NCBI RefSeq assembly: GCF_014784055.1
Contig: NZ_CP061813.1
Coordinates: forward strand, 521,501-585,500
Length of the DNA: 64,000 nucleotides
DNA from: Polaribacter haliotis
GTDB taxonomy: Bacteria; Bacteroidota; Bacteroidia; Flavobacteriales; Flavobacteriaceae
Direction of reading: 5' to 3'
Of the stretch, positions 1 to 64,000 are shown piece after piece. The position numbers and the translations under genes were made by a program. Position 1 is the first letter of the stretch. Each line of letters starts with the position of its first letter. The notes under the pieces were generated by a model that saw only the letters and a list, made by a program, of their open reading frames with translations, ran no database searches and had not been told where the DNA came from.

Positions 1-460
1 TTTTCGCTCTACTTGCTTTCAAGGCAAGCATTAAGTTATTTGAAGCACCAATATATCTCCCTAATTTTAAAATTCTAAAAACACGCAGTAACCTTAATGC
101 TCTTAAAGCTACTAAGCTGTGAGTTCCAATTAATATAAAAGACAGATATTTAGGAACCGTAGATAAAAAATCTATAATTCCATAAAAACTAAAAATATAT
201 TTAAAAGGTTTTTTAATAGAGACAATTCTTAAAATATATTCTAAAGAAAAGAGAATTGTTATAATCCATTCACTTATGTTTAAAAAGTTATGATATTTAG
301 CATCAAAACTTTTTACACTTTCTAAGATAACTAATAAGATACTTGCAATAATAGCAATAAGTAATATAACATCAAAAAGTTTACCTTCTTTGGTGTCTGC
401 CTCATAAATAATTTCATGAAGTTTCTCTTTCCAAGTTATATCTTTCTTTAATTTATTCAA
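1..460 (-). CDS. Voltage-gated ion channel, N-terminal part (cut by window edge)
   Basis: The 5' part of a cation-channel gene; the 3' end lies off the left edge. Reading down from 460, the protein begins MNKLKKDITWKEKLHEI and contains hydrophobic segments S1-S4. The S4 segment carries arginine at every third position (ALRALRLLRVFRILKLGR), which is the voltage-sensor signature of the ion-transport family (Kv/Nav type). The pore loop that would tell K+ from Na+ selectivity is not in view. The start is probably TTG at 458-460: an in-frame TAG lies a few codons upstream and no ATG lies between it and the conserved start of the protein. It is divergent from the DUF4331 genes. Family certain, ion unknown. 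Confidence 0.85.
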   Translation of the reverse strand, partial: MNKLKKDITWKEKLHEIIYEADTKEGKLFDVILLIAIIASILLVILESVKSFDAKYHNFLNISEWIITILFSLEYILRIVSIKKPFKYIFSFYGIIDFLSTVPKYLSFILIGTHSLVALRALRLLRVFRILKLGRYIGASNNLMLALKASRAK

Positions 461-582
461 TTTTATATTTATTTTCTTCTACAATACTACAATTATTTAC
501 TGAATTTAAAAATAATTTCTATTATTTTTCTTAGTATTTACAGGGGGTTACAAATTAAAATAAAAAAAAAACACTTTTTATA

Positions 583-607
583 AAACCGTACATACGATAT
601 CCTCGTA
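583..607 (+). promoter_or_regulatory. Candidate ECF-type promoter upstream of the DUF4331 operon
   Basis: Upstream of 653 I find no TAnnTTTG housekeeping -7 box. Instead there is AAACC at 583-587, a 16-bp gap, and CGTA at 604-607, the general architecture (AAC-type -35, CGT-type -10) of promoters read by ECF sigma factors. An ECF sigma gene lies about 7 kb away in the window. The match is short and could be chance. Confidence 0.25.
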
Positions 608-652
608 AGTATATGTGAGATTCAATTAAATATTAACTTAAAAACTCACACA

Positions 653-1306
653 ATGAAAAAAAGTAAAATTTTATTAGGAACCGTTATTATTGCAATAGTC
701 GGTTTAATTACAGTAGTTGCAGCCGATCATATAGAAGCGCCAGCAGCAAAAGGAACAACAGCAGATATTACAGATTTCTATGCTTTTCAAGGAGAAGACA
801 CTAGTAATATTGTATTTGTTGCAAATGTACAAGGTCTATTAGCACCTAGTGCAACTGCAGCAGCATCTTTTGATGAAAATGTATTAGTAGAGTTTAATAT
901 TGATACTAATAATGATAATGTTGAAGATTTAGTGATTCAAGCGATACCAAGAGATGGTAAAATGTATTTCTTCGGACCATTTTCTCCAAGTGCTACAGGT
1001 TTAACAAGTAATATTGGTTTTGCTTCAACACAATCTAGTGTAGCAATTACAAATTATGGAGCTAGTGCAACTGTTGGAAATGAAAATGGATTAAAAATGT
1101 TTGCAGGACCTAGAGATGATCCTTTCTTTATGGACTTTGCTAGATATGGAGAAATAATTGCAGGAAATGCAACAGGATTTAACGATCCAGGTTCAGATAC
1201 CTTTAAAGGTACTAATGTTTTATCTATTGTTGTAGAAGTTCCAAAATCTAGAATTGGTGGAAGTGGTACAATAAATACTTGGGTAGAAACTAAAGTAAAA
1301 CAATAA
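653..1306 (+). CDS. DUF4331 family protein, N-terminal-half polypeptide, secreted
   Basis: A 217-aa exported protein. Residues 1-24 form a signal peptide, and the mature protein starts DHIEAP followed by TADITDFYAFQGEDT, the hallmark N-terminus of DUF4331 proteins (usually D/S-H-x-E-A-P). The family usually runs to roughly 400-500 residues in one chain; here only the N-terminal half is present and the C-terminal half is encoded by the next gene. Function of the family is unknown. It is the first gene of an apparent unit with a DUF4331 C-half lipoprotein, a TPR lipoprotein and a TonB receptor. The ATG at 653 is the only sensible start before the signal peptide. Confidence 0.85.
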   Translation: MKKSKILLGTVIIAIVGLITVVAADHIEAPAAKGTTADITDFYAFQGEDTSNIVFVANVQGLLAPSATAAASFDENVLVEFNIDTNNDNVEDLVIQAIPRDGKMYFFGPFSPSATGLTSNIGFASTQSSVAITNYGASATVGNENGLKMFAGPRDDPFFMDFARYGEIIAGNATGFNDPGSDTFKGTNVLSIVVEVPKSRIGGSGTINTWVETKVKQ

Positions 1307-1332
1307 TCTAACTAATTTAAAAACAAAATATC

Positions 1333-1893
1333 ATGAAATTTAATTTTATAAAATATACAGCAGCAATAGTTATGACCTCTTTAATTTTAGTAGGTTGTAG
1401 TAAAAACGATAACGATTCTGAACCATTAGGACCAGATTTCTCTGGAACTTACATGCAAAAAGATCAAATGGGTAGACCAGCAGTTAACACTGTTTTCGTT
1501 TCTGCAGATAGTAAAGACGAATTTAACTTAACAGTGCCATCACAACAAAGCGCAAAATTCCAATCGATGTTCGAAGCGAATTTATTAGGATTGAGTCCTG
1601 CTTATGCAAATGATGGTAAAAATGCTTTAGGACAAGATGCAGCAGCTTTTACAGGTTTGTTAGCAACAGATGTTTTAAATGTTTCTTTAGATGGAAAAAC
1701 AACTTTTTATGATGGTGTAGCAGCAAACACATTATCGGGAAGAGCTTTAGCAGACGATGTTATTACTGTTGAATTATTATTAATATTTGGAGGAGAGGAT
1801 TTTACAGAAAACCCTACTTTATCTGATGATAATGTAAGTGCAAACGATAAAGAATTTTCTCCAAAGTTTCCTTATTTAGCTTCTCCTTGGTAG
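1333..1893 (+). CDS. DUF4331-like lipoprotein, C-terminal-half polypeptide
   Basis: A 186-aa lipoprotein. The lipobox LVGC puts the lipidated cysteine at residue 22. Residues 47-55 (GRPAVNTVF) and 136-150 (GRALADDVITVELLL), and the end LSDDNVSANDKEFSPKFPYLA, match the C-terminal half of DUF4331 proteins. It has its own signal sequence and starts 26 bp after the stop of the preceding gene, so this is a real two-gene arrangement and not a frameshift. I infer that the two halves meet at the outer membrane or cell surface, the second one lipid-anchored. Biochemical role unknown. Confidence 0.8.
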   Translation: MKFNFIKYTAAIVMTSLILVGCSKNDNDSEPLGPDFSGTYMQKDQMGRPAVNTVFVSADSKDEFNLTVPSQQSAKFQSMFEANLLGLSPAYANDGKNALGQDAAAFTGLLATDVLNVSLDGKTTFYDGVAANTLSGRALADDVITVELLLIFGGEDFTENPTLSDDNVSANDKEFSPKFPYLASPW

Positions 1894-1911
1894 AAGTGTG
1901 AATTTATAAAA

Positions 1912-1972
1912 GTTGAGACTTTTTATTCTCAACGTTCAAACTAGCACATGTTTGGGGGAACATGTGCTAGTT
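1912..1972 (+). terminator. Two consecutive hairpins between the DUF4331 pair and the TPR gene
   Basis: Hairpin 1 is 1912-1933 (gttgaga / tctcaac, 8-nt loop). Hairpin 2 is 1939-1972: arms aactagcacatgtt and aacatgtgctagtt are perfect over 14 bp with loop tggggg. Hairpin 2 is followed by only a short T-rich stretch, so it could be a partial terminator or an RNA-stability element setting different expression of the DUF4331 pair and the downstream transport genes. Confidence 0.6.
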
Positions 1973-1996
1973 CTTTAACTATTAAAAATACAAAAA

Positions 1997-3292
1997 ATGA
2001 AATATATCCAACTAATTTTATTATTTGTAACTTTTTCAATCGCAATTAGTTGCAATACAAAAACAAACCAAAAAATAACAAACTCTAAAGATTACAGTGC
2101 TTTTCTTAATCTTAAAAAAAACACTTCTTTAGAAGCTTCTATTTCCGAATATAACTTTTGGAAAAACAAACTAAAAGAAACACCTAATCAATATCCTTAT
2201 AATGCAAAATTAGCCGCAGTTAATTCTTCAATTTTTCAATTAACTGGAAATATTAAGGCTTTAAAAGAAGCAGAACAAAACTTAATATTAGCAAATGAAA
2301 AAACGAATTATAACAATGCAGGTTATTTAAGAAGTTTAGCAAGAAATTATATTTCTCAGCATAGATTTAAAGAAGCTTTAGAATTACTTGAAAAAGCAGA
2401 AATCAATGGAGAAAAACTACAATCAACTAACTATATGTTAATTGATGTAAATCTAGAATTAGGAAATTTAGAAACAGTAGAAAAGTACTTAACGAAAGTT
2501 AGAAATTTTAAAGATTTCGATTATTTAATTAGACTTTCTAAATACAACGATCATATTGGAAATTTAGATAAAGCTATTGAATATTTAGAAGCATCTTTAA
2601 AGATTGCTAAATCTTCTAAAAATAAAGGCTTAATTCAATGGAATTATACAAATTTAGCAGATTATTATGGACATGCAGGTAGAATTAAAGATTCTTATAA
2701 TGCTTATTTGAATGCGTTAAAATTAAATTCGAACGATAGTTATGCAAAAAAAGGAATTGCTTGGATTGTTTATTCTTATGAAAGAAACCCAGAAGAAGCA
2801 TTGCGAATTTTAGAGTCTGTAACAAAAGAGAATGCAGCACCAGATTATCATTTATTAAAAGCAGAAATAGCAGAATTTTCGGGGAAAATTGAAGAAAAAG
2901 AAAACCAAATAGCGCTATATCTTTCTAAAGTAAAAGATACAAATTACGGTGTTATGTATCATAAATACGATGTTTTATTATATGCAGAAGATGCAAAAAG
3001 TAAAACAAAAGCATTAACCATTGCACAACAAGAAATTTCAGAAAGACCAACAGCACAGTCTTACGATTTATTAGCATGGTCTTTATATAAAAATGGTGAT
3101 AAAGAAAAAGCTTTAGAAATTTCTGAAAACCATGTAATTAATAAAACATTCGAACCAGAAGCAATGTTACATACTGCTTATATTTTAAAAGCGAATGGTA
3201 GAGTAGAAGAAGCATCGAAAATAAAACAAGAGTTACTTGGAGCTGTTTATGAATTAGGTCCTTTAGTTGAAAAAGAACTAAAAAGTATATAA
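1997..3292 (+). CDS. Tetratricopeptide-repeat lipoprotein
   Basis: A 431-aa lipoprotein: hydrophobic N-terminus and lipobox AISC with cysteine at residue 19. Most of the rest is alpha-helical with TPR units, for example around residues 110-150, 190-250 (DKAIEYLEASLKIAKSS; NLADYYGHAGRIKDSYNAYLNALKLN) and again near the C-terminus (LAWSLYKNGDKEKALEI). TPR arrays bind other proteins, so a scaffold or partner role for the neighbouring receptor or DUF4331 proteins is plausible but inferred. It lies 20 bp upstream of the TonB receptor start and follows the twin hairpins. No enzymatic motif is visible. Confidence 0.8.
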   Translation: MKYIQLILLFVTFSIAISCNTKTNQKITNSKDYSAFLNLKKNTSLEASISEYNFWKNKLKETPNQYPYNAKLAAVNSSIFQLTGNIKALKEAEQNLILANEKTNYNNAGYLRSLARNYISQHRFKEALELLEKAEINGEKLQSTNYMLIDVNLELGNLETVEKYLTKVRNFKDFDYLIRLSKYNDHIGNLDKAIEYLEASLKIAKSSKNKGLIQWNYTNLADYYGHAGRIKDSYNAYLNALKLNSNDSYAKKGIAWIVYSYERNPEEALRILESVTKENAAPDYHLLKAEIAEFSGKIEEKENQIALYLSKVKDTNYGVMYHKYDVLLYAEDAKSKTKALTIAQQEISERPTAQSYDLLAWSLYKNGDKEKALEISENHVINKTFEPEAMLHTAYILKANGRVEEASKIKQELLGAVYELGPLVEKELKSI

Positions 3293-3312
3293 AATCGAAA
3301 AAAAAATAAAAA

Positions 3313-5538
3313 ATGAAGAATCAATTAATCATATTCTTTTCGATTGTTTTTTGTGTAAACACTTTTAGTCAACAATTAAAAGGTCGAGTTTTAGATGTAT
3401 TTAATGGACCTATTGAAAACGCTTATGTATATAATTCGAATTCGAATTCGCATACACATACAGACTTAAATGGACGTTTTACTTTAGACAATACATCTAT
3501 TGGAAATACAATACAAATTGGAATTTTAGGATATCAGAAACAAGAAATTAAATTATCAAAAGAGAATTTTACAAACTTTAGTATTCAGTTACAAACGAAA
3601 GTTTTTCAATTAGAAGAAATGGTTTTAAGAAAAGAAATAAACGCACTGCAAACTATTGCTAAGGTAGATTTAAGTGTTAATCCTGTAAATTCTTCGCAAG
3701 AAATACTTAGAAAAGTACCAGGCTTAATTATTGGACAACATGCAGGTGGAGGAAAAGCAGAGCAAATATTTTTACGTGGTTTCGATGTAGACCATGGAAC
3801 AGATATTACACTTTCTGTAGATGGTATGCCAATTAACATGGTTTCTCATGCACATGGACAAGGTTATAGCGATTTACATTTTGTAATTCCAGAAACTATT
3901 AAAAATATCAATTTTGGAAAAGGACCTTACTTTGCGAATCAAGGTGATTTTAATACAGCTGGTTATGTAGATTTTTCTACTAAAAACAGTATCAATAAAA
4001 ATATTGTTTCTTTTGAAGCAGGGCAATTTAATTCGCAAAGAATCTTAGGAATGTTTAACCTGTTAGAGTCTAAAAAAGACGAAAACGCTTATGTTGCTAT
4101 TGAATATATCGCAACAGACGGACCTTTTAAATCGCCTCAAAACTTTAACAGATTAAATGTTTTTGGAAAATATAGTACGTTTCTAAAAGGAAAAGATAAA
4201 GTAACATTAACAGCTTCTCATTTTACAAGTAGTTGGGATGCCTCAGGACAAATACCAGAAAGAGAAGTTGCAAATGGAAATATAGGTAGGTTTGGAGCAA
4301 TTGACGATACAGAAGGAGGTAATACAACTAGAACTAATTTTAATGTTGAGTTTAATAAAACTTTATCTGATGAATCTATTCTAAAAAGTAATGTTTTTTA
4401 CTCGAATTATACTTTCGAGTTATTTTCTAACTTCACTTTTTTCTTAGAAGATCCAGTAAATGGAGATCAAATAAAACAGTTCGAAAACAGAGATGTTTTT
4501 GGAGCAAATGCTCAAATAATTTCGAATAAAGAATTTGGAGATGTGGAAGCAAAATTCACAAAAGGAGCAGGTTTACGTTACGATTTAATAAATGATGTAG
4601 AGTTATCTAGAACTAAAAATAGAAAAGAAATTTTAGAAAGAATTCAACTAGGAGATGTTAAACAAACAAATGTGTATGCATTTTTTAATTCAGAATTTGA
4701 AATCGGTAAATTTAAAATTTCGCCAGCAGTTCGTTTAGATTATTTCAAATTTGTTTATAATGATGCTTTAAATCCAACATACGAAACTTTAACCAAAACA
4801 AAAGCTATTATAAATCCGAAATTAAACTTTTTGTATACTCAAAACGATAATTTACAATGGTTTTTAAAATCTGGGATTGGATTTCATTCTAATGATACAA
4901 GAGTTGTTTTACAACAAAATGCAGACAAAGTATTGCCAAGAGCTTATGGTTTAGATTTTGGAAATATTTGGAAACCAACAAAGAATTTAGTTTTAAACAC
5001 TGCAGCTTGGTATTTACTTTCAGAAGAAGAGTTTGTATATGTTGGAGATGCTGGAATTGTAGAACCATCAGGAAAGTCTGAACGTTTTGGACTGGATTTA
5101 GGACTTCGTTATCAATTTACAGATTGGTTGTATTTAGATACAGACGCTACTTTTACAAAAGCAAGAAGTTTAGAGAATATTAGTGGAGAAGATTATATTC
5201 CTTTGGCACCAGATTTTACAATGGCAGGTGGTTTGTCTTTTAATAATATAGGAAAATTTTCTGGTGGTTTGCGTTACAGATATATTGATGATAGACCAGC
5301 AAATGAAGACAATACTATTGTTGCAGATGGATATTTTGTTGCAGATTTTAACATTAATTATAAAATGAAAGATATTACACTAGGTTTGGCTATTGAAAAC
5401 ATTTTCGATGTAGATTGGAATGAAACTCAGTTTGCAACAGAATCTAGATTACAAAATGAAACAACTCCTGTAGAAGAAATTCATTTTACACCAGGAACAC
5501 CATTTTTTGCGAAAGCTTCTATTGTGTACCAATTTTAA
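3313..5538 (+). CDS. TonB-dependent outer-membrane receptor with His-rich plug
   Basis: A 741-aa TonB-dependent receptor. Signal peptide residues 1-19, a CarboxypepD_reg-like beta domain about 21-95, plug about 115-225, then a 22-strand-type barrel ending in the aromatic residue F (ASIVYQF). The substrate is not given by sequence. The receptor is notably histidine-rich at accessible positions: SHTHTD in the N-terminal domain (H47, H49) and, in the plug, HAGGG (H143), DHGTD (H161) and VSHAHGQGYSDLHF (H179, H181, H189). I infer a metal or metal-complex ligand. It is the last gene of the DUF4331 unit and is followed by a terminator. Confidence 0.88.
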   Translation: MKNQLIIFFSIVFCVNTFSQQLKGRVLDVFNGPIENAYVYNSNSNSHTHTDLNGRFTLDNTSIGNTIQIGILGYQKQEIKLSKENFTNFSIQLQTKVFQLEEMVLRKEINALQTIAKVDLSVNPVNSSQEILRKVPGLIIGQHAGGGKAEQIFLRGFDVDHGTDITLSVDGMPINMVSHAHGQGYSDLHFVIPETIKNINFGKGPYFANQGDFNTAGYVDFSTKNSINKNIVSFEAGQFNSQRILGMFNLLESKKDENAYVAIEYIATDGPFKSPQNFNRLNVFGKYSTFLKGKDKVTLTASHFTSSWDASGQIPEREVANGNIGRFGAIDDTEGGNTTRTNFNVEFNKTLSDESILKSNVFYSNYTFELFSNFTFFLEDPVNGDQIKQFENRDVFGANAQIISNKEFGDVEAKFTKGAGLRYDLINDVELSRTKNRKEILERIQLGDVKQTNVYAFFNSEFEIGKFKISPAVRLDYFKFVYNDALNPTYETLTKTKAIINPKLNFLYTQNDNLQWFLKSGIGFHSNDTRVVLQQNADKVLPRAYGLDFGNIWKPTKNLVLNTAAWYLLSEEEFVYVGDAGIVEPSGKSERFGLDLGLRYQFTDWLYLDTDATFTKARSLENISGEDYIPLAPDFTMAGGLSFNNIGKFSGGLRYRYIDDRPANEDNTIVADGYFVADFNINYKMKDITLGLAIENIFDVDWNETQFATESRLQNETTPVEEIHFTPGTPFFAKASIVYQF

Positions 5539-5587
5539 AAATATTTAAAATTTTAACCATGTTTGTTTGGTTAATTTTAGTTGGATG

Positions 5588-5621
5588 AAGTGTCCGTTAC
5601 TTAATTGTTGCGGACATTTTT
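5588..5621 (+). terminator. Rho-independent terminator after the TonB receptor
   Basis: Stem tgtccg (5591-5596) with cggaca (5611-5616), extended by A/T pairs on both sides and followed by tttttatt. It closes the 653-5538 unit. Confidence 0.65.
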
Positions 5622-5707
5622 ATTGAAATAAAAACAATAAATTTTCAAAATTAATTCAATAAAAAAAAATAATTCGAAATTTTAAGAACTATGCTTTTCT
5701 AAGTAAA

Positions 5708-6199
5708 TTATAAAGTTGTTAATAATTCGTCTAATCTTTTTAATGCAGAAGCCAGTCCTTCTCTCATTCCCATATTAATTACAGTTTCTAAATCTTTAAG
5801 TGTATTATATGTAATAATGGTTTCAACATTAGAAGCTTCGTTTAAATCGATAAATTTTACGTACCATTTTGCTCTTGGCATTTCAGGATTTATTTTTCCA
5901 TTTTCGTCACAAAAACCATCTAAAGACTTATAAAATTCAATTGGCTTTATTTCTATAAAATCGGTTCTTCCCCAATGTTCTGTTCCATTTGGTTCCATCA
6001 TTGCATAAAGCCAATATCCACCTTCAGAAAAATCTATTGTTTTTGTTTTTGCAGTTAATGGTTTTGGAGCAAACCACTGTTCTAAAAATGTAGGTTTTGT
6101 ATAACAATCCCATACTAATTGTCTACTTGCGGAAAATTTTCTTTGTATAGTTATAGTGTTGTTTTCTTTATTTACTTTAAAGTCTGTTTTATTTTCCAT
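5708..6199 (-). CDS. SRPBCC/AHSA1-domain protein
   Basis: A 163-aa START/Bet v1-like protein of the AHSA1 (activator of Hsp90 homologue) group. The family pattern is clear: IQRKFSASRQLVWDCYTKP near residues 18-36, FLEQWFAPK, a central GGYWLYAMMEPNGTEHWGR, and a C-terminal helix NMGMREGLASALKRLDELL. These proteins form a hydrophobic cavity; substrates are generally unknown. The start overlaps the 3' end of the ArsR gene by 11 bp, so the two are co-transcribed. The pairing ArsR-AHSA1 is common and the AHSA1 product is presumably the repressed output. Confidence 0.85.
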   Translation of the reverse strand: MENKTDFKVNKENNTITIQRKFSASRQLVWDCYTKPTFLEQWFAPKPLTAKTKTIDFSEGGYWLYAMMEPNGTEHWGRTDFIEIKPIEFYKSLDGFCDENGKINPEMPRAKWYVKFIDLNEASNVETIITYNTLKDLETVINMGMREGLASALKRLDELLTTL

Positions 6200-6515
6200 T
6201 TTTTTCAGTTTTAATTATTATTAATAAATCTTCTAATTGATTGTAACGATCTTCCCATATTTTTTTAAACTGGCTTATCCATATATCAATTTCCTTCATT
6301 TTATTAATTTTAAGTTGATAATAAATTTCTCTACCAACTTTTTTTTTATCTAACAAATTACAATCGTTAAGAATTTTAATATGTTTTGATACTGCCTGTC
6401 TAGTAACATGGAACTCTTCAGCTAAAGCATTTGGCGTTAAAGCTTGTGTTGCAATTAATAAAAGAATTGCACGTCTTGTTGGATCTGCGATTGCTTGAAA
6501 AATGTCTCTTTTCAT
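6189..6515 (-). CDS. ArsR-family winged-helix transcriptional regulator
   Basis: A 108-aa repressor-type regulator: MKRDIFQAIADPTRRAIL, then the helix-turn-helix at about residues 28-55 (LTPNALAEEFHVTRQAVSKHIKIL) and the wing (VGREIYYQL). No cysteine or histidine metal site of the classic ArsR/SmtB kind is visible, so it probably senses something other than a metal, as in other ArsR-AHSA1 pairs. It heads a two-gene unit. A palindrome overlapping its own promoter (6534-6551) indicates autorepression. Confidence 0.88.
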   Translation of the reverse strand: MKRDIFQAIADPTRRAILLLIATQALTPNALAEEFHVTRQAVSKHIKILNDCNLLDKKKVGREIYYQLKINKMKEIDIWISQFKKIWEDRYNQLEDLLIIIKTEKNGK

Positions 6516-6533
6516 TAAATATATATTTAATTA

Positions 6534-6580
6534 CGCAACTATATGGTTGCGAATATAAGTGTAGCTATTTGGTTTCACAA
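6534..6580 (-). promoter_or_regulatory. Promoter and ArsR operator of the ArsR-AHSA1 unit
   Basis: On the minus strand TTG (6578-6580), 20 bp, then TATATTCG (6550-6557) fit the Bacteroidota promoter with two deviations in the -7 box. Overlapping the -7 box is the palindrome CGCAAC-N6-GTTGCG at 6534-6551, 19 bp upstream of the ATG. A dimeric repressor sitting here would block initiation. Confidence 0.7.
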
Positions 6581-6633
6581 ATTATTTGATATTTTTTATC
6601 TTTTAATAAGAATAGATACTACCTTAAATAAAA

Positions 6634-6657
6634 AAACCGATTCTTTCGAATCGGTTT
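6634..6657 (-). terminator. Terminator of the sigma/anti-sigma unit
   Basis: Perfect 10-bp stem aaaccgattc / gaatcggttt with a 4-nt loop; read on the minus strand it is followed by a T run (plus strand aaa before 6634). Confidence 0.8.
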
Positions 6658-6690
6658 ACATATATAAATTTATTGTTATTGTTGTAAGTC

Positions 6691-7482
6691 TTAAGGAGCC
6701 GCAGTAACTGCACCCAAAGTATATAATTGATCTAGGGTAGGAGATTCGCTACCTCCTGCAGGTTCTAATGTAATACCAAATGCTTCAGATTCGTTCGCAT
6801 TCTCTATAGTAAATATTTTATTAGTATCTGCTGTAAATGTTTCTATAGTTCCTAAACTTGTAGGTGTTAATGGACTTAATTTTAAAGACCAAACTTGGTA
6901 CACTTTTCCTTTTGGTGGATCTGGTAAACCTTTTGCATCTAAATAAATACTGTTTGTTTTCTTATCCCAATACACTTTTGCATAAGAGTTAGGAGAAACT
7001 TTTTGTCCAGCAAGAGGTACAGATATTATATCTTTATCTCTAAATACTGTAATTAACTTTTCTGCTTCAGCTAAATTATTAGAAGCTTTATCTATTTGTT
7101 CTTCTAATTGTTGCTTTTCTGTAGCAACTTGTTCTTTTAATTGGTTGTTTTGTGATATAGACCAAATTAATGCACTACCAATAAGAATGGAAGCTGCCCA
7201 TCCAGTGTATTGTAACCAATTATTTTTAGGTTTAGACATCGAAATTATTTTTGTTTCTTTGTCTTCTATTTCTTTTTTTATACTTGTAAATAAATAAGAA
7301 GCATCTTTTTTAGAAGTTGCAGCTGTAAGTTTTACAATCGCTTTTTCTATTGATAACACTTCTGTTAACAAGTCTGAATTTTCTTGAATTGCTACATGCA
7401 CTTCTTCATTCTCTTTTTCTGAGAGTGAACCTGCAACGTACAGTTCTAAAATTCCTGATGCTATGTATTCTTTTATATTCAT
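6691..7482 (-). CDS. Anti-sigma factor, RskA/anti-sigma-K type
   Basis: A 263-aa single-pass membrane anti-sigma factor. The N-terminal part (1-75) is an anti-sigma domain that would hold the sigma factor (IASGILELYVAGSLSEKE). One transmembrane segment lies at about 93-109, a coiled coil at 111-143, and the extracytoplasmic RskA C-terminal domain at about 150-263, with the typical YAKVYWDKKTNSIYLDAKGLP and KGKVYQVWSL. It starts 4 bp after the sigma gene stop, so the two are coupled. Family knowledge: release of the sigma factor follows an envelope signal, often by proteolysis. The target genes are not shown by sequence; the DUF4331 locus is the nearest candidate. Confidence 0.88.
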   Translation of the reverse strand: MNIKEYIASGILELYVAGSLSEKENEEVHVAIQENSDLLTEVLSIEKAIVKLTAATSKKDASYLFTSIKKEIEDKETKIISMSKPKNNWLQYTGWAASILIGSALIWSISQNNQLKEQVATEKQQLEEQIDKASNNLAEAEKLITVFRDKDIISVPLAGQKVSPNSYAKVYWDKKTNSIYLDAKGLPDPPKGKVYQVWSLKLSPLTPTSLGTIETFTADTNKIFTIENANESEAFGITLEPAGGSESPTLDQLYTLGAVTAAP

Positions 7483-7486
7483 TTAT

Positions 7487-8017
7487 CTAAACTCCTAGCA
7501 TAGTACGTAATTCGCCTATACAGTTTCTATTTCTTGTTTTTATTGTACCAATTGGCATATCTAACTCTTCTGATGCTTCTTTTTGAGTGAATCCTTTAAA
7601 ATAAAGTAATTCTATTACTCTTTTACATTTATCACCTAACTTAGTAACAAACTCTTTTAAACCAATTGCATCTGTAGAATTATCTAAACTTTGACTGGTC
7701 TCTAATATATCTACGAAAAAATCGGAGTTAAGGTTTTGTTTAGACTGTTTAAATTTTTTAGAACGTGTATAATCTATGGCTGCATTTCTAGCAATATTCA
7801 ATATCCATGTAAAAAAACGGCCTTTTTTAGAAGAGTAAGAAGCAGAGTTATTCCAAGCTTTTATAAAAACATCTTGTGTAATTTCTTGTGCAACATTATC
7901 ATTTTTAACAATGTTGTTCACTACTCCAGAAATACTATTACAATACATATTGTAAAGTTTTTCATACGCCTTGACGTCTTTTTTCTGGAATTCTAATATA
8001 AGTTGATCTAAGTTCAT
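7487..8017 (-). CDS. ECF RNA polymerase sigma factor (SigK/RpoE type)
   Basis: A 176-aa ECF sigma factor. Region 2 is visible at about 10-75 (YEKLYNMYCNSI; DVFIKAWNNSASY; GRFFTWILNIARNAAIDYTRS, the -10-binding part) and region 4 at about 120-170 (CKRVIELLYFKGFTQKEASEELDMPIGTIKTRNRNCIGELR, the -35-binding helix-turn-helix). The linker between them is short, as in ECF factors. It is directly followed by its RskA-type anti-sigma factor. A TAnnTTTG-type box lies 23 bp upstream. Confidence 0.9.
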   Translation of the reverse strand: MNLDQLILEFQKKDVKAYEKLYNMYCNSISGVVNNIVKNDNVAQEITQDVFIKAWNNSASYSSKKGRFFTWILNIARNAAIDYTRSKKFKQSKQNLNSDFFVDILETSQSLDNSTDAIGLKEFVTKLGDKCKRVIELLYFKGFTQKEASEELDMPIGTIKTRNRNCIGELRTMLGV

Positions 8018-8372
8018 AATTTAACGATTGCTAAATTATCAAATTTAATTCACAAATAATTTTTTTTAACATAAAATTCTTAAGATTTATTATAGAGCTT
8101 TTAGAATGTTCTTTCTCTTTTTATTGGGGTTCTAATTTTTTTTAAAATATAAATAACATTAACATTTTTGTTTATACTTGTTCTTATATCTAAATTTCCT
8201 AGAGGGTTATCTTATTCCTATTTTAAATTTCGAGAAATAAATGTCGAATAAATAATATATTAAAAACCAAGTAGTATTAATTTTTTAATTATATGTGTTT
8301 TTAAGAATATTCATTATAATTTATAAAACCATTAAGCAAAAAAAATATGTTATATAACGTATTTTATGAATT
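8018..8372. other. 355-bp AT-rich intergenic region between exonuclease and sigma genes
   Basis: Holds the promoter of the minus-strand sigma gene: TAAATTTG (minus strand, 8040-8047) fits TAnnTTTG, 23 bp from the ATG, without a convincing TTG upstream. A short palindrome gttatataac lies at 8348-8357 just past the stop of the exonuclease. I see no gene, repeat or structured RNA here. Confidence 0.5.
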
Positions 8373-9452
8373 TTATAATCGAATAATTTTTTGTACTTTA
8401 TTTTTATTTAAATAATTTTTAATAATTGCTTTGGATAATTCTTTGTTTTCTAGAGGAGTAAGTACTGTTTTTAAAATATCTAATTTATTTTCTTGATATG
8501 CTAAATTCGTATACCCATAACCAAAAACTTCGTTATTTTCTATTAAAATTACGGCATGTTCTTCAATCTCTCTACCTTTGTCAATAATAATAAAATTATC
8601 GTTATTAAAATTTTGATGAAAAGGTTTTCTCTTTTTCTTAAAATTATATTTAGGAGAAAGTGTTTCTAATTCTATGTAGTATTTTAGACGTGTAAAAAGC
8701 TCATTACCAGATTTTTCGAATGAAATGGAATTTGCTCTATCTTGAATTTTAATAGACCTTTTTGTATCTTTTAAAAACAACTTGTTAACTTCTGCTTTTA
8801 TATTTTTTCCTCGCCCAATAAAAATTACTTTTCCTTCTGAATCGTGCACGTAGAATACGCCCATTACTTTAGAGGTAGAATCTATTAATTTTTGATGTTT
8901 ATCTTTTTCTATTCTACGATCGTAATACTTTACAGAACTTTGTATAATGGTTTTATTAATGTCTTTTTCTAACAATAATTTAAATAATTGTACAGTTGCC
9001 AAAGCATCTCCAGAAGCTCTGTGCCTATCTGTCATAGGAATTCCAAGAGATTTGGTTAGTTTTCCTAAACTATAAGAAGGTTGGTCTAAAATTAAAGCCT
9101 GACTTAGTTCTACAGTACATAAAGTATTTCTGTTGAAATCGTATCCTAAACGTTCGAATTCTGTGCTTAAAATTCTATAATCGAAAGATGTGTTATGTGC
9201 AACTAAAGTACAATCTTTGGTAATTTCTACAATCCTTTTTGCAACTTCATAGAATTTAGGTGCATTGCGTAACATGTTATTGTTTATGCCTGTTAACTTA
9301 ACAACAAATTTCTGAATTTCCTTTTCAGGATTTACCAAGCTAATAAATTGGTCTACAACACTATGTCCGTCAAATTTATAGATGGCAATTTCTGTTATAC
9401 CTTCTTCATTAAACTTACCTCCAGTTGTTTCAATGTCTAATATTGCGTACAA
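8373..9452 (-). CDS. DnaQ-like 3'-5' exonuclease fused to a degenerate GIY-YIG domain
   Basis: A 359-aa protein. Residues 1-165 form a DEDDh exonuclease of the DNA polymerase III epsilon type: DIETTG (D6, E8), HNTSFDYR (D91) and HRASGDA (H144, D149) are all present, so exonuclease activity is expected. Residues about 195-275 correspond to the UvrC/Cho-type GIY-YIG fold, but the signature reads GVF...FIG (198-200, 211-213) and the region that normally carries the catalytic glutamate reads LKYYIELETLSPKYN, so this half may be inactive. A C-terminal extension follows to 359. It is the last gene of the 13320-8373 unit, 25 bp after yggS. Confidence 0.85.
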   Translation of the reverse strand: MYAILDIETTGGKFNEEGITEIAIYKFDGHSVVDQFISLVNPEKEIQKFVVKLTGINNNMLRNAPKFYEVAKRIVEITKDCTLVAHNTSFDYRILSTEFERLGYDFNRNTLCTVELSQALILDQPSYSLGKLTKSLGIPMTDRHRASGDALATVQLFKLLLEKDINKTIIQSSVKYYDRRIEKDKHQKLIDSTSKVMGVFYVHDSEGKVIFIGRGKNIKAEVNKLFLKDTKRSIKIQDRANSISFEKSGNELFTRLKYYIELETLSPKYNFKKKRKPFHQNFNNDNFIIIDKGREIEEHAVILIENNEVFGYGYTNLAYQENKLDILKTVLTPLENKELSKAIIKNYLNKNKVQKIIRL

Positions 9453-9477
9453 ATCGTTTTTTTATCGGGGAATTTTA

Positions 9478-10146
9478 TTAATTATAATTTCTAGTGCCAA
9501 ATATAGAACTTCCTACGCGAATCATTGTACTTCCATTTTCAATTGCTAGTTTGTAATCTCCACTCATTCCCATGGAAAGCGTTTTAAGTTGAGAATTTTC
9601 TTTATCAGTTTTTAATTTTTGTGCTTCAAAAAAGTTATTTAATGAAGAAAATTCTTCTTGTAGCTGCTCTAGATTATCTGTAAATGTTGCCATTCCCATA
9701 AAACCAACAATTTTTATATTTTTTAAATCTTTTAATTCCAATGAATTTAGGATTTCTTCAATATCATTAAAAGACAAACCAAATTTAGTTTCTTCTTTTG
9801 CAATTTTTGCTTGTAACAAACAATTAATAACTCTGTTATGTTTTTTTGCTTGTTTGTTAATTTCTTTTAAAGTTGAAAATTTATCTACTCCATGAATTAA
9901 ATCTACAAAATGCGCCATATATTTTACCTTATTACTTTGTAAATGACCAATCATGTGCCATTGAATGTCTTTTGGTAAAGCGTCATATTTATCAACCATT
10001 TCCTGAATTTTATTCTCGCCAAAAATACGTTGACCAGCATTATAAGCTTCTTGCAAATCTGCCACAGGTTTGGTTTTAGAAACTGCAACTAAAGTTACAT
10101 TTTCTGGAATAGATTGTGTTATTTTTGATAGATTTTCTTTAATCAT
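9478..10146 (-). CDS. yggS: YggS/PLPBP family pyridoxal-phosphate homeostasis protein
   Basis: A 222-aa single-domain PLP-binding protein with the alanine-racemase-like TIM barrel. The PLP lysine is K24 in LVAVSKTKP; FGENKIQEM, WHMIGHLQSNKVKY and the phosphate-binding end SMGMSGDYKLAIENGSTMIRVG are all in place. Family members carry PLP without known catalysis and buffer the cofactor pool. Here it follows serA and serC, and SerC is itself a PLP enzyme, which fits a common vitamin B6 theme. Length is normal. Confidence 0.93.
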   Translation of the reverse strand: MIKENLSKITQSIPENVTLVAVSKTKPVADLQEAYNAGQRIFGENKIQEMVDKYDALPKDIQWHMIGHLQSNKVKYMAHFVDLIHGVDKFSTLKEINKQAKKHNRVINCLLQAKIAKEETKFGLSFNDIEEILNSLELKDLKNIKIVGFMGMATFTDNLEQLQEEFSSLNNFFEAQKLKTDKENSQLKTLSMGMSGDYKLAIENGSTMIRVGSSIFGTRNYN

Positions 10147-10164
10147 TTTTAATTTTCAAAAATT

Positions 10165-11121
10165 TTAATTCTTTAGTAAAGCAATAATCTGACTCGCTAA
10201 TTCTGTACCAATTCTGTCTTGAGCTTCTTTAGTTGCTGCACCAATGTGTGGTGTTAAAGACATTTCTGGATTCATTAGTAATTGAACAGCAGGTGATGGT
10301 TCTGTTTCAAAAACATCTAAACCAGCAAATTGAACTTTACCACTTTCTATAGCTTTTACTAAATCTACTTCGTTTATAATTCCTCCTCTGGCTGTATTTA
10401 TAATTCCTACACCATCTTTCATTTTTTCAATTTCATTACTTGTAATAATATAATCTTCTTGTGCAGGCACATGTAGCGAAATAAAATCTGCTTCTTTTAA
10501 TAAATCTTCTTTATCAACAGTATCTATATTAAAAGTAATTTTTTGTCCGTTGAAAAACTCTAAAGATATTGGTGCACTTGTAATTATTTCATCAGTTGCA
10601 ATTACTTGCATTCCTAAACCTAAACCAATTTTAGCAACTTCTTGTCCTATTTTTCCAAAACCAATAATTCCAATTGTTTTTCCACGTAATTCTGTTCCTT
10701 GAGAATATGCTTTTTTTAACTCTTTAAAACGAGAATCTCCTTCTAAAGGCATTTCTCTATTGGAAGAATGTAGGAATCTTGCCATTCCAAATAAATGCGC
10801 AAAAACTAATTCAGCTACAGAACTTGATGAAGCTGCAGGTGTATTTATAACATGTAAACCTTGGTCTTGTGCATATTCAACATCTATATTATCCATTCCA
10901 ACTCCACCACGTCCAATTAACTTTAAACTCGGACAAGAATCAATTAATTCTTGACGAACTTGAGTTGCGCTTCTTACTAAAATTGCATCAATATTATGTT
11001 CGTTTATATAATTTTCTAATTGATTTTGTGCCACTTTAGTGGTAATTACTTCAAAACCTCCTTTTTCTAAAGCGTCTATTCCGCTTTGAGAAATTCCATC
11101 GTTTGCTAATATTTTCATCAT
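10165..11121 (-). CDS. serA: D-3-phosphoglycerate dehydrogenase (short form)
   Basis: A 318-aa D-2-hydroxyacid dehydrogenase, taken as SerA because serC lies immediately upstream. Oxidises 3-phosphoglycerate with NAD+ as the first step of serine synthesis. The NAD-binding GxGxxG is G154-F-G156-K-I-G159; the catalytic triad is R235 (NTARGG), E264 (FETEP) and H282 (TPHIGAAT). There is no C-terminal ACT domain, so serine feedback through ACT is not expected. Either of two consecutive ATGs may be the start. 67 bp downstream of serC. Confidence 0.9.
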   Translation of the reverse strand: MMKILANDGISQSGIDALEKGGFEVITTKVAQNQLENYINEHNIDAILVRSATQVRQELIDSCPSLKLIGRGGVGMDNIDVEYAQDQGLHVINTPAASSSSVAELVFAHLFGMARFLHSSNREMPLEGDSRFKELKKAYSQGTELRGKTIGIIGFGKIGQEVAKIGLGLGMQVIATDEIITSAPISLEFFNGQKITFNIDTVDKEDLLKEADFISLHVPAQEDYIITSNEIEKMKDGVGIINTARGGIINEVDLVKAIESGKVQFAGLDVFETEPSPAVQLLMNPEMSLTPHIGAATKEAQDRIGTELASQIIALLKN

Positions 11122-11188
11122 CTATTCCGTCATTCAAAAATTGAAATATTCAAAAACTATTACATTTTAAAAATTTCAAATTATTATA

Positions 11189-12253
11189 CTAATTATTTCT
11201 TTCTAATTCTTGCATTACATCAACCAAAGCTTGTACGCTATATAATGGCAATGCATTGTACATACTGGCTCTATAACCACCAACACTTCTATGTCCATTT
11301 AATCCGTTAATTCCTGCTTCTTTCCACATATTGTCGAAAGTTTCTGTTAAACTTTCATCTGTTAAAGTAAAAGTTGCATTCATTGTACTTCTATCTTCTT
11401 TGGCTACAATTCCTTTAAAAAGCGGATTTCTATCAATTTCATTATATAAAAGTGCTGCTTTTTTATTATTTACTTCTTCAATAAAAGGAATTCCACCTAA
11501 ATCTTTTAACCATTGTAATGTTAACATAGAAACATACACTGCAAAAACAGAAGGGGTATTAAACATACTGTCTTTATCAAGATGAATTTGATAATTTAAC
11601 ATAGAAGGAATATGTCTTTCTACTTTACCAAGAATTTCTTCCTTAATAATTACCAAAGTTGCACCTGCTGGTCCCATATTTTTCTGTGCACCAGCATAAA
11701 TTAAATCGAACTTTTCGAAATCTAATTGTCGAGAAAAAATATCTGAACTCATATCACAAATTAAAGGAACTTTTGTTTCTGGAAACTCTTTCATTTGCGT
11801 TCCTGCAACTGTATTATTACTTGTACAATGAAAATAATCTGCATCTGTAGGAATTGAATAACCTTTTGGAATATAGTTATAACCTTTGTCTTTAGAAGAA
11901 CCAACTTCTACAACTTCTCCAAAAGCTTTAGCTTCTTTAATAGCTTTGTCAGACCAAGTTCCTGTGTTTAAATATGCTGCTTTTTTATTCAATAAATTGT
12001 AAGCAACCATTAGAAACTCCATACTTGCACCACTTTGTAAAAACAAAGCTTTGTAGCCTTTATTTTCTAAACCTAATAATTCTAAAGCCAAACTTCTAGC
12101 TTTTTCCATTACAGCAACAAAAGGTTTACTTCTATGAGAAATTTCTATTAATGATAAATTATCGTCATTAAAATTTAATATTGCTTCAGATGCTTTTTGT
12201 AAAACTTCTTGTGGCAGAATACATGGTCCTGCACTAAAATTATGTTTTTTCAT
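11189..12253 (-). CDS. serC: Phosphoserine aminotransferase
   Basis: A 354-aa fold-type I PLP enzyme converting 3-phosphohydroxypyruvate and glutamate to phosphoserine. The N-terminal HNFSAGPCILP and the internal DLIYAGAQKNMGPAG (PLP lysine K191) are diagnostic of SerC; the C-terminal GLNGHRSVGGYRASMYNALP carries phosphate-binding residues. It lies between the acyl-CoA reductase (5 bp gap) and serA, so serine synthesis is part of one unit. Full length. Confidence 0.96.
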   Translation of the reverse strand: MKKHNFSAGPCILPQEVLQKASEAILNFNDDNLSLIEISHRSKPFVAVMEKARSLALELLGLENKGYKALFLQSGASMEFLMVAYNLLNKKAAYLNTGTWSDKAIKEAKAFGEVVEVGSSKDKGYNYIPKGYSIPTDADYFHCTSNNTVAGTQMKEFPETKVPLICDMSSDIFSRQLDFEKFDLIYAGAQKNMGPAGATLVIIKEEILGKVERHIPSMLNYQIHLDKDSMFNTPSVFAVYVSMLTLQWLKDLGGIPFIEEVNNKKAALLYNEIDRNPLFKGIVAKEDRSTMNATFTLTDESLTETFDNMWKEAGINGLNGHRSVGGYRASMYNALPLYSVQALVDVMQELERNN

Positions 12254-12258
12254 TTTAT

Positions 12259-13320
12259 TTAAATTTTTGATAAAAATTCTAATGTATTAATTCCATCTGC
12301 ATAATCCCATAACTGAGGATTTTGAGTTTCGCCAAAAGCAACTTCATTTTCTATAAAGTCTTTAGCAACAATACATTGTATTTTTTCTTTATCTTGATGT
12401 AATTTTATTTTTAAGTCTATTTCATTGTCATAATATTCATAAAAAACAGTAGCAATAGGAGAGGAGTAACTCTCATCTTCCTTTATCATTAAAAAACCAT
12501 TTTCTAACAAATCGAATTCGCTCATTAAATATACAGCCTTATTATAATCGTAATTATTGGCGTATTTAGCGTTGTTAATCATGTCTTTTTTAACAAACAT
12601 TCCGTTAAAGAAATTATTAAAATCGTACTCTTTAGGAACATACAATTTAGAAACAGATCTACAACCTAACCCGAAATATGTAAAAACATCTTCAGACAAT
12701 TTTTTTAAATCTTCTTCAGTTTCATTTCCAGTAATTACAGCAACAGAATTTCTACTTTTTCTAATGATATTTGGTTTATTTTTGAAATAATATTCGAAAT
12801 AACGAGCTGTATTATCGCTTCCTGTTGCAATTACAGCATCAAAGTTTTCTAATTTTTGTTCTGTAAAGGTTATATTTTCTTTAAACTCTTCTTCAACATA
12901 TTCTAAATATTTTGATAAAAAAGGTAATAAATGTTTATCTCCAGAAGATTGTTTTACTAAAACGGAATGACCGGAAATTAAAACCGATAAAAAGTCGTGA
13001 AAACCAACCAAAGGAATGTTTCCAGCCATTACAATAGCAACTGTTTTTGGAGTTTCAACTTTTATATTATTGTTAGAAATCCATTTGTCTAAATTGCTTT
13101 TAGTTAAAGCTTTAGACCAACTTTCTAAAGAAAACAATAAGTTCTCTTTTGTAAACCAAGAATTATTTTCTTGCGCAATTTTTAATTGATGTTTAAAGCC
13201 ATCAAAAAATAAATCGTTATGTTCTATGTTTTCTTTTTTATCAATCTTTACTTGAGAAAACTGACTTAAAAAATCACCTAATTTTGCAAAAGCTGTAATT
13301 CTGTTCTGAATATTACTCAT
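12259..13320 (-). CDS. Acyl-CoA reductase (LuxC-like)
   Basis: A 353-aa protein of the LuxC/acyl-CoA reductase branch of the aldehyde dehydrogenase superfamily. Visible features: the nucleotide-binding stretch [20 protein letters not shown] (about 91-110), [20 protein letters not shown], and [13 protein letters not shown] with the probable thioester cysteine C220. No bioluminescence genes are near, so the LuxC name gives fold only; the physiological substrate is unknown. First gene of the five-gene minus-strand unit, divergent from the ferredoxin across 69 bp that hold both promoters. Confidence 0.8.
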
Positions 13321-13325
13321 TTATT

Positions 13326-13356
13326 TTGGCTGTCTATTAATTTGGCTTTATTTTTG
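13326..13356 (+). promoter_or_regulatory. Promoter of the ferredoxin gene
   Basis: TTG at 13326-13328, 20 bp, TATTTTTG at 13349-13356: an exact Bacteroidota TTG-N20-TAnnTTTG promoter. Initiation about 7 bp downstream excludes a start codon at 13342 and supports the ATG at 13390. Confidence 0.8.
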
Positions 13357-13362
13357 CAACTG

Positions 13363-13396
13363 CAAAGGTACAAATTAGAAAAGAAAATTATGGCAA
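13363..13396 (-). promoter_or_regulatory. Divergent promoter for the acyl-CoA reductase/serC/serA unit
   Basis: On the minus strand TACCTTTG (13363-13370) is an exact TAnnTTTG box 42 bp upstream of the ATG at 13320. The nearest TTG is at 13394-13396, 23 bp away, slightly long. Confidence 0.6.
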
Positions 13397-13740
13397 TTAT
13401 AATAACAGATGAATGTATAAATTGTGGGGCATGTGAACCAGAATGTCCTAACACAGCAATTTACGAAGGTGCAGACGATTGGAAATATTCAGATGGTACA
13501 GATTTAAGTGGAAGTGCAGTATTACCAAATGGTAAGACTGTAAATGCAGATGAAGATCAAGAACCAGTTTCAGATGAAATTTATTACATTGTTGCAGATA
13601 AGTGTACAGAATGTAAAGGTTTTCATGAAGAGCCACAATGTGCTGCAGTATGTCCTGTAGATTGTTGTGTGCCAGATGATGATAATGTAGAAACTGAAGA
13701 AGAGCTATTAGAAAAGCAACGATTTATGCATAACGAATAA
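13390..13740 (+). CDS. 4Fe-4S dicluster ferredoxin
   Basis: A 116-aa small electron carrier starting [20 protein letters not shown]. The first cluster is held by C9, C12, C15 and C19 (CX2CX2CX3CP); the second by C72, C75, C84 and C88, with an 8-residue insertion between the second and third cysteine, as in Alvin-type 2[4Fe-4S] ferredoxins. Residues about 28-60 are an acidic insertion between the two clusters. I chose the ATG at 13390 over the in-frame upstream start at 13342 because the family begins here and because the promoter -7 box overlaps the longer version. Partner unknown; the divergent acyl-CoA reductase is a neighbour only. Confidence 0.92.
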
Positions 13741-13761
13741 GTTATATTTAATATAAAGTTT

Positions 13762-13790
13762 AAAAATCCTGAAGAAATTCAGGATTTTTT
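13762..13790 (+). terminator. Terminator of the ferredoxin gene
   Basis: Perfect 12-bp stem around a GAAA loop (aaaaatcctgaa / ttcaggattttt) followed by T's. Confidence 0.9.
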
Positions 13791-13839
13791 TGTTATTTAT
13801 TGAGACTATTTTATTTTTTCTACAATAATCAATAATAAA

Positions 13840-13872
13840 AAAAGCACTTAAACTTTATGTTTAAGTGCTTTT
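13840..13872 (-). terminator. Terminator of the first TonB receptor gene
   Basis: Perfect 14-bp stem aaaagcacttaaac / gtttaagtgctttt with a 5-nt loop; on the minus strand it runs into seven T's. Confidence 0.88.
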
Positions 13873-13914
13873 ATATTCAAATAAAGCTTAAATTTTAATG
13901 AAGAAAATTTAAGT

Positions 13915-16785
13915 TTAGAATTGGTAGTTTAAAGATAAATTAAACATAGTACCTAATTGACTAAAATGATAACCATCGTAAGTCATTTGAGAATAACGTT
14001 GGTTAAAAGTAATTAAGTTAGATTGATTTTTAACTTGTGCAGGATCTCCTAATAAAGCTGTACCAGCAGCATTTTCTGCTTTAAAGCTCCATTCTGGAAG
14101 AACATTTAACAAGTTATTTACATTTAAAGCAATTGTAAGTTTCTCAGTTGCATTAAAGTTTATTCCTAAATCTGTAACAACTTTTGGAGTAAACTCTGTT
14201 CTTAAATCTGTACTCATACCTTGTTGTTTAAATGTAGTTTTTCCAAAGTAAGTGTTGTTTAAAGATAAACCGAATTTACCAATATCATAAGTTGTACCTA
14301 AAATCCATTTAGTTTTTGGTCTAGAAGTAAAAAATAAAGCTTCTTGAGTAGCATTTACAACAGATTGACCTGCATCAGCAACTATTTTAGGATTTTTTAC
14401 ATCTCCATCTCTTTCATTTTGAATCGTATAGTTTCCTGATAAGTTAAAGCCTAATGTTCCATCTCCTACTTCTAATTTATTGTATGTTAAAACAACATCT
14501 AAACCAGACGTCTTAGTATCAATTGCATTAGAGAAGAAACTTAAGTCAGACAAGTTGTTATCTCTTAAAATATCGTCAAGTGGCGTAGTTCCAATATTAT
14601 TACCATCAGCATCAAAAGCAGTACCAGTTATTTCTGAACCTAAAACAACTCTATCTTTAACTGCAATGTTATAATAATCGAAAGTAAAACTTAAATTTCT
14701 ATTTACTTTACCACCAAAACCAAGAGTAAAGTTAGTAGATGTTTCTGCATCTAATTTATTAATTCCTAATAAACCTGCTTGAGAAGAAACATTGTTTACC
14801 AAACCACCAACTTGAATACCTTGTCCTGGAACAAAACTATATTGAGCTTTTTGAGTATAAATTTGGTGTAATGTTGGTGCTCTAAATCCTGTTGATACAG
14901 AACTTCTTAAAGTGTATTTATCTGAAATTGTATAAGCACCACTTGCTTTCCATACAAATGCGTTTCCAAAATCAGAATAATTTTCACTTCTAATTGTTCC
15001 GTCTAAAGTTAAATTTTCTGTAGGATTCCAGTTTAAAGAAGCATAACCTCCAAAATTATAACGTGTAAATTTTCCTGAATTTTCAGGACTATTTCCTGCA
15101 AAAGAATCTGCACCACCACCATCATAAGAACCTAGTTCACCTTCTATAACTTCGAAAGTTTCGTATCTAAACTCTGTACCAAATGCAACACTTAAGTTAT
15201 CTGAAAGAATTTTAGAGATATCAATATTTCCAACGTTATGAGAAAAAGAAGTTCCTCCTGGATCAAAAGATTTTTTTGAATTTTCTCTGTATAATTGAGA
15301 ACCTTGATTTAATTCTACACCTTCGTTTGGATCTACAGTACCATCCATGTTAAAATCATATTCAGCAGTATCTACAACATTGTTTCCATTTAAATCTCTC
15401 CAAGTAGAAGGAGAAAAAACTTCATTTCTATTGTGAGATTGGTTTACTTTATATGTTTGTGAGTTTCCACCAGTTGTAAAACTTGCATCTACATTCCAAT
15501 CATTTATAACAGATTTAAAACCAACTGTAGCATTGTAATCGTTTAAATCTCCTTCAAATGTAGGTACATAACCATCATAACCTCCAGCATTTGTTGGATG
15601 ATTTCCAGGGAAAAAATCTGCTAAATAAGGCATACTTGTTACTGTTCTCCAATATGGAGTTCTATAATTTGCAAAACTATTTACTTTTTTATTGATAAAT
15701 GCAGCGTTAAAGTACAAATTAGACTGTTCGCTTAATTTATAAGAACCATTTACTAAAAATTTAGCGGCAGCCGTTTCTGGAGAACCATTTATATTTCCAG
15801 CATCTGGACGTCTTGATAAAAATTCTTGTACATCAGCAATATTTGCTTCAAAATCTGCAGCCTCTCCAGCAGCATCTACTGTTCCTGGTCTATTAGATAA
15901 ACTAGTTTTAGAAAAATCTACTGTATAATTAATAAAACCTTTATCGTCTCCAATAGAAGTTCCGTTATTAACACTTACACCAAACATTTCTCCATCACCT
16001 TCAGATGTAATTCCTGTTCTTAAAGTTGCTGAACCTCCATTTGGATTGTCTTTTAAAATAATATTTATTACACCAGCAATTGCATCTGAACCATACTGTG
16101 CAGAAGCTCCATCTCTTAATACTTCTACAGATTTAATCGCGTCTACAGGTATTCCTGAAATATCAGAACCAGTTTCTCCACGACCTGGAGATGTTTGTGT
16201 ATATAATAATGCAGATAAATTTTTACGTTTTCCGTTTATTAATATTAATGTTCTACTTGGTCCCATATTTCTAATTTCATAAGGATCTAAAAGAGAGGTA
16301 GCATCATTTACTGGAGTTTGAACCGTATTAAATGAAGGTATTTTAAATTGTAGAGCTTTATCGAAAGTAGTTTGTCCTGTAGATACTAAATCTTTAGAAG
16401 ATACAATATCTATAGGTAAAGGACTTTTTGTATTACTTCTTACAGGTGTTCTTGTACCAGTAATTACAACTTCATCTAAAGAAACATCACTTTCTTCAAT
16501 TTTAATGTTTAAGAAAGAACTATTTGTAACCTTTACATTTTTTGTTGTGTAACCTAAAGAAGAAACAACCAAAGTGGTAGGCATTTTCTTTACATTTATA
16601 GAAAAATTTCCATTATCATCGGAAGTTGTTCCGTTAGTTGTTCCTTTTTCAACAATATTCATATATGGCAAACCTGAGCCAGATGAATCTGTAATTTTTC
16701 CTTTTACTGTTTGTGCCATTAATCCTAAAGGCAACATAAATAAAAAGGCAATTGTACATAGTTTTAATACATTTTTTTGCTTCAT
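13915..16785 (-). CDS. TonB-dependent receptor without signalling domain, with EF-hand-like loops
   Basis: A 956-aa outer-membrane receptor. Signal peptide 1-24, CarboxypepD_reg-like domain about 27-97, a TonB-box-like region near DEVVITGT (104-111), plug about 115-245 (PSRTLILINGKRKN; VLRDGASAQYGSDAIAGVINI), then the barrel ending LSLNYQF. It has no STN domain, unlike its neighbour paralogue at 16958-19894, with which it shares the plug closely. Residues 464-475 and 477-488 match calcium-binding EF-hand loops. Separated from the next gene by 172 bp and its own terminator, so probably its own transcript. Substrate unknown. Confidence 0.9.
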   Translation of the reverse strand: MKQKNVLKLCTIAFLFMLPLGLMAQTVKGKITDSSGSGLPYMNIVEKGTTNGTTSDDNGNFSINVKKMPTTLVVSSLGYTTKNVKVTNSSFLNIKIEESDVSLDEVVITGTRTPVRSNTKSPLPIDIVSSKDLVSTGQTTFDKALQFKIPSFNTVQTPVNDATSLLDPYEIRNMGPSRTLILINGKRKNLSALLYTQTSPGRGETGSDISGIPVDAIKSVEVLRDGASAQYGSDAIAGVINIILKDNPNGGSATLRTGITSEGDGEMFGVSVNNGTSIGDDKGFINYTVDFSKTSLSNRPGTVDAAGEAADFEANIADVQEFLSRRPDAGNINGSPETAAAKFLVNGSYKLSEQSNLYFNAAFINKKVNSFANYRTPYWRTVTSMPYLADFFPGNHPTNAGGYDGYVPTFEGDLNDYNATVGFKSVINDWNVDASFTTGGNSQTYKVNQSHNRNEVFSPSTWRDLNGNNVVDTAEYDFNMDGTVDPNEGVELNQGSQLYRENSKKSFDPGGTSFSHNVGNIDISKILSDNLSVAFGTEFRYETFEVIEGELGSYDGGGADSFAGNSPENSGKFTRYNFGGYASLNWNPTENLTLDGTIRSENYSDFGNAFVWKASGAYTISDKYTLRSSVSTGFRAPTLHQIYTQKAQYSFVPGQGIQVGGLVNNVSSQAGLLGINKLDAETSTNFTLGFGGKVNRNLSFTFDYYNIAVKDRVVLGSEITGTAFDADGNNIGTTPLDDILRDNNLSDLSFFSNAIDTKTSGLDVVLTYNKLEVGDGTLGFNLSGNYTIQNERDGDVKNPKIVADAGQSVVNATQEALFFTSRPKTKWILGTTYDIGKFGLSLNNTYFGKTTFKQQGMSTDLRTEFTPKVVTDLGINFNATEKLTIALNVNNLLNVLPEWSFKAENAAGTALLGDPAQVKNQSNLITFNQRYSQMTYDGYHFSQLGTMFNLSLNYQF

Positions 16786-16867
16786 AAAATAAATTATTAG
16801 TTAATATAAAAGAGTTTTTGATTTGGTATAATTACCATCTTACTAATAGAAATATAATTAGACCGTT

Positions 16868-16879
16868 TCTTATATAAGA
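16868..16879. promoter_or_regulatory. Perfect 12-bp palindrome upstream of the TonB receptor gene
   Basis: tcttatataaga lies 83 bp upstream of the start at 16785, in the 172-bp gap that must hold the promoter. Downstream of it on the minus strand is TATATTTC, one mismatch from TAnnTTTG. Could be an operator or chance in AT-rich DNA. Confidence 0.3.
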
Positions 16880-16957
16880 CAAGCAAATATTTTTTATACT
16901 CCTTAAAAATGAATTTTTTTTAAGAAAATTTTAAGAAAATTAATAAAACTCTAAATT

Positions 16958-19894
16958 TTAAAGGTTTACTTTAATTTTTGTGTAGTAAAATGCACCATTC
17001 GTTCCCATTTGTATAGCGTCCCATAAGCCACCACTATCTGTAAAAGTAAATTGTTTGGTTGGATAGATGTTAAATAAATTATCTACGCCAAATTGTAGAG
17101 TAGTTAATGAGTTTAATTGATAGCTAATATGTAAATCTGTGGTAATTTTAGAGTTATAAAAATCTTGAGCAGCTTTTAATCTTTCAGTTTCGGAGTTACT
17201 ATAACCAGCAATATCTTCATAAATTTGCCAGTCTATTAATTTTACTTTACTAAAACGTGTAAAATTTATGGAGGTTTTTAAATTTTTATGGGTATAATTT
17301 ATGCCAAAATTAAATTTACTTTTTGGAGCGGAAACTAATAAATATTGTTGATCTCTAATTCCAAAAAAAGTTTCTTGATCTAATTCTTTATTCTTAATAT
17401 CTGATATAGACATGTGATTTATATTTCCAGAAAAGTCAATTCCTAACTTATGATCGCTAAAACTTTTTTGCCAATTTAAAATTAAATCGACACCTGTTGT
17501 TTGGGTATTAACACCATTTGCAAAAAATTGAACATTATCTACTCCAAAACCTAAGTTTTGCGCTTCAAAATTACCACTTAAAATAATTCTATCTATTATA
17601 GAAACATAATAAGCATCTATACTCGCATTAAAATTATTATTCAATTTTGTTGTAAATCCTAGGCTAAAATTCCTTGCTTTTTCTTCATTTAGTTTATTAA
17701 TGTTAAAACGTCTTGCAATGGGACTATTATTTGCTACTAATAAAGATTCTGTTGCTTTACTGCCAATAAAATTTGTAAATTTTAAATTAAAGTAAATTTG
17801 AGCTAAAGAAGGTGCTCTAAACCCTGTACTAAAAGAACTTCTTATATTAAAATTAGGTGTTATTTTATATCTAGAAGCTAATTTAAAATTTAAAGTATTC
17901 CCAAAATCGCTATAGTATTCATAACGTAATGCACCACCAATCATAAAATTTTTTGAAAAATCGAATTCTGTATCCACATAAATTCCAATATTAGAACGAT
18001 CTCTATCAACTTCATTTTCTGGGGCATATCCAGGAAAACCTTGTGAGCCTCCAGGTCTTACTATTCCATTATGCATTGTATAGTTAGAAGTGGGTGTTTG
18101 AGAGTCTATAACATTTTTATTTATATCATATGCAACATAAGAGCCTTCTTCTCCCGAAAATATCTTGTATTTGTCTAAACGATGTTCAGCTCCTAAAGCC
18201 AAATTAAATCCATAATTATTCGATTTAAAGTATTTAGAAAAATCGATGCTTGTAGTGTTTTGTATGAGTTGGTGTCCTCCAGCATCAAATTCTGTAGGAG
18301 AATCTTCTTCTAAGGTAGCATTTAAGGTGTTTTTAATAAAATAACGAAAGTTATTTCTACCAAATGTATTATTTATATCAATATTCCAATTTCTGAAATT
18401 TGTTATTAGTCCAAAAGAGAAAGAATTATCTAAAATAGTAGAAGTAATTAAAGGGTTGAATCCATTCTCGTAAATCTCTAAAACGTTTCTTTCGTTATTT
18501 TTATCTCTAGTAAATGCAAAAGCTTCGGAATTTTTATAATTAAAGCCTCCATTTGCGTATAGTTTTGTATCCTTATAAATGGGAATCTCAGAATTAAAAA
18601 ATAAACTTACATTTTTTATTCCTGCTTGTCCAAATTTTTCTCTAATACTTGTTCCTTCTCTAAATGTATTATTTTTTGATAAAATTTCTGTAGATAAATT
18701 AATAAAACCATCTTTGGTTATTTTGGTACCATAATTTAATGCTAATTTATAGGTAAACCCATCTACTTTATCTGGAATAAAACGACTTGTATTGGCATTA
18801 TTAAAACCTATTGTAGAACTAATATTTAACTCGTTATCTATATCATTTAAGACTATGTTTATAACACCAGCAATAGCATCTGAACCATATTGGGCAGAAG
18901 CACCATCTCTTAAAATTTCTATTCTTTTTATAGCAGATATTGGAATCGTGTTTAAATCTGTACCAGAATTCCCTCTTCCTCTTGTACCATATAAATTAAT
19001 TAACGAAGCTTGGTGTCTTCTTTTTCCATTAATTAAAACGAGTGTTTGATCTGGACCTAAACCTCTAATAGTTGCTGGGTCTATATGATCTGCTCCATCT
19101 GCTCCAGATTGTTTTGTCGCATTAAAGGAGGGAATAGAATATTCTAAAAATTGATTTACTTCTACTTGACTACTTTTAGAGGATTCTTTTTCAATATTAA
19201 TAACATCGATTGCAACAGGTGTGTCTTTTGCGACTCGATTTTTATTTCTAGAACCAACAATTTTAATTTCTGCTAATTCTTGTCCTGAAGATAAAATAAT
19301 TACGTTAAATTTATTTGGAGAAAGTGTTAGGGTTTTGGAATTGTGCCCAATAAAACTAACATTTATAGTGTTTTCTTTTTGAACCTCCATATTAAAAGTT
19401 CCATCGCTATTTGTAGTTGTACCAACAAAAGATTTAGAATTTTGTAATGTTGCTCCATTTAAAGGTTCGTTGTCTGAACTTAAAACAATTCCTTTCGCAA
19501 TAATTTTTGATTTAACAAAAATACTGTCATTTATTGTATTAGAATTAAAAATTGTATTCTTTTCTGAGTTATTTATTCTTTTATTTTGCTCTATTTGTTT
19601 ATAAATTACATAATAATTGTTGCCTAAATCATCAAAATAAAAGGGGGTAAGTTTTTTTAATAAAGAGATAGATTCTTTTAAATTTAGGTTTTTAAAACCT
19701 TCTTCTTGAATCGTTTTATTTGTAAGTAAATTTGCTTTATAAGTAAAGAATATTTGATGTTTATTGCTTATACTATCGAGTAATACTGTTAATGGAATTG
19801 AAGTTTTTTTATTTTTTTGTGAAAATAAAGACGTAGAAAAAAAAGCAATCAAAAAAAGTAAAGCGTATTTTTTAATTACAAATTTAAGGGTCAT
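16958..19894 (-). CDS. TonB-dependent signalling receptor (FecA-like) with STN domain
   Basis: A 978-aa outer-membrane receptor. Signal peptide about 1-25, an STN (secretin/TonB short N-terminal) domain about 30-105, CarboxypepD_reg-like domain about 130-200, plug about 220-350 (PDQTLVLINGKRRH; ILRDGASAQYGSDAIAGVINIV), and barrel to the end. The STN domain is the part that touches FecR in trans-envelope signalling, and FecR and FecI homologues lie directly upstream (22-bp gap), completing a FecI-FecR-FecA cassette. No SusD-like lipoprotein follows, so this is a small-molecule-type receptor and not a glycan SusC. Ligand unknown. Confidence 0.92.
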   Translation of the reverse strand: MTLKFVIKKYALLFLIAFFSTSLFSQKNKKTSIPLTVLLDSISNKHQIFFTYKANLLTNKTIQEEGFKNLNLKESISLLKKLTPFYFDDLGNNYYVIYKQIEQNKRINNSEKNTIFNSNTINDSIFVKSKIIAKGIVLSSDNEPLNGATLQNSKSFVGTTTNSDGTFNMEVQKENTINVSFIGHNSKTLTLSPNKFNVIILSSGQELAEIKIVGSRNKNRVAKDTPVAIDVINIEKESSKSSQVEVNQFLEYSIPSFNATKQSGADGADHIDPATIRGLGPDQTLVLINGKRRHQASLINLYGTRGRGNSGTDLNTIPISAIKRIEILRDGASAQYGSDAIAGVINIVLNDIDNELNISSTIGFNNANTSRFIPDKVDGFTYKLALNYGTKITKDGFINLSTEILSKNNTFREGTSIREKFGQAGIKNVSLFFNSEIPIYKDTKLYANGGFNYKNSEAFAFTRDKNNERNVLEIYENGFNPLITSTILDNSFSFGLITNFRNWNIDINNTFGRNNFRYFIKNTLNATLEEDSPTEFDAGGHQLIQNTTSIDFSKYFKSNNYGFNLALGAEHRLDKYKIFSGEEGSYVAYDINKNVIDSQTPTSNYTMHNGIVRPGGSQGFPGYAPENEVDRDRSNIGIYVDTEFDFSKNFMIGGALRYEYYSDFGNTLNFKLASRYKITPNFNIRSSFSTGFRAPSLAQIYFNLKFTNFIGSKATESLLVANNSPIARRFNINKLNEEKARNFSLGFTTKLNNNFNASIDAYYVSIIDRIILSGNFEAQNLGFGVDNVQFFANGVNTQTTGVDLILNWQKSFSDHKLGIDFSGNINHMSISDIKNKELDQETFFGIRDQQYLLVSAPKSKFNFGINYTHKNLKTSINFTRFSKVKLIDWQIYEDIAGYSNSETERLKAAQDFYNSKITTDLHISYQLNSLTTLQFGVDNLFNIYPTKQFTFTDSGGLWDAIQMGTNGAFYYTKIKVNL

Positions 19895-19916
19895 TATAAA
19901 ATTTAAAGTGAACTTC

Positions 19917-20909
19917 TTATTTTTTACTAATAATTAGTTTTTTTTCTTCCTTGATAATTTTTACATCTACGGATTTTTCAATAGCTTTTAAACAAATATC
20001 TAAATTAGTAATAGGAACAGCACCTGTAATTAAGGTTTTTTTACTTTCTTCATCTTTAAAAACAATAGAAAATCCATAAGATTCTTCTATTTTTTCCATA
20101 GCTTTCTCCAAAGATAGGTTTTCAAAAAACAAAGAACCATCTTTCCAAGATGTTTTAATAATTGAATTTTCTAAATTCCTGTCTTCTAGTATTTTACCTT
20201 CTTTTGAAGAATAGGAAATATAATTACCAGGAATCATTTTTTTATCTCCACCATTTTTAAGTTTCAACCAAATATTACCTTCTTCTAAAAATACAGATGT
20301 TTTTTTCTTTTTAGTATTTACATTAAAAGAAGTTCCATAAACTTCCACAGAAAGGTCGTTGGTTACAACCCAAAATTTTGCGTTAGTTACTTTCTTTTTA
20401 TCTACTTGAAAAAAAGCTTCTCCATTTAAATGTACTTTTCTGCTTTCGTTCTCGTAATAAAATAGTTCCGAATTAGCATTTAAAGTAACATCGCTTCCGT
20501 CTTGTAATTTTATATTTAATATTTCTCCGTAATTAGTTTTATAAGAAATCGTTTTGTTTTTATTAGAAAAATAAAAACCGATAGTTGCAATAATAGCAAT
20601 AGAGGCAGCAACCATATACTTTTTTAAAGATATTATCTTTCCTTTTTTTGTAGGTAGACTTTTTTCCTTAATTTTTGATTCTAATTTTGCCCATTCTAAA
20701 GCAACTTTTTCTTTTTTAACAAATTGTTTATCAAAAGAAACCCCTAAAATAAGGTCTTTAGCTTTTGTAACAAGTTCTTTTTTATCTGGATTATTGGCAA
20801 TCCAAAATTCCCAAAAATTAATGTCTGTAGCATTATTTTGGTCTACCCAGTTTTTAAAAGAAATATCTTCTAAAAAATCTTGAATGTTATTATATTCTTT
20901 CTTAATCAT
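19917..20909 (-). CDS. FecR-family anti-sigma factor/signal transducer
   Basis: A 330-aa inner-membrane protein. Cytoplasmic N-terminus about 1-95 that would bind the sigma factor, a transmembrane segment about 98-114, the FecR domain about 120-220 (YGEILNIKLQDGSDVTLNANSEL; VHLNGEAFFQVDK; VEVYGTSFNVN), and a C-terminal DUF4974-like module about 250-328 (LSLEKAMEKIEESYGFSI). Relays ligand binding by the STN receptor to FecI. Middle gene of the cassette. Confidence 0.92.
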   Translation of the reverse strand: MIKKEYNNIQDFLEDISFKNWVDQNNATDINFWEFWIANNPDKKELVTKAKDLILGVSFDKQFVKKEKVALEWAKLESKIKEKSLPTKKGKIISLKKYMVAASIAIIATIGFYFSNKNKTISYKTNYGEILNIKLQDGSDVTLNANSELFYYENESRKVHLNGEAFFQVDKKKVTNAKFWVVTNDLSVEVYGTSFNVNTKKKKTSVFLEEGNIWLKLKNGGDKKMIPGNYISYSSKEGKILEDRNLENSIIKTSWKDGSLFFENLSLEKAMEKIEESYGFSIVFKDEESKKTLITGAVPITNLDICLKAIEKSVDVKIIKEEKKLIISKK

Positions 20910-20975
20910 TTTAATTTGAGCCTCTGTACTTTACTAAGTATCATTTTATTTTTTTATACTCTTTATTTGTTGAGT

Positions 20976-21539
20976 TTATTTAAATAATTTTAAAATAGAT
21001 ATTTCTTCCTTTAAATTATTAAGTGCTTTATGAAGTGTGTTTACTACACTTTGGTAATTTATATTCATAATTTCTGATATTTCACCAGCTTTTAAACCAC
21101 TATAATATTTTAAATAAATTGCTTCTTTTTGTCTTTTTGGAAGTTTGTTTAATAACGTAGAAATATTTTTATTCCTAAATTGTGTTGTTTCTTCGTTTGT
21201 TATAACTTCCTCAGGCGTAAATTTAATATCGATAACATCTTCTTCTGAAAAATCTGTTTGAGTTGTCTTTTGATTCTTTTTGAGAATTCTTAATAAAAAA
21301 CGTTTATATGATGTAAATAGGTAAGGAGCAATAGTTTGTAAATCACTTAAGTTTTCTCTGTGTTCGTAAATATATAAAAAGAAGTCTTGTAAACTATCTT
21401 CAGTAATAGCTTCACTTTTAGATATTTTTAAACCATAACTATGTAATTTTGGATAATAATTTTCAAAAAGTACAGAGAATGCTTTTAAGTCTCCTTCTTT
21501 TAATGATTTCCAAATAAATTCCTCTGATAGTTTTGTCAT
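20976..21539 (-). CDS. FecI-type ECF sigma factor
   Basis: A 187-aa ECF sigma factor. Region 2 at about 15-85 (AFSVLFENYYPKLHSYGLKI; DSLQDFFLYIYEHRENL; PYLFTSYKRFLLRIL) and region 4 at about 130-180 (LPKRQKEAIYLKYYSGLKAGEISEIMNINYQSVVNTLHKAL). Pairs with the FecR protein whose gene starts 66 bp downstream. Expected to transcribe the receptor gene of the cassette and possibly the paralogous receptor at 13915-16785 (inference). Confidence 0.9.
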   Translation of the reverse strand: MTKLSEEFIWKSLKEGDLKAFSVLFENYYPKLHSYGLKISKSEAITEDSLQDFFLYIYEHRENLSDLQTIAPYLFTSYKRFLLRILKKNQKTTQTDFSEEDVIDIKFTPEEVITNEETTQFRNKNISTLLNKLPKRQKEAIYLKYYSGLKAGEISEIMNINYQSVVNTLHKALNNLKEEISILKLFK

Positions 21540-21670
21540 TTATTAATTTAAATAAAACAATTTTTGCTAAAAATATAAAAAAAATAATGGTTCGAGTTTA
21601 TTTATTAATTTTTATAAGTCCTTAGAAAGCATTTAAATGAAAAAAAATGGATTTCCTTTTTACAAAATAC

Positions 21671-21678
21671 TATATTTG
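21671..21678 (+). promoter_or_regulatory. -7 box of the ychF promoter
   Basis: TATATTTG, an exact TAnnTTTG, ends 20 bp before the ychF ATG. No clear TTG at the -33 distance. Confidence 0.5.
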
Positions 21679-21698
21679 CACTCGCAAAATTATAAGAA

Positions 21699-22790
21699 AT
21701 GAAAGCCGGAATTGTAGGATTACCAAACGTAGGAAAATCAACTTTATTTAATTGTTTATCAAATGCAAAAGCGCAAAGTGCAAACTTTCCTTTTTGTACG
21801 ATAGAACCAAATTTAGGAGTTGTAAATGTACCAGATAAAAGAATTGAAAAGTTAGAAGAATTGGTAAATCCAGAGCGTGTTTTACCTGCGACTGTAGAGA
21901 TTGTAGATATTGCTGGTTTGGTAAAAGGAGCAAGTAAAGGAGAAGGATTGGGGAATCAATTTTTGGCAAATATTCGTGAAACAGATGCACTTTTACATGT
22001 GGTAAGATGTTTTGATAATGATAATATTATACATGTAGATAGTTCTATAGATCCTGTTAGAGATAAAGAAACAATTGATATTGAATTACAGTTAAAAGAC
22101 TTAGAAACGGTTCAAAAAAGATTAGAAAGAGTAAAGAGAACTGCAAAAACAGGGAATAAAGAAGCGCAAGCAGAATTGGTAGTTTTATTAAGAATTGAAG
22201 AAACTTTATTAAAAGGAGTTTCTGTAAGAACTTTAGAATTTTCTGAAAAAGAATTAGAGTTTGTACAACCATTACAATTTATTACTTTAAAACCGGTTTT
22301 ATATGTTTGCAATGTTGATGAAAATTCAGCAGTTTCTGGTAACGATTATGTAGAAAAAGTTAGAGAAGCTGTAAAAGACGAAAATGCGGAAGTTATTGTC
22401 TTGGCAGTTGGTACAGAAGCAGATATTACAGAGTTAGATGATTATGAAGAGCGTCAAATGTTTTTAGCGGATATTGGTTTAGAGGAAGCTGGAGTTTCAC
22501 GTTTGGTTCGTTCTGCATACAAATTATTAAATTTACAGACTTATTTTACAGCTGGTGTAAAAGAAGTAAGAGCTTGGACAATTCCAATCGGTTCTACTGC
22601 GCCTCAAGCTGCTGGAGTAATTCATACAGATTTCGAAAAAGGTTTTATTAGAGCAGAAACTATTGCTTACGAAGATTATGTTGCTTATGGTTCGGAAGCA
22701 AAAGTAAAAGAAGCTGGTAAAATGAGAGTAGAAGGGAAGGAATACATCGTAAAAGATGGAGATGTAATGCATTTCCGTTTTAACGTATAA
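21699..22790 (+). CDS. ychF: YchF/Ola1 family ribosome-associated ATPase
   Basis: A 363-aa TRAFAC P-loop protein of the Obg group. G1 is GLPNVGKST (7-15), G3 is [17 protein letters not shown], and the NKxD site has the YchF form NVDE (in [10 protein letters not shown]), which explains ATP instead of GTP preference in this family. The C-terminal TGS domain ([28 protein letters not shown]) is complete. Length is that of the family. Stands alone, with its own promoter box and terminator. Confidence 0.97.
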
Positions 22791-22794
22791 CACT

Positions 22795-22822
22795 TGTCAT
22801 TTCGACCTTGTAGAGGAATCTC
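22795..22822 (+). repeat. Dispersed TCATTTCGA...AATCTC repeat, copy 1 (intergenic)
   Basis: Starts tgtcatttcgaccttgtag and ends gaggaatctc, 5 bp after the ychF stop. Closely matches copies at 31548-31574 (inside topB) and 48028-48073 (inside the cobalamin riboswitch). Confidence 0.8.
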
Positions 22823-22837
22823 AAAAAAAAATAATAC

Positions 22838-22867
22838 AAATCCCAATGAATAGCTTCATTGGGATTT
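22838..22867 (+). terminator. Terminator of ychF
   Basis: Stem aaatcccaatgaa / ttcattgggattt, loop tagc, followed by T's. Confidence 0.9.
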
Positions 22868-22917
22868 TTTTATTCTGAACTTGTTTAAGAATCTGTTAAT
22901 TTTTATAATGATGATAT

Positions 22918-23499
22918 TTACTCTTTTAAAAGAATAGGAATATCTTTCTTTAAAAACGCCAAATCGTCTTTATCTAAAGAGTTATACAAACCTCTAATTC
23001 TCATTTTATTGTCTAATAAAACCACATAACTTGTGTGGTATATAACTTCATCATCTTCATCACTTATAGAACTCAAATAGTATTTTGCAATTTCTGAAAG
23101 TGCTGTTTGTGTGCCTCTTAAAAATGCTCTATTTGTGTTTTTTTTTCGATCATAATATTCTCTTAAAACAGAAATACTATCGTTTTCTGGGTCTATTGTG
23201 AAGGAGATAAATTTTACATCAGGATTATTTTCTGCCAAATCATTTATGGGAATTTCCATCATTGGGCAAATCGTTTTACAAGTCGTAAAGAAAAAATTTA
23301 CAAGATGTACATTTCCCTTTAAAGAACTAAAATCAAAATCTTTGTTAAACTGATTTCTAAAATGAAAAGCATCGATTTCATTTTTATGAATATTTAATGC
23401 GTTGCTAATTACCGGAACTTTTTTGGAAGAATTTTCGCAAGAAAAAGAAATAAAAATTAAAAAAACTAAAATTAATTTTATGTTGATATTAATTCTCAT
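22918..23499 (-). CDS. SCO1/SenC family copper chaperone-like lipoprotein
   Basis: A 193-aa thioredoxin-fold protein. N-terminal lipobox ISFSC puts the anchor at C21. The copper-binding CxxxC is C74-K-T-I-C78-P and the distal histidine is H155 (VIYHTSYVV), the complete SCO ligand set. SCO proteins deliver copper to cytochrome oxidase CuA or to other extracytoplasmic copper proteins. No cytochrome oxidase gene is near; instead it is the third gene of a unit whose first gene looks like a PHM-type copper protein. Its start overlaps the acyltransferase gene by 11 bp. Confidence 0.92.
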   Translation of the reverse strand: MRININIKLILVFLIFISFSCENSSKKVPVISNALNIHKNEIDAFHFRNQFNKDFDFSSLKGNVHLVNFFFTTCKTICPMMEIPINDLAENNPDVKFISFTIDPENDSISVLREYYDRKKNTNRAFLRGTQTALSEIAKYYLSSISDEDDEVIYHTSYVVLLDNKMRIRGLYNSLDKDDLAFLKKDIPILLKE

Positions 23500-24628
23500 T
23501 AAAATGTTTTTTAGAATTATTTTCTCTTAAATCGGTCATTGGTTTTTCGAAAAAACTATATAATATATAAGATAAAATTAGTGTAATTAAAAGATAAACG
23601 AAACAATACAAAACAATACTATTTGCGGATAAATTTTCAACAGGATAATAATGTTTCATCAAATGTAAAACAACGGAATTATGCAATAAATAAATAGCAT
23701 AAGACGTAATACTTATAAAAGTAATAGGTTTTAAAATCGATTTTTTAGCCGTTTTTATTTTTGTGAAAAATGGAATTGTAAATGCAATTGCTATTGAAAT
23801 GAAAGGTAAGTAAAGTACATTCCAAAAAAATAAATTATCGGTAAAATTTAAAATTCCAACAGCAATTAAAGCATGAATAATTCCAAGAACTAAAAATCCG
23901 ATGATTAAAAAAATATTAGAAAATTGCTTCCATTTCTCTTTTTGAGTTACATAAAAGTAGGAAGCCAAAACTCCGTAAAAAATCCCATCAATTCTATAAA
24001 TTACAGTGGTTCGAAGGTTGATGTTCCAAAAAACAATGCTCTTGTTTTCCAACGAAAAATGATAAAATACTTTAGATAGAAAAAACAGCAATATCACCAA
24101 TAAAATACAATTTCTAAATTGTGTAATTTTCTGTGTTTTTAATTTTAAAAATGATAAAAGAAGTAACGAAAAAGGCAATAATACATACGCAAATTCTTCA
24201 ATAGACAAACTCCAAGATTCCATAAAAAATGGAGGCAATTCAGAAGAAAAATTATGTAAAAAGAAGAAATATTTCCAAAGAGAATCTGGTAATTCTTGCT
24301 GTATTAATTTAAAAATAAAAATATTGATGATTAAAATTAAAAAGTAATTTGGTAAAGTTCTAAACCATCTTCTTTTCCAAAAATGTTTTACAGAGTTTAA
24401 ATTATAATCCTCTTTTAAAAATTGATTCAATAGTATTCTACCAATTAAAAAACCGCTTAAAACAAAGAAAATTTCGACTCCCAAAACTCCAAAAATGCTT
24501 AAAACTTGCTCTACTATTTTTGGAAGATCTGGCATTATCCATCTCATGTGAGAAAATACGACCAACAAAATTGCAGTGGCTCTTACAATGTCTAACCCGA
24601 AAATTCGGTTTGTATAATTTATTTTCAA
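23489..24628 (-). CDS. Acyltransferase 3 (OafA/YrhL) family membrane protein
   Basis: A 379-aa integral membrane O-acyltransferase. It begins with the family signature RIFGLDIVRATAILLVVFSHMRW (segmented here as FGLDIVRA and FSHMRW, H27 being the conserved histidine) and has about ten transmembrane helices, with GVLGVEIFFVLSGFLIGRIL in the second helix region. Transfers acetyl or other acyl groups to envelope glycans or other acceptors; acceptor unknown. Translationally coupled to the SCO gene and 8 bp downstream of the PHM-like gene. Confidence 0.9.
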   Translation of the reverse strand: MKINYTNRIFGLDIVRATAILLVVFSHMRWIMPDLPKIVEQVLSIFGVLGVEIFFVLSGFLIGRILLNQFLKEDYNLNSVKHFWKRRWFRTLPNYFLILIINIFIFKLIQQELPDSLWKYFFFLHNFSSELPPFFMESWSLSIEEFAYVLLPFSLLLLSFLKLKTQKITQFRNCILLVILLFFLSKVFYHFSLENKSIVFWNINLRTTVIYRIDGIFYGVLASYFYVTQKEKWKQFSNIFLIIGFLVLGIIHALIAVGILNFTDNLFFWNVLYLPFISIAIAFTIPFFTKIKTAKKSILKPITFISITSYAIYLLHNSVVLHLMKHYYPVENLSANSIVLYCFVYLLITLILSYILYSFFEKPMTDLRENNSKKHFNEN

Positions 24629-24636
24629 ATTAGAAA

Positions 24637-25803
24637 TTATTGGATTTCTGACTTTAATTTCTCATCAAATTCTTTGTCGTAAAAATACACGAAGAAACTT
24701 CCCATCATATCTACTTCTTCTTTGGTTGTATTATTTACGGTCAGTTTCATTTTATATTTATGATCAGGATATAAAACAACGCCTTCCTCAGAAGAAAAAG
24801 AGGTAATATTTTTAATGCCTTTTTTATGTTCTGCATTTATTATTATCGATTCAAAAATAATGGTATTTGTTGTGGTATCAACCAATGCTAAATTTGTTGC
24901 ATAAGGATGAGCATGTACATTTATATAATGCACAGTTTCTTCTTTATTAAGTGCCAATAAGTTGGTTACATCGCTTGAATAAATGTGTTTTCCTACAGGA
25001 ACTTTCCAAAAAGCAGTAATACTTTCGCCTTTTTCATTTACACTTTCGTGTCTGGAATTGCTACTAGCACCAGCACAAACTACGTATTCTGGTAAATCGT
25101 CAATCGGACTTTTAAATTGTGGTTTTGCTTCATTTTTATAAGGCAATGTTAAAACCAAATACTTCATATATAATGGTTTTATAGCCTTGGTTTTTTCTTT
25201 AGAATAATGTATTTTGAAGTTGTAATCTACATTAAACCACTCCCTTTTTTCGTTTAAATTTAAGGCTTGAGAACCTAATAATATTTTTTCATTGGAATAA
25301 ACAGGATAACCAAAACCTTTTGGAAATTCAACATTTAAACCACCAGTTGTTAATGTTATTAATTGCGATTCTTTTTGAGCGCCAATTCTGTCTTGAAAGC
25401 CCATTCTCGAAAAATGTTCAACTGTGCTGTGATATAAATTTACATGACAAATAAAATCGTTAGAATTGCCTTTTTTATTGTTAGTGCTATTTGCTTTTGC
25501 TTCAAATTGATGAATCCAATAAAGTGTATCTTCATTTTCATTCAGCATTGTTTTTTTATAAGTGTAAGGCCCTTCCATGGAAGAATATACATCATCAATT
25601 AATAAAGTTGGCGAATCGAAATTTGCTATAAAGCCACTTGAGTCTTCATTTGTATTGATATTCCAATCAGATTTTAAAATCCCTAAATTGTGATAAACAA
25701 AATGTTTTATCTTATTTTTCTGAAGCTTTGTTGCTGAAAAATAAAAAATAGATCCACCTAAAATTAGAAAAAGAATACTAAAAATGGAGATTTTTTTTAT
25801 CAT
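24637..25803 (-). CDS. Membrane-anchored protein resembling copper type II monooxygenase (PHM-like)
   Basis: A 388-aa protein with an N-terminal anchor (about 5-22). I do not know a name for it, but its C-terminal half resembles the Cu2 monooxygenase C-domain of peptidylglycine hydroxylating monooxygenase: VPVGKHIYSSDVT (268-280), VHYINVHAHPYA with H297-A-H299, and VDMMGSFFVYFY with M366/M367, 67-68 residues after H299. In rat PHM the CuM ligands H242-x-H244 and M314 have nearly the same spacing. The first half has DFICHVNLYH (C119, H120, H125) where PHM has its HH pair, and KYLVLTLPY with P221 where PHM has its third CuH histidine, so the second copper site seems altered. It heads a unit with an acyltransferase and an SCO copper chaperone. 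Recognition is by eye. Confidence 0.6.
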   Translation of the reverse strand: MIKKISIFSILFLILGGSIFYFSATKLQKNKIKHFVYHNLGILKSDWNINTNEDSSGFIANFDSPTLLIDDVYSSMEGPYTYKKTMLNENEDTLYWIHQFEAKANSTNNKKGNSNDFICHVNLYHSTVEHFSRMGFQDRIGAQKESQLITLTTGGLNVEFPKGFGYPVYSNEKILLGSQALNLNEKREWFNVDYNFKIHYSKEKTKAIKPLYMKYLVLTLPYKNEAKPQFKSPIDDLPEYVVCAGASSNSRHESVNEKGESITAFWKVPVGKHIYSSDVTNLLALNKEETVHYINVHAHPYATNLALVDTTTNTIIFESIIINAEHKKGIKNITSFSSEEGVVLYPDHKYKMKLTVNNTTKEEVDMMGSFFVYFYDKEFDEKLKSEIQ

Positions 25804-25828
25804 TGAACTATTATTAAATAATTTATAT

Positions 25829-25836
25829 CAAAAGTA
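25829..25836 (-). promoter_or_regulatory. -7 box upstream of the PHM-like/acyltransferase/SCO unit
   Basis: Minus-strand TACTTTTG, an exact TAnnTTTG, 25 bp upstream of the ATG at 25803. No TTG at the expected distance. Confidence 0.45.
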
Positions 25837-25887
25837 TTGATTTTCAATTTAATAAAAAAGAAAGCTAGTGTTTATCGATGTTTATTC

Positions 25888-26709
25888 CTAAAATGTATAT
25901 CGTAAACTAAGTCCTTGGTAATTTTCGCCATAAAAATTTTGATCCATAATTGGCTGAAAAGATAAAGCTTCATTCTTTTTTTTATGCAATTCAGGAATAT
26001 AATATCCTGCCAAAGCTCCTAAAGTGTATCCTAACATAACATCTGTTAAAAAATGCTGACCAGCTTGCATTCTGTAATAACCAACTGCTGCTGGTAAAAT
26101 AGCGGCTCCTGCATAAATATAAGGTATTGCACGTGAATCTGGATTAAAATCTTGATACACTTTTGCTGCAAAAAACGTGGCTGTTGCAGTTGCTGCAACA
26201 TGTCCAGAATAAAAAGATCTTGTGGCTGTAATGCTTTTTCGTTGTTCCAAAGGCGCATCAGTTCCATAAGTATAAGGTCGACTTCTATTAGATAAACCAG
26301 CAGTTATTGTAAATAATGCTGATGTTGTTGCCAAACTTTCTATATAAATTCCGAATAATTGACCAGAATGATTTCGTGTTTTTTTGTCTAATAATAATGC
26401 AAAAGGTGCCGCAAAAGAAAGTGCAAAAGGAATATCGCTAATTTTATTTGCATTTTCGGAATAGTTTCCTGCAACCCATCTATCAATAAAATTAATGTTG
26501 TCTTTCTGACTTCTAATCTGCGCTAAATCTGCATCTGAATAAGAATCTTTATTAGAAATAATTAGCAAACCACCTGCACTTGCAGCAAAAGCAGCGCCTG
26601 TCCAAATTCCATCACGTTTCCATTTCCATTCATATGGAGATGTGTTTTGTTGGGCAAATAAAATTTGTGATAATAATAGGAAAGTTAACAACGTTGTAAT
26701 AATTTTCAT
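25888..26709 (-). CDS. PAP2-superfamily phosphatase
   Basis: A 273-aa membrane phosphatase (type 2 phosphatidic acid phosphatase). Signal peptide 1-19. Motif 1 RSRP (142-145), motif 2 SFYSGH (165-170) and motif 3 R213-x5-H219-x3-D223 are complete; H170 and H219 are the expected catalytic histidines. Acts on lipid phosphates such as undecaprenyl or phosphatidyl phosphates, active site facing the periplasm. The C-terminal tail ends GLSLRYTF, an outer-membrane-strand-like ending. Own gene space on both sides. Confidence 0.9.
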   Translation of the reverse strand: MKIITTLLTFLLLSQILFAQQNTSPYEWKWKRDGIWTGAAFAASAGGLLIISNKDSYSDADLAQIRSQKDNINFIDRWVAGNYSENANKISDIPFALSFAAPFALLLDKKTRNHSGQLFGIYIESLATTSALFTITAGLSNRSRPYTYGTDAPLEQRKSITATRSFYSGHVAATATATFFAAKVYQDFNPDSRAIPYIYAGAAILPAAVGYYRMQAGQHFLTDVMLGYTLGALAGYYIPELHKKKNEALSFQPIMDQNFYGENYQGLSLRYTF

Positions 26710-26801
26710 AATTTTCTTTTTTACAAAGAAACCATGAATCTTAATTTTTCATTATCTCAAATAATTAAAATATTGACTCTATAAAGTAAATTGAAAGAGT
26801 T

Positions 26802-27800
26802 TTAATTCCCTTTTATTCTTTCCCACAAATCGAATACTAACTTTTTACCATCGCTTTTTTCTTTGGGTTCTTCTATAAAAAACGGAGTTCCATTTTCATC
26901 AACATTAATTTTATATTTGAAAACAAAATTGGTTGCATTTGGTTTTATACTTAATGCACCAAAGCGTAAATCGTTAAAATAAAGTGTATTATCTACTTTG
27001 TTAATTGTGTACCAACCTTTAGAAATCGCAATCATTCTTTTCATTTTAGGATGATTTTTCAATTCTCCCAACAACTCATGATTCTTTGGATACTTAGAAA
27101 ACTGAATTGGATTCTCATCAAAAAACGAAGAATAACCTATTAAAAAAGCGTCTTCGGTTTCGATATTTGCAGTCCATAAAATAGTATTTAAAGGAGCAGG
27201 TTTTGTTTCAATATTTAGATAGGAAATATTTTGAGAAGCAAGTTCTTTGGTGAATTTTTGATACGAAATTCCTTTCAAAATTAAAGTAAGTATTAAATAA
27301 GAACTACTAATTATCAACCCTAAATTATTGTACGAACGTCTTTTTTTAGATTCCTTTTTTTGAAGCATTGCTAAAATCAATAAAACTAAAAAAGGAATTG
27401 TATATAGAGGATCAATAACAAACACGTTTTTAAAAGCCAAACGAATATCTAAAGGCCAAAATAGTTGGGTTCCCCAAGTTGTTTGCGCGTCTAAAATGGG
27501 ATGTGTAACAAAAGCCAAAAAGAATAATAGCACCCAGTTTTTGAAATTTTTATACTTTTCGTATTTCGTAACAATAAAAGCAAAAATAGGAGCAAAGACT
27601 ACAGAAAATAAGATGGAATGTGTAAATCCTCGATGAATTTCTAAAGCTGTTACTGTGTCCGTAAAATAAGAAGCAACAACATCAAAATCTGGTATTGTGC
27701 CAGCAATTGCCCCATATAACATGGCTTTATTACCAATTTTTCTTCCTAAAACAGCTTCCCCAACTGCAGCTCCTAAAACTATTTGAGTTAACGAATCCAA
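26802..27800 (-). CDS. YdjM/DUF457-type membrane-bound metal-dependent hydrolase
   Basis: A 332-aa membrane protein. The signature of the family is present: MDSLTQIVLGAAVGEAVLG, PDFD (37-40), HRGFTHS (56-62) and THPILDAQTTWGTQLFWP (from 99, with H100 and D104). Four or more transmembrane helices in the first 190 residues, then a soluble C-terminal domain of unknown role. Named hydrolase by similarity only; substrate unknown. The upstream SDR gene ends 29 bp before it on the same strand. Confidence 0.88.
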   Translation of the reverse strand: MDSLTQIVLGAAVGEAVLGRKIGNKAMLYGAIAGTIPDFDVVASYFTDTVTALEIHRGFTHSILFSVVFAPIFAFIVTKYEKYKNFKNWVLLFFLAFVTHPILDAQTTWGTQLFWPLDIRLAFKNVFVIDPLYTIPFLVLLILAMLQKKESKKRRSYNNLGLIISSSYLILTLILKGISYQKFTKELASQNISYLNIETKPAPLNTILWTANIETEDAFLIGYSSFFDENPIQFSKYPKNHELLGELKNHPKMKRMIAISKGWYTINKVDNTLYFNDLRFGALSIKPNATNFVFKYKINVDENGTPFFIEEPKEKSDGKKLVFDLWERIKGN

Positions 27801-27829
27801 TTTTATTTATTTTTCCGATTTTTAAATTA

Positions 27830-28945
27830 CTAGTAACTCTTCACAAACCTTTTTTCTACTGAAAAGTGAATCAAATTCATAAAATTATCATGAACACCTA
27901 AAGTAGCATCTAATTTTAATTGATGTATCAACTTTAAAATTAAATCGGGTTTGTATTGTAAATCTGGTACAGAAATGTATTTCTCAAATATATCACCCAA
28001 AGTTTTATAATAGAGATTTTCAAAAGCATTTAAGTTTGCTGGTTTTTCGTAAACATATTCATAAGAATTGATATTAAAAGCTTCTAAAACCTCACCAACA
28101 TAATTTTTATGTAGTATTTGTGTTGGGTTGATAATGTTTAATTCTTTGATATCAGGATTCAGAAAAGCATACAAAACAGCTTTGGAAACGAAATCTACAG
28201 GAACGATATTTAGGCCACTTTTCTTATCAATCCAAATTCTAAAATTTTCGATAGATTTATTAGCATATTTAGCTAAAAACATTGGCCATGCATAAAAAAC
28301 ATCAAACTTTGGGGTTTCAAAAAAAGGTTTGTCAATTAAACGACCACAAATAATACTAGGTCTTAATATTTGAGATTCTATATTATTAGTTACACAGAAT
28401 TCTTTTACAAATTTTTCGCATTCATATTTAGATTGTTCATAAGGATTTCTAAATTTAGAAACCTTATAATTCCCAATTTCATCATTTACCTTTTCATGCT
28501 GAATTCCAAAAGAATATGCTGTACTTATGTATAGAAAACGGTTTACTTTTTCTGGTAAATTATCTAAAAGACGTTTCGTAACCAGATAATTCTGGGTATG
28601 TACTACTTCTTTAGAAACATTCGTATTTAACAAACTTGTAGAGCCAGCACAATGTATAACAGTATCGAAATTATATTTTTCTAAAGTGTTTTTTGTGATG
28701 TTGGCTAAATCGTCAGAAATAACCGTTATTTTTTCTAAACAAGCTTCAAGAGTAAAATCATTTAAAAAATGTGGACGAGAAGCATCTTTTAAAATTTTAA
28801 TTAATCGCTGTTCTGCAGATTCTTTATTATTTCTAATAATTAAAAAAAGATGATTTACAGTTTTCTCTACAATCGATTTATGTAGCCATTCAAATAGAAT
28901 ATGACTTCCAAGAATTCCTGTACCCCCTGTTAATAAACAATTCAT
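27830..28945 (-). CDS. SDR-family NAD(P)-dependent protein, acyl-reductase-like (NAD_binding_4)
   Basis: A 371-aa extended short-chain dehydrogenase. Rossmann motif TGGTGILG (6-13) and catalytic Y169-x3-K173 (PYEQSK). Regions such as VIHCAGSTSLL, FLYISTAYSFG and QILRPSIICG follow the pattern of the male-sterility/fatty-acyl reductase-like domain also found in thioester reductases. Substrate unknown. A terminator separates it from gcvT upstream; downstream is the DUF457 gene. Confidence 0.82.
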   Translation of the reverse strand: MNCLLTGGTGILGSHILFEWLHKSIVEKTVNHLFLIIRNNKESAEQRLIKILKDASRPHFLNDFTLEACLEKITVISDDLANITKNTLEKYNFDTVIHCAGSTSLLNTNVSKEVVHTQNYLVTKRLLDNLPEKVNRFLYISTAYSFGIQHEKVNDEIGNYKVSKFRNPYEQSKYECEKFVKEFCVTNNIESQILRPSIICGRLIDKPFFETPKFDVFYAWPMFLAKYANKSIENFRIWIDKKSGLNIVPVDFVSKAVLYAFLNPDIKELNIINPTQILHKNYVGEVLEAFNINSYEYVYEKPANLNAFENLYYKTLGDIFEKYISVPDLQYKPDLILKLIHQLKLDATLGVHDNFMNLIHFSVEKRFVKSY

Positions 28946-28961
28946 ATTTGCTTTTAAAATA

Positions 28962-28986
28962 AAAACCTCACAAAATGTGAGGTTTT
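28962..28986 (-). terminator. Terminator of gcvT
   Basis: Perfect 10-bp stem aaaacctcac / gtgaggtttt with a 5-nt loop, followed on the minus strand by T's. Confidence 0.85.
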
Positions 28987-28999
28987 AAATGTATCTAAT

Positions 29000-30085
29000 T
29001 TATCCTTTATAAAAAGGTAACTTTACGATTGTTGCAGGAATCGCTTTTTTACGAACCTGAATATGAATTTGTGTTCCAGATTTTGCAAAAAGAGTAGGAA
29101 CATAACCCATTCCAATTCCTTTCTGTAAACAAGGACTCATCGTTCCTGAAGTTACATTTCCAATTACATTTCCATTTCCATCTACAATATCGTAACCTTG
29201 TCTTGGAATTCCTCTTTCGTCCAATTCAAAAGCCACTAAACGTCTTTCTGGTTTGTGTTCTTTTTCTTTGGCTAAAGCTTCGTGATTTACAAAATCTTTC
29301 GTAAATTTAGTAATCCAGCTTAAACCAGCCTCAATTGGCGAAGTTGTATCGTCAATATCATTTCCATATAAACAATAACCCATTTCTAAACGCAAAGTGT
29401 CTCTTGCTGCCAAACCAATTGGTTTTATTCCGAATTCTGCTCCAGCTTCAAAAACTTTTTCCCAGATTTGTTCTACTTCAGAATTTTTACAATAAATCTC
29501 AAATCCTCCTGAACCAGTATAACCTGTTGCAGAAATAATTACATGTTCAATTCCTGCAAAATCTCCCACTTTAAATTTATAAAAAGGAATATCTGCCAAA
29601 TCTAAAGAAGACAAAGATTGCATGGCATCAATTGCTTTTGGGCCTTGAATTGCTAACAAAGAATAATCTTCTGATAAATCTTTTAAATCGGCCTTAAATT
29701 CTTCATTATAAGAAGAAATCCAGTTCCAATCTTTTTCGATATTAGAAGCATTTACAACTAATAAATACTGATTCTCCTTAATTCTATAACAAATTAAATC
29801 ATCTACAATTCCGTTTTCGGTATTCGGAAAACAGCTATATTGAGCATCGCCAATTTCTAATTTAGAAGCGTCGTTAGATGTTACTTTCTGAATTAAAGCC
29901 AACGCATTTTCACCAGAAACTAAAAACTCTCCCATGTGACTTACATCAAAAACCCCAACAGATTCCCTTACTGTTAAATGTTCTGCTGTAACGCCTTCAT
30001 ATTGAACTGGCATATTATAACCAGCAAAAGGAACCATTTTTGCTCCTAAACTTTCGTGAATTGAGTGTAATGCTATATTTTTCAT
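29000..30085 (-). CDS. gcvT: Aminomethyltransferase (glycine cleavage T protein)
   Basis: A 361-aa folate-dependent enzyme that takes the aminomethyl group from lipoylated H protein and forms methylene-tetrahydrofolate and ammonia. Diagnostic stretches: [35 protein letters not shown] region, [26 protein letters not shown], and the C-terminal [22 protein letters not shown] start it at 30085 ([20 protein letters not shown]); an in-frame start 19 codons upstream gives an extension unlike the family. Other gcv genes are not in the window. Confidence 0.96.
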
Positions 30086-30218
30086 TGATAGAATTGTTAA
30101 ATTTTCAGCTAAATTATTGAAAAATTCGCAATTATCCACCACTAATTTTTTGTTAATATTCTAAACTCGAAAAATAAATAATAGTACTTTTGATAAAACA
30201 TTTTCTAATTGATAAATA

Positions 30219-30440
30219 ATGAGCAAAGAGCAACCCAACAATCCAATGCATGGCATAAAATTGGCAACAATTGTAGAGCAACTTTTTAAAGAATATGGTT
30301 GGGAAGAATTAGGAGATATTTTAAATATAAACGCTTTCAAAAATAACCCAACTTATAAATCGAGTTTAAAATTTTTAAGAACCACACCTTGGGCAAGAGA
30401 AAAAGTAGAGAAATTTTACGAAAAAAATATGCTTGATTAA
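30219..30440 (+). CDS. VF530 (DUF2132) family small DNA-binding-fold protein
   Basis: A 73-aa protein almost entirely made of the VF530 domain: NNPMHGIKLATIVEQL, YGWEELGDILNINAF and SSLKFLRTTPWAREKVE. The family has a double-stranded-DNA-binding-like fold and no settled function. A TACTTTTG box (30185-30192) lies 26 bp upstream. Divergent from gcvT. Confidence 0.92.
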   Translation: MSKEQPNNPMHGIKLATIVEQLFKEYGWEELGDILNINAFKNNPTYKSSLKFLRTTPWAREKVEKFYEKNMLD

Positions 30441-30446
30441 TTTTTT

Positions 30447-30545
30447 ATGGAGCTATTTCCTGCTTTCACTACTCGCTTTTTTTGCATAAAAAATGCAAAA
30501 AAGAGCTCAAACAAACCGTTCAATCAGGGCTAGAACTTTTGCCAG
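30447..30545 (+). repeat. Structured intergenic sequence resembling a recurrent flavobacterial repeat
   Basis: A non-coding block beginning gagctatttcctgctttc and ending caatcagggctag, with a central hairpin 30475-30506 (gctttttttgcat / atgcaaaaaagagc). Blocks with this layout, as I remember them, recur between genes in Flavobacteriaceae. No second copy is in this window. Could also serve as terminator for the VF530 gene. Confidence 0.45.
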
Positions 30546-30550
30546 CTATA

Positions 30551-31363
30551 TTACTGTTTGAAATAAGTAAATTTAAATAGGGCAATAGTTTTGCCTTTTT
30601 TTGAGAGATATTCTATTCTTTCAACTAATCCATTTTCTAGTTTAGTTTCTATTCTTTTACCGTTTTTTTCTGAAAATATAGTGATACCATATAAGTATGA
30701 AGTCCTAGTTTCATAAATTTTATCAATTTCTTTATTATCTTTTTTACAAGTATATGAAATAATCTTTCCTTGTTCATTTTTTGATGTTAAACAATTTCCA
30801 ATTTTAAAATGTTTAAAAGATTCTGTAATTAATAAATTACCATCTTGATCATATTTTTTCCTATAATTTAAATTTCCATCTCCATTATAAAACCATTTTA
30901 TAGCTTTAAACTTTTCACCATCTTTTACTCTATATAAAATACTATCATTTAATTTTATATCTCTTATCCAAATAGATTCATGCAAAGTATCTCCTAGTTT
31001 ATTTATTTGCATTCTTCTAATATATCTAGCTTCAGGGTCTTTAATTGTAACAAAGGTATATTTTAAATTTCCTGATTTATCAGTTTTTCTTTCAGTTTTA
31101 GTAAGTCCATCTTCTGAAAATCTATTTTTAGACTCTGATTTTAATGAACCATCAGTATTAAAGGTTTTAAAGAGAATATTATTACCATGTTCGTCATATT
31201 TTATTGTATGATAAGACTGTTTTACCAAAGAACCATTTTTATACTGAAAGCCTTCAATTATCTTTTTTGTAATTTTATTTTTAATCAATAAATCTTGCTC
31301 ATTATTTTGAGAAAAAATATTTATAAATGAAAGTAAAAATAAAAAAGTGATTAAATGTTTCAT
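30551..31363 (-). CDS. Secreted protein with YD/RHS-like antigenic repeats, function unknown
   Basis: A 270-aa exported protein, signal peptide 1-18 ending FSQ. The rest is rich in short beta units of the form KYDEHGN, FNTDGSLKSES, FSEDGLTKTE, YNGDGNLNYRKKYDQDGNLLITE, the toxin_YwqK/MORN-like antirepeat pattern. No catalytic residues can be named. It ends 4 bp before the topB stop region on the same strand (gap 31364-31367), so it starts just downstream of topB and may be co-transcribed. Role unknown. Confidence 0.6.
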   Translation of the reverse strand: MKHLITFLFLLSFINIFSQNNEQDLLIKNKITKKIIEGFQYKNGSLVKQSYHTIKYDEHGNNILFKTFNTDGSLKSESKNRFSEDGLTKTERKTDKSGNLKYTFVTIKDPEARYIRRMQINKLGDTLHESIWIRDIKLNDSILYRVKDGEKFKAIKWFYNGDGNLNYRKKYDQDGNLLITESFKHFKIGNCLTSKNEQGKIISYTCKKDNKEIDKIYETRTSYLYGITIFSEKNGKRIETKLENGLVERIEYLSKKGKTIALFKFTYFKQ

Positions 31364-31367
31364 ATTA

Positions 31368-33710
31368 TCAATTATTTAATATTTTAATAACCAATTCTTT
31401 CGTCAAAGGTTTACCATTGGCAATTTTCTTAATATTATCAAACGTAAAAACAAAATCACAACCCATTTTATAATCTGAACAACCATAAGCAGTTTTTCCT
31501 TTTAAAATAGTTCCTTTTTTACATTTTGGACATGCAATTTTATCACTTTCATTTCGACCTTGTGGAGAAATCTCACTCTTTTTCGCAATAACTTCTTTTT
31601 TTGGCTCTAATTTTAAAGCAAAATTATCATCAAAACGAATCAATCCATCTACTTTACCAGCATCGGTTTTAAAACCTTTTAGATTTGTTGTACAACCTTT
31701 ATCAATCAAACGAATTAACTGATTTTCAGAAATTTTTTTTCCGTAAACTTCAAACGGAATTTTTAAATCGCAATTATTTTTATATTCAGAACAACCAAAA
31801 GCAGAAGATCCTTTTAATAATTGTCCTTTTTTACATTTTGGACACGTTTTTCCTGCTACTTGTTTTGATTTTGCAGGTTTTTTTGTTTTTGAATTGGTAG
31901 TTTGTTTTTCTTCCTTTGCAGTTGCGTTAGAAGAAATTCGCTTTTTAGAAGTATTAGAACGCACTTCATACACCAATTCATCCACCATTTTTTTCATATT
32001 ATTTATGAAAGTTCCAGCATTGAATTCTCCACGTTCAATTTCTTTTAAACGTTTTTCCCAACGACCCGTTAATTCAGCAGATTTTAATAATTCATTGTCA
32101 ATAATATTAATTAAATCGATTCCAGTTTGCGTTGGTAAAACGAGCTTTTTCTTACGTTCTATATATTTTCTTCTAAATAAAGTTTCAATAATACTTGCTC
32201 GAGTAGAAGGTCTTCCAATTCCGTTTTCTTTCATTAATTCGCGCATTTCATCATCATCTACTTGCTTTCCTGCAGTTTCCATGGCGCGTAATAAACTGGC
32301 TTCTGTAAAATTTCTTGGTGGTTTTGTTTCTTTTTCTAAAAACGAAGGTTCATGTGGCCCTTTTTCACCTTTTACAAAAGATGGTAAAATAGCTTGAGCG
32401 TTTAATTCTTTTTTTGCCTTACTTTCTTCCGTTTCAAAAGCAACTCGCCAACCTTTGGTTAGAATTTCTTTTCCGGTTGTTTTAAATGGAACATCAGAAG
32501 CTTTTCCAATAACAGAAGTGTTAGAAACATCAGAATCTGGATAGAAAACTCCAATAAATCTTCTGGTAATGATGTCATAAACTTGTTGCTGATTGTATTG
32601 CAAATTGCCCTGAATTCCAGTAGGAATAATTGCATGGTGATCTGTAACTTTTTTATCATCAAAAACACGTTTCGATTTCTTTATTTTCTTTCCTAAAAGT
32701 GGTTGCGTTAATTCGCTATAATTTGTCAGTTTCGACAAAATTCCGCCAATTTTTGGATATACATCATTTGGTAAAAAAGTAGTATCAACTCTTGGGTAAG
32801 TTACTACTTTCATCTCATATAACTTCTGAACCATTTTTAGTGTTTCATCCGCAGAAAATCCGAATTTATTATTACAATATACCTGTAAACCTGTTAAATC
32901 GAACAATTTAGGAGCGTATTCTTTACCTTTCTTTTTGGTAACAGAAACAATTTCAAAGTCAGATTGTGCTACTTTATCCGCTAAAACTTGTCCATCTTCT
33001 TGTTTAAGAAAACGACCATCTTCATAATTAAAAAGTGTATTTCTGTAGGTAGTTTGCAATTCCCAATAAGGTTGTGGTTTAAAATCTCGAATTTCCTCAA
33101 AACGAGTCACCAACATTGCAAGGGTAGGAGTTTGCACTCTTCCAACGGATAAAACTTGCTTGTAACCACCAAATTTTACGGTGTATAAACGCGTTGCATT
33201 CAAACCTAAAAGCCAATCTCCAATGGCTCTTGAAAATCCTGCATAATAGAGATTATCATATTGTTCAGCAGGTTTTAAATTGTTGAAACCTTCTTTTATG
33301 GCTTCTTCAGTTAAAGACGAAATCCATAATCTTTCTACTTTTCCTTTGTAATTACACTGGTTAATTACCCAACGCTGAATTAATTCTCCTTCTGTTCCTG
33401 CATCTCCACAATTAATTACAACATCTGCTTTTTCAAATAAACTTTTTACAATATTGAATTGTTTTCTAATACCTGCATCTCCAGTAACTTTTGTATCAAA
33501 ACGTTCTGGTAACATTGGTAAGTTGTTCAAATCCCAACTTTTCCAATGTGGTTTGTAATCTTTAGGTTCTAAAAGTGTGCATAAATGACCAAAAGTGTAG
33601 GTTACTGCATAGCCATTTCCTTCGTAGAAACCATCACGTTTTGTGTTGGCTCCCAGAATATTAGCAATTTCTCTTGCTACAGATGGTTTTTCGGCAATAC
33701 AGACTTTCAA
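31368..33710 (-). CDS. topB: Type IA DNA topoisomerase III with two zinc ribbons
   Basis: A 780-aa topoisomerase that relaxes or decatenates DNA through a 5'-phosphotyrosine. TOPRIM domain at 1-140 (MKVCIAEKPSVAREIA; DAGTEGEL), catalytic Y305 in TYPRVDTT, and NGIGRPSTRASIIETLFRR. After residue about 600 come two zinc ribbons of the form CPKCKKG...GCSxYKxxC, the second starting at residue 727. The linker just before it, EISPQGRNES (713-722), is encoded by a copy of the dispersed TCATTTCGA repeat, in frame. The gene is intact. Length fits plasmid-type/Bacteroidota TopB. Confidence 0.95.
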   Translation of the reverse strand: MKVCIAEKPSVAREIANILGANTKRDGFYEGNGYAVTYTFGHLCTLLEPKDYKPHWKSWDLNNLPMLPERFDTKVTGDAGIRKQFNIVKSLFEKADVVINCGDAGTEGELIQRWVINQCNYKGKVERLWISSLTEEAIKEGFNNLKPAEQYDNLYYAGFSRAIGDWLLGLNATRLYTVKFGGYKQVLSVGRVQTPTLAMLVTRFEEIRDFKPQPYWELQTTYRNTLFNYEDGRFLKQEDGQVLADKVAQSDFEIVSVTKKKGKEYAPKLFDLTGLQVYCNNKFGFSADETLKMVQKLYEMKVVTYPRVDTTFLPNDVYPKIGGILSKLTNYSELTQPLLGKKIKKSKRVFDDKKVTDHHAIIPTGIQGNLQYNQQQVYDIITRRFIGVFYPDSDVSNTSVIGKASDVPFKTTGKEILTKGWRVAFETEESKAKKELNAQAILPSFVKGEKGPHEPSFLEKETKPPRNFTEASLLRAMETAGKQVDDDEMRELMKENGIGRPSTRASIIETLFRRKYIERKKKLVLPTQTGIDLINIIDNELLKSAELTGRWEKRLKEIERGEFNAGTFINNMKKMVDELVYEVRSNTSKKRISSNATAKEEKQTTNSKTKKPAKSKQVAGKTCPKCKKGQLLKGSSAFGCSEYKNNCDLKIPFEVYGKKISENQLIRLIDKGCTTNLKGFKTDAGKVDGLIRFDDNFALKLEPKKEVIAKKSEISPQGRNESDKIACPKCKKGTILKGKTAYGCSDYKMGCDFVFTFDNIKKIANGKPLTKELVIKILNN
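31548..31574 (+). repeat. Dispersed TCATTTCGA...AATCTC repeat, copy 2 (inside topB)
   Basis: Core tcatttcgaccttgtgg followed by agaaatctc at 31549-31574. It lies in the topB linker between zinc ribbons; the minus-strand reading gives EISPQGRNES without disturbing the frame. Confidence 0.75.
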
Positions 33711-33792
33711 TGTTGAATAATTTTGTGAGTTCGAAATTAGTGAATTATTATATAATTAAAGATGTTCTTTTTGCGATTGTTAATAAAATAGA

Positions 33793-33823
33793 AGTCCTTC
33801 AGTTTCTTAAAACATGAAGGACT
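33793..33823 (-). terminator. Hairpin downstream of the 47-aa gene
   Basis: Stem agtccttca / tgaaggact, 13-nt loop, between the small gene and topB. The T run on the minus strand is interrupted, so termination strength is uncertain. Confidence 0.45.
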
Positions 33824-33884
33824 GAAATAGGAATTTGTATATTATTAATTAAGAGAATTTTTTGAATTGTAAATAGAATTTATA

Positions 33885-34028
33885 TCACTTTAATTTTGAA
33901 AGTTCTTTTTTCACATCTTCCCAAGAGAGTTTTTTCTTTTTAATTGATTCACTAACTTCTTGTTGTATTTCATTCTTTTGAGAATCAGTTAAGTCATCCC
34001 ATAAATCTGTTTTTTCTTTTTTACTCAT
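33885..34028 (-). CDS. 47-aa small protein downstream of tex, antitoxin-like
   Basis: A short reading frame MSKKEKTDLWDDL...WEDVKKELSKLK, 20 bp after the tex stop on the same strand. The composition is highly charged and helical, and the layout (W-D-x-L-x-x-x-Q-K-x-E-I, then a C-terminal WEDVxKEL) resembles short addiction-module antitoxin proteins, but no ParE/RelE-like toxin gene is adjacent. The codon pattern is regular and the start codon has an A-rich leader, so I think it is real; the antitoxin idea is weak. Confidence 0.55.
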   Translation of the reverse strand: MSKKEKTDLWDDLTDSQKNEIQQEVSESIKKKKLSWEDVKKELSKLK

Positions 34029-34048
34029 GTTTAAAGATAATAAAAATT

Positions 34049-36172
34049 TTATTTCACCAAAGCCAATTGAATTCTTTTTCTAACAACATCAACTTCTAAT
34101 ACTTTTACCAAAATTTGCTGATTTAAAGCTACAATGGCATTTACATCTTTTACAAAAGTATCTGATAAGTTAGAAACGTGAATTAAGCCACTTTCTTTAA
34201 TTCCGATATCTACAAAACACCCAAAGTTGGTAATGTTATTTACAATTCCTGGTAAGATTTGCCCTGTTTTTAAATCGGAAATTGATTTGATATTTTGGTC
34301 AAAAGAAAATGCTTTTGCCTTTTCTCTTGGATCAACTCCTGGTTTTTCTAATTCTTTAATTATATCTTCTAAAGTTGGCAAACCAATAGTTTCAGAAATA
34401 TAATTTTTTAAATTTATTTTTTGAAGAACTTCTTTATTCCTAATAAAATCTACAACTTTTACTTTGTTGTCTTTCGCCATTTTATCAACTAAAGCATAAC
34501 TTTCTGGATGCACGCCAGAATCATCTAAAGGATTTTTACCATTTTTAATTCGTAAAAAACCTGCAGATTGCTCAAATGCTTTTCCTCCTAAACGTGGCAC
34601 TTTTTTAATGGCAGTTCTCGAGGTAAAAGAACCATTTTCATTTCTATAATTCACAATGTTTTCTGCAATTTTTGGTCCAATTCCAGAAACATAACTCAAT
34701 AAAGATTCACTTGCAGTATTTATGTTTACACCCACTGTATTTACGCAACTTTCTACTGTGGTGTCTAAAGCTTTCTTTAATTTTGACTGATCTACATCAT
34801 GCTGATATTGGCCAACTCCAATTGATTTTGCATCAATCTTTACCAATTCAGCCAAAGGATCTTGCAAACGTCTACCTATAGAAACCGAACCACGAACTGT
34901 AACATCGTAATTTGGGAATTCGTCTCTGGCAATTTTTGAGGCAGAATAAATAGAAGCACCCGCTTCACTTACTACAAAAACTTCAACCTTATTTTTAAAC
35001 TGAATTTTTTGTACCAATTGTTCTGTTTCTCTGGATGCAGTTCCATTTCCAATTGCAATGGCTTCAATATTATAAGATTCTGCTAAAGAGCTAATTTTTT
35101 TAATAGCTTCTATGGTTTGTTTTTGAGGCTCATGAGGATAAATATTCTCATTATGCAACAAATCTCCTTGCTCATTTAAACAGACTACTTTACAACCAGA
35201 TCTAAAACCAGGATCGATTGCTAAAATTCTTTTTTCGCCTAATGGAGCACCTAATAATAATTGTTTCAGGTTTTTAGCAAAAACTAAAATGGCATTTTCA
35301 TCTGCTTTTTCTTTGGCAATTGATAATGCTTCGTTAGACAAAGAGGGAAATAACAAACGTTTATAAGCGTCTTCGATAGCCAATTGTATTTGCTCAGAAC
35401 ATTCGTTTTGAGAACGAATAATTCTGTCTTCCATTTTTTGAAGCACTCGTTCTTTGTCAATTTCTATTTTAACACGAATAAAGCCTTCGTTTTCTGCTCT
35501 TAAAATAGCCAATAATCTGTGTGATGGGATTCGCATTAAAGATTCGCTCCAATCAAAATAATCTTTAAATTTTTGTGCTTTTTCGTTATCAATTTCTTTT
35601 TTTACAACTTTAGATGAAATCGTAGAATAACGTTCTAATTCGCGTCTAATATTATTTCTGATATCAGTTCTTTCGTTAATCCATTCTGCAATGATAAAAC
35701 GAGCACCTTCCAAAGCATCCTCAATAGTTTCAACTTCGTTGGAAGTGTATTTAGAAGCAGTATGTTCCAAGTCATTAACTCGCTGACTCATAATCATCTT
35801 CGCCAACGGTTCTAAACCTTGTAAACGTGCAGTTTCCGCTTTTGTTTTTCGCTTTTTCTTAAAAGGTAAATACAAATCTTCTAAAGCAATCATATCTTTA
35901 GAATTGTTTACTTTTTGTGCTAATTCAGCAGTTAAAACATTTTGTTCTTCTAATGCTTTTAAAATCGCTTTTTTTCGTTTTTCTAACGCTTCAAAAATTT
36001 CTTTAAAATTGACTATTTTTCCGATTTCAACTTCATCTAAATTACCAGTCATTTCCTTTCTATATCTACTTATAAAAGGAATTGTAGCGTCTTCATTTAA
36101 CAATGAGATAGTGTTTTCTACAGATTTAGATGATAGTTGTGTTTGCTGAATTATATATTGAAGTAATTGCAT
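34049..36172 (-). CDS. tex: Tex-family RNA-binding transcription accessory protein
   Basis: A 707-aa nucleic-acid-binding protein. Tex N-terminal helical domain about 1-190 (ISRYRKEMTGNLDEVEI; LEDLYLPFKKKRKTKAE), YqgF/RuvX-like domain from about 315 (RILAIDPGFRSGCK), helix-hairpin-helix region near 490-560 (YVSGIGPKIAENIVNYR; VPRLGGKAFEQSAGFLRI) and C-terminal S1 domain about 630-705 (GIVNNITNFGCFVDIGI). Homologue of Spt6; role in transcription and stress tolerance. Complete. Confidence 0.95.
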   Translation of the reverse strand: MQLLQYIIQQTQLSSKSVENTISLLNEDATIPFISRYRKEMTGNLDEVEIGKIVNFKEIFEALEKRKKAILKALEEQNVLTAELAQKVNNSKDMIALEDLYLPFKKKRKTKAETARLQGLEPLAKMIMSQRVNDLEHTASKYTSNEVETIEDALEGARFIIAEWINERTDIRNNIRRELERYSTISSKVVKKEIDNEKAQKFKDYFDWSESLMRIPSHRLLAILRAENEGFIRVKIEIDKERVLQKMEDRIIRSQNECSEQIQLAIEDAYKRLLFPSLSNEALSIAKEKADENAILVFAKNLKQLLLGAPLGEKRILAIDPGFRSGCKVVCLNEQGDLLHNENIYPHEPQKQTIEAIKKISSLAESYNIEAIAIGNGTASRETEQLVQKIQFKNKVEVFVVSEAGASIYSASKIARDEFPNYDVTVRGSVSIGRRLQDPLAELVKIDAKSIGVGQYQHDVDQSKLKKALDTTVESCVNTVGVNINTASESLLSYVSGIGPKIAENIVNYRNENGSFTSRTAIKKVPRLGGKAFEQSAGFLRIKNGKNPLDDSGVHPESYALVDKMAKDNKVKVVDFIRNKEVLQKINLKNYISETIGLPTLEDIIKELEKPGVDPREKAKAFSFDQNIKSISDLKTGQILPGIVNNITNFGCFVDIGIKESGLIHVSNLSDTFVKDVNAIVALNQQILVKVLEVDVVRKRIQLALVK

Positions 36173-36201
36173 TTTATATTTGAATTTTATCAGAAAAAAG
36201 A

Positions 36202-36229
36202 AACCCCATAAAGTTAAATTTATGAGGTT
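36202..36229 (-). terminator. Terminator of the FAH-GNAT unit
   Basis: Stem aaccccataaa / tttatgaggtt with one mismatch; minus-strand reading continues into ttcttttttc. Confidence 0.65.
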
Positions 36230-36252
36230 GTAAATATACTTTTAATATTGAT

Positions 36253-36768
36253 TTATTCAGAAATTACTTTCTCAAAAGCCAATCTTTTTGCGTTGTAACT
36301 TGTGTAAATAACACCACAATATTTGTAGCCTAATTTTTTGATTAAAGATTGCATTCCAATGTTTTCTTCATGTGTATCAATCTTTAAACTTTTTACTTTA
36401 TTTTCTAATAATTGCATGTGAAATTCATGGAACATAAAAGTTGCCAAACCGAATTTTCTAAACTCTTTTTTGATAGCCATTCTATGGATTACACCATATT
36501 TTTCATCTTCATTTATAATCCAATTTCCATCAATAACTTTGTAAGTTGGTTCTTTGTTGGTGGTAAACATGGAAGTTGCCATTATTTGATTTTCATCATT
36601 TACAACTACAAAGCTTTCTCCGTTTTTAATATCGTTTTCAACTTGTGTAGCATTTGGATATCCATTTTGCCATTGATCGATATTTTGAGATAATAAATAA
36701 GCTTTAGCATCATTAATAATTTCCATAATTGCAGGAACATTGTCTAAAGTAGAAAGTTGAATTTTCAT
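36253..36768 (-). CDS. GNAT-family N-acetyltransferase
   Basis: A 171-aa acetyl-CoA-dependent transferase. The fold is visible as MKIQLSTLDNVPAIMEIINDAKAYL at the N-terminus, the central VIHRMAIKKEFRKFGLATFMFHEF with the acetyl-CoA-binding stretch R/Q-x-x-G/A-like KFGLAT, and the C-terminal HEENIGMQSLIKKLGYKYCGVIY. Substrate not predictable. It lies 9 bp downstream of the FAH-family gene, so the two are co-transcribed. Confidence 0.88.
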   Translation of the reverse strand: MKIQLSTLDNVPAIMEIINDAKAYLLSQNIDQWQNGYPNATQVENDIKNGESFVVVNDENQIMATSMFTTNKEPTYKVIDGNWIINEDEKYGVIHRMAIKKEFRKFGLATFMFHEFHMQLLENKVKSLKIDTHEENIGMQSLIKKLGYKYCGVIYTSYNAKRLAFEKVISE

Positions 36769-36777
36769 CAGTAAAAA

Positions 36778-37389
36778 TTATATCATTTTAAAATCTAACA
36801 ACAATTCATCTTCAATAGAACATTGCAAACGATCTCCTTTTTGAATTTCTCCAATTCCTGCAGCAGGAGTTCCTGTAAAGATTAAATCTCCAGGTTCTAA
36901 CGTCATATATTCAGAAATAAATGAAATGATATCTGCAAAATTATTAATCATAAACGCTGTACTACTTTTTTGTTTTTGTTCTCCGTTTATTTTTAAATCA
37001 AAATTGATATTATTCAAATCTGGAAAATTAGAAACAGGTTTAAAATTGGAGATAGGAGCAGCGCCATCAAACCCTTTTGCAAATTCCCAAGGATGTTTTC
37101 TTTCTCTATAATCATTTAAAACATCTTTGGCTGTATAATCGATTCCTACAGCAATTTCAGAGATATAATCGTTTGCATTTTCAACAGATATGTCTTTCCC
37201 TTTTTTACCGATTTTAATCACTAATTCAACTTCATAAACCAATTGATTTGTGAAACTTGGGTATTTAACATCGCAATTAACTGCTAAAGCTGTTTCTGGT
37301 TTAGAGAAGATAAACTTTTTTCCTTTTCTTCTTTCTTCGATTTCTTTTTGGTCAATTACATAATTACTACCAATTCCTAATATTTTCAT
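36778..37389 (-). CDS. Fumarylacetoacetate hydrolase (FAH) family protein
   Basis: A 203-aa single-domain FAH protein. Metal ligands are E53 and E55 (VYEVELVIKIG) and D84 (GIDYTAKD); the C-terminal YMTLEPGDLIFTGTPAAGIG is the typical family motif. Members hydrolyse or decarboxylate 2-oxo acids such as acylpyruvates; the short form is most like acylpyruvase or 2-hydroxyhepta-diene-dioate isomerase-type proteins, exact substrate unknown. Confidence 0.9.
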   Translation of the reverse strand: MKILGIGSNYVIDQKEIEERRKGKKFIFSKPETALAVNCDVKYPSFTNQLVYEVELVIKIGKKGKDISVENANDYISEIAVGIDYTAKDVLNDYRERKHPWEFAKGFDGAAPISNFKPVSNFPDLNNINFDLKINGEQKQKSSTAFMINNFADIISFISEYMTLEPGDLIFTGTPAAGIGEIQKGDRLQCSIEDELLLDFKMI

Positions 37390-37415
37390 TTTCTTTTATT
37401 TTTGATGTAAAAAAA

Positions 37416-37455
37416 AGCCACAAAAGCACAATTTGTATTTTGTGTTTCTGTGGCT
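37416..37455 (-). terminator. Terminator of lysA
   Basis: Outer stem agccaca / tgtggct, with a further inner A/T-rich stem; followed on the minus strand by eight T's. Confidence 0.8.
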
Positions 37456-37478
37456 AAAATAAATTATTTTTAAAGATT

Positions 37479-38723
37479 TTAAGCGGTAACTTTCTCTTTT
37501 TTAGATTTACTTTTTGGTGCAAAATCTACCACAACTTGATTTTGTAAAATATCTTGCATTGTTTGTCTTTTTCTAATTAAGTAATCTTTTCCATCTACAA
37601 TCATAACTTCTGCAGGAATATAACGAGAATTGTAATTAGAGGCCATAGAAAAACAGTAAGCTCCAGCATTGTGGAAACATAAAACATCTTCTTCAGAAAT
37701 TTCTGAAATTCTTCTGTTTGATGCAAATGTATCTGTTTCGCAAATATAACCTACAACCGAGTAATAACGGTCTTTTCCTGACGGATTAGAAATATTTGTA
37801 ATATGATGATAAGAATCGTACATCATTGGTCTTACCAAATGATTAAAACCAGAATCTACATGCGCAAAAACTGTTGAAGTTGTTTGTTTTACAACATTTA
37901 CTTTTGCTAAAAAAGAACCAGCTTCAGAAACCAAAAACTTTCCTGGTTCGAACATTAAGGTTATTTCTTTTCCATATTCTGTACAAAAATCATTAAATCT
38001 TTCTGATAATTGCAAACCTAATTGCTCTATATCTGTAGAAATATCTCCTTCTTTATAAGGCACTTTAAATCCACTTCCAAAATCGATAAAATCGATATTT
38101 TTGAATTGTTTTGCCACATCAAATAAAATTTCTGATGCACGTAAAAAAGTGTCGATATCTAAAATATCTGATCCTGTGTGCATATGAATTCCATTAATAT
38201 TCATTCCAGTGTTTTCTACAACTCGTTTAATGTGAGGAACTTGGTGAATCGAAATTCCGAATTTAGAATCGATATGACCTACAGAAATTTTAGAATTTCC
38301 ACCAGCCATAATATGTGGATTGATACGAACACAAACAGGAATTTCTGGATGTTTTTGACCAAATGATTCTAAAATAGAAAGATTATCAATATTAATTTGA
38401 ACACCTAATTTTGCAACTTCTTCAATTTCTTGAAGCGAAACACCATTTGGCGTGTAAATAATATTCTTTGGGTCAATTCCAGTTGTTAAACTCAATTGTA
38501 CTTCTTGAATAGAAACTGTATCTAAACCAGCACCTAAATTGGTTAAAAACTTTAAAATATTTACGTTCGATAATGCTTTAACAGCATAATTCAATTTTAA
38601 ATTATCAACAGAATTAAATGCACTTGTTAGGCGTTTGTATTGCGTTTCAATTTTATCTGTATCGTAAACGTATAAAGGACTTCCGTATTTATTTGCTAAT
38701 TCTAAAAGTTGTGTTCTTTCCAC
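37479..38723 (-). CDS. lysA: Diaminopimelate decarboxylase
   Basis: A 414-aa fold-type III PLP enzyme making lysine from meso-diaminopimelate. PLP lysine K49 (LNYAVKALSN), GAGLDTVSIQEVQLSL, HMHTGSDILD (pyridine-ring stacking region), FEPGKFLVSEAG, the CETDTF form of the CExxD active-site motif, and the C-terminal AGAYCFSMASNYNSR are all present. It is a few residues longer at the C-terminus (Lys/Ser-rich tail). A minus-strand TACTTTTG box lies at 38747-38754, 23 bp upstream. Confidence 0.95.
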   Translation of the reverse strand: MERTQLLELANKYGSPLYVYDTDKIETQYKRLTSAFNSVDNLKLNYAVKALSNVNILKFLTNLGAGLDTVSIQEVQLSLTTGIDPKNIIYTPNGVSLQEIEEVAKLGVQINIDNLSILESFGQKHPEIPVCVRINPHIMAGGNSKISVGHIDSKFGISIHQVPHIKRVVENTGMNINGIHMHTGSDILDIDTFLRASEILFDVAKQFKNIDFIDFGSGFKVPYKEGDISTDIEQLGLQLSERFNDFCTEYGKEITLMFEPGKFLVSEAGSFLAKVNVVKQTTSTVFAHVDSGFNHLVRPMMYDSYHHITNISNPSGKDRYYSVVGYICETDTFASNRRISEISEEDVLCFHNAGAYCFSMASNYNSRYIPAEVMIVDGKDYLIRKRQTMQDILQNQVVVDFAPKSKSKKEKVTA

Positions 38724-38969
38724 AATAATATATTTTTATTTCGGGTCAAAAGTAACCAAATTGTTTAATAAACTTGTATTTGTTTAAAAATATAACAAAT
38801 TGTTTTTTATTGTGATTTTTACATCACATTTACTTGATGATTTTAGTAAAAAAATGTTCTAATTTTCGTTGAAATCATGTTAATAACTAATTGTTAAAGG
38901 CATTTCATTTTTCTTTGTTAAACCCTATTTTTACGAGTACTTCAAACCTAACAGTAGTAAGCGATTTTT

Positions 38970-40829
38970 ATGAGTCAAGAAACAAAATATACAGAAGATA
39001 ATATTCGGTCTTTAGATTGGAAAGAGCATATTAGAATGCGTCCAGGAATGTACATTGGAAAATTAGGAGATGGCTCTTCTGCAGACGATGGAATTTATAT
39101 TTTGGTGAAGGAAGTTTTAGACAATTCCATTGACGAATATGTAATGGGAGCTGGAAAAACTATTGAAATTTCTATTCATGGAAGTAAAGTTACGGTTCGA
39201 GATTATGGTCGTGGAATTCCTTTAGGGAAAGTGGTTGACGTAGTTTCCAAGATGAATACTGGAGGTAAATACGATTCTAAAGCCTTTAAAAAATCTGTAG
39301 GTTTAAACGGAGTTGGTACAAAAGCGGTTAACGCATTATCTTCTTATTTTAGAGTAGAATCTTCTCGTGAAGGAAAATCTGCTTCAGCTGAATTTAGTCA
39401 AGGAAATTTAGAAAATCAAGAATTTTTAGAAGAAACTTCTCGAAGAAAAGGAACGAAAGTTTCTTTTGTACCAGATGAAGAAATATTTAAGAAATACAAG
39501 TTCAGAAATGAATATGTAGCAAAAATGCTGAAGAATTATGTGTATTTAAACCCAGGTTTAACCATAATTTTTAACGGAGAAAAGTACTTCTCTGAAAACG
39601 GATTAAAAGATCTATTGGAAGATAATAACAATCAAGATGATATGTTATATCCAATTATTCACTTGAAAGGACATGATATTGAAGTTGCAATTACGCACAG
39701 TAAAACTCAATATTCAGAGGAATATCATTCGTTTGTAAATGGGCAACACACCACACAAGGTGGAACGCACCAATCTGCATTTAGAGAAGCGATTGTAAAA
39801 ACAATTCGAGAATTTTATGGAAAGAATTTTGAAGCTTCAGACATTAGAAAATCGATAATTTCTGCAATCGCCATAAAAGTGATGGAACCTGTTTTTGAAA
39901 GTCAAACGAAAACAAAGTTGGGTTCTACAGATATGGGTGGAGATTTGCCAACTGTAAGAACGTATATAAACGATTTCTTAAAAACAAAGTTAGATAATTA
40001 TCTGCATAAAAATCCTGACACTGCAGATAAGCTACATAGAAAAATTGTACAAGCAGAGAAAGAAAGAAAAGAGCTTTCAGGAATTAGAAAGTTAGCAAAA
40101 GATCGTGCTAAAAAAGCGAGTTTACACAATAAGAAATTACGTGATTGTAGAATTCATTTAGGCGATATTAAAAAGGAAAATTATTTAGAAACTACTTTGT
40201 TTATTACAGAGGGAGATTCTGCTTCTGGTTCTATTACAAAATCACGAAACGTAAACACTCAAGCCGTTTTTAGTTTAAAGGGAAAACCTTTAAATTCTTA
40301 CGGATTAAGTAAGAAAATTGTATATGAAAACGAAGAATTCAACCTTTTACAGGCCGCTTTAAATATCGAAGATGGTTTAGAAGATTTGCGTTATAATAAC
40401 ATTGTAATTGCTACAGATGCCGATGTTGATGGAATGCACATTCGTTTGTTATTAATCACATTTTTCTTGCAGTTTTTCCCTGAATTAATCAAAGAAGGAC
40501 ATTTATATATTTTAGAAACTCCGTTGTTTAGAGTTCGAAATAAGAAAGAAACTTTTTATTGTTATTCAGAAGAAGAAAAACGAGAGGCAATTGAGAAATT
40601 AAGAGGAAAACCAGAAATAACTCGATTTAAAGGTTTGGGTGAGATTTCGCCAAATGAATTTGTTCATTTTATTGGTGATGACATTCGTTTAGATCCAGTA
40701 ATGTTAGATAAAGAAATGTCTATTGAACAAATGTTGGAATTCTATATGGGTAAGAATACACCAGATAGACAAAAATTTATTATTGATAATTTGAAAGTTG
40801 AGTTGGACACAATAGAAGATGAAGTTTAG
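38970..40829 (+). CDS. parE: DNA topoisomerase IV subunit B
   Basis: A 619-aa GHKL ATPase subunit. N-terminal RMRPGMYIG, the ATP-binding VLDNSIDEY (N52), GRGIPLG and [14 protein letters not shown], then the transducer and TOPRIM domain with EGDSASGS and [14 protein letters not shown]. Called ParE and not GyrB because parC follows 3 bp downstream and because of the short length and the divergent N-terminus. Works with ParC to decatenate chromosomes. Confidence 0.93.
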
Positions 40830-40832
40830 AAT

Positions 40833-43556
40833 ATGAGTGAAGAAATAAACGAACACGAACACGAAGAAGAATTAACGAACCAAAATGAGGAGTTAGAATC
40901 GCCTCAAGAAGAAACCATTACCAAAGTTACAGGAATGTACAAGGAGTGGTTTTTGGATTATGCTTCGTATGTAATTTTAGAAAGAGCAGTGCCTTCTTTG
41001 GAAGATGGTTTGAAGCCTGTACAACGTAGAATTATGCATTCTATGAAGGATTTAGACGATGGTCGTTACAATAAAGTAGCGAATATTGTTGGACATACCA
41101 TGCAATATCATCCTCATGGAGATGCTTCGATTGCAGATGCAATGGTGCAAATTGGTCAGAAAGAATTACTGATTGATATGCAAGGAAACTGGGGAAATAT
41201 CTTAACTGGAGACAGAGCTGCAGCATCTAGATATATTGAGGCACGTTTGTCGAAATTTGCGTTAGATGTTGTTTTTAATCCGAAAACGACGGATTGGAAA
41301 ATGTCTTACGATGGAAGACGAAAAGAGCCAATTGATTTGCCTGTAAAATTTCCACTTTTGTTGGCACAAGGAGCAGAGGGAATTGCAGTTGGATTGTCGA
41401 CCAAAATATTACCTCACAATTTTATTGAACTGATTGATGCTTCCATTAAATATTTAAAAGGAAGAAGTTTTAAAATTGTTCCCGATTTTTTAACGGGCGG
41501 AATTGCAGATTTCACCAATTATAAAGACGGAAAACGTGGAGGAAAGGTAAGAGTTCGTGCAAAAATTGCGCAATTAGATAAGAAAACGTTGGTAATTACT
41601 GAAATCCCTTTTGGTACAACTACCACTTCTTTAATTGAAAGCATTATTAAAGCGAATGAGAAAGGGAAAATAAAAATTAAAAAGATTGAAGACAATACTG
41701 CTGCAGAAGTAGAGATTTTAGTGCATTTACCACCAAATGTTTCGCCAGATAAAAGTATTGATGCTTTGTATGCTTTTACGAATTGCGAAAGTTCTATTTC
41801 GCCTTTGGCATGTACGATTGAGAATAACAAACCTGTTTTTGTTGGGGTTTCAGAAATGTTGAAACACTCCACAGATTTAACAGTAGAACTACTGAAAAAA
41901 GAGTTAGAAATTCAGTTAAATGAATTGGAAGAACAATGGCATTTTTCTTCATTAGAGAGAATATTCATTGAAAATAGAATTTATCGAGATATTGAAGAAG
42001 AAGAAACTTGGGAAGGCGTAATTGAAGCAATTGATAAAGGTTTAAAACCACATATAAAACATTTAAAACGTGCCATAACTGTTGAAGATATTACTCGTTT
42101 AACAGAAATAAGAATTAAGAAAATATCGAAATTCGATATTGACAAAGCCAAGCAATTTATTGAAGGTTTAGAAGATAAAATAGCCGTTGTAAAAGGTCAT
42201 TTAGCAAACCTAATTGAGTATGCAGTCGACTATTTTAAACGTCTAAAAGAAACATACGGAAAAGGAAAAGAGCGTAAAACTGAAATTAGAATTTTTGATG
42301 ACATTGTAGCGTCTAAAGTGGCAATGAATAACGCAAAATTGTATGTAAATAGAACAGAAGGTTTTATTGGAACTTCCCTAAAAAGAGACGAATTTGTTAC
42401 AGATTGTTCAGATATAGATGATATTATTATCTTTAGAAAAGATGGTGTAATGTCCGTTACAAAAGTAGATGCAAAGACTTTTGTAGGAAAAGATATTTTA
42501 CACGTTGCTGTCTTTAAAAAGAAAGATAAAAGAACGGTTTATAACTTTATGTATAGAGATGGAGCTCGTGGACCAAGTTACATGAAACGTTTTAACGTAA
42601 CTTCTGTAACGCGTGATAAAGAATACGATTTAACAAACGGAAGTAAAGGTTCTATTGTTCATTATTTTTCTGCGAACCCAAATGGAGAAGCAGAAGTAGT
42701 TACAATTAATTTACGTTCTGTTGGTAGTGTTAAAAAGTTGAAATGGGACATCGATTTTGCAGATTTAGCTGTAAAAGGAAGAGCAGTTCGTGGAAATAGA
42801 ATTACAAAATATTCAATAAAAAGTGTCGATTTTAAATCGGAAGGAGTTTCTACATTAAAACCTCGTAAAATTTGGTTTGATGATGCTGTACAACGTTTAA
42901 ATGTTGATGATAGAGGTGAATTGTTAGGCGAATTTAAAGCAGAAGATAAATTATTAATCATCAATCAAAGTGGAAAAGCAAAAGCGGTAAAACCAGATTT
43001 GGCAATGCATTTTGATGATGATATGATTGTCTTGGAAAAATGGAAACCAAAAAAACCAATTTCTGCTATTTATTATGATGGAGAAAAAGAACGTTATTAT
43101 GTAAAACGTTTTCTAATTGAAACTACAGATAAGGAAGAGGAATTTATTTCTGACCATCCAAAAAGTCAGTTAGAAATTGTTGCCACAGATTACAGACCAG
43201 TTGCTGAAGTAATTTACTCGAAACGAAGTTTAGAAAACGAGGAAGTTAATTTTGAAGAATTTATTGCTGTAAAAGGAATAAAAGCACAAGGAAATCAATT
43301 AACGACAGAGAAAGTGAAGCAAGTAAATCTATTGGAATCTTTACCTTTTGAAGAAGAAGTGGAAGAAACTACTGAAGAAATAGAAGTGGTGGATGAAGAA
43401 GTAATTGAAGATAAGCTACCAATTGATGTGCCTGTTGTAGAAAAACCTGTTTTAGAGGATGCTGATAAAGAGGATAAAAAACAAGCACTTTTAAAGAAAG
43501 CAATTCAGAAGAAAAAAGAAAATACGGATGATGATACACAACAGAAGTTGTTTTAA
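40833..43556 (+). CDS. parC: DNA topoisomerase IV subunit A
   Basis: A 907-aa cleavage subunit. The catalytic tyrosine is Y134 in ASRYIEARLSK. The quinolone-pocket segment is YHPHGDASIAD (92-102), with alanine (A98) and aspartate (D102) where E. coli ParC has S80 and E84. After about residue 500 comes the beta-pinwheel DNA-wrapping domain, and the last about 80 residues are a strongly acidic then basic tail. Starts 3 bp after parE, so translation is coupled. Confidence 0.93.
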   Translation: MSEEINEHEHEEELTNQNEELESPQEETITKVTGMYKEWFLDYASYVILERAVPSLEDGLKPVQRRIMHSMKDLDDGRYNKVANIVGHTMQYHPHGDASIADAMVQIGQKELLIDMQGNWGNILTGDRAAASRYIEARLSKFALDVVFNPKTTDWKMSYDGRRKEPIDLPVKFPLLLAQGAEGIAVGLSTKILPHNFIELIDASIKYLKGRSFKIVPDFLTGGIADFTNYKDGKRGGKVRVRAKIAQLDKKTLVITEIPFGTTTTSLIESIIKANEKGKIKIKKIEDNTAAEVEILVHLPPNVSPDKSIDALYAFTNCESSISPLACTIENNKPVFVGVSEMLKHSTDLTVELLKKELEIQLNELEEQWHFSSLERIFIENRIYRDIEEEETWEGVIEAIDKGLKPHIKHLKRAITVEDITRLTEIRIKKISKFDIDKAKQFIEGLEDKIAVVKGHLANLIEYAVDYFKRLKETYGKGKERKTEIRIFDDIVASKVAMNNAKLYVNRTEGFIGTSLKRDEFVTDCSDIDDIIIFRKDGVMSVTKVDAKTFVGKDILHVAVFKKKDKRTVYNFMYRDGARGPSYMKRFNVTSVTRDKEYDLTNGSKGSIVHYFSANPNGEAEVVTINLRSVGSVKKLKWDIDFADLAVKGRAVRGNRITKYSIKSVDFKSEGVSTLKPRKIWFDDAVQRLNVDDRGELLGEFKAEDKLLIINQSGKAKAVKPDLAMHFDDDMIVLEKWKPKKPISAIYYDGEKERYYVKRFLIETTDKEEEFISDHPKSQLEIVATDYRPVAEVIYSKRSLENEEVNFEEFIAVKGIKAQGNQLTTEKVKQVNLLESLPFEEEVEETTEEIEVVDEEVIEDKLPIDVPVVEKPVLEDADKEDKKQALLKKAIQKKKENTDDDTQQKLF

Positions 43557-43575
43557 AATTGAAAAAAAATAATTT

Positions 43576-44160
43576 ATGATATTGTTTTTTGAAATAGTTA
43601 ATGAGAGTAATCTGACTTTAGAATTATCAAAATTAATTTTACCTTTTATAATTGGGTTATTTTCATCTGTAATTATTGATAAAATAAGAGAATCAATTGG
43701 TAATCGTAAAGTTAAAAGTTTTATTCTAATGTATTTGGAGAAAACAATACTTCCAGAGCTTCCTGAAATCGAAAAAATTACTTTAAATGTTAAAAATAAA
43801 ATACAAAACTATTCATCTGAAAAAATTATGCTTCCTGCTTTTGAAAGTTTCAATTCTAATGTTTTAAGAGGAATTGACAATGTCCAGTACTATAAAGTTT
43901 TCAAAAAAGAATATGTACTCTTAAATGAAATTATTTCAATGATAGATTTTTTATGTAAGAATATGCCTACTAAAATTAATGATAATTATTATGATTATAT
44001 AAATCAGCATTTAAGAGAAAAAAATAAAATTGGAGATTTATTACATGTCAAAAATTGTTATGTATGTGTTGATAAAAAAGAAGATACTATAAGAATTCTT
44101 GATTCACGGATAAAAGAAATTAAAATCTTAAAAGAAAAGATTGAATTATTAATTAAATAA
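43576..44160 (+). CDS. Unknown protein with one N-terminal membrane segment
   Basis: A 194-aa protein I do not recognise. Residues about 14-34 form a membrane segment (LSKLILPFIIGLFSSVIID), and the remainder is a charged, helical, probably cytoplasmic domain with scattered aromatic residues (NNYYDYINQHLREKNK). No catalytic motif. It begins 19 bp after parC. It has a more irregular reading frame composition than its neighbours and may be an accessory gene. Confidence 0.6.
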   Translation: MILFFEIVNESNLTLELSKLILPFIIGLFSSVIIDKIRESIGNRKVKSFILMYLEKTILPELPEIEKITLNVKNKIQNYSSEKIMLPAFESFNSNVLRGIDNVQYYKVFKKEYVLLNEIISMIDFLCKNMPTKINDNYYDYINQHLREKNKIGDLLHVKNCYVCVDKKEDTIRILDSRIKEIKILKEKIELLIK

Positions 44161-44175
44161 AAATAATAATTTCTC

Positions 44176-44508
44176 ATGAAACTCAAACACCTTTATTTAG
44201 CATTATCTGTTTTAGGAATTTGTTATACTTGGTATTATAATATTCAATGGTTTCAGACTGTGGAAAATCCTACTTTTTTAGGTTTTATGCAAGATGCACA
44301 AGTCAATTTTGCGGGTAAATCTTTTGGTGCAGATTTAACTGTGGTTGTGCTAACTTTTTTTGTGTTTATGATTCCAGAATCTATCAAACTAAAAATTAGG
44401 TTTTGGTGGATTTTAATTCCGCTTACTTTTTTAATCGCCATTGCATTTACGTTTCCTTTGTTTTTATATATGAGAGCAAATGCTTTAGAAAAACTTGAAA
44501 AAACATGA
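44176..44508 (+). CDS. DUF2834 family membrane protein
   Basis: A 110-aa protein with three transmembrane helices (about 6-22, 53-69, 78-97) and the family pattern YLALSVLGICYTWYYNIQWF, ADLTVVVLTFFVFMI and WWILIPLTFLIAIAFTFPLFLYMR. Function unknown. Overlaps the next gene by 4 bp (ATGA), so they are co-expressed. Confidence 0.85.
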   Translation: MKLKHLYLALSVLGICYTWYYNIQWFQTVENPTFLGFMQDAQVNFAGKSFGADLTVVVLTFFVFMIPESIKLKIRFWWILIPLTFLIAIAFTFPLFLYMRANALEKLEKT

Positions 44509-45188
44509 ATAAAATAGGACTTATTGGTGGAATTACGCCAGAATCAACAATATTATATTATCGAATTTTGAATCAGTTAAATGCTGAAAAATTAGGTGTA
44601 AAACATTCAGCAAAAGTAATTATGAATTCTTTCGATTTTGGAGAGATTTCTAAACTTCAAACAGAAGGAAATTGGGAAAAGTTGAACGAATTAATGGCAG
44701 AAGCTGGTAAAAGTTTAGAAAATGGAGGTGCAACTTGTATTTTAATTTGTGCAAATACCATGCATTTGTGTATAGACGCTGTTAGAAACGTGGTAAAAAT
44801 TCCTGTAATTCATATTGCAGAAGCTACTGCAAAACAAATTATTGAAAAGAAATTAAAAAAGGTTTCTTTATTAGGTACAAAATACACCATGGAAAAAGAC
44901 TTCTTTAAAGATATTCTAACTTCATTTGGCATAGAAACTATTATTCCTAAAGAAGCAGATAGAAACGAAATCCATCGAGTTATTTATGATGAATTATCGA
45001 AAGGAGAAATTAATCCTGTTTCTAAAGAAAATTACATCAATATTATCAAGGAGCAAATAGAAAGTGGGGCAGAAGGCATTATTTTAGGATGTACAGAAAT
45101 TCCGTTATTAATCAATCAAAAAAATGTTTCTGTACCCGTTTTTGATACGACAATGATTCACGCAACTGCTGGTTTTTATCAAATTTAA
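44505..45188 (+). CDS. Aspartate/glutamate racemase family protein
   Basis: A 227-aa two-cysteine, cofactor-independent racemase. N-terminal KIGLIGGITPESTILYYR, the first catalytic cysteine C82 in ICANTMH, and the second C196 in LGCTEIPLL. The two cysteines on opposite sides of the active site allow inversion. Most similar in layout to YgeA/aspartate racemase-type proteins. Amino acid specificity cannot be read off. Confidence 0.92.
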   Translation: MNKIGLIGGITPESTILYYRILNQLNAEKLGVKHSAKVIMNSFDFGEISKLQTEGNWEKLNELMAEAGKSLENGGATCILICANTMHLCIDAVRNVVKIPVIHIAEATAKQIIEKKLKKVSLLGTKYTMEKDFFKDILTSFGIETIIPKEADRNEIHRVIYDELSKGEINPVSKENYINIIKEQIESGAEGIILGCTEIPLLINQKNVSVPVFDTTMIHATAGFYQI

Positions 45189-45244
45189 AAAACTTACTAT
45201 CAATTTTATTAGTATATTTAAATATTATCCCCCAAATATTTTAA

Positions 45245-46579
45245 ATGCAAAAACAACTACTTTATATTTTCTTATTCCTTTGGTTTGGAATAAGCTTTTC
45301 GCAGACAGATATTTATTTTGTTAAAGATTCTGAAAATATTTTTAATAAAGAATCTATAAAAAATGCAGATTTCAATTTATTAAAAAATGAAATAAGTGAG
45401 GGTTATAATAACGCTACTTATTGGTTTAAAATACCAGCATATAAAACAGATAAAAACTATATTTTTAGGGTTACATATGATAGATATACAGGTGCAAAGG
45501 TTTATCAAAATTCTAATATAATAGAGAAACTTAACAGCCAAAGGTATCTAACATATCGTTTTTCTAGAGAAAATGATGTTTATATAAAAATTAAGTCCAA
45601 ACTTCATTCTTACATACCCATTGAGTTTGATACTGAAGAAGCTTCGTTTTTAAATCAAAAACATCAGCTAATTTTTAACTGTTTTTATTACGGTGTTGCT
45701 TTTTTTATTATTCTTTATAATTTCTTTTACTTTTTTCTATTTAAAGAAGATACTTTTCTATACTATTCGCTCTTTTTAGGTTTTACTTGTTTGGGAATTT
45801 TTTCCATGGATGGCATGTTAAATTTTTATAATATTAGTGAAGCCCTTAATAGATTTATTGTGACTTTAAGTTTAGTTTTATTAACTTATTTTTCAGCTAA
45901 ATTTGCGAGTAGTTATTTGTTTTTAGACAGGTACTATCCTAAAATTAAGAGAATTAGCTATTCTGTTGGTGGTGTAATTATAGTTGTTGCAATACTTTTT
46001 TTAATTTTTAATAATTATTATTTCTTACTTACACTTAACGTGTTAGTTTTTTTATTACTTTTTATATACTGGGTCGTTTCAATCTTACTATTTAATAAAA
46101 GTTTTTACAATAAAATATTAACGTTAGCATACGTGTTGCTTTTATTCTCCTCTATAGATTTCTTTATTCTAAAATTTATTGGTTTATCAATTATTGATAT
46201 CGATTCAATTACCATTAAAATTGGAGCTTTTTTTGAAATGATAATTCTTTCTATTGCAGTATTATATAGAATGAAAGTTTTAAGAGATGATAATTATTTT
46301 ATGAAACAAGAAATTATTAATTATTCTAAAGAAATTAAAAATTTATCTGAAGAAATATCTGAAGAAAAAGAAATTTTGAATCAAAAATTAGCATCGGTTT
46401 TAAGTATTAGAGAAGATGAGATTTTTAAATTAATTGTAGATGGAAAATCAAATAAAGAAATAGGAACACTTTTAAATATTTCTGTAAATACAGTAAAGTT
46501 TCATATTAAAAATATTTATGAAAAATTAAATATAAAAAGTAGAAAAGAAGTGTTAGTAATTGCTAAAAGTCAGCATTAA
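45245..46579 (+). CDS. Membrane-spanning LuxR-type transcriptional regulator (7TM-DISM)
   Basis: A 444-aa regulator that joins sensor and DNA-binding domain in one chain. Signal peptide 1-20, extracytoplasmic 7TMR-DISMED2-like beta domain about 22-130 (YWFKIPAYKTDKNYIFRVTYD), seven transmembrane helices about 142-345, a coiled-coil linker about 345-385 and a LuxR/GerE helix-turn-helix about 387-440 (LSIREDEIFKLIVDGKSNKEIGTLLNISVNTVKFHIKNIYEKLNIKSR). No receiver or kinase domain, so the signal would pass from the membrane domain straight to DNA. Flanked by two CCCCCAA motifs. Confidence 0.88.
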   Translation: MQKQLLYIFLFLWFGISFSQTDIYFVKDSENIFNKESIKNADFNLLKNEISEGYNNATYWFKIPAYKTDKNYIFRVTYDRYTGAKVYQNSNIIEKLNSQRYLTYRFSRENDVYIKIKSKLHSYIPIEFDTEEASFLNQKHQLIFNCFYYGVAFFIILYNFFYFFLFKEDTFLYYSLFLGFTCLGIFSMDGMLNFYNISEALNRFIVTLSLVLLTYFSAKFASSYLFLDRYYPKIKRISYSVGGVIIVVAILFLIFNNYYFLLTLNVLVFLLLFIYWVVSILLFNKSFYNKILTLAYVLLLFSSIDFFILKFIGLSIIDIDSITIKIGAFFEMIILSIAVLYRMKVLRDDNYFMKQEIINYSKEIKNLSEEISEEKEILNQKLASVLSIREDEIFKLIVDGKSNKEIGTLLNISVNTVKFHIKNIYEKLNIKSRKEVLVIAKSQH

Positions 46580-46694
46580 CAGTCTTTTTAGTGTTTTACT
46601 ACCCAAAAACTACCCAACTAAAAAAATAGAATTTATGAGATATTTACTAATTTTACATTGTCAGAGCGATATATAGTAATCCCCCAATTAGTGC

Positions 46695-46730
46695 AAAAAA
46701 GTCTTCAATAGAAATATTGGAGACTTTTTT
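46695..46730. terminator. Bidirectional terminator between the LuxR-type and BtuF-like genes
   Basis: Stem aaaaaagtcttcaata / tattggagactttttt with a GAAA loop and one G-T pair; A's on one side and T's on the other serve both convergent genes. Confidence 0.85.
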
Positions 46731-47870
46731 TTATTGCATCTTTTCAAAGAAAGTTAATTGGTAATTTGGCAATAATTCTGGATTTGTAATTTTAATAATA
46801 TCCTTTAAAACCAAATCTGGTCTTGTTGGCGCTAATTCGTAATAAATAACACCACCAGTTTTTCCTTTTTTGGTAGAAGGTGTATAAATTTCATCATTTT
46901 TAAAAGACGAAAATTTAGCATATAATTCATTACTTTTTAAGAGTTGCTCTTTCGATGAAAAATAACCTGGAGCAATCCAAAAATCTGCATTTTGTCCTTT
47001 ATCAAAAACGCTTTCGAAACTTAAAGATAAACTTCCTTTTCCTTCGGAATTTCCCCATAAATAATCAACATTTGCGTCTTTTATAAAAGTAGCTACAAAA
47101 CTATCTCCAGCAGGTAAATTCCAAATGTCTTTACTCATAATTGCACCAGATAAAATTGTAGGCTTTTTTGTTGATTTTAAAGCGATTTGTTTCGCCTCTA
47201 AATAATTATTTTCAATTACTTTAAAAATACTATCTGCTTGTTGTTCTTTATCAAATAAAACACCGAAAAATTTAATCCATTCTGCTCTTCCTAAAGGCGT
47301 TTCTTCTAACCAATCTCCATTATAAATTACATTTATTCCTGCTTTTTGTAATGTAGATAAAGATTTATCAGCAGAAGAAACACTATAACCAACTACGAGT
47401 TCTGGTTGTAAATCCAATAAAATTTCTGTGTTTAAAGAATTCTCTTTCCCAATTTCAGTAATTTTCCCTTCATCAATTAAAACCCTCGTTTTTTCTGACG
47501 AAACATATTTAGAATATGGAAAACCAACAATAGAAGTTTCTTCATTTAACAACTCTACCATTGGAATATGGGTAGTAGAAGTAACTACAATTTTATCAAT
47601 TGGAACTTGAAAAACATTCTTTTTAGAATCATTATTTACAGCTGATTTTTCTTCAATAATATATTCAAAAACATCTTTAGAACCTTTGTAAGCAGATTTA
47701 ATAATCAATTTTTTTATTCCATTTTCTTCAACAATATCAAAGCCTTTTGCATATTTAATTATGCTTTCTGATTGTGTTTTATTGTCAACTTTTACAACTT
47801 CTTTTTTACAAGAAAAAGAGATGAATATAAGAAGTAATAAAAATGAGTATTGGATCAATTTTTTCATCAA
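46731..47870 (-). CDS. ABC-transporter substrate-binding lipoprotein (BtuF/FecB-like)
   Basis: A 379-aa lipoprotein, lipobox ISFSC with C21. It contains the two lobes of a helical-backbone metal-receptor (class III binding protein): DKIVVTSTTHIPMVELLNEETSIVGFP, LDLQPELVVGYSVSSADKS, and in the second lobe GDSFVATFIKDANVDYLWG and the FWIAPGYFSSKEQL region. The divergent gene has a cobalamin riboswitch and is BtuB-like, so cobalamin or a cobinamide-type ligand is the likely cargo. It could also serve siderophores; no BtuCD permease is in the window. Confidence 0.8.
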   Translation of the reverse strand: MMKKLIQYSFLLLLIFISFSCKKEVVKVDNKTQSESIIKYAKGFDIVEENGIKKLIIKSAYKGSKDVFEYIIEEKSAVNNDSKKNVFQVPIDKIVVTSTTHIPMVELLNEETSIVGFPYSKYVSSEKTRVLIDEGKITEIGKENSLNTEILLDLQPELVVGYSVSSADKSLSTLQKAGINVIYNGDWLEETPLGRAEWIKFFGVLFDKEQQADSIFKVIENNYLEAKQIALKSTKKPTILSGAIMSKDIWNLPAGDSFVATFIKDANVDYLWGNSEGKGSLSLSFESVFDKGQNADFWIAPGYFSSKEQLLKSNELYAKFSSFKNDEIYTPSTKKGKTGGVIYYELAPTRPDLVLKDIIKITNPELLPNYQLTFFEKMQ

Positions 47871-47922
47871 AAGTAATTTTCAACAAGATTACAAAACTAT
47901 TTTCTAATAACAATAATTAAAC

Positions 47923-47930
47923 TACTTTTG
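47923..47930 (+). promoter_or_regulatory. -7 box of the riboswitch-btuB transcript
   Basis: TACTTTTG, an exact TAnnTTTG, about 15 bp before the start of the riboswitch aptamer. No TTG at the usual distance. Confidence 0.5.
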
Positions 47931-47943
47931 CACCGAATTTTGG

Positions 47944-48174
47944 TTTTGATGTATTTTTTTTACATCAAATTAAAAGGGAATCTGGTTAAAATCCAGAACT
48001 GTACCCGCAACTGTAAGTTTATACGAATGTCATTTCGAGAGAAATCGAGAAATCTCTGTTTCAGAAAAATGACTTTTGTACCTCTTTAGAGGATGTTATT
48101 AATTCTTATACCACTGACATTTTTTTTTGTTGGGAAGGTCTAATAACATAAAGACAAGTCAGGAGACCTGCCAT
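47944..48174 (+). promoter_or_regulatory. Cobalamin riboswitch
   Basis: All core elements are present: aaaaggga...ggtt (47972 on), aactgtacccgcaactgtaag (from about 47997, written in part), ccactg (48111-48116), gggaaggt and the B12 box ending caggagacctgcc (48160-48172). It sits 45 bp before the BtuB-like start and would repress it when cobalamin is bound. One arm, between gtaag and ccactg, is unusually long because it holds a copy of the dispersed TCATTTCGA repeat (48028-48073). Confidence 0.93.
48028..48073 (+). repeat. Dispersed TCATTTCGA repeat, copy 3 (in a riboswitch arm)
   Basis: Begins tgtcatttcgagagaaatc and continues gagaaatctc; its ends gtcattt (48029-48035) and aaatgac (48067-48073) are inverted, so the insert folds into its own hairpin at the tip of the riboswitch arm. 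Confidence 0.75.
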
Positions 48175-48218
48175 TTTCATAATTTTAAAATAATCTTCGG
48201 GATAAAGATTTATAAATA

Positions 48219-50054
48219 ATGAACTTAAAACAAGTATTCTTTGTTGTTTTTATAATTTGTGCTGTAAGTAATTTACATGCGCAGAAAGATTCTGTATCCA
48301 TAAAACTGAATGGTTTTTCGTTATCAATTTCTAAAGTAAAAGACTTTTCTAAAGGATATTTTAAAACTGTTTTGTCTGATAGTTTAAAACAAAGAAATAT
48401 AAAATCGTTAACAGAAATGTTGCGTTTTAATTCTTTTATCTACTTTAAAGAAACTGGTTTAGGAATGGTTTCTTCACCTTCTTTTAGAGGAACAAATGCC
48501 TCACAAACTGCTGTTATTTGGAATGGAATTAACATCAATTCTCAATTAAATGGACAAACAGATTTTAACGGAATTTCTGCAAATTCTTATGATAATATTT
48601 CTGTAAGAAGTGGAGGAGGAAGTGTTTTATTTGGAAGTGGGGCAATTGGAGGAACTGTTCATTTGAATAATGAAATTTCATTTGAAAAAGCTTTAAAGAA
48701 CAAGATATTATTAAAATACGGAAGTTTTGATACTAAACATATTAGTTACGATTTTGTAAAATCTTCATTAAAAAGTTATCTGAATTTTAAATTAGGTTAC
48801 AATAGTTCTAATAATAATTTCGAATATTTAAACTCCAAATTAACAAACGAAAATGGTAGTTTTTTCAATTATAATTTTGATGTTAATTTTGGTTATAAAA
48901 TAAATAATAAAAATCAATTAAAATTTTATTCCAATTCGTTTTTTGCTGATAGAAATTTATCGAGAACAATTAATGCGCCTTCAAACGATGCGTATAAAAA
49001 TACAAGTATTAAAAACTTATTGGAATGGGATTATTCTTTGTCTAATAAAGAAATAATTACAACAAGAATTTCTTATATTTTTGATGAATTTAGGTATTTT
49101 GATAATAATAAAAACCGCGATAATTTTTCTACAGGAAATACAAAAAGAAATATAGCACAAGTAGATTATAACAATGCTATTTCCAGAAAATTAAAGTTGA
49201 ATGCTATTGTTGGTTTTGAATCTGTATCTGCTTTTGGAACCAGCTTTGCTTCAAATACAAGAAACATTTTTTTTGGGGTTTTATCTTTGAATCATCAATT
49301 GACAAAAAAATTGAGTTACGGAATTCAGTTTAGAAAAGATATTCAGAATAACTTTGATGCTCCTTTTTTATATTCTTTAGGAATTGAGCATAAATTCAAT
49401 AAAAATTATACACTTTCATTTAATACTTCAAAAAACTTTAGAATACCAACTTTTAATGATTTGTATTGGAATCCTGGAGGAAATATCAATTTAAAACCAG
49501 AGAATTCCTATCAATTTGAAATTGGAAATGCAATTCGTTTTAAGAATGTTTCTTTTAATATAAATGGATTTTATATAAAATCGTCCGATTTAATTCAGTG
49601 GAATCCTAATAATTTGGGTGTTTGGAGTCCAAGTAATATAAGTGATACCAGAAATATTGGTTTAGAGTTTTCTGGAAATTACAACGCTTCTTTTAAGAAC
49701 CATTTGGTAACATTAAATGCTACATATTCTTATACAGATGCAAGAGATTTAGAAAGAAATGAGCAATTAATTTCTGTTCCAAAAAACCGAGCAACATTTT
49801 TATTGAATTATAATTACAAAAATTTTAGTGCTTTTTATCAATTTTTAGCAAACGATAAAGTTTCTTTTTTAGTGGATATTATTCCTGCTTTTTCAGTTTC
49901 TAATCTAGGTTTTAATTATCAATTATCAAGGTTTAAGAATAAACCTACAGTTGGTTTTAAAATCAATAACATTTACAATACTTATTATCAAAATACCTTA
50001 AACAGGCCAATGCCTGGGACTAATTTTCAAATAACAACAAACATAAATTTTTAA
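48219..50054 (+). CDS. btuB: BtuB-like TonB-dependent cobalamin receptor
   Basis: A 611-aa outer-membrane receptor. Signal peptide 1-21, no CarboxypepD_reg domain, plug about 55-155 (SPSFRGTNASQTAVIWNGININ; VRSGGGSVLFGSGAIGGTVHLN), barrel to the terminal phenylalanine. Its size is that of BtuB. The cobalamin riboswitch directly upstream and the BtuG-like gene 3 bp downstream assign it to vitamin B12 uptake; the name is by context plus family, not by ligand residues. Confidence 0.88.
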   Translation: MNLKQVFFVVFIICAVSNLHAQKDSVSIKLNGFSLSISKVKDFSKGYFKTVLSDSLKQRNIKSLTEMLRFNSFIYFKETGLGMVSSPSFRGTNASQTAVIWNGININSQLNGQTDFNGISANSYDNISVRSGGGSVLFGSGAIGGTVHLNNEISFEKALKNKILLKYGSFDTKHISYDFVKSSLKSYLNFKLGYNSSNNNFEYLNSKLTNENGSFFNYNFDVNFGYKINNKNQLKFYSNSFFADRNLSRTINAPSNDAYKNTSIKNLLEWDYSLSNKEIITTRISYIFDEFRYFDNNKNRDNFSTGNTKRNIAQVDYNNAISRKLKLNAIVGFESVSAFGTSFASNTRNIFFGVLSLNHQLTKKLSYGIQFRKDIQNNFDAPFLYSLGIEHKFNKNYTLSFNTSKNFRIPTFNDLYWNPGGNINLKPENSYQFEIGNAIRFKNVSFNINGFYIKSSDLIQWNPNNLGVWSPSNISDTRNIGLEFSGNYNASFKNHLVTLNATYSYTDARDLERNEQLISVPKNRATFLLNYNYKNFSAFYQFLANDKVSFLVDIIPAFSVSNLGFNYQLSRFKNKPTVGFKINNIYNTYYQNTLNRPMPGTNFQITTNINF

Positions 50055-50057
50055 AAA

Positions 50058-51116
50058 ATGAATTTCAAAAAAGTAGTATTTTTCGTAGCAATATCAGGAT
50101 TTTTATTCGCTTCTTGTAGTAAAGACAATGAGCCAGATTTACCAAAAGGAGATTATGACAATGGTATTTTAGTAGCAAATGAAGGCGCATTTTCTGGAGG
50201 AACAGGAACTGTAAATTTCATTTCAAATGATTATTCAATTACAGGAGAAAACATTTTTCAAAAAACCAATAACGAGAATATTGGAACCATTTTACAATCC
50301 ATTGGTTTTAATAATGATGATGCTTATTTAATAGCAAATGTTGGTAATAAAATATCTGTTGCAAATAGATATACCATGAAAAAGGTAACAGAAATTACTG
50401 GAGATTTAAGCAATCCAAGGTATATTGCTTTTGCAAACGGAAAAGGATTTGTAACAAATTGGGGAGATGGTTCTGATAATACAGACGATTTTGTAGCAGT
50501 AATTGATGTAGCAACAAATACAATTTCTTCTAAAATATCTGTTGCTGAAGGGCCAGAGCAAATTATAGCTAATGGAAACACGTTGTATGTTTCTCATAAA
50601 GGTGGTTTTGGTTCAGGAAGTACAGTTACAGTAATCGATGCTTCAACAAACACGATTATTAAAACAATTGCTGTAGGAAGTGTTCCTGATGAAATGGCGC
50701 TTGATAACAATGGAAATTTATTGGTTTCTTGTGAAGGAAAAGCAAAAACATCTTGGAATCCAACAGAAATTTTAGGGAGTTTAGTAACGATTAATACTGC
50801 ATCAAATACAAAAACTGCAACTATCGATTTTGCTTCAGAATTTCACCCAAATTCTATGGTTTTTAATAATGGAAATATTTATTTATCTACTTCAAGTAAA
50901 GTATTTAAAATGCCAGCATCTTCTAAAACAGTTCCAACTTCAGAAATCATTTCTACGCCAGTTTATGGAATTTCCGTAAACGAAAATAAAATTTACGTTA
51001 CTGATGCTAAAGATTATAAAGTAAATGGATCTTTAAAGATTTTTGATGCAACTACAAATACAGAATTAAAAGAATTTACAGTAGGTTTAATTCCTGGTAA
51101 AGTTTACTTCAATTAA
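50058..51116 (+). CDS. BtuG-like beta-propeller surface lipoprotein
   Basis: A 352-aa lipoprotein, lipobox LFASC with C20. The rest is a YncE/DUF5074-type beta-propeller; repeats such as FVAVIDVATNTISSKISVAEGPEQIIANGNTLYVS are seen here in pieces (VAVIDVATNTISSKI; TVTVIDASTNTIIKTI; LVTINTASNTKTATI). In gut Bacteroides the surface propeller BtuG hands cobalamin to BtuB; the same gene order behind a riboswitch makes BtuG the best guess. Stop is followed by a strong terminator, ending the operon. Confidence 0.82.
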   Translation: MNFKKVVFFVAISGFLFASCSKDNEPDLPKGDYDNGILVANEGAFSGGTGTVNFISNDYSITGENIFQKTNNENIGTILQSIGFNNDDAYLIANVGNKISVANRYTMKKVTEITGDLSNPRYIAFANGKGFVTNWGDGSDNTDDFVAVIDVATNTISSKISVAEGPEQIIANGNTLYVSHKGGFGSGSTVTVIDASTNTIIKTIAVGSVPDEMALDNNGNLLVSCEGKAKTSWNPTEILGSLVTINTASNTKTATIDFASEFHPNSMVFNNGNIYLSTSSKVFKMPASSKTVPTSEIISTPVYGISVNENKIYVTDAKDYKVNGSLKIFDATTNTELKEFTVGLIPGKVYFN

Positions 51117-51192
51117 AATATTAACAATTTAGAATTGAATAAAAATTTAATTCTACGCATGGGAAAATAGAGTGAAAAGAAAAAGACGAAAG

Positions 51193-51231
51193 CTCCGTTT
51201 GTAGAAATATTCTATAAACGGAGTTTTTTTT
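51193..51231 (+). terminator. Terminator of the btuB-btuG-like operon
   Basis: 14-bp stem ctccgtttgtagaa / ttctataaacggag, loop ata, one G-T pair, then eight or more T's. Confidence 0.9.
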
Positions 51232-51743
51232 TATAATAATTTTCTTACTTCACTTTTAATAAAGTCAATCGCAGTTTCTGTTGGTGGTAGAGATTTGGAA
51301 TAATCTATTAACACGTTCTCTCTTAAATCATTTGCAGAAGAAGAATTTTCTGCAACTTGTTTTAGTTTATTCATTACTGCATTTTTTGAAGCGTAAATGG
51401 CTGTCCAAGTATCTTCAGAAACGTAAATTTGTTGCACTAAATTGTGTTCAAATTCTTGTTCTATGTTTGCTATTAATAATTGTAAATAATCGTTTGTATT
51501 TGTAGAAATTGGTGGAATTCGCATCAATATTTTTACAGGGTTTATTCTGTCGCAAAAGAGCATTAAACGTTCGTAAGCTTGCAATTTAATAGGTAAAGCT
51601 TCTTTTTTTCTTTGTGCCAAAAGTTCTAATTGTTTTTCAGAATTTTTATTTTTGATGAATCCGTTAAACATGTAATAAGCAACAAAACCAGTTACTGCAG
51701 CTGGTAAAATATATGCGATGCTTTCTAAAATTTTATCTTCCAT
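51231..51743 (-). CDS. Flavobacterial membrane-anchored protein of unknown function
   Basis: A 170-aa protein with one transmembrane segment near the N-terminus (about 8-28, ILPAAVTGFVAYYMFNGF) and a cytoplasmic helical domain (ALPIKLQAYERLMLFCDRINP; DYLQLLIANIEQEFEHNLVQQIY; ENVLIDYSKSLPPTETAIDFIKSEVRKLL). I believe it is a conserved family in Flavobacteriia, but no function is known. Third gene of the SatD unit; starts 3 bp after the DUF3307 stop. Confidence 0.75.
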   Translation of the reverse strand: MEDKILESIAYILPAAVTGFVAYYMFNGFIKNKNSEKQLELLAQRKKEALPIKLQAYERLMLFCDRINPVKILMRIPPISTNTNDYLQLLIANIEQEFEHNLVQQIYVSEDTWTAIYASKNAVMNKLKQVAENSSSANDLRENVLIDYSKSLPPTETAIDFIKSEVRKLL

Positions 51744-51746
51744 AAA

Positions 51747-52466
51747 TTACATAAGAGTTACAAAATACGAATATAAGATTCCGATTATAATTGCCAACCC
51801 GAAACTTAATAAAGTACCAATTAAAATATATTCTGTTAGTTTTCTGTCTTTGGACGATGTTAAATCTCCAAACCTAAAAACCGACTTTGCTGCCAATAAA
51901 AAACCAATTGCTTCCCAATGATTTGTAATTACAAAAATAAAGACAAATAAACGTTCTAAAATACCAATATAACGTCCTGCTTTTGCAAGAGAATCGTCGT
52001 TTTCTTTTTTATTTTCAGGATTCCACTGTGTAATAAAAACTTTAATTATTACTGATGAAACGTTTGTTATCAAAAGGATTCCAATTAACAATAATAATAT
52101 TTTACGAGTAAAAAACTCATCAAAATTAAAATTGAACTTGGAGTATAAAGTAGCGACAAAAAACAAGGCCAAAAGATGTAAAACCTGGTCTATAAAAAAC
52201 CAAGTTCGTTTACTTTTTTTGTTTTGAAAAGTGAGTTTTAAAACATCAAAAATATAATGAGAAACTATAATTATTATAAAACTAAGCCAATATTCCTTCA
52301 AATTAAATTGAAGAAAAAATAGCAACAAAACAGCATGAACAGCAATATGAAAGTACAGTTTTACTGACTTAATTTTCTTTTGTTCTTTGTCTGTTACCCA
52401 TTTTTGGGGTTGAAAAACAAAATCTCCTAAAATATGTGCCAATAAAAGTTTTAAAAATAAAAGCAT
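51747..52466 (-). CDS. DUF3307 family membrane protein
   Basis: A 239-aa integral membrane protein with about six hydrophobic helices. The start LLLAHILGDFVFQPQKWVTDK (seen in two parts, LLLAHILGDFVFQP and KWVTDKEQ) is the DUF3307 signature. A second block, ERLFVFIFVITNHWEAIGFLLAAKSVFRFGDL, lies near the C-terminus. Function unknown. Its ATG overlaps the satD stop by one base, so the two are translationally coupled; the SatD-DUF3307 pairing recurs in other bacteria. Confidence 0.88.
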   Translation of the reverse strand: MLLFLKLLLAHILGDFVFQPQKWVTDKEQKKIKSVKLYFHIAVHAVLLLFFLQFNLKEYWLSFIIIIVSHYIFDVLKLTFQNKKSKRTWFFIDQVLHLLALFFVATLYSKFNFNFDEFFTRKILLLLIGILLITNVSSVIIKVFITQWNPENKKENDDSLAKAGRYIGILERLFVFIFVITNHWEAIGFLLAAKSVFRFGDLTSSKDRKLTEYILIGTLLSFGLAIIIGILYSYFVTLM

Positions 52467-53080
52467 TATTCGGTTATTTTTTGGTTGATTAATTTTCTAA
52501 AACGACTTTCCAGATTCATTATAGGATCGAAACCAGCTCGTTTTTGTCTTTCACTAACTCTACCTTGAGTTATTCCTAAAGTTTTTGCAATTTCTTTTTG
52601 GGTTGCTTCTCTATTTTCTATCGACAAATTAAAAACTTCTGCAGAATTTTGTGTCCAAGAATCTATGGTTAATGAGGCCAAATCTAACGCAATATTTATT
52701 TCTTCATCAATATCTTGCCAAGGCGTTTTTATGGCTAAATTTTGTTTTTTTAGATAATTATCAAATGCAAAACCAGAGTTTACAAAAGCTTCTCCATTAG
52801 ATGCTGTTATATTTGCATCTTCATACTTTTTTTCGCCTATTCCTATCCCAATTCTAACATCAATTCCTTCAATTCTTTTCAAATAAGATTTTAATTTTAA
52901 GGCTCCAAAAAATGCTTCTTCAGGGTTTTCTATTTCTAATTGAAAACTATCTCCTCTATATATCTGCCAATACTTTGGTGATTTTCCAAAACTAGAAAGT
53001 GCATTTTTTAAAGTTGATAACCATAAATCATCATCTTTCTTTCTAGAATTTATAATATCTCCAGTTAAAATACTTGTCAT
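52466..53080 (-). CDS. SatD-family protein with C-terminal helix-turn-helix
   Basis: A 204-aa protein. N-terminal SatD domain (MTSILTGDIINSRK; YRGDSFQLEI; IGIGIGEKKYEDANITASNGEAF) resembles a nucleotide-cyclase-like fold without obvious catalytic set. The C-terminal region about 155-185 is a helix-turn-helix (ATQKEIAKTLGITQGRVSERQKRAGFD), so it probably binds DNA. I start at the ATG 53080; an upstream in-frame TTG at 53101 overlaps the promoter -7 box (53099-53106), which lies upstream of the ATG. Three palindromes just upstream are its likely operators. Confidence 0.85.
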   Translation of the reverse strand: MTSILTGDIINSRKKDDDLWLSTLKNALSSFGKSPKYWQIYRGDSFQLEIENPEEAFFGALKLKSYLKRIEGIDVRIGIGIGEKKYEDANITASNGEAFVNSGFAFDNYLKKQNLAIKTPWQDIDEEINIALDLASLTIDSWTQNSAEVFNLSIENREATQKEIAKTLGITQGRVSERQKRAGFDPIMNLESRFRKLINQKITE

Positions 53081-53098
53081 TATTTTATAATTTATATT

Positions 53099-53129
53099 CA
53101 AATGTATGTTTTATTTATTAAAATAGCAA
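53099..53129 (-). promoter_or_regulatory. Promoter of the satD-DUF3307 unit
   Basis: Minus-strand TTG (53127-53129), exactly 20 bp, TACATTTG (53099-53106): a perfect Bacteroidota promoter. Initiation would fall about 10 bp before the ATG at 53080. Confidence 0.8.
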
Positions 53130-53132
53130 AAT

Positions 53133-53208
53133 TATCTGTCTATAAGCAGATATTTTAATTTATCTGTCTATAGGCAGATATTTTTGTTTATCTGTTTATG
53201 AGCAGATA
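53133..53208. promoter_or_regulatory. Three tandem 20-bp palindromes, 28-bp period (operator array)
   Basis: Copies at 53133-53152, 53161-53180 and 53189-53208, each TATCTG-N8-CAGATA. The middles (tctataag, tctatagg, tttatgag) are also alike. The first copy begins 4 bp upstream of the -33 element of the satD promoter. Spacing is exactly 28 bp from start to start. Confidence 0.85.
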
Positions 53209-53357
53209 AATTTGGAGTAAACTATGATAAAAATGAAACATTCTTTTTAAAATGAATATTGTCACTAATAACTTGTGAATAAAAAAGAACAATCATCCTT
53301 TAAAAAAACGAATACTTTGGCTAATTTCACGTTTTAAATTCTTCAAAATAAAATCTA

Positions 53358-55679
53358 TTGAATAGTTACTTAAATTCTTTAAACGAAGCTCAAAAACAAG
53401 CAGTTTTACAAAAAGATGGCCCAATGATTATTATTGCTGGTGCAGGTTCTGGTAAAACACGTGTATTAACTTACAGAATTGCTCATTTAATGAAACAGGG
53501 CGTAGATTCGTTTAATATTTTATCATTAACATTTACCAACAAAGCTGCCAAAGAAATGAAAGCAAGAATTGCTGGAGTAGTTGGTAATAGTGAAGCAAAA
53601 AACCTTTGGATGGGAACATTTCACTCGGTTTTTGCAAGAATTTTACGTTCGGAAGCAGATAAGTTGGGCTTTCCTTCAAATTTTACAATTTACGATTCAC
53701 AAGATTCTGTTCGTTTGATAACTGCAATTATTAAAGAAAAAAACTTAAATAAGGAACAATACAAGCCAAAACAGATTTTAAATAGAATATCTTCTTTTAA
53801 AAATAGTTTAATAACGGTTAGAGCATATTTTAATAATTCCGATTTACAAGAAGCAGATTTGCATGCTAGCAGACCAGAAGTTGGTAATATTTACAAGGAA
53901 TATGTAGATAGATGCTTTAAAGCTGGTGCAATGGATTTTGATGATTTATTGTTAAGAACCAACGAGTTATTAGCGCGTTTTCCAGAAACTTTAGCAAAAT
54001 ACCAAGATCGTTTTAGATATATTATGGTAGATGAGTATCAAGATACAAATCACTCGCAATATTTAATCGTAAAAGCGTTGGCAGATAAATTTGGTAATAT
54101 TTGTGTGGTTGGAGACGATTCTCAAAGTATTTATAGTTTTAGGGGTGCAAATATTCAGAATATTTTAAATTTTCAGAAAGATTATCCTGATGTTAAAACC
54201 TTTAAATTAGAGCAAAATTATAGATCTACAAGTAATATTGTAAATGCAGCAAACTCTGTAATAGCAAGAAATAAGACCAAATTAGATAAAGAAGTTTGGA
54301 CTTCTAACGACGCTGGAGATTCCATAAACGTAATGCGAACAATTTCTGATGGGGAAGAAGGGCGTTTTGTGGCACAATCTATTTGGGAAAATCAGATGAA
54401 TCATCAATTAAGTTCCGATAATTTTTGTGTTTTGTATAGAACAAATTCACAATCACGAGCTATTGAAGATGCTTTAAGAAAGAAAAATATAGATTATAAA
54501 ATTTACGGAGGAATTTCCTTTTATCAACGTAAAGAAATTAAAGACATCCTGTCTTACTTACGTATATTAATCAACCCAAATGACGAGGAAGCTTTAAAGA
54601 GAATTATAAATTATCCTGCAAGAGGAATTGGTGCAACAACCATAGACAAACTAACAATAGCAGCAAATCATTATAAAAAATCTATTTTCGATATTATAAA
54701 ATATATCGATAAAATTGATTTAAAAATAAATTCTGGAACAAAAAATAAGTTGCAGAATTTTATGAATATGATGTTGCGTTTACAAATAGAAGCAAAAACA
54801 AAAAATGCCTTCGAAATTGCAGAAACTGTTGTAAAACAAACACTTTTAATTAAAGATTTAGAAAAAGACGGAACACCAGAAGCTGTAAGTAAAGTAGAAA
54901 ATGTTCAAGAATTATTAAACGGAATTAAAGATTTTATTACAGATAAGATTGAAGAAGGAGAAGATGCATCTTTAACTACATTTTTAGAAGATGTTGCTTT
55001 GGCTACAGATTTCGATTCAGAAAAAAATGATGATAAACCAAGTGTTTCTTTAATGACCATTCACCAATCTAAAGGTTTGGAATATATGTATGTATATGTA
55101 GTAGGTTTAGAGGAAAATTTATTTCCATCTGCAATGAGCATGAATACCAGGAGTGAGTTGGAAGAAGAACGCAGGTTATTTTACGTGGCGTTAACCAGAG
55201 CAGAAAAAGTTGCTTATTTAACCTACGCACAAACACGTTATAGATGGGGAAAGTTGGTAGATGCAGAACCAAGTAGGTTTTTAGAAGAAATAGACGATCA
55301 ATATTTACATTATATAACACCAAAAGTACCAGAACCTTCTATAAATAGGTTTGTAGATAAAAGTATTTTCGATGATGCTCCAAAAGGAATTCGCTTTCAA
55401 AAACCAATTCAGCGTAAAAAAATGGAACGTGATTTGGCAAAAAAGAAAGAAATTATTGTTCCTAAAAACTTAAAAAAAGTTTCTCAAGTAGCAGCTAAAG
55501 CGAATCTATTTGATGGCAATATTTCTGTAGGTAATATCGTTGAACATAATAGATTTGGTAGTGGAGAAGTAATAGCTTTGGAAGGAAATGGACCTAATAA
55601 AAAAGCAGAAATTAAATTTGGTACAGTTGGTAAAAAGAAATTGTTATTACAATTTGCCAAATTAAGAGTGATTGGTTAA
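53358..55679 (+). CDS. uvrD: UvrD/PcrA-type DNA helicase
   Basis: A 773-aa superfamily 1A 3'-5' helicase. Walker A AGAGSGKT (27-34), motif Ia LTFTNKAAKEM, motif II VDEYQDTN, motif III VVGDDSQSIYSFRGA, motif IV LEQNYRST, motif V TIHQSKGLEY and motif VI VALTRAEK are all complete. The C-terminus has a Tudor-like domain about 715-773 (GNIVEHNRFGSGEVIALEG) as in PcrA. The start is TTG at 53358 (MNSYLNSLNEAQKQAV); no ATG fits. Confidence 0.95.
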   Translation: MNSYLNSLNEAQKQAVLQKDGPMIIIAGAGSGKTRVLTYRIAHLMKQGVDSFNILSLTFTNKAAKEMKARIAGVVGNSEAKNLWMGTFHSVFARILRSEADKLGFPSNFTIYDSQDSVRLITAIIKEKNLNKEQYKPKQILNRISSFKNSLITVRAYFNNSDLQEADLHASRPEVGNIYKEYVDRCFKAGAMDFDDLLLRTNELLARFPETLAKYQDRFRYIMVDEYQDTNHSQYLIVKALADKFGNICVVGDDSQSIYSFRGANIQNILNFQKDYPDVKTFKLEQNYRSTSNIVNAANSVIARNKTKLDKEVWTSNDAGDSINVMRTISDGEEGRFVAQSIWENQMNHQLSSDNFCVLYRTNSQSRAIEDALRKKNIDYKIYGGISFYQRKEIKDILSYLRILINPNDEEALKRIINYPARGIGATTIDKLTIAANHYKKSIFDIIKYIDKIDLKINSGTKNKLQNFMNMMLRLQIEAKTKNAFEIAETVVKQTLLIKDLEKDGTPEAVSKVENVQELLNGIKDFITDKIEEGEDASLTTFLEDVALATDFDSEKNDDKPSVSLMTIHQSKGLEYMYVYVVGLEENLFPSAMSMNTRSELEEERRLFYVALTRAEKVAYLTYAQTRYRWGKLVDAEPSRFLEEIDDQYLHYITPKVPEPSINRFVDKSIFDDAPKGIRFQKPIQRKKMERDLAKKKEIIVPKNLKKVSQVAAKANLFDGNISVGNIVEHNRFGSGEVIALEGNGPNKKAEIKFGTVGKKKLLLQFAKLRVIG

Positions 55680-55787
55680 AAATCTTCAGTAAAACTAAAA
55701 ATAAAATGTTATTTTGCAACATTAAATAACTTCAATATAATAAGTGGCATTCTTGAAACTAAATCAAGACACTTCAAAAATAAATAA

Positions 55788-56444
55788 ATGACATTCGAAT
55801 TAGAATACAACTCAGGAAGACCGTTAATGATAATACCAGAATATGGTAGACATATACAAAAATTAGTAGACCATTGTGTAGCTTTAGAATCTAAAGAAGA
55901 ACGCGATAAAATGGCAAAAGCTATTGTAGATGTTATGGGAAATTTACAACCACATTTACGTGATGTTCCAGATTTTAAGCACAAATTATGGGATCAGTTG
56001 TACATTATGTCAGATTTTAAATTAGATGCAGAATCTCCTTATCCAATTCCATCTAAAGAAGAACTACAGGAAAAACCAGAAAGTTTAGCGTATCCAAAAT
56101 CTGCATCGAGATATCGTTATTATGGTAACAATATTCAAACAATGATAGATGTTGCTTTAAGTTGGGAAGAAGGAGAAAAGAAAGAAGCATTGGTTTTTAC
56201 CATTGCAAATCATATGAAAAAATGTTATTTAAACTGGAATAAAGATACAGTAGATGATGCTGTAATTTTTAAACATTTATACGATTTATCTGACGGAAAA
56301 TTAGATTTAAGAGAAACAGAAGAAGAATTATCTGAAAGTAAAAATTTGTTAAGAAAAAGGAATTCTCAAGGGCAGAATAACTCTAAAACAAATCATAAAA
56401 AACCACACCACAATAATCAAAATAAAAATAGAAAAAGATATTAG
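55788..56444 (+). CDS. DUF4290 family protein
   Basis: A 218-aa Bacteroidota-specific protein. The family core runs from MTFELEYNSGRPLMIIPEYGRHIQ (in two parts, FELEYNSGRPLMIIPEYGR) through DHCVALESKEERDKMAKAIVDVMG and LWDQLYIMSDFKLDAESPYP. The last about 30 residues are an Asn/Lys/His-rich basic tail. Function unknown; it sits 3 bp before murA, an order I think common in the group, suggesting a link with cell-wall or division functions. Confidence 0.88.
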   Translation: MTFELEYNSGRPLMIIPEYGRHIQKLVDHCVALESKEERDKMAKAIVDVMGNLQPHLRDVPDFKHKLWDQLYIMSDFKLDAESPYPIPSKEELQEKPESLAYPKSASRYRYYGNNIQTMIDVALSWEEGEKKEALVFTIANHMKKCYLNWNKDTVDDAVIFKHLYDLSDGKLDLRETEEELSESKNLLRKRNSQGQNNSKTNHKKPHHNNQNKNRKRY

Positions 56445-56447
56445 TAT

Positions 56448-57758
56448 ATGGCATCATTTAAAATTGAAGGAGGACATAAATTAAATGGAACAATAACTCC
56501 ACAAGGAGCAAAAAATGAGGTTTTACAAATACTTTGTGCAGTTTTATTAACGCCAGAAAAAGTAGTTGTAAACAATGTTCCTGATATTATAGATGTAAAT
56601 AAATTAATTTTTATTCTTGGTGAATTAGGAGTAAAAGTTAAAAAATTAAGTAGAAGTTCATATTCATTTCAAGCAGATGAAATTGATTTAGATTATTTAG
56701 AATCTGCAGATTTTAAAAGAGATGGAAGTTCTTTACGTGGTTCAATTATGATTGTTGGTCCACTTTTAGCAAGATTTGGTAGAGGATATATTCCAAGACC
56801 TGGAGGAGATAAAATTGGTAGAAGACGTTTAGATACACATTTTGAAGGCTTTATTAGATTAGGTGCAAAATTTAGATACAATAAAGAAGAATCATTTTAC
56901 GGAGTTGAAGCAGAAGAGCTAAATGGAGTAGAAATGTTATTAGATGAAGCTTCTGTAACTGGTACTGCAAATATTTTAATGGCGGCTGTTTTAGCAACAG
57001 GAACTACAAAAATTTATAATGCAGCTTGCGAACCTTATATTCAACAATTGTCTAAAATGTTGAATTCTATGGGCGCAAAAATCTCTGGAGTTGGCTCAAA
57101 TTTATTAATTATAGAAGGTGTAAATTCTCTTGGTGGTTGTGAGCACACAGTTTTACCAGATATGATTGAAATTGGTTCTTGGATTGGGGTTGCAGTAATG
57201 ACACAATCTGAACTAACCATAAAAAATGTTAGTTGGGAAAATCTTGGACAAATACCTAATGTATTTAGAAAATTAGGAATTACTTTAGAAAAAAGAGGAG
57301 ATGATATTTACATTCCAGAACAAGAATCTTACGAAATTCAGAATTATATAGATGGTTCTGTTTTAACAGTTGCAGATGCACCTTGGCCAGGTTTTACGCC
57401 AGATTTATTAAGTATTGTTTTGGTAATTGCAACACAGGCAAAAGGAACCGTTTTAATCCATCAAAAAATGTTCGAAAGCCGTCTATTTTTTGTTGATAAA
57501 CTGATTGATATGGGAGCAAAAGTAATTTTGTGCGATCCTCATAGAGCAACAGTAATTGGTATGAATTTTAAATCGAGTTTGAAGGCAACAAAAATGACTT
57601 CACCAGATATTAGAGCAGGAATTTCTTTATTAATAGCAGCTTTATCCGCAAAAGGAACTTCTATAATTAATAATATAGAACAAATAGACAGAGGTTACGA
57701 AAACATAGAGGCTCGTTTAAAATCTATAGGTGCAAAAATTGAAAGAATAGAAGATTAA
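56448..57758 (+). CDS. murA: UDP-N-acetylglucosamine 1-carboxyvinyltransferase
   Basis: A 436-aa enolpyruvyl transferase of the EPSP synthase fold, first committed step of peptidoglycan synthesis. N-terminal GAKNEVLQIL with K22, GYIPRPGGDKIGRRRLDTHF, and GSVLTVADAPWPGFTPDLLS. The catalytic cysteine (C115 in E. coli) is replaced by aspartate, D121 (PGGDKIG). That change is known to leave MurA active and to prevent fosfomycin alkylation. Coupled to the DUF4290 gene upstream and the phosphodiesterase gene 13 bp downstream. Confidence 0.96.
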   Translation: MASFKIEGGHKLNGTITPQGAKNEVLQILCAVLLTPEKVVVNNVPDIIDVNKLIFILGELGVKVKKLSRSSYSFQADEIDLDYLESADFKRDGSSLRGSIMIVGPLLARFGRGYIPRPGGDKIGRRRLDTHFEGFIRLGAKFRYNKEESFYGVEAEELNGVEMLLDEASVTGTANILMAAVLATGTTKIYNAACEPYIQQLSKMLNSMGAKISGVGSNLLIIEGVNSLGGCEHTVLPDMIEIGSWIGVAVMTQSELTIKNVSWENLGQIPNVFRKLGITLEKRGDDIYIPEQESYEIQNYIDGSVLTVADAPWPGFTPDLLSIVLVIATQAKGTVLIHQKMFESRLFFVDKLIDMGAKVILCDPHRATVIGMNFKSSLKATKMTSPDIRAGISLLIAALSAKGTSIINNIEQIDRGYENIEARLKSIGAKIERIED

Positions 57759-57771
57759 ATTATATTAATTT

Positions 57772-58674
57772 ATGCTAAAATACATCCCTTTAATACTTAT
57801 TTTACTAATAACAAAAATAACTCTTTCTCAAAAAAAGAACGTTTTATTAGTAGGAATCGATGGGTTACAATTAGAAGAATTAGCAAAAGTAAAAACACCT
57901 AATTTCGATAAATTCAACATAAAAAAGGGTTTTAATGGAGGATTATTGGGTACAGATTCTCAACAAGTAACTTCCAGTGGTCCTAGTTGGGTAACCGTTT
58001 TAACTGGAGTTTGGACCGATAATCATAAAATTACTAGTAATTCTTCAAATCAAGTTAGTGCTTCTAAAAGTGTGTTTAATTTTATAAAAACTTCAAATTC
58101 TAAATTAAAAACAGCGAGTATTTCAACATGGAAGAACATTAATTTATTATTATATAAAGATATGTATTTGGTAGATTTTTCTACACAAGGAGGTTTAGAT
58201 GATAATTCAACAAAAATAGCTGTAGATTTAATAGAGGGTAAAGGTTTAGACTTTGTATTTGTTCATTTAGATGATGTAGATCATGCAGGACATGCACATG
58301 GTTTTGGTGAAAAGTATTCGAAATCTATATTAAAAATGGATGAAAATATTGGTTATCTTTTAAAAGCAACTGAACATAGAAATAAAAATTTTAACGAAGA
58401 TTGGTTGGTTATTTTAGTCACAGATCATGGTAGAGATTCCAAAGGTTTTGGGCATGGAAACCAAACAATTTCAGAAAAATCAATTTTTGTTGGTCTGAAT
58501 AAAAAAGGAAATTCGTTTTTTGAAAGTGTGAATAATGATAAAAAAATCAATGCTATTCAAGAATTAGAAAAGCAAACCATTCCACAGACTGCTGTAGTGC
58601 CCACAATATTAAAATATTTAAACATTCCTATAAAAAAAGAATGGAAATTAGATGCCAAGCCTTTGATAGATTAA
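57772..58674 (+). CDS. Alkaline-phosphatase superfamily phosphodiesterase (NPP-like), secreted
   Basis: A 300-aa exported hydrolase. Signal peptide 1-19 ending LSQ. Two-metal site residues are visible: D30 (GIDGLQ), the nucleophile region SSGPSWVTVLTGVW around S68-S72, DDVDHAGHAHGFG and TDHGRDSKGFGHGN with conserved Asp and His. Resembles nucleotide pyrophosphatase/phosphodiesterase proteins; substrate unknown. A terminator follows. Confidence 0.88.
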   Translation: MLKYIPLILILLITKITLSQKKNVLLVGIDGLQLEELAKVKTPNFDKFNIKKGFNGGLLGTDSQQVTSSGPSWVTVLTGVWTDNHKITSNSSNQVSASKSVFNFIKTSNSKLKTASISTWKNINLLLYKDMYLVDFSTQGGLDDNSTKIAVDLIEGKGLDFVFVHLDDVDHAGHAHGFGEKYSKSILKMDENIGYLLKATEHRNKNFNEDWLVILVTDHGRDSKGFGHGNQTISEKSIFVGLNKKGNSFFESVNNDKKINAIQELEKQTIPQTAVVPTILKYLNIPIKKEWKLDAKPLID

Positions 58675-58704
58675 ATAAGGACTATTATTTTAAATAAAGA
58701 ATAC

Positions 58705-58731
58705 AAAATAGTGTCAGTTTGACACTATTTT
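58705..58731 (+). terminator. Hairpin/terminator between the phosphodiesterase gene and grpE
   Basis: Perfect 12-bp stem aaaatagtgtca / tgacactatttt, 3-nt loop, then T's. It also places an inverted repeat GTGTCA...TGACAC just upstream of the grpE promoter, where a protein could bind it. Confidence 0.8.
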
Positions 58732-58735
58732 TTTG

Positions 58736-58752
58736 TTGGCAACATTTTTGCC
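58736..58752 (+). promoter_or_regulatory. Sigma-54-like promoter upstream of grpE
   Basis: TTGGC (58736-58740) and TTTGCC (58747-58752): GG 58738-58739, ten bases, GC 58750-58751, the exact GG-N10-GC spacing of sigma-54 promoters. It is 35 bp before the grpE ATG. No TAnnTTTG box nearby. Confidence 0.5.
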
Positions 58753-58786
58753 AATAAATTGTAGACAATTTAACGATTACAAAGAT

Positions 58787-59335
58787 ATGAGTAAGAAAGA
58801 TAATATAAAAGACGAAGAGATAATCAACGAACAAGAAACTGTTCAAGTTGAAGAAAATCAAGAGGTTGAAGCAGAAGTTGTAATAGAAGAGCCAACTCCA
58901 GAAGAGTTAGTTCAAGCTGAAAAAGATAAATTTTTACGGTTATTTGCAGAGTTCGAAAACTATAAAAAAAGAACCACAAGAGAAAGAGTCGAATTATTTA
59001 AGACAGCAGGTCAGGAAGTAATGACAGCTTTACTGCCAGTTGTAGATGATTTCGAACGCGCTTTGTCACATATCGAAGAAGATAAAGAAGCAGAAGAATT
59101 AAGAAAAGGTGTTTTATTGATTTATAATAAATTTTACAACACTTTAGAGCAAAAAGGATTATCAAAAATAGAAACCAATGCTGGAGATGTTTTTGATGCC
59201 GAAATTCATGAAGCAATTACACAAATTCCTGCTCCATCAGATGATATGAAAGGAAAAGTAATTGATTGTGTTGAAAAAGGATACAAGTTAGGAGATAAAA
59301 TTATTCGTTATCCAAAAGTGGTAATAGGACAGTAA
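58787..59335 (+). CDS. grpE: GrpE nucleotide-exchange factor
   Basis: A 182-aa cochaperone for DnaK. N-terminal acidic, disordered tail (about 1-55, many E/Q residues) then the long helix AEKDKFLRLFAEFENYKKRTTRERVEL, ALLPVVDDFERALSH, and the beta domain DVFDAEIHEAITQIP / GKVIDCVEKGYKLGDKIIRYPKVVIG. Start at ATG 58787 (MSKKDNIKDEE); a TTG 18 codons upstream overlaps the promoter and gives a non-family extension. Followed by dnaJ after 172 bp. Confidence 0.95.
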   Translation: MSKKDNIKDEEIINEQETVQVEENQEVEAEVVIEEPTPEELVQAEKDKFLRLFAEFENYKKRTTRERVELFKTAGQEVMTALLPVVDDFERALSHIEEDKEAEELRKGVLLIYNKFYNTLEQKGLSKIETNAGDVFDAEIHEAITQIPAPSDDMKGKVIDCVEKGYKLGDKIIRYPKVVIGQ

Positions 59336-59353
59336 AAAAGTAGACAGTCTTTT

Positions 59354-59394
59354 AGTCTTCAGTAGGCAGTATAACTAACTGCTTACTGAAGACT
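59354..59394 (+). repeat. 17-bp inverted repeat in the grpE-dnaJ spacer
   Basis: agtcttcagtaggcagt (59354-59370) and actgcttactgaagact (59378-59394), one mismatch, 7-nt loop. The element actgaagactg recurs directly at 59385-59395, 59399-59409 and 59484-59494, and the last copy is 14 bp before the dnaJ ATG. Confidence 0.75.
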
Positions 59395-59507
59395 GCAAAC
59401 TGAAGACTGAAATACTGCAAATTGATAAAGTTTTTATTATACAGTTAACAATAATTCAGTAACAAGCTGATTGCTAACTGCCAACTGAAGACTGAAAACT
59501 AATTAAA

Positions 59508-60632
59508 ATGGCAAAACAAGATTATTACGAAGTATTAGGAATTTCTAAATCGGCTTCACAAGCAGAAATTAAGAAAGGATATAGAAAAATGGCAATTAAA
59601 TATCATCCAGATAAAAATCCGGATGACACAACTGCAGAAGAGAACTTTAAAAAAGCTGCAGAGGCTTACGAAATCTTAAGTGACGAAAACAAAAAAGCGA
59701 GATATGATCAATATGGTCATCAAGCTTTTGACGGTCCTCAAGGTGGAGGTGGTTTTGGTGGTGGAGGCATGAATATGGATGACATATTCAGTCAGTTTGG
59801 AGACATCTTTGGAGGTGGAGGTGGTTTTGGTGGATTTGGAGGTGGAGGCCAACGTCAAGCCAGAGTAAAAGGAAGTAATATGCGTATTCGTGTAAAACTT
59901 ACCTTAGAAGAAATTGCCAAAGGAGTAGAGAAAAAGGTAAAAGTTCGCAGAAAAGTTCAAGCGGATGGAGTTACATATAAAACTTGTACAACTTGTAATG
60001 GATCTGGACAGCAAATGCGTGTTACCAATACCATTTTGGGTAGAATGCAAACTGCAACTACTTGTGGAACGTGTTCTGGTGCAGGAGAAATTATAAATAG
60101 TAAGCCAAATGGTGCAGATGCACAAGGCTTAATTACAAAAGAAGAAACAGTTTCAATTAATATTCCTGCAGGTGTTACAGAAGGTGTTCAGCTAAAAGTA
60201 GGAGGGAAAGGAAACGATGCTCCAGGAAAAAATTCAATTTCTGGAGATTTATTAGTTCTTATAGAAGAAATTCCACATGAAAAACTAAAAAGAGAAGGTA
60301 CAAATATTCATTACGATTTATATGTTAACTTTTCTGAGGCAGTTTTAGGTGTTAGTAAAGAAGTAGAAACTGTAACTGGAAAAGTGAAAATTAAAATTGA
60401 ACCAGGTACACAATCTGGTAAAATATTAAGACTAAAAGGAAAAGGTTTACCAAGTATTGAGCGTTATGGAACAGGAGATTTCTTGATTCATATTAATGTT
60501 TGGACGCCTCAGCATTTAGACAAAGAACAAAAGCAATTCTTTGAAAAAATGTCTGATAATGAGAATTTTACACCAAATCCGAATACTTCAGATAAATCAT
60601 TTTTTGAAAAAGTAAAAGATATGTTTTCATAA
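59508..60632 (+). CDS. dnaJ: DnaJ chaperone, one-zinc-centre form
   Basis: A 374-aa Hsp40. J domain 1-70 with HPD at 33-35, Gly/Phe-rich region about 78-115, then a shortened zinc region and the two C-terminal peptide-binding domains. Classical DnaJ has four CxxCxGxG motifs; here only two are present (C160/C163 and C186/C189), enough for a single zinc. The stretch between is GQQMRVTNTILGRMQTATT. The gene reads through intact, so this is a stable variant, not damage. Works with GrpE and DnaK. Confidence 0.93.
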   Translation: MAKQDYYEVLGISKSASQAEIKKGYRKMAIKYHPDKNPDDTTAEENFKKAAEAYEILSDENKKARYDQYGHQAFDGPQGGGGFGGGGMNMDDIFSQFGDIFGGGGGFGGFGGGGQRQARVKGSNMRIRVKLTLEEIAKGVEKKVKVRRKVQADGVTYKTCTTCNGSGQQMRVTNTILGRMQTATTCGTCSGAGEIINSKPNGADAQGLITKEETVSINIPAGVTEGVQLKVGGKGNDAPGKNSISGDLLVLIEEIPHEKLKREGTNIHYDLYVNFSEAVLGVSKEVETVTGKVKIKIEPGTQSGKILRLKGKGLPSIERYGTGDFLIHINVWTPQHLDKEQKQFFEKMSDNENFTPNPNTSDKSFFEKVKDMFS

Positions 60633-60699
60633 AATTAAATTTATATTTAAAATTTGTAAATAATTTTAACAAATATTTTTTTATAAATTTATTTTAATT

Positions 60700-60784
60700 T
60701 ATATTTGTTAAGTTATCAAGAAATTGATAACACTTTTTCTTTTTCATAGCAATTTTTCCCACTCATTTATGAGTGGGTTTTTTT
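60700..60784 (+). ncRNA. Possible small RNA between dnaJ and rnpB
   Basis: TATATTTG (60700-60707) fits a -7 box. It is followed by the hairpin gttatcaa-GAAA-ttgataac (60712-60731) and a strong terminator, cccactcat / atgagtggg (60758-60777) with seven T's. Together they delimit a transcript of about 70 nt without a reading frame. It might instead be just the dnaJ terminator region. Confidence 0.3.
60758..60784 (+). terminator. Terminator upstream of rnpB
   Basis: 9-bp perfect stem cccactcat / atgagtggg with a 2-base centre (tighter in practice), followed by seven T's. Confidence 0.88.
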
Positions 60785-60824
60785 ATGAAAATTAGTTGTA
60801 ATTTTACAAAAAATATTAAAATTT

Positions 60825-61119
60825 AGCAGGCTTATCTTATCGACTTATTTATAAGTAGGAAAGTCCGAACACTAGAGAGTAATCATAGCGGATAACAACC
60901 GTCCAACGTAAGTTGAGGACCAGTGCAACAGAAAGAATGTACAGTTAGGCTGTAGTGAAACCAGGTAAACTCTATGAGGTGCAATGTCATGTATATTAGA
61001 GCTTGAGAGCTACTCGCTCGATTCTAAAGGGTAGACAGATAGATTCTAAGAGTAATTTTAGAACTAGATAAATGATAAGAACCTTTTTAAGGAAACAGAA
61101 TTCGGCTTATTAGCCTGCT
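60825..61119 (+). ncRNA. rnpB: RNase P RNA (bacterial class A)
   Basis: The ends pair perfectly (agcaggct 60825-60832 with agcctgct 61112-61119). The universal core is present: aggaaagtccgaac (60857-60870), the cagtgcaacagaaag stretch near 60930, and acagaattcggcttat (61095-61110). At about 295 nt it is a compact form. The 3' end runs into T's, giving the terminator. A weak promoter (TTG 60796-60798, 18 bp, TAAAATTT 60817-60824) lies just upstream. Confidence 0.93.
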
Positions 61120-61268
61120 TTTTTAATATTATTTTTACGATATTTTCATTTTTTATCAAAATAACAGCTTTTTTTTTATTGAATTGTCAGTTTTTTAAAA
61201 AATAGCTTTTTTTTATTCATAAATTACAGCAATCTATTATTTATCTTTTAAAATCCCCATAAAAACTG

Positions 61269-61276
61269 TAAATTTG
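61269..61276 (+). promoter_or_regulatory. -7 box of the aconitase promoter
   Basis: TAAATTTG, exact TAnnTTTG, 30 bp before the ATG at 61307; no TTG at the expected distance. Confidence 0.5.
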
Positions 61277-61306
61277 TTTCACATAATCATAAAAAAATAA
61301 TAACAT

Positions 61307-63577
61307 ATGGCTTTTGATATAGATATGATCAAAAAAGTGTATGCTAACGTTGTGGAACGAGTAGATGCAGCACGTGAAATTACAGGGAAACCTTTAACTT
61401 TAGCAGAGAAAATTTTATACTCTCATCTTTGGGATGGAAATCCTACCAAAGCTTTTACGCGTGGTAAAGACTATGTAGATTTCGCACCAGATAGAATTGC
61501 TTTACAAGATGCAACTGCACAAATGGCTTTATTACAGTTTATGCAAGCTGGTAAAACAAAAGTTGCTGTTCCTACAACAACACATTGTGATCACTTAATT
61601 CAGGCCAAAAATGGGGCAAGTTTAGATTTACAATCTGCCTTAAATACAAGTAACGAAGTTTTTAATTTCTTAGAATCGGTATCTAATAAATACGGTTTAG
61701 GTTTCTGGAAACCAGGAGCAGGAATTATACACCAAGTAGTATTAGAAAATTATGCATTTCCAGGAGGAATGATGATTGGTACAGATTCTCATACTGTAAA
61801 CGCAGGAGGATTAGGAATGGTAGCTATTGGAGTTGGTGGAGCAGATGCTGTAGATGTAATGGCAGGAATGGCTTGGGAATTAAAGTTTCCAAAATTAATA
61901 GGTGTTAAATTAACAGGAAAACTTTCTGGTTGGACTGCACCAAAAGATGTTATTTTAAAAGTTGCTGGAATTGTTTCTGCTAAAGGAGGAACAGGAGCAA
62001 TCGTAGAATATTTTGGAGAAGGAGCAAAAGCAATGTCTTGTACTGGAAAAGGTACAATTTGTAATATGGGAGCAGAAATTGGAGCAACAACTTCAACTTT
62101 TGGTTACGACGAATCTATGGAACGTTATTTACGTGCTACAGATAGAAGTGATGTTGCAGATGCAGCAAATAAGGTAAAAGATTATTTAACTGGAGATGAT
62201 GAAGTTTATGCAAATCCAGATGCTTATTTCGACCAAGTTATAGAAATTAACTTATCAGAATTAAGCCCATTATTAAATGGACCTTTTACACCAGATTTAT
62301 CTACGAAAGCAGGTTCTGATATGACTAAAAAAGCTAATGAAAATGATTGGCCTTTAGCTGTTGAATGGGGTTTAATTGGGTCTTGTACAAACTCTTCTTA
62401 TGAAGATTTATCTCGAGCATCTTCGATTGCACAACAAGCGATAGATAAAGGATTAAAAATGAAATCTGAATTAGGAATTAACCCAGGTTCTGAAAAAGTA
62501 AGATATACTGCAGATAGAGATGGGATTATTGGAATTTTCGAAAAATTAGATGCTAAGATTTTTACAAATGCTTGTGGACCATGTATTGGTCAATGGGCAA
62601 GATACTCAGATCCTAAAAATGCACCTAAGAACTCGATAATTCATTCTTTTAATAGAAACTTTGCAAAACGTGCAGATGGGAACCCAAATACACATGCTTT
62701 TGTAGCTTCACCAGAAATGGTTGCAGCAGTTGCAATTGCTGGTCGTTTAGATTTTAATCCAATGACGGATAAATTAATAAATAAAAACGGAGAAGAAGTA
62801 ATGTTAGATGAACCTACAGGATGGGAATTACCTCCAAAAGGTTTTGAAGTAAAAGATGATGGGTATTTAGCACCAGAGGAAGATGGAAGTCATGTTAAAA
62901 TTGCTGTTAATGACGATTCTGAAAGATTACAATTATTAGAGCCTTTTACACCAATTGGAAATGATATTTCTGGAGCAAAATTGTTAATTAAAGCTTTCGG
63001 AAAATGTACTACAGATCATATATCTATGGCTGGACCATGGTTACGTTTTAGAGGTCATTTAGATAATATTTCTAACAACTGTTTAATTGGAGCTGTAAAC
63101 GATTTTGGTAGAAAAACTAATTTAGTAAAGAACCAATTAACAGGAGAATTTGGTGGAGTACCAGATACAGCAAGAGCTTATAAAGCTGCAGGCGTAAAAT
63201 CTATTGTTGTTGGAGACCATAATTATGGAGAAGGTTCTTCTAGGGAACATGCAGCTATGGAACCAAGACATTTAGGTGTTGTTGCTGTTTTAGTAAAATC
63301 TTTTGCTAGAATTCATGAAACAAACTTAAAGAAACAAGGTATGCTAGGTTTAACATTTGCAAATGAAGCAGATTACGACTTAATTCAAGAAGATGATACT
63401 TTCAACTTTATAGATATGAATGAATTTGCACCAAACAAACCTTTAACAATTGAAGTTGTTCATGCAGATGGAAGTAAAGACATTGTAATGGCAAACCATA
63501 CATATAACCAAGGTCAAATCGATTGGTATAACGAAGGATCTGCTTTAAATTTAATAAAAAAGGAAAACGCTAAGTAA
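61307..63577 (+). CDS. acnA: Aconitate hydratase
   Basis: A 756-aa iron-sulfur enzyme of the TCA cycle, interconverting citrate and isocitrate. The [4Fe-4S] ligands are C360 ([12 protein letters not shown]) and C423/C426 ([10 protein letters not shown]). Active-site stretches [13 protein letters not shown] and [24 protein letters not shown] (written in part as [13 protein letters not shown]) are present, and the swivel domain forms the C-terminal part. The length of about 755 matches the mitochondrial-type aconitase group common in Bacteroidota. The terminator follows. Confidence 0.96.
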
Positions 63578-63600
63578 TTATAGTTTTCTTGTTATTATAT

Positions 63601-63632
63601 AAAACTCCTGAAGAAATTCAGGAGTTTTTTTG
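63601..63632 (+). terminator. Terminator of the aconitase gene
   Basis: Stem aaaactcctgaa / ttcaggagtttt around a GAAA loop, then T's; the same design as the terminator at 13762-13790. Confidence 0.9.
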
Positions 63633-63686
63633 TAAGTATATACCAAAATTTTAGACTTTTAATGTATCCAACAAAATTATTAACTT

Positions 63687-64000
63687 ATGAGAAATCTATG
63701 GTTTTTCGACAACGTAAATTTATTCAATCTTTTATGTCCTCATAAATTTAAAGAATATAAAGAATGTCACACTTTCGACACTTATAAAAAAAGTGACTAC
63801 ATCTATTTTGCTGATGATGCTGCAAGTAAAGTTTTCTTGATTCAGAATGGAAAGGTAAAAATTGGTTATTATACAGAAGAAGGAGATGAAGTTGTAAATG
63901 CCATTTTAACAAAAGGACAATTATTTGGGGAAAAAGCAATTTTAGGAGAAGAAAAAAGAAACGAATTTGCACAGTCTTTAGATAATAAAACATCTATTTG
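63687..64000 (+). CDS. Crp/Fnr-family transcriptional regulator, N-terminal part (cut by window edge)
   Basis: The first 104 codons of a cyclic-nucleotide-binding-domain regulator. The protein starts MRNLWFFDNVNLFNLL and continues with the beta-roll: YIYFADDAASKVFLIQNGKVKIGYY, EEGDEVVNAILTKGQLFGEKAI. The effector-binding PGEx-type loop is represented by KGQLFGEKAILGE. The DNA-binding winged helix is beyond the right edge. No Fnr-type cysteine cluster at the N-terminus is visible except C17 and C28, too few. Family sure, ligand and targets unknown. Confidence 0.88.
   Translation, partial: MRNLWFFDNVNLFNLLCPHKFKEYKECHTFDTYKKSDYIYFADDAASKVFLIQNGKVKIGYYTEEGDEVVNAILTKGQLFGEKAILGEEKRNEFAQSLDNKTSI

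Follow-up and report, generated by a model that had tools for sequence, protein, structure and literature searches.

The array of three palindromes upstream of satD in Polaribacter haliotis is, as judged from sequence, most likely the landing site of the SatD protein at its own promoter. The window we analysed (the whole stretch of 64,000 nucleotides) had been annotated initially as carrying three exact TATCTG-N8-CAGATA palindromes, a promoter for satD and genes for a SatD protein with a helix-turn-helix (HTH), DUF3307 and a membrane protein. The palindromes, the promoter and the satD-DUF3307 pair were recovered, with start-to-start distances of 28 and 28 bp between the palindromes, and the features of the locus are as follows:

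51231 to 51743, minus strand: DUF7935 gene, 3 nt after the DUF3307 gene
51747 to 52466, minus strand: DUF3307 membrane protein gene, with a 1-nt overlap with satD (Pfam, 103 bits)
52466 to 53080, minus strand: satD, with its ATG at 53080, a palm-fold N-terminal domain (residues ~1-120) and a C-terminal HTH with recognition helix 172-181
53099 to 53106, minus strand: satD promoter -7 box, TACATTTG, occupying the next slot of the 28-bp lattice and in phase with it, read from sequence
53127 to 53129, minus strand: satD promoter -33 box (TTG), lying 3 bp away from palindrome 1, read from sequence
53133 to 53152, no strand: putative operator palindrome 1, TATCTG-N8-CAGATA, nearest satD, centred at about -48 relative to the inferred start site of satD
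53161 to 53180, no strand: putative operator palindrome 2, 28 bp further, centred at about -76
53189 to 53208, no strand: putative operator palindrome 3, centred at about -104 and also lying inside the spacer of the plus-strand promoter
53184 to 53186 (TTG) and 53207 to 53214 (TAAATTTG), plus strand: TTG-N20-TAAATTTG promoter directed towards uvrD, its spacer containing palindrome 3, read from sequence
53358 to 55679, plus strand: divergent uvrD/pcrA helicase gene

In the satD promoter, TTG and TACATTTG are separated by a 20-bp spacer; TACATTTG agrees with the sigma-A -7 consensus of flavobacteria, TAnnTTTG, given in the available text of PMC9723704. The promoter recurs in a near-identical relative (locus L016; offset 46, spacer 20). 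By eye, the full -7 consensus of the promoter facing uvrD recurs in only a few relatives. The DUF7935 gene likely shares a transcript with the DUF3307 gene.

Across the entire 3.8-Mb genome, the exact palindrome occurs in only five places, including the three in the window and two others spaced 28 bp apart (C1:3494362 and 3494390). Allowing up to three mismatches, the motif was found 37 times in the window compared to 33.5 expected, which is no enrichment; what stands out is therefore the tandem arrangement of exact copies. Both the inner gap of the palindrome and the linker between palindromes measure 8 bp, and half-site direction therefore alternates every 14 bp, a step that by arithmetic corresponds to ~1.33 helical turns. 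A chance motif was rejected based on the rarity of exact matches in the genome and on period scans of other satD loci against dinucleotide shuffles.

The initial annotation had proposed a search for such palindromes near other satD genes, and these proved to be widespread, with letters that vary by lineage. We identified satD-like genes in 35 of 97 genomes (own genome included) and tandem TATCTG arrays (two or fewer mismatches) in 23 of 116 genus genomes, compared to none for a reversed control. These arrays adjoined satD in 22 of the 23 genomes; in the exception (G125, locus L139), satD is gone, a DUF3307 fragment remains and only one of two palindromes is exact. Among 58 genus genomes, the TATCTG array was present in 12 of 28 that were satD-positive versus 0 of 30 that were satD-negative, and other satD-positive members of the genus carried arrays in other letters.

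When the best 80 of a larger number of satD loci were scanned upstream, allowing any period from 20 to 40 bp, a period of exactly 28 was best in 71, and the dinucleotide-shuffle test gave p ≤ 0.05 in 66, including 63 at period 28. DUF3307 neighbours satD in all 80. We then scored 196 loci, comprising these 80 and 116 further ones, with L016 standing for the window's copy. Eight pairs represent the same locus (leaving 188 distinct loci), and the set excludes the copy in the window itself, three full-length-type matches (G323, G209 and G434) and four short matches that cover only the HTH. With periods of 20-40 bp allowed, the best tandem palindrome fell at 28 or 29 bp in 170 of 196 loci (163 of 188 distinct), including 145 loci at 28 (138 distinct) and 25 at 29. 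Arrays in these 170 loci most often contained three copies (n = 114), followed by four to six (n = 33) and two (n = 23), and together these arrays used 37 consensus spellings of the half-site, mostly of the form TATnnn. One lineage with a 29-bp period (L044 and L153-L156) retains the 8-bp inner gap and has a 9-bp linker. No array of this kind was accepted at 26 of 196 loci (25 of 188 distinct). Twelve array-less loci (L220, L223, L224, L226-L230 and L232-L235) belong to a type with arginine at SatD residue 172 and have a mean upstream GC fraction of 0.50 versus 0.28; five others (L027, L031, L049, L076 and L118) look like decayed arrays, arrays with a 27-bp spacing or miscalls of the scan.

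To identify the protein that reads these operators, we computed mutual information between 204 SatD alignment columns and each half-site position across 144 loci thinned to <90% identity. The top covarying column was residue 177 (E177) for half-site positions 4 and 6, residue 174 (R174) for position 5 and residue 172 (Q172) for positions 1 and 2, all of which lie within the recognition helix, residues 172-181 (AlphaFold model, mean pLDDT 95.3). For position 3, no recognition-helix residue ranked first by mutual information or Z across the same columns and loci. With some exceptions, individual residues went with particular spellings: E177 usually with half-sites that have C as base 4 and G as base 6 (TATCTG, TATCGG and ATTCGG), Q177 with TATTAG or TATAAG, K177 mostly with TATTCC or TATAAC, R177 mostly with TATTAC and small residues after N173 with TATCAC, TATCAT or TATCGT. 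Similarity at residues 172, 173, 174 and 177 tracked operator similarity after controlling for identity of the N-terminal domain and the rest of the HTH (partial Mantel r = 0.533; maximum of 999 permutations, 0.094), compared to only 0.077 for the N-terminal domain when controlling for the four residues. Together, the covariation in the helix and the correlation that persists after control for kinship make it almost certain, on the basis of sequence, that SatD binds its own array.

An alternative is that another regulator binds and that the array, only by coincidence next to satD, serves as an operator of uvrD or the SOS response. In the window uvrD is indeed divergent, a prophage array described below lies beside a CI-like repressor gene and one viral array (L276) abuts a gene for an SOS-associated peptidase (SRAP). 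However, uvrD was found in only 22 of the best 80 loci, and among the 58 whose fetched flank showed none, the best period was still 28 in 52. Since the array persists beside satD at such loci, we rejected it as a uvrD operator; as the covariation also points to SatD residues, we consider binding by another regulator highly unlikely. Cooperative autoregulation had been suggested initially: its autoregulatory part, acting through the SatD HTH, is strongly supported by the covariation and by the array following satD without uvrD, and cooperative binding by SatD would be compatible with the fixed spacing.

The position of the promoter within the lattice bears on the sign of regulation. Among thinned loci with a 28-bp period, TTG-N19-21-TAnnTTTG promoters (n = 42) were found in 38 of 124, and the -7 box started at lattice phase 17-19 in 35 of the 42, with 31 at exactly 18. 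The promoter shifts between lattice slots and keeps its phase. Where the promoter was in phase (32 loci), its spacer coincided with the last palindrome in 12 and with an earlier palindrome in 8, giving 20 with a palindrome inside the promoter spacer. In 2 it fell one slot ahead of the first palindrome, so that palindromes lie downstream of the promoter, and in the remaining 10, L016 among them, it took up the next empty slot, as in the window. A protein bound between the -33 and -7 boxes would sterically block RNA polymerase, and the 20 loci of this form therefore favour autorepression over activation. Three Kangiella loci have a similar layout, with TTGACA or TTGATA 17 bp from a -10-like box and a palindrome between them (two by script, the third by eye), and in the same three genomes the array was found at satD only.

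Activation was preferred by the initial annotation, on the grounds that the array lies upstream of the -33 box. According to this alternative, SatD bound at about -48 would recruit RNA polymerase, and the empty-slot form seen in 10 of 32 loci, in which the promoter sits beside the array, speaks for it. That form allows either activation or repression by contact with a neighbouring protein, so activation is possible in the window but not favoured. Given the palindromes inside the spacer in 20 loci and downstream of the promoter in 2, the Kangiella promoters that likewise straddle a palindrome and a promoter slot that varies between loci, the positional argument is weak, and we regard an activator role as unlikely. 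SatD likely represses its own operon, with the sign in the window inferred from these comparisons.

SatD only just passes the Pfam cut-off for the family whose name it shares, PF16264 (30.1 versus 29 bits; 29.3 bits in the genome search); that family takes its name from the Streptococcus mutans gene satD (for secretion and acid tolerance). Its HTH is of the Sigma70_r4 type (PF04545, 32.4 versus 24.1 bits), with helices at residues 161-168 and 172-181 in the AlphaFold model. Based on fold comparison, the N-terminal domain has the palm fold of the class III cyclase/GGDEF/Cas10 superfamily. Two aspartates are nearly invariant across the 196 loci, including D8 in 192 and D44 in 195, and inspection of the model by eye placed D8 after strand 1 and D44 in the hairpin between strands 2 and 3. 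One SatD has lost both aspartates (replaced by K and N), and no array was detected at its locus (L203). SatD had no Pfam cyclase match; in PADLOC it had only a weak match, through its HTH, to mad1 (E = 0.029), and DUF3307 had none. For DUF3307 there was also no significant fold match in the PDB.

A literature search, in which few subscription journals were covered, returned no paper that describes an operator of SatD or a role for it in binding DNA, and none on the function of DUF3307; a single paper naming DUF3307 came up (PMC8504454). In the accessible parts of the published work, the context of SatD is limited to acid tolerance and essentiality (PMC11323703 and PMC10326533), from which the operator and DNA-binding role proposed here differs. 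In Streptococcus pyogenes, satD is described in the available text as essential, yet it is accessory (178 of 249 genomes; PMC11323703), a combination that would fit a gene restraining a harmful partner.

Arrays were also found away from satD. The second cluster in the P. haliotis genome (L236:7363-7410, equivalent to G000:C1:3494362-3494409) consists of two palindromes 28 bp apart in a prophage that carries an integrase, a CI-like repressor and a terminase. It lies between the CI-like repressor gene and a gene for a 175-aa protein with a signal-peptide-like start, 12 bp before the latter. In viral contigs, exact tandem searches returned 2 matches for TATCTG (one holding the L236 prophage region), 15 for TATTAC (11 distinct) and 15 for TATCGG, with 27 distinct arrays in total, compared to none for TATCGG or TATTAC with a 12-bp linker and none for the unused half-site TATGCG. 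Based on crude ORF calls, the 27 distinct viral and two prophage arrays were located between codirectional genes (n = 14), in convergent gaps (n = 6), between divergent genes (n = 4) or in positions that could not be assigned (n = 5). By tblastn, satD and DUF3307 were both absent from all 34 array-bearing stretches of phage or prophage DNA, and phage-borne copies of these genes were rejected as the source of the viral arrays. Because the viral and prophage arrays occur without a satD of their own, phages seem to use, or titrate, the SatD of their host.

Four viral arrays (L274, L276, L277 and L280) lie near SRAP-like and DUF6965-like genes (Pfam matches for SRAP of L276 and DUF6965 of L277, the others by eye), and in another contig (L278:11671-12514) the array abuts a small gene followed by a SocA/Panacea-type antitoxin gene. 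A distant satD is present in four viral contigs, followed by a DUF3307 match in all four, with one of these contigs (L288) also carrying its own 29-bp array. Annotated phages yielded no match to the SatD or DUF3307 of the window at E ≤ 0.001.

Two clusters in one genome and the arrays in phages are what a self-spreading mobile repeat (REP or MITE-like) might produce. In 21 other genomes searched with one spelling each (three or fewer mismatches), however, 20 had a match and 19 of the 20 had it only at satD; the further site outside satD, in G232, lies between phage-like genes and just before a short lipoprotein-like ORF (by eye). Considering also that the letters vary with the SatD version and that the 30 satD-negative genus genomes are devoid of the TATCTG array, a mobile repeat is barely credible.

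The palindromes might instead form RNA hairpins acting as an attenuator or terminator, with species differences that represent compensatory changes in the stem. Pairing is indeed kept by two-sided changes, and some viral arrays sit in gaps between convergent genes, but the array in the window is upstream of the promoter and therefore outside the satD transcript, copies within one genome mostly share a spelling and the letters track HTH residues. Stems have no need of a 28-bp period, and altered-linker patterns had no viral matches, leaving hairpins as a very improbable explanation.

SatD-like genes were found on five plasmids, with DUF3307 following in all four that were opened. Those of the Vibrio lentus and Pseudoalteromonas plasmids (~26% identity) have 28-bp arrays in other letters, and upstream of the Segatella and Sphingomonas plasmid genes no array was found. 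On the Sphingomonas insulae plasmid (L307, a single case), the SatD-DUF3307 pair lies beside an annotated Pycsar effector, with an adenylate/guanylate cyclase gene two genes on and annotated TIR and ImmA/IrrE genes in the same neighbourhood.

We propose a model that builds on the computed array, spacing, covariation, promoter phase, fold class and gene pair, and that adds dimer binding, repression, nucleotide control and an effector role for DUF3307. A SatD dimer would bind each palindrome through its C-terminal HTH, with residues 172, 173, 174 and 177 reading the half-site, and neighbouring dimers would be packed side by side along half-sites whose direction switches every 14 bp. As the promoter of satD and DUF3307 is in register with this lattice, occupancy of the promoter slot, or of the slot beside it, would repress the operon. 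The N-terminal palm, in which D8 and D44 resemble a metal site, may bind or convert a nucleotide that sets the grip of SatD on DNA, and a nucleotide signal would then derepress both SatD and the DUF3307 membrane protein. Taken as a whole, this model is probably correct: from sequence, binding of the array by SatD is almost certain and autorepression likely, with nucleotide control and the biological role inferred.

Autorepressors with repeated palindromic operators are well known from phage repressors and antitoxins, and SatD resembles these in its small two-gene operon, its HTH protein and its tandem palindromes over or beside its own promoter; it differs in the conserved 28/29-bp lattice, the in-register promoter, the widely varying letters and the cyclase-type palm as a sensor-like domain. 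Panoptes, described in the accessible text of PMC12657218 as the mCpol palm protein OptS with the membrane effector OptE, likewise pairs a GGDEF/Cas10-kind palm carrying two aspartates with a membrane protein. SatD differs in having an HTH, and DUF3307 in lacking a significant fold match; SatD is not mentioned in the main text of that paper (PMC12657218). The pair is also similar to Pycsar (cyclase plus effector) in placing a cyclase-related fold beside a membrane protein, and in the neighbourhood on the L307 plasmid. Lacking a Pfam cyclase match for SatD and a credible PADLOC match for either protein, it was not assigned to Pycsar. More tentatively, SatD-DUF3307 could be a nucleotide-signalling immunity or antitoxin-like module, in which a palm enzyme that is its own repressor restrains a harmful membrane effector, and in which two-palindrome arrays of phages, spelled for the host's SatD type, place genes under SatD or soak it up; we consider this doubtful.

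With these results the nearly unstudied SatD family gains a specific role that can be tested, together with a DNA code in which four helix residues go far in predicting a six-base half-site across Bacteroidota; arrays also accompany satD in Kangiella and on two gammaproteobacterial plasmids. Knowing its SatD sequence would then allow the SatD targets in a genome to be predicted, and the arrays in phages point to phages using or titrating a host regulator. If the palm is active, SatD would act both as a nucleotide enzyme and as the transcription factor of its own gene.
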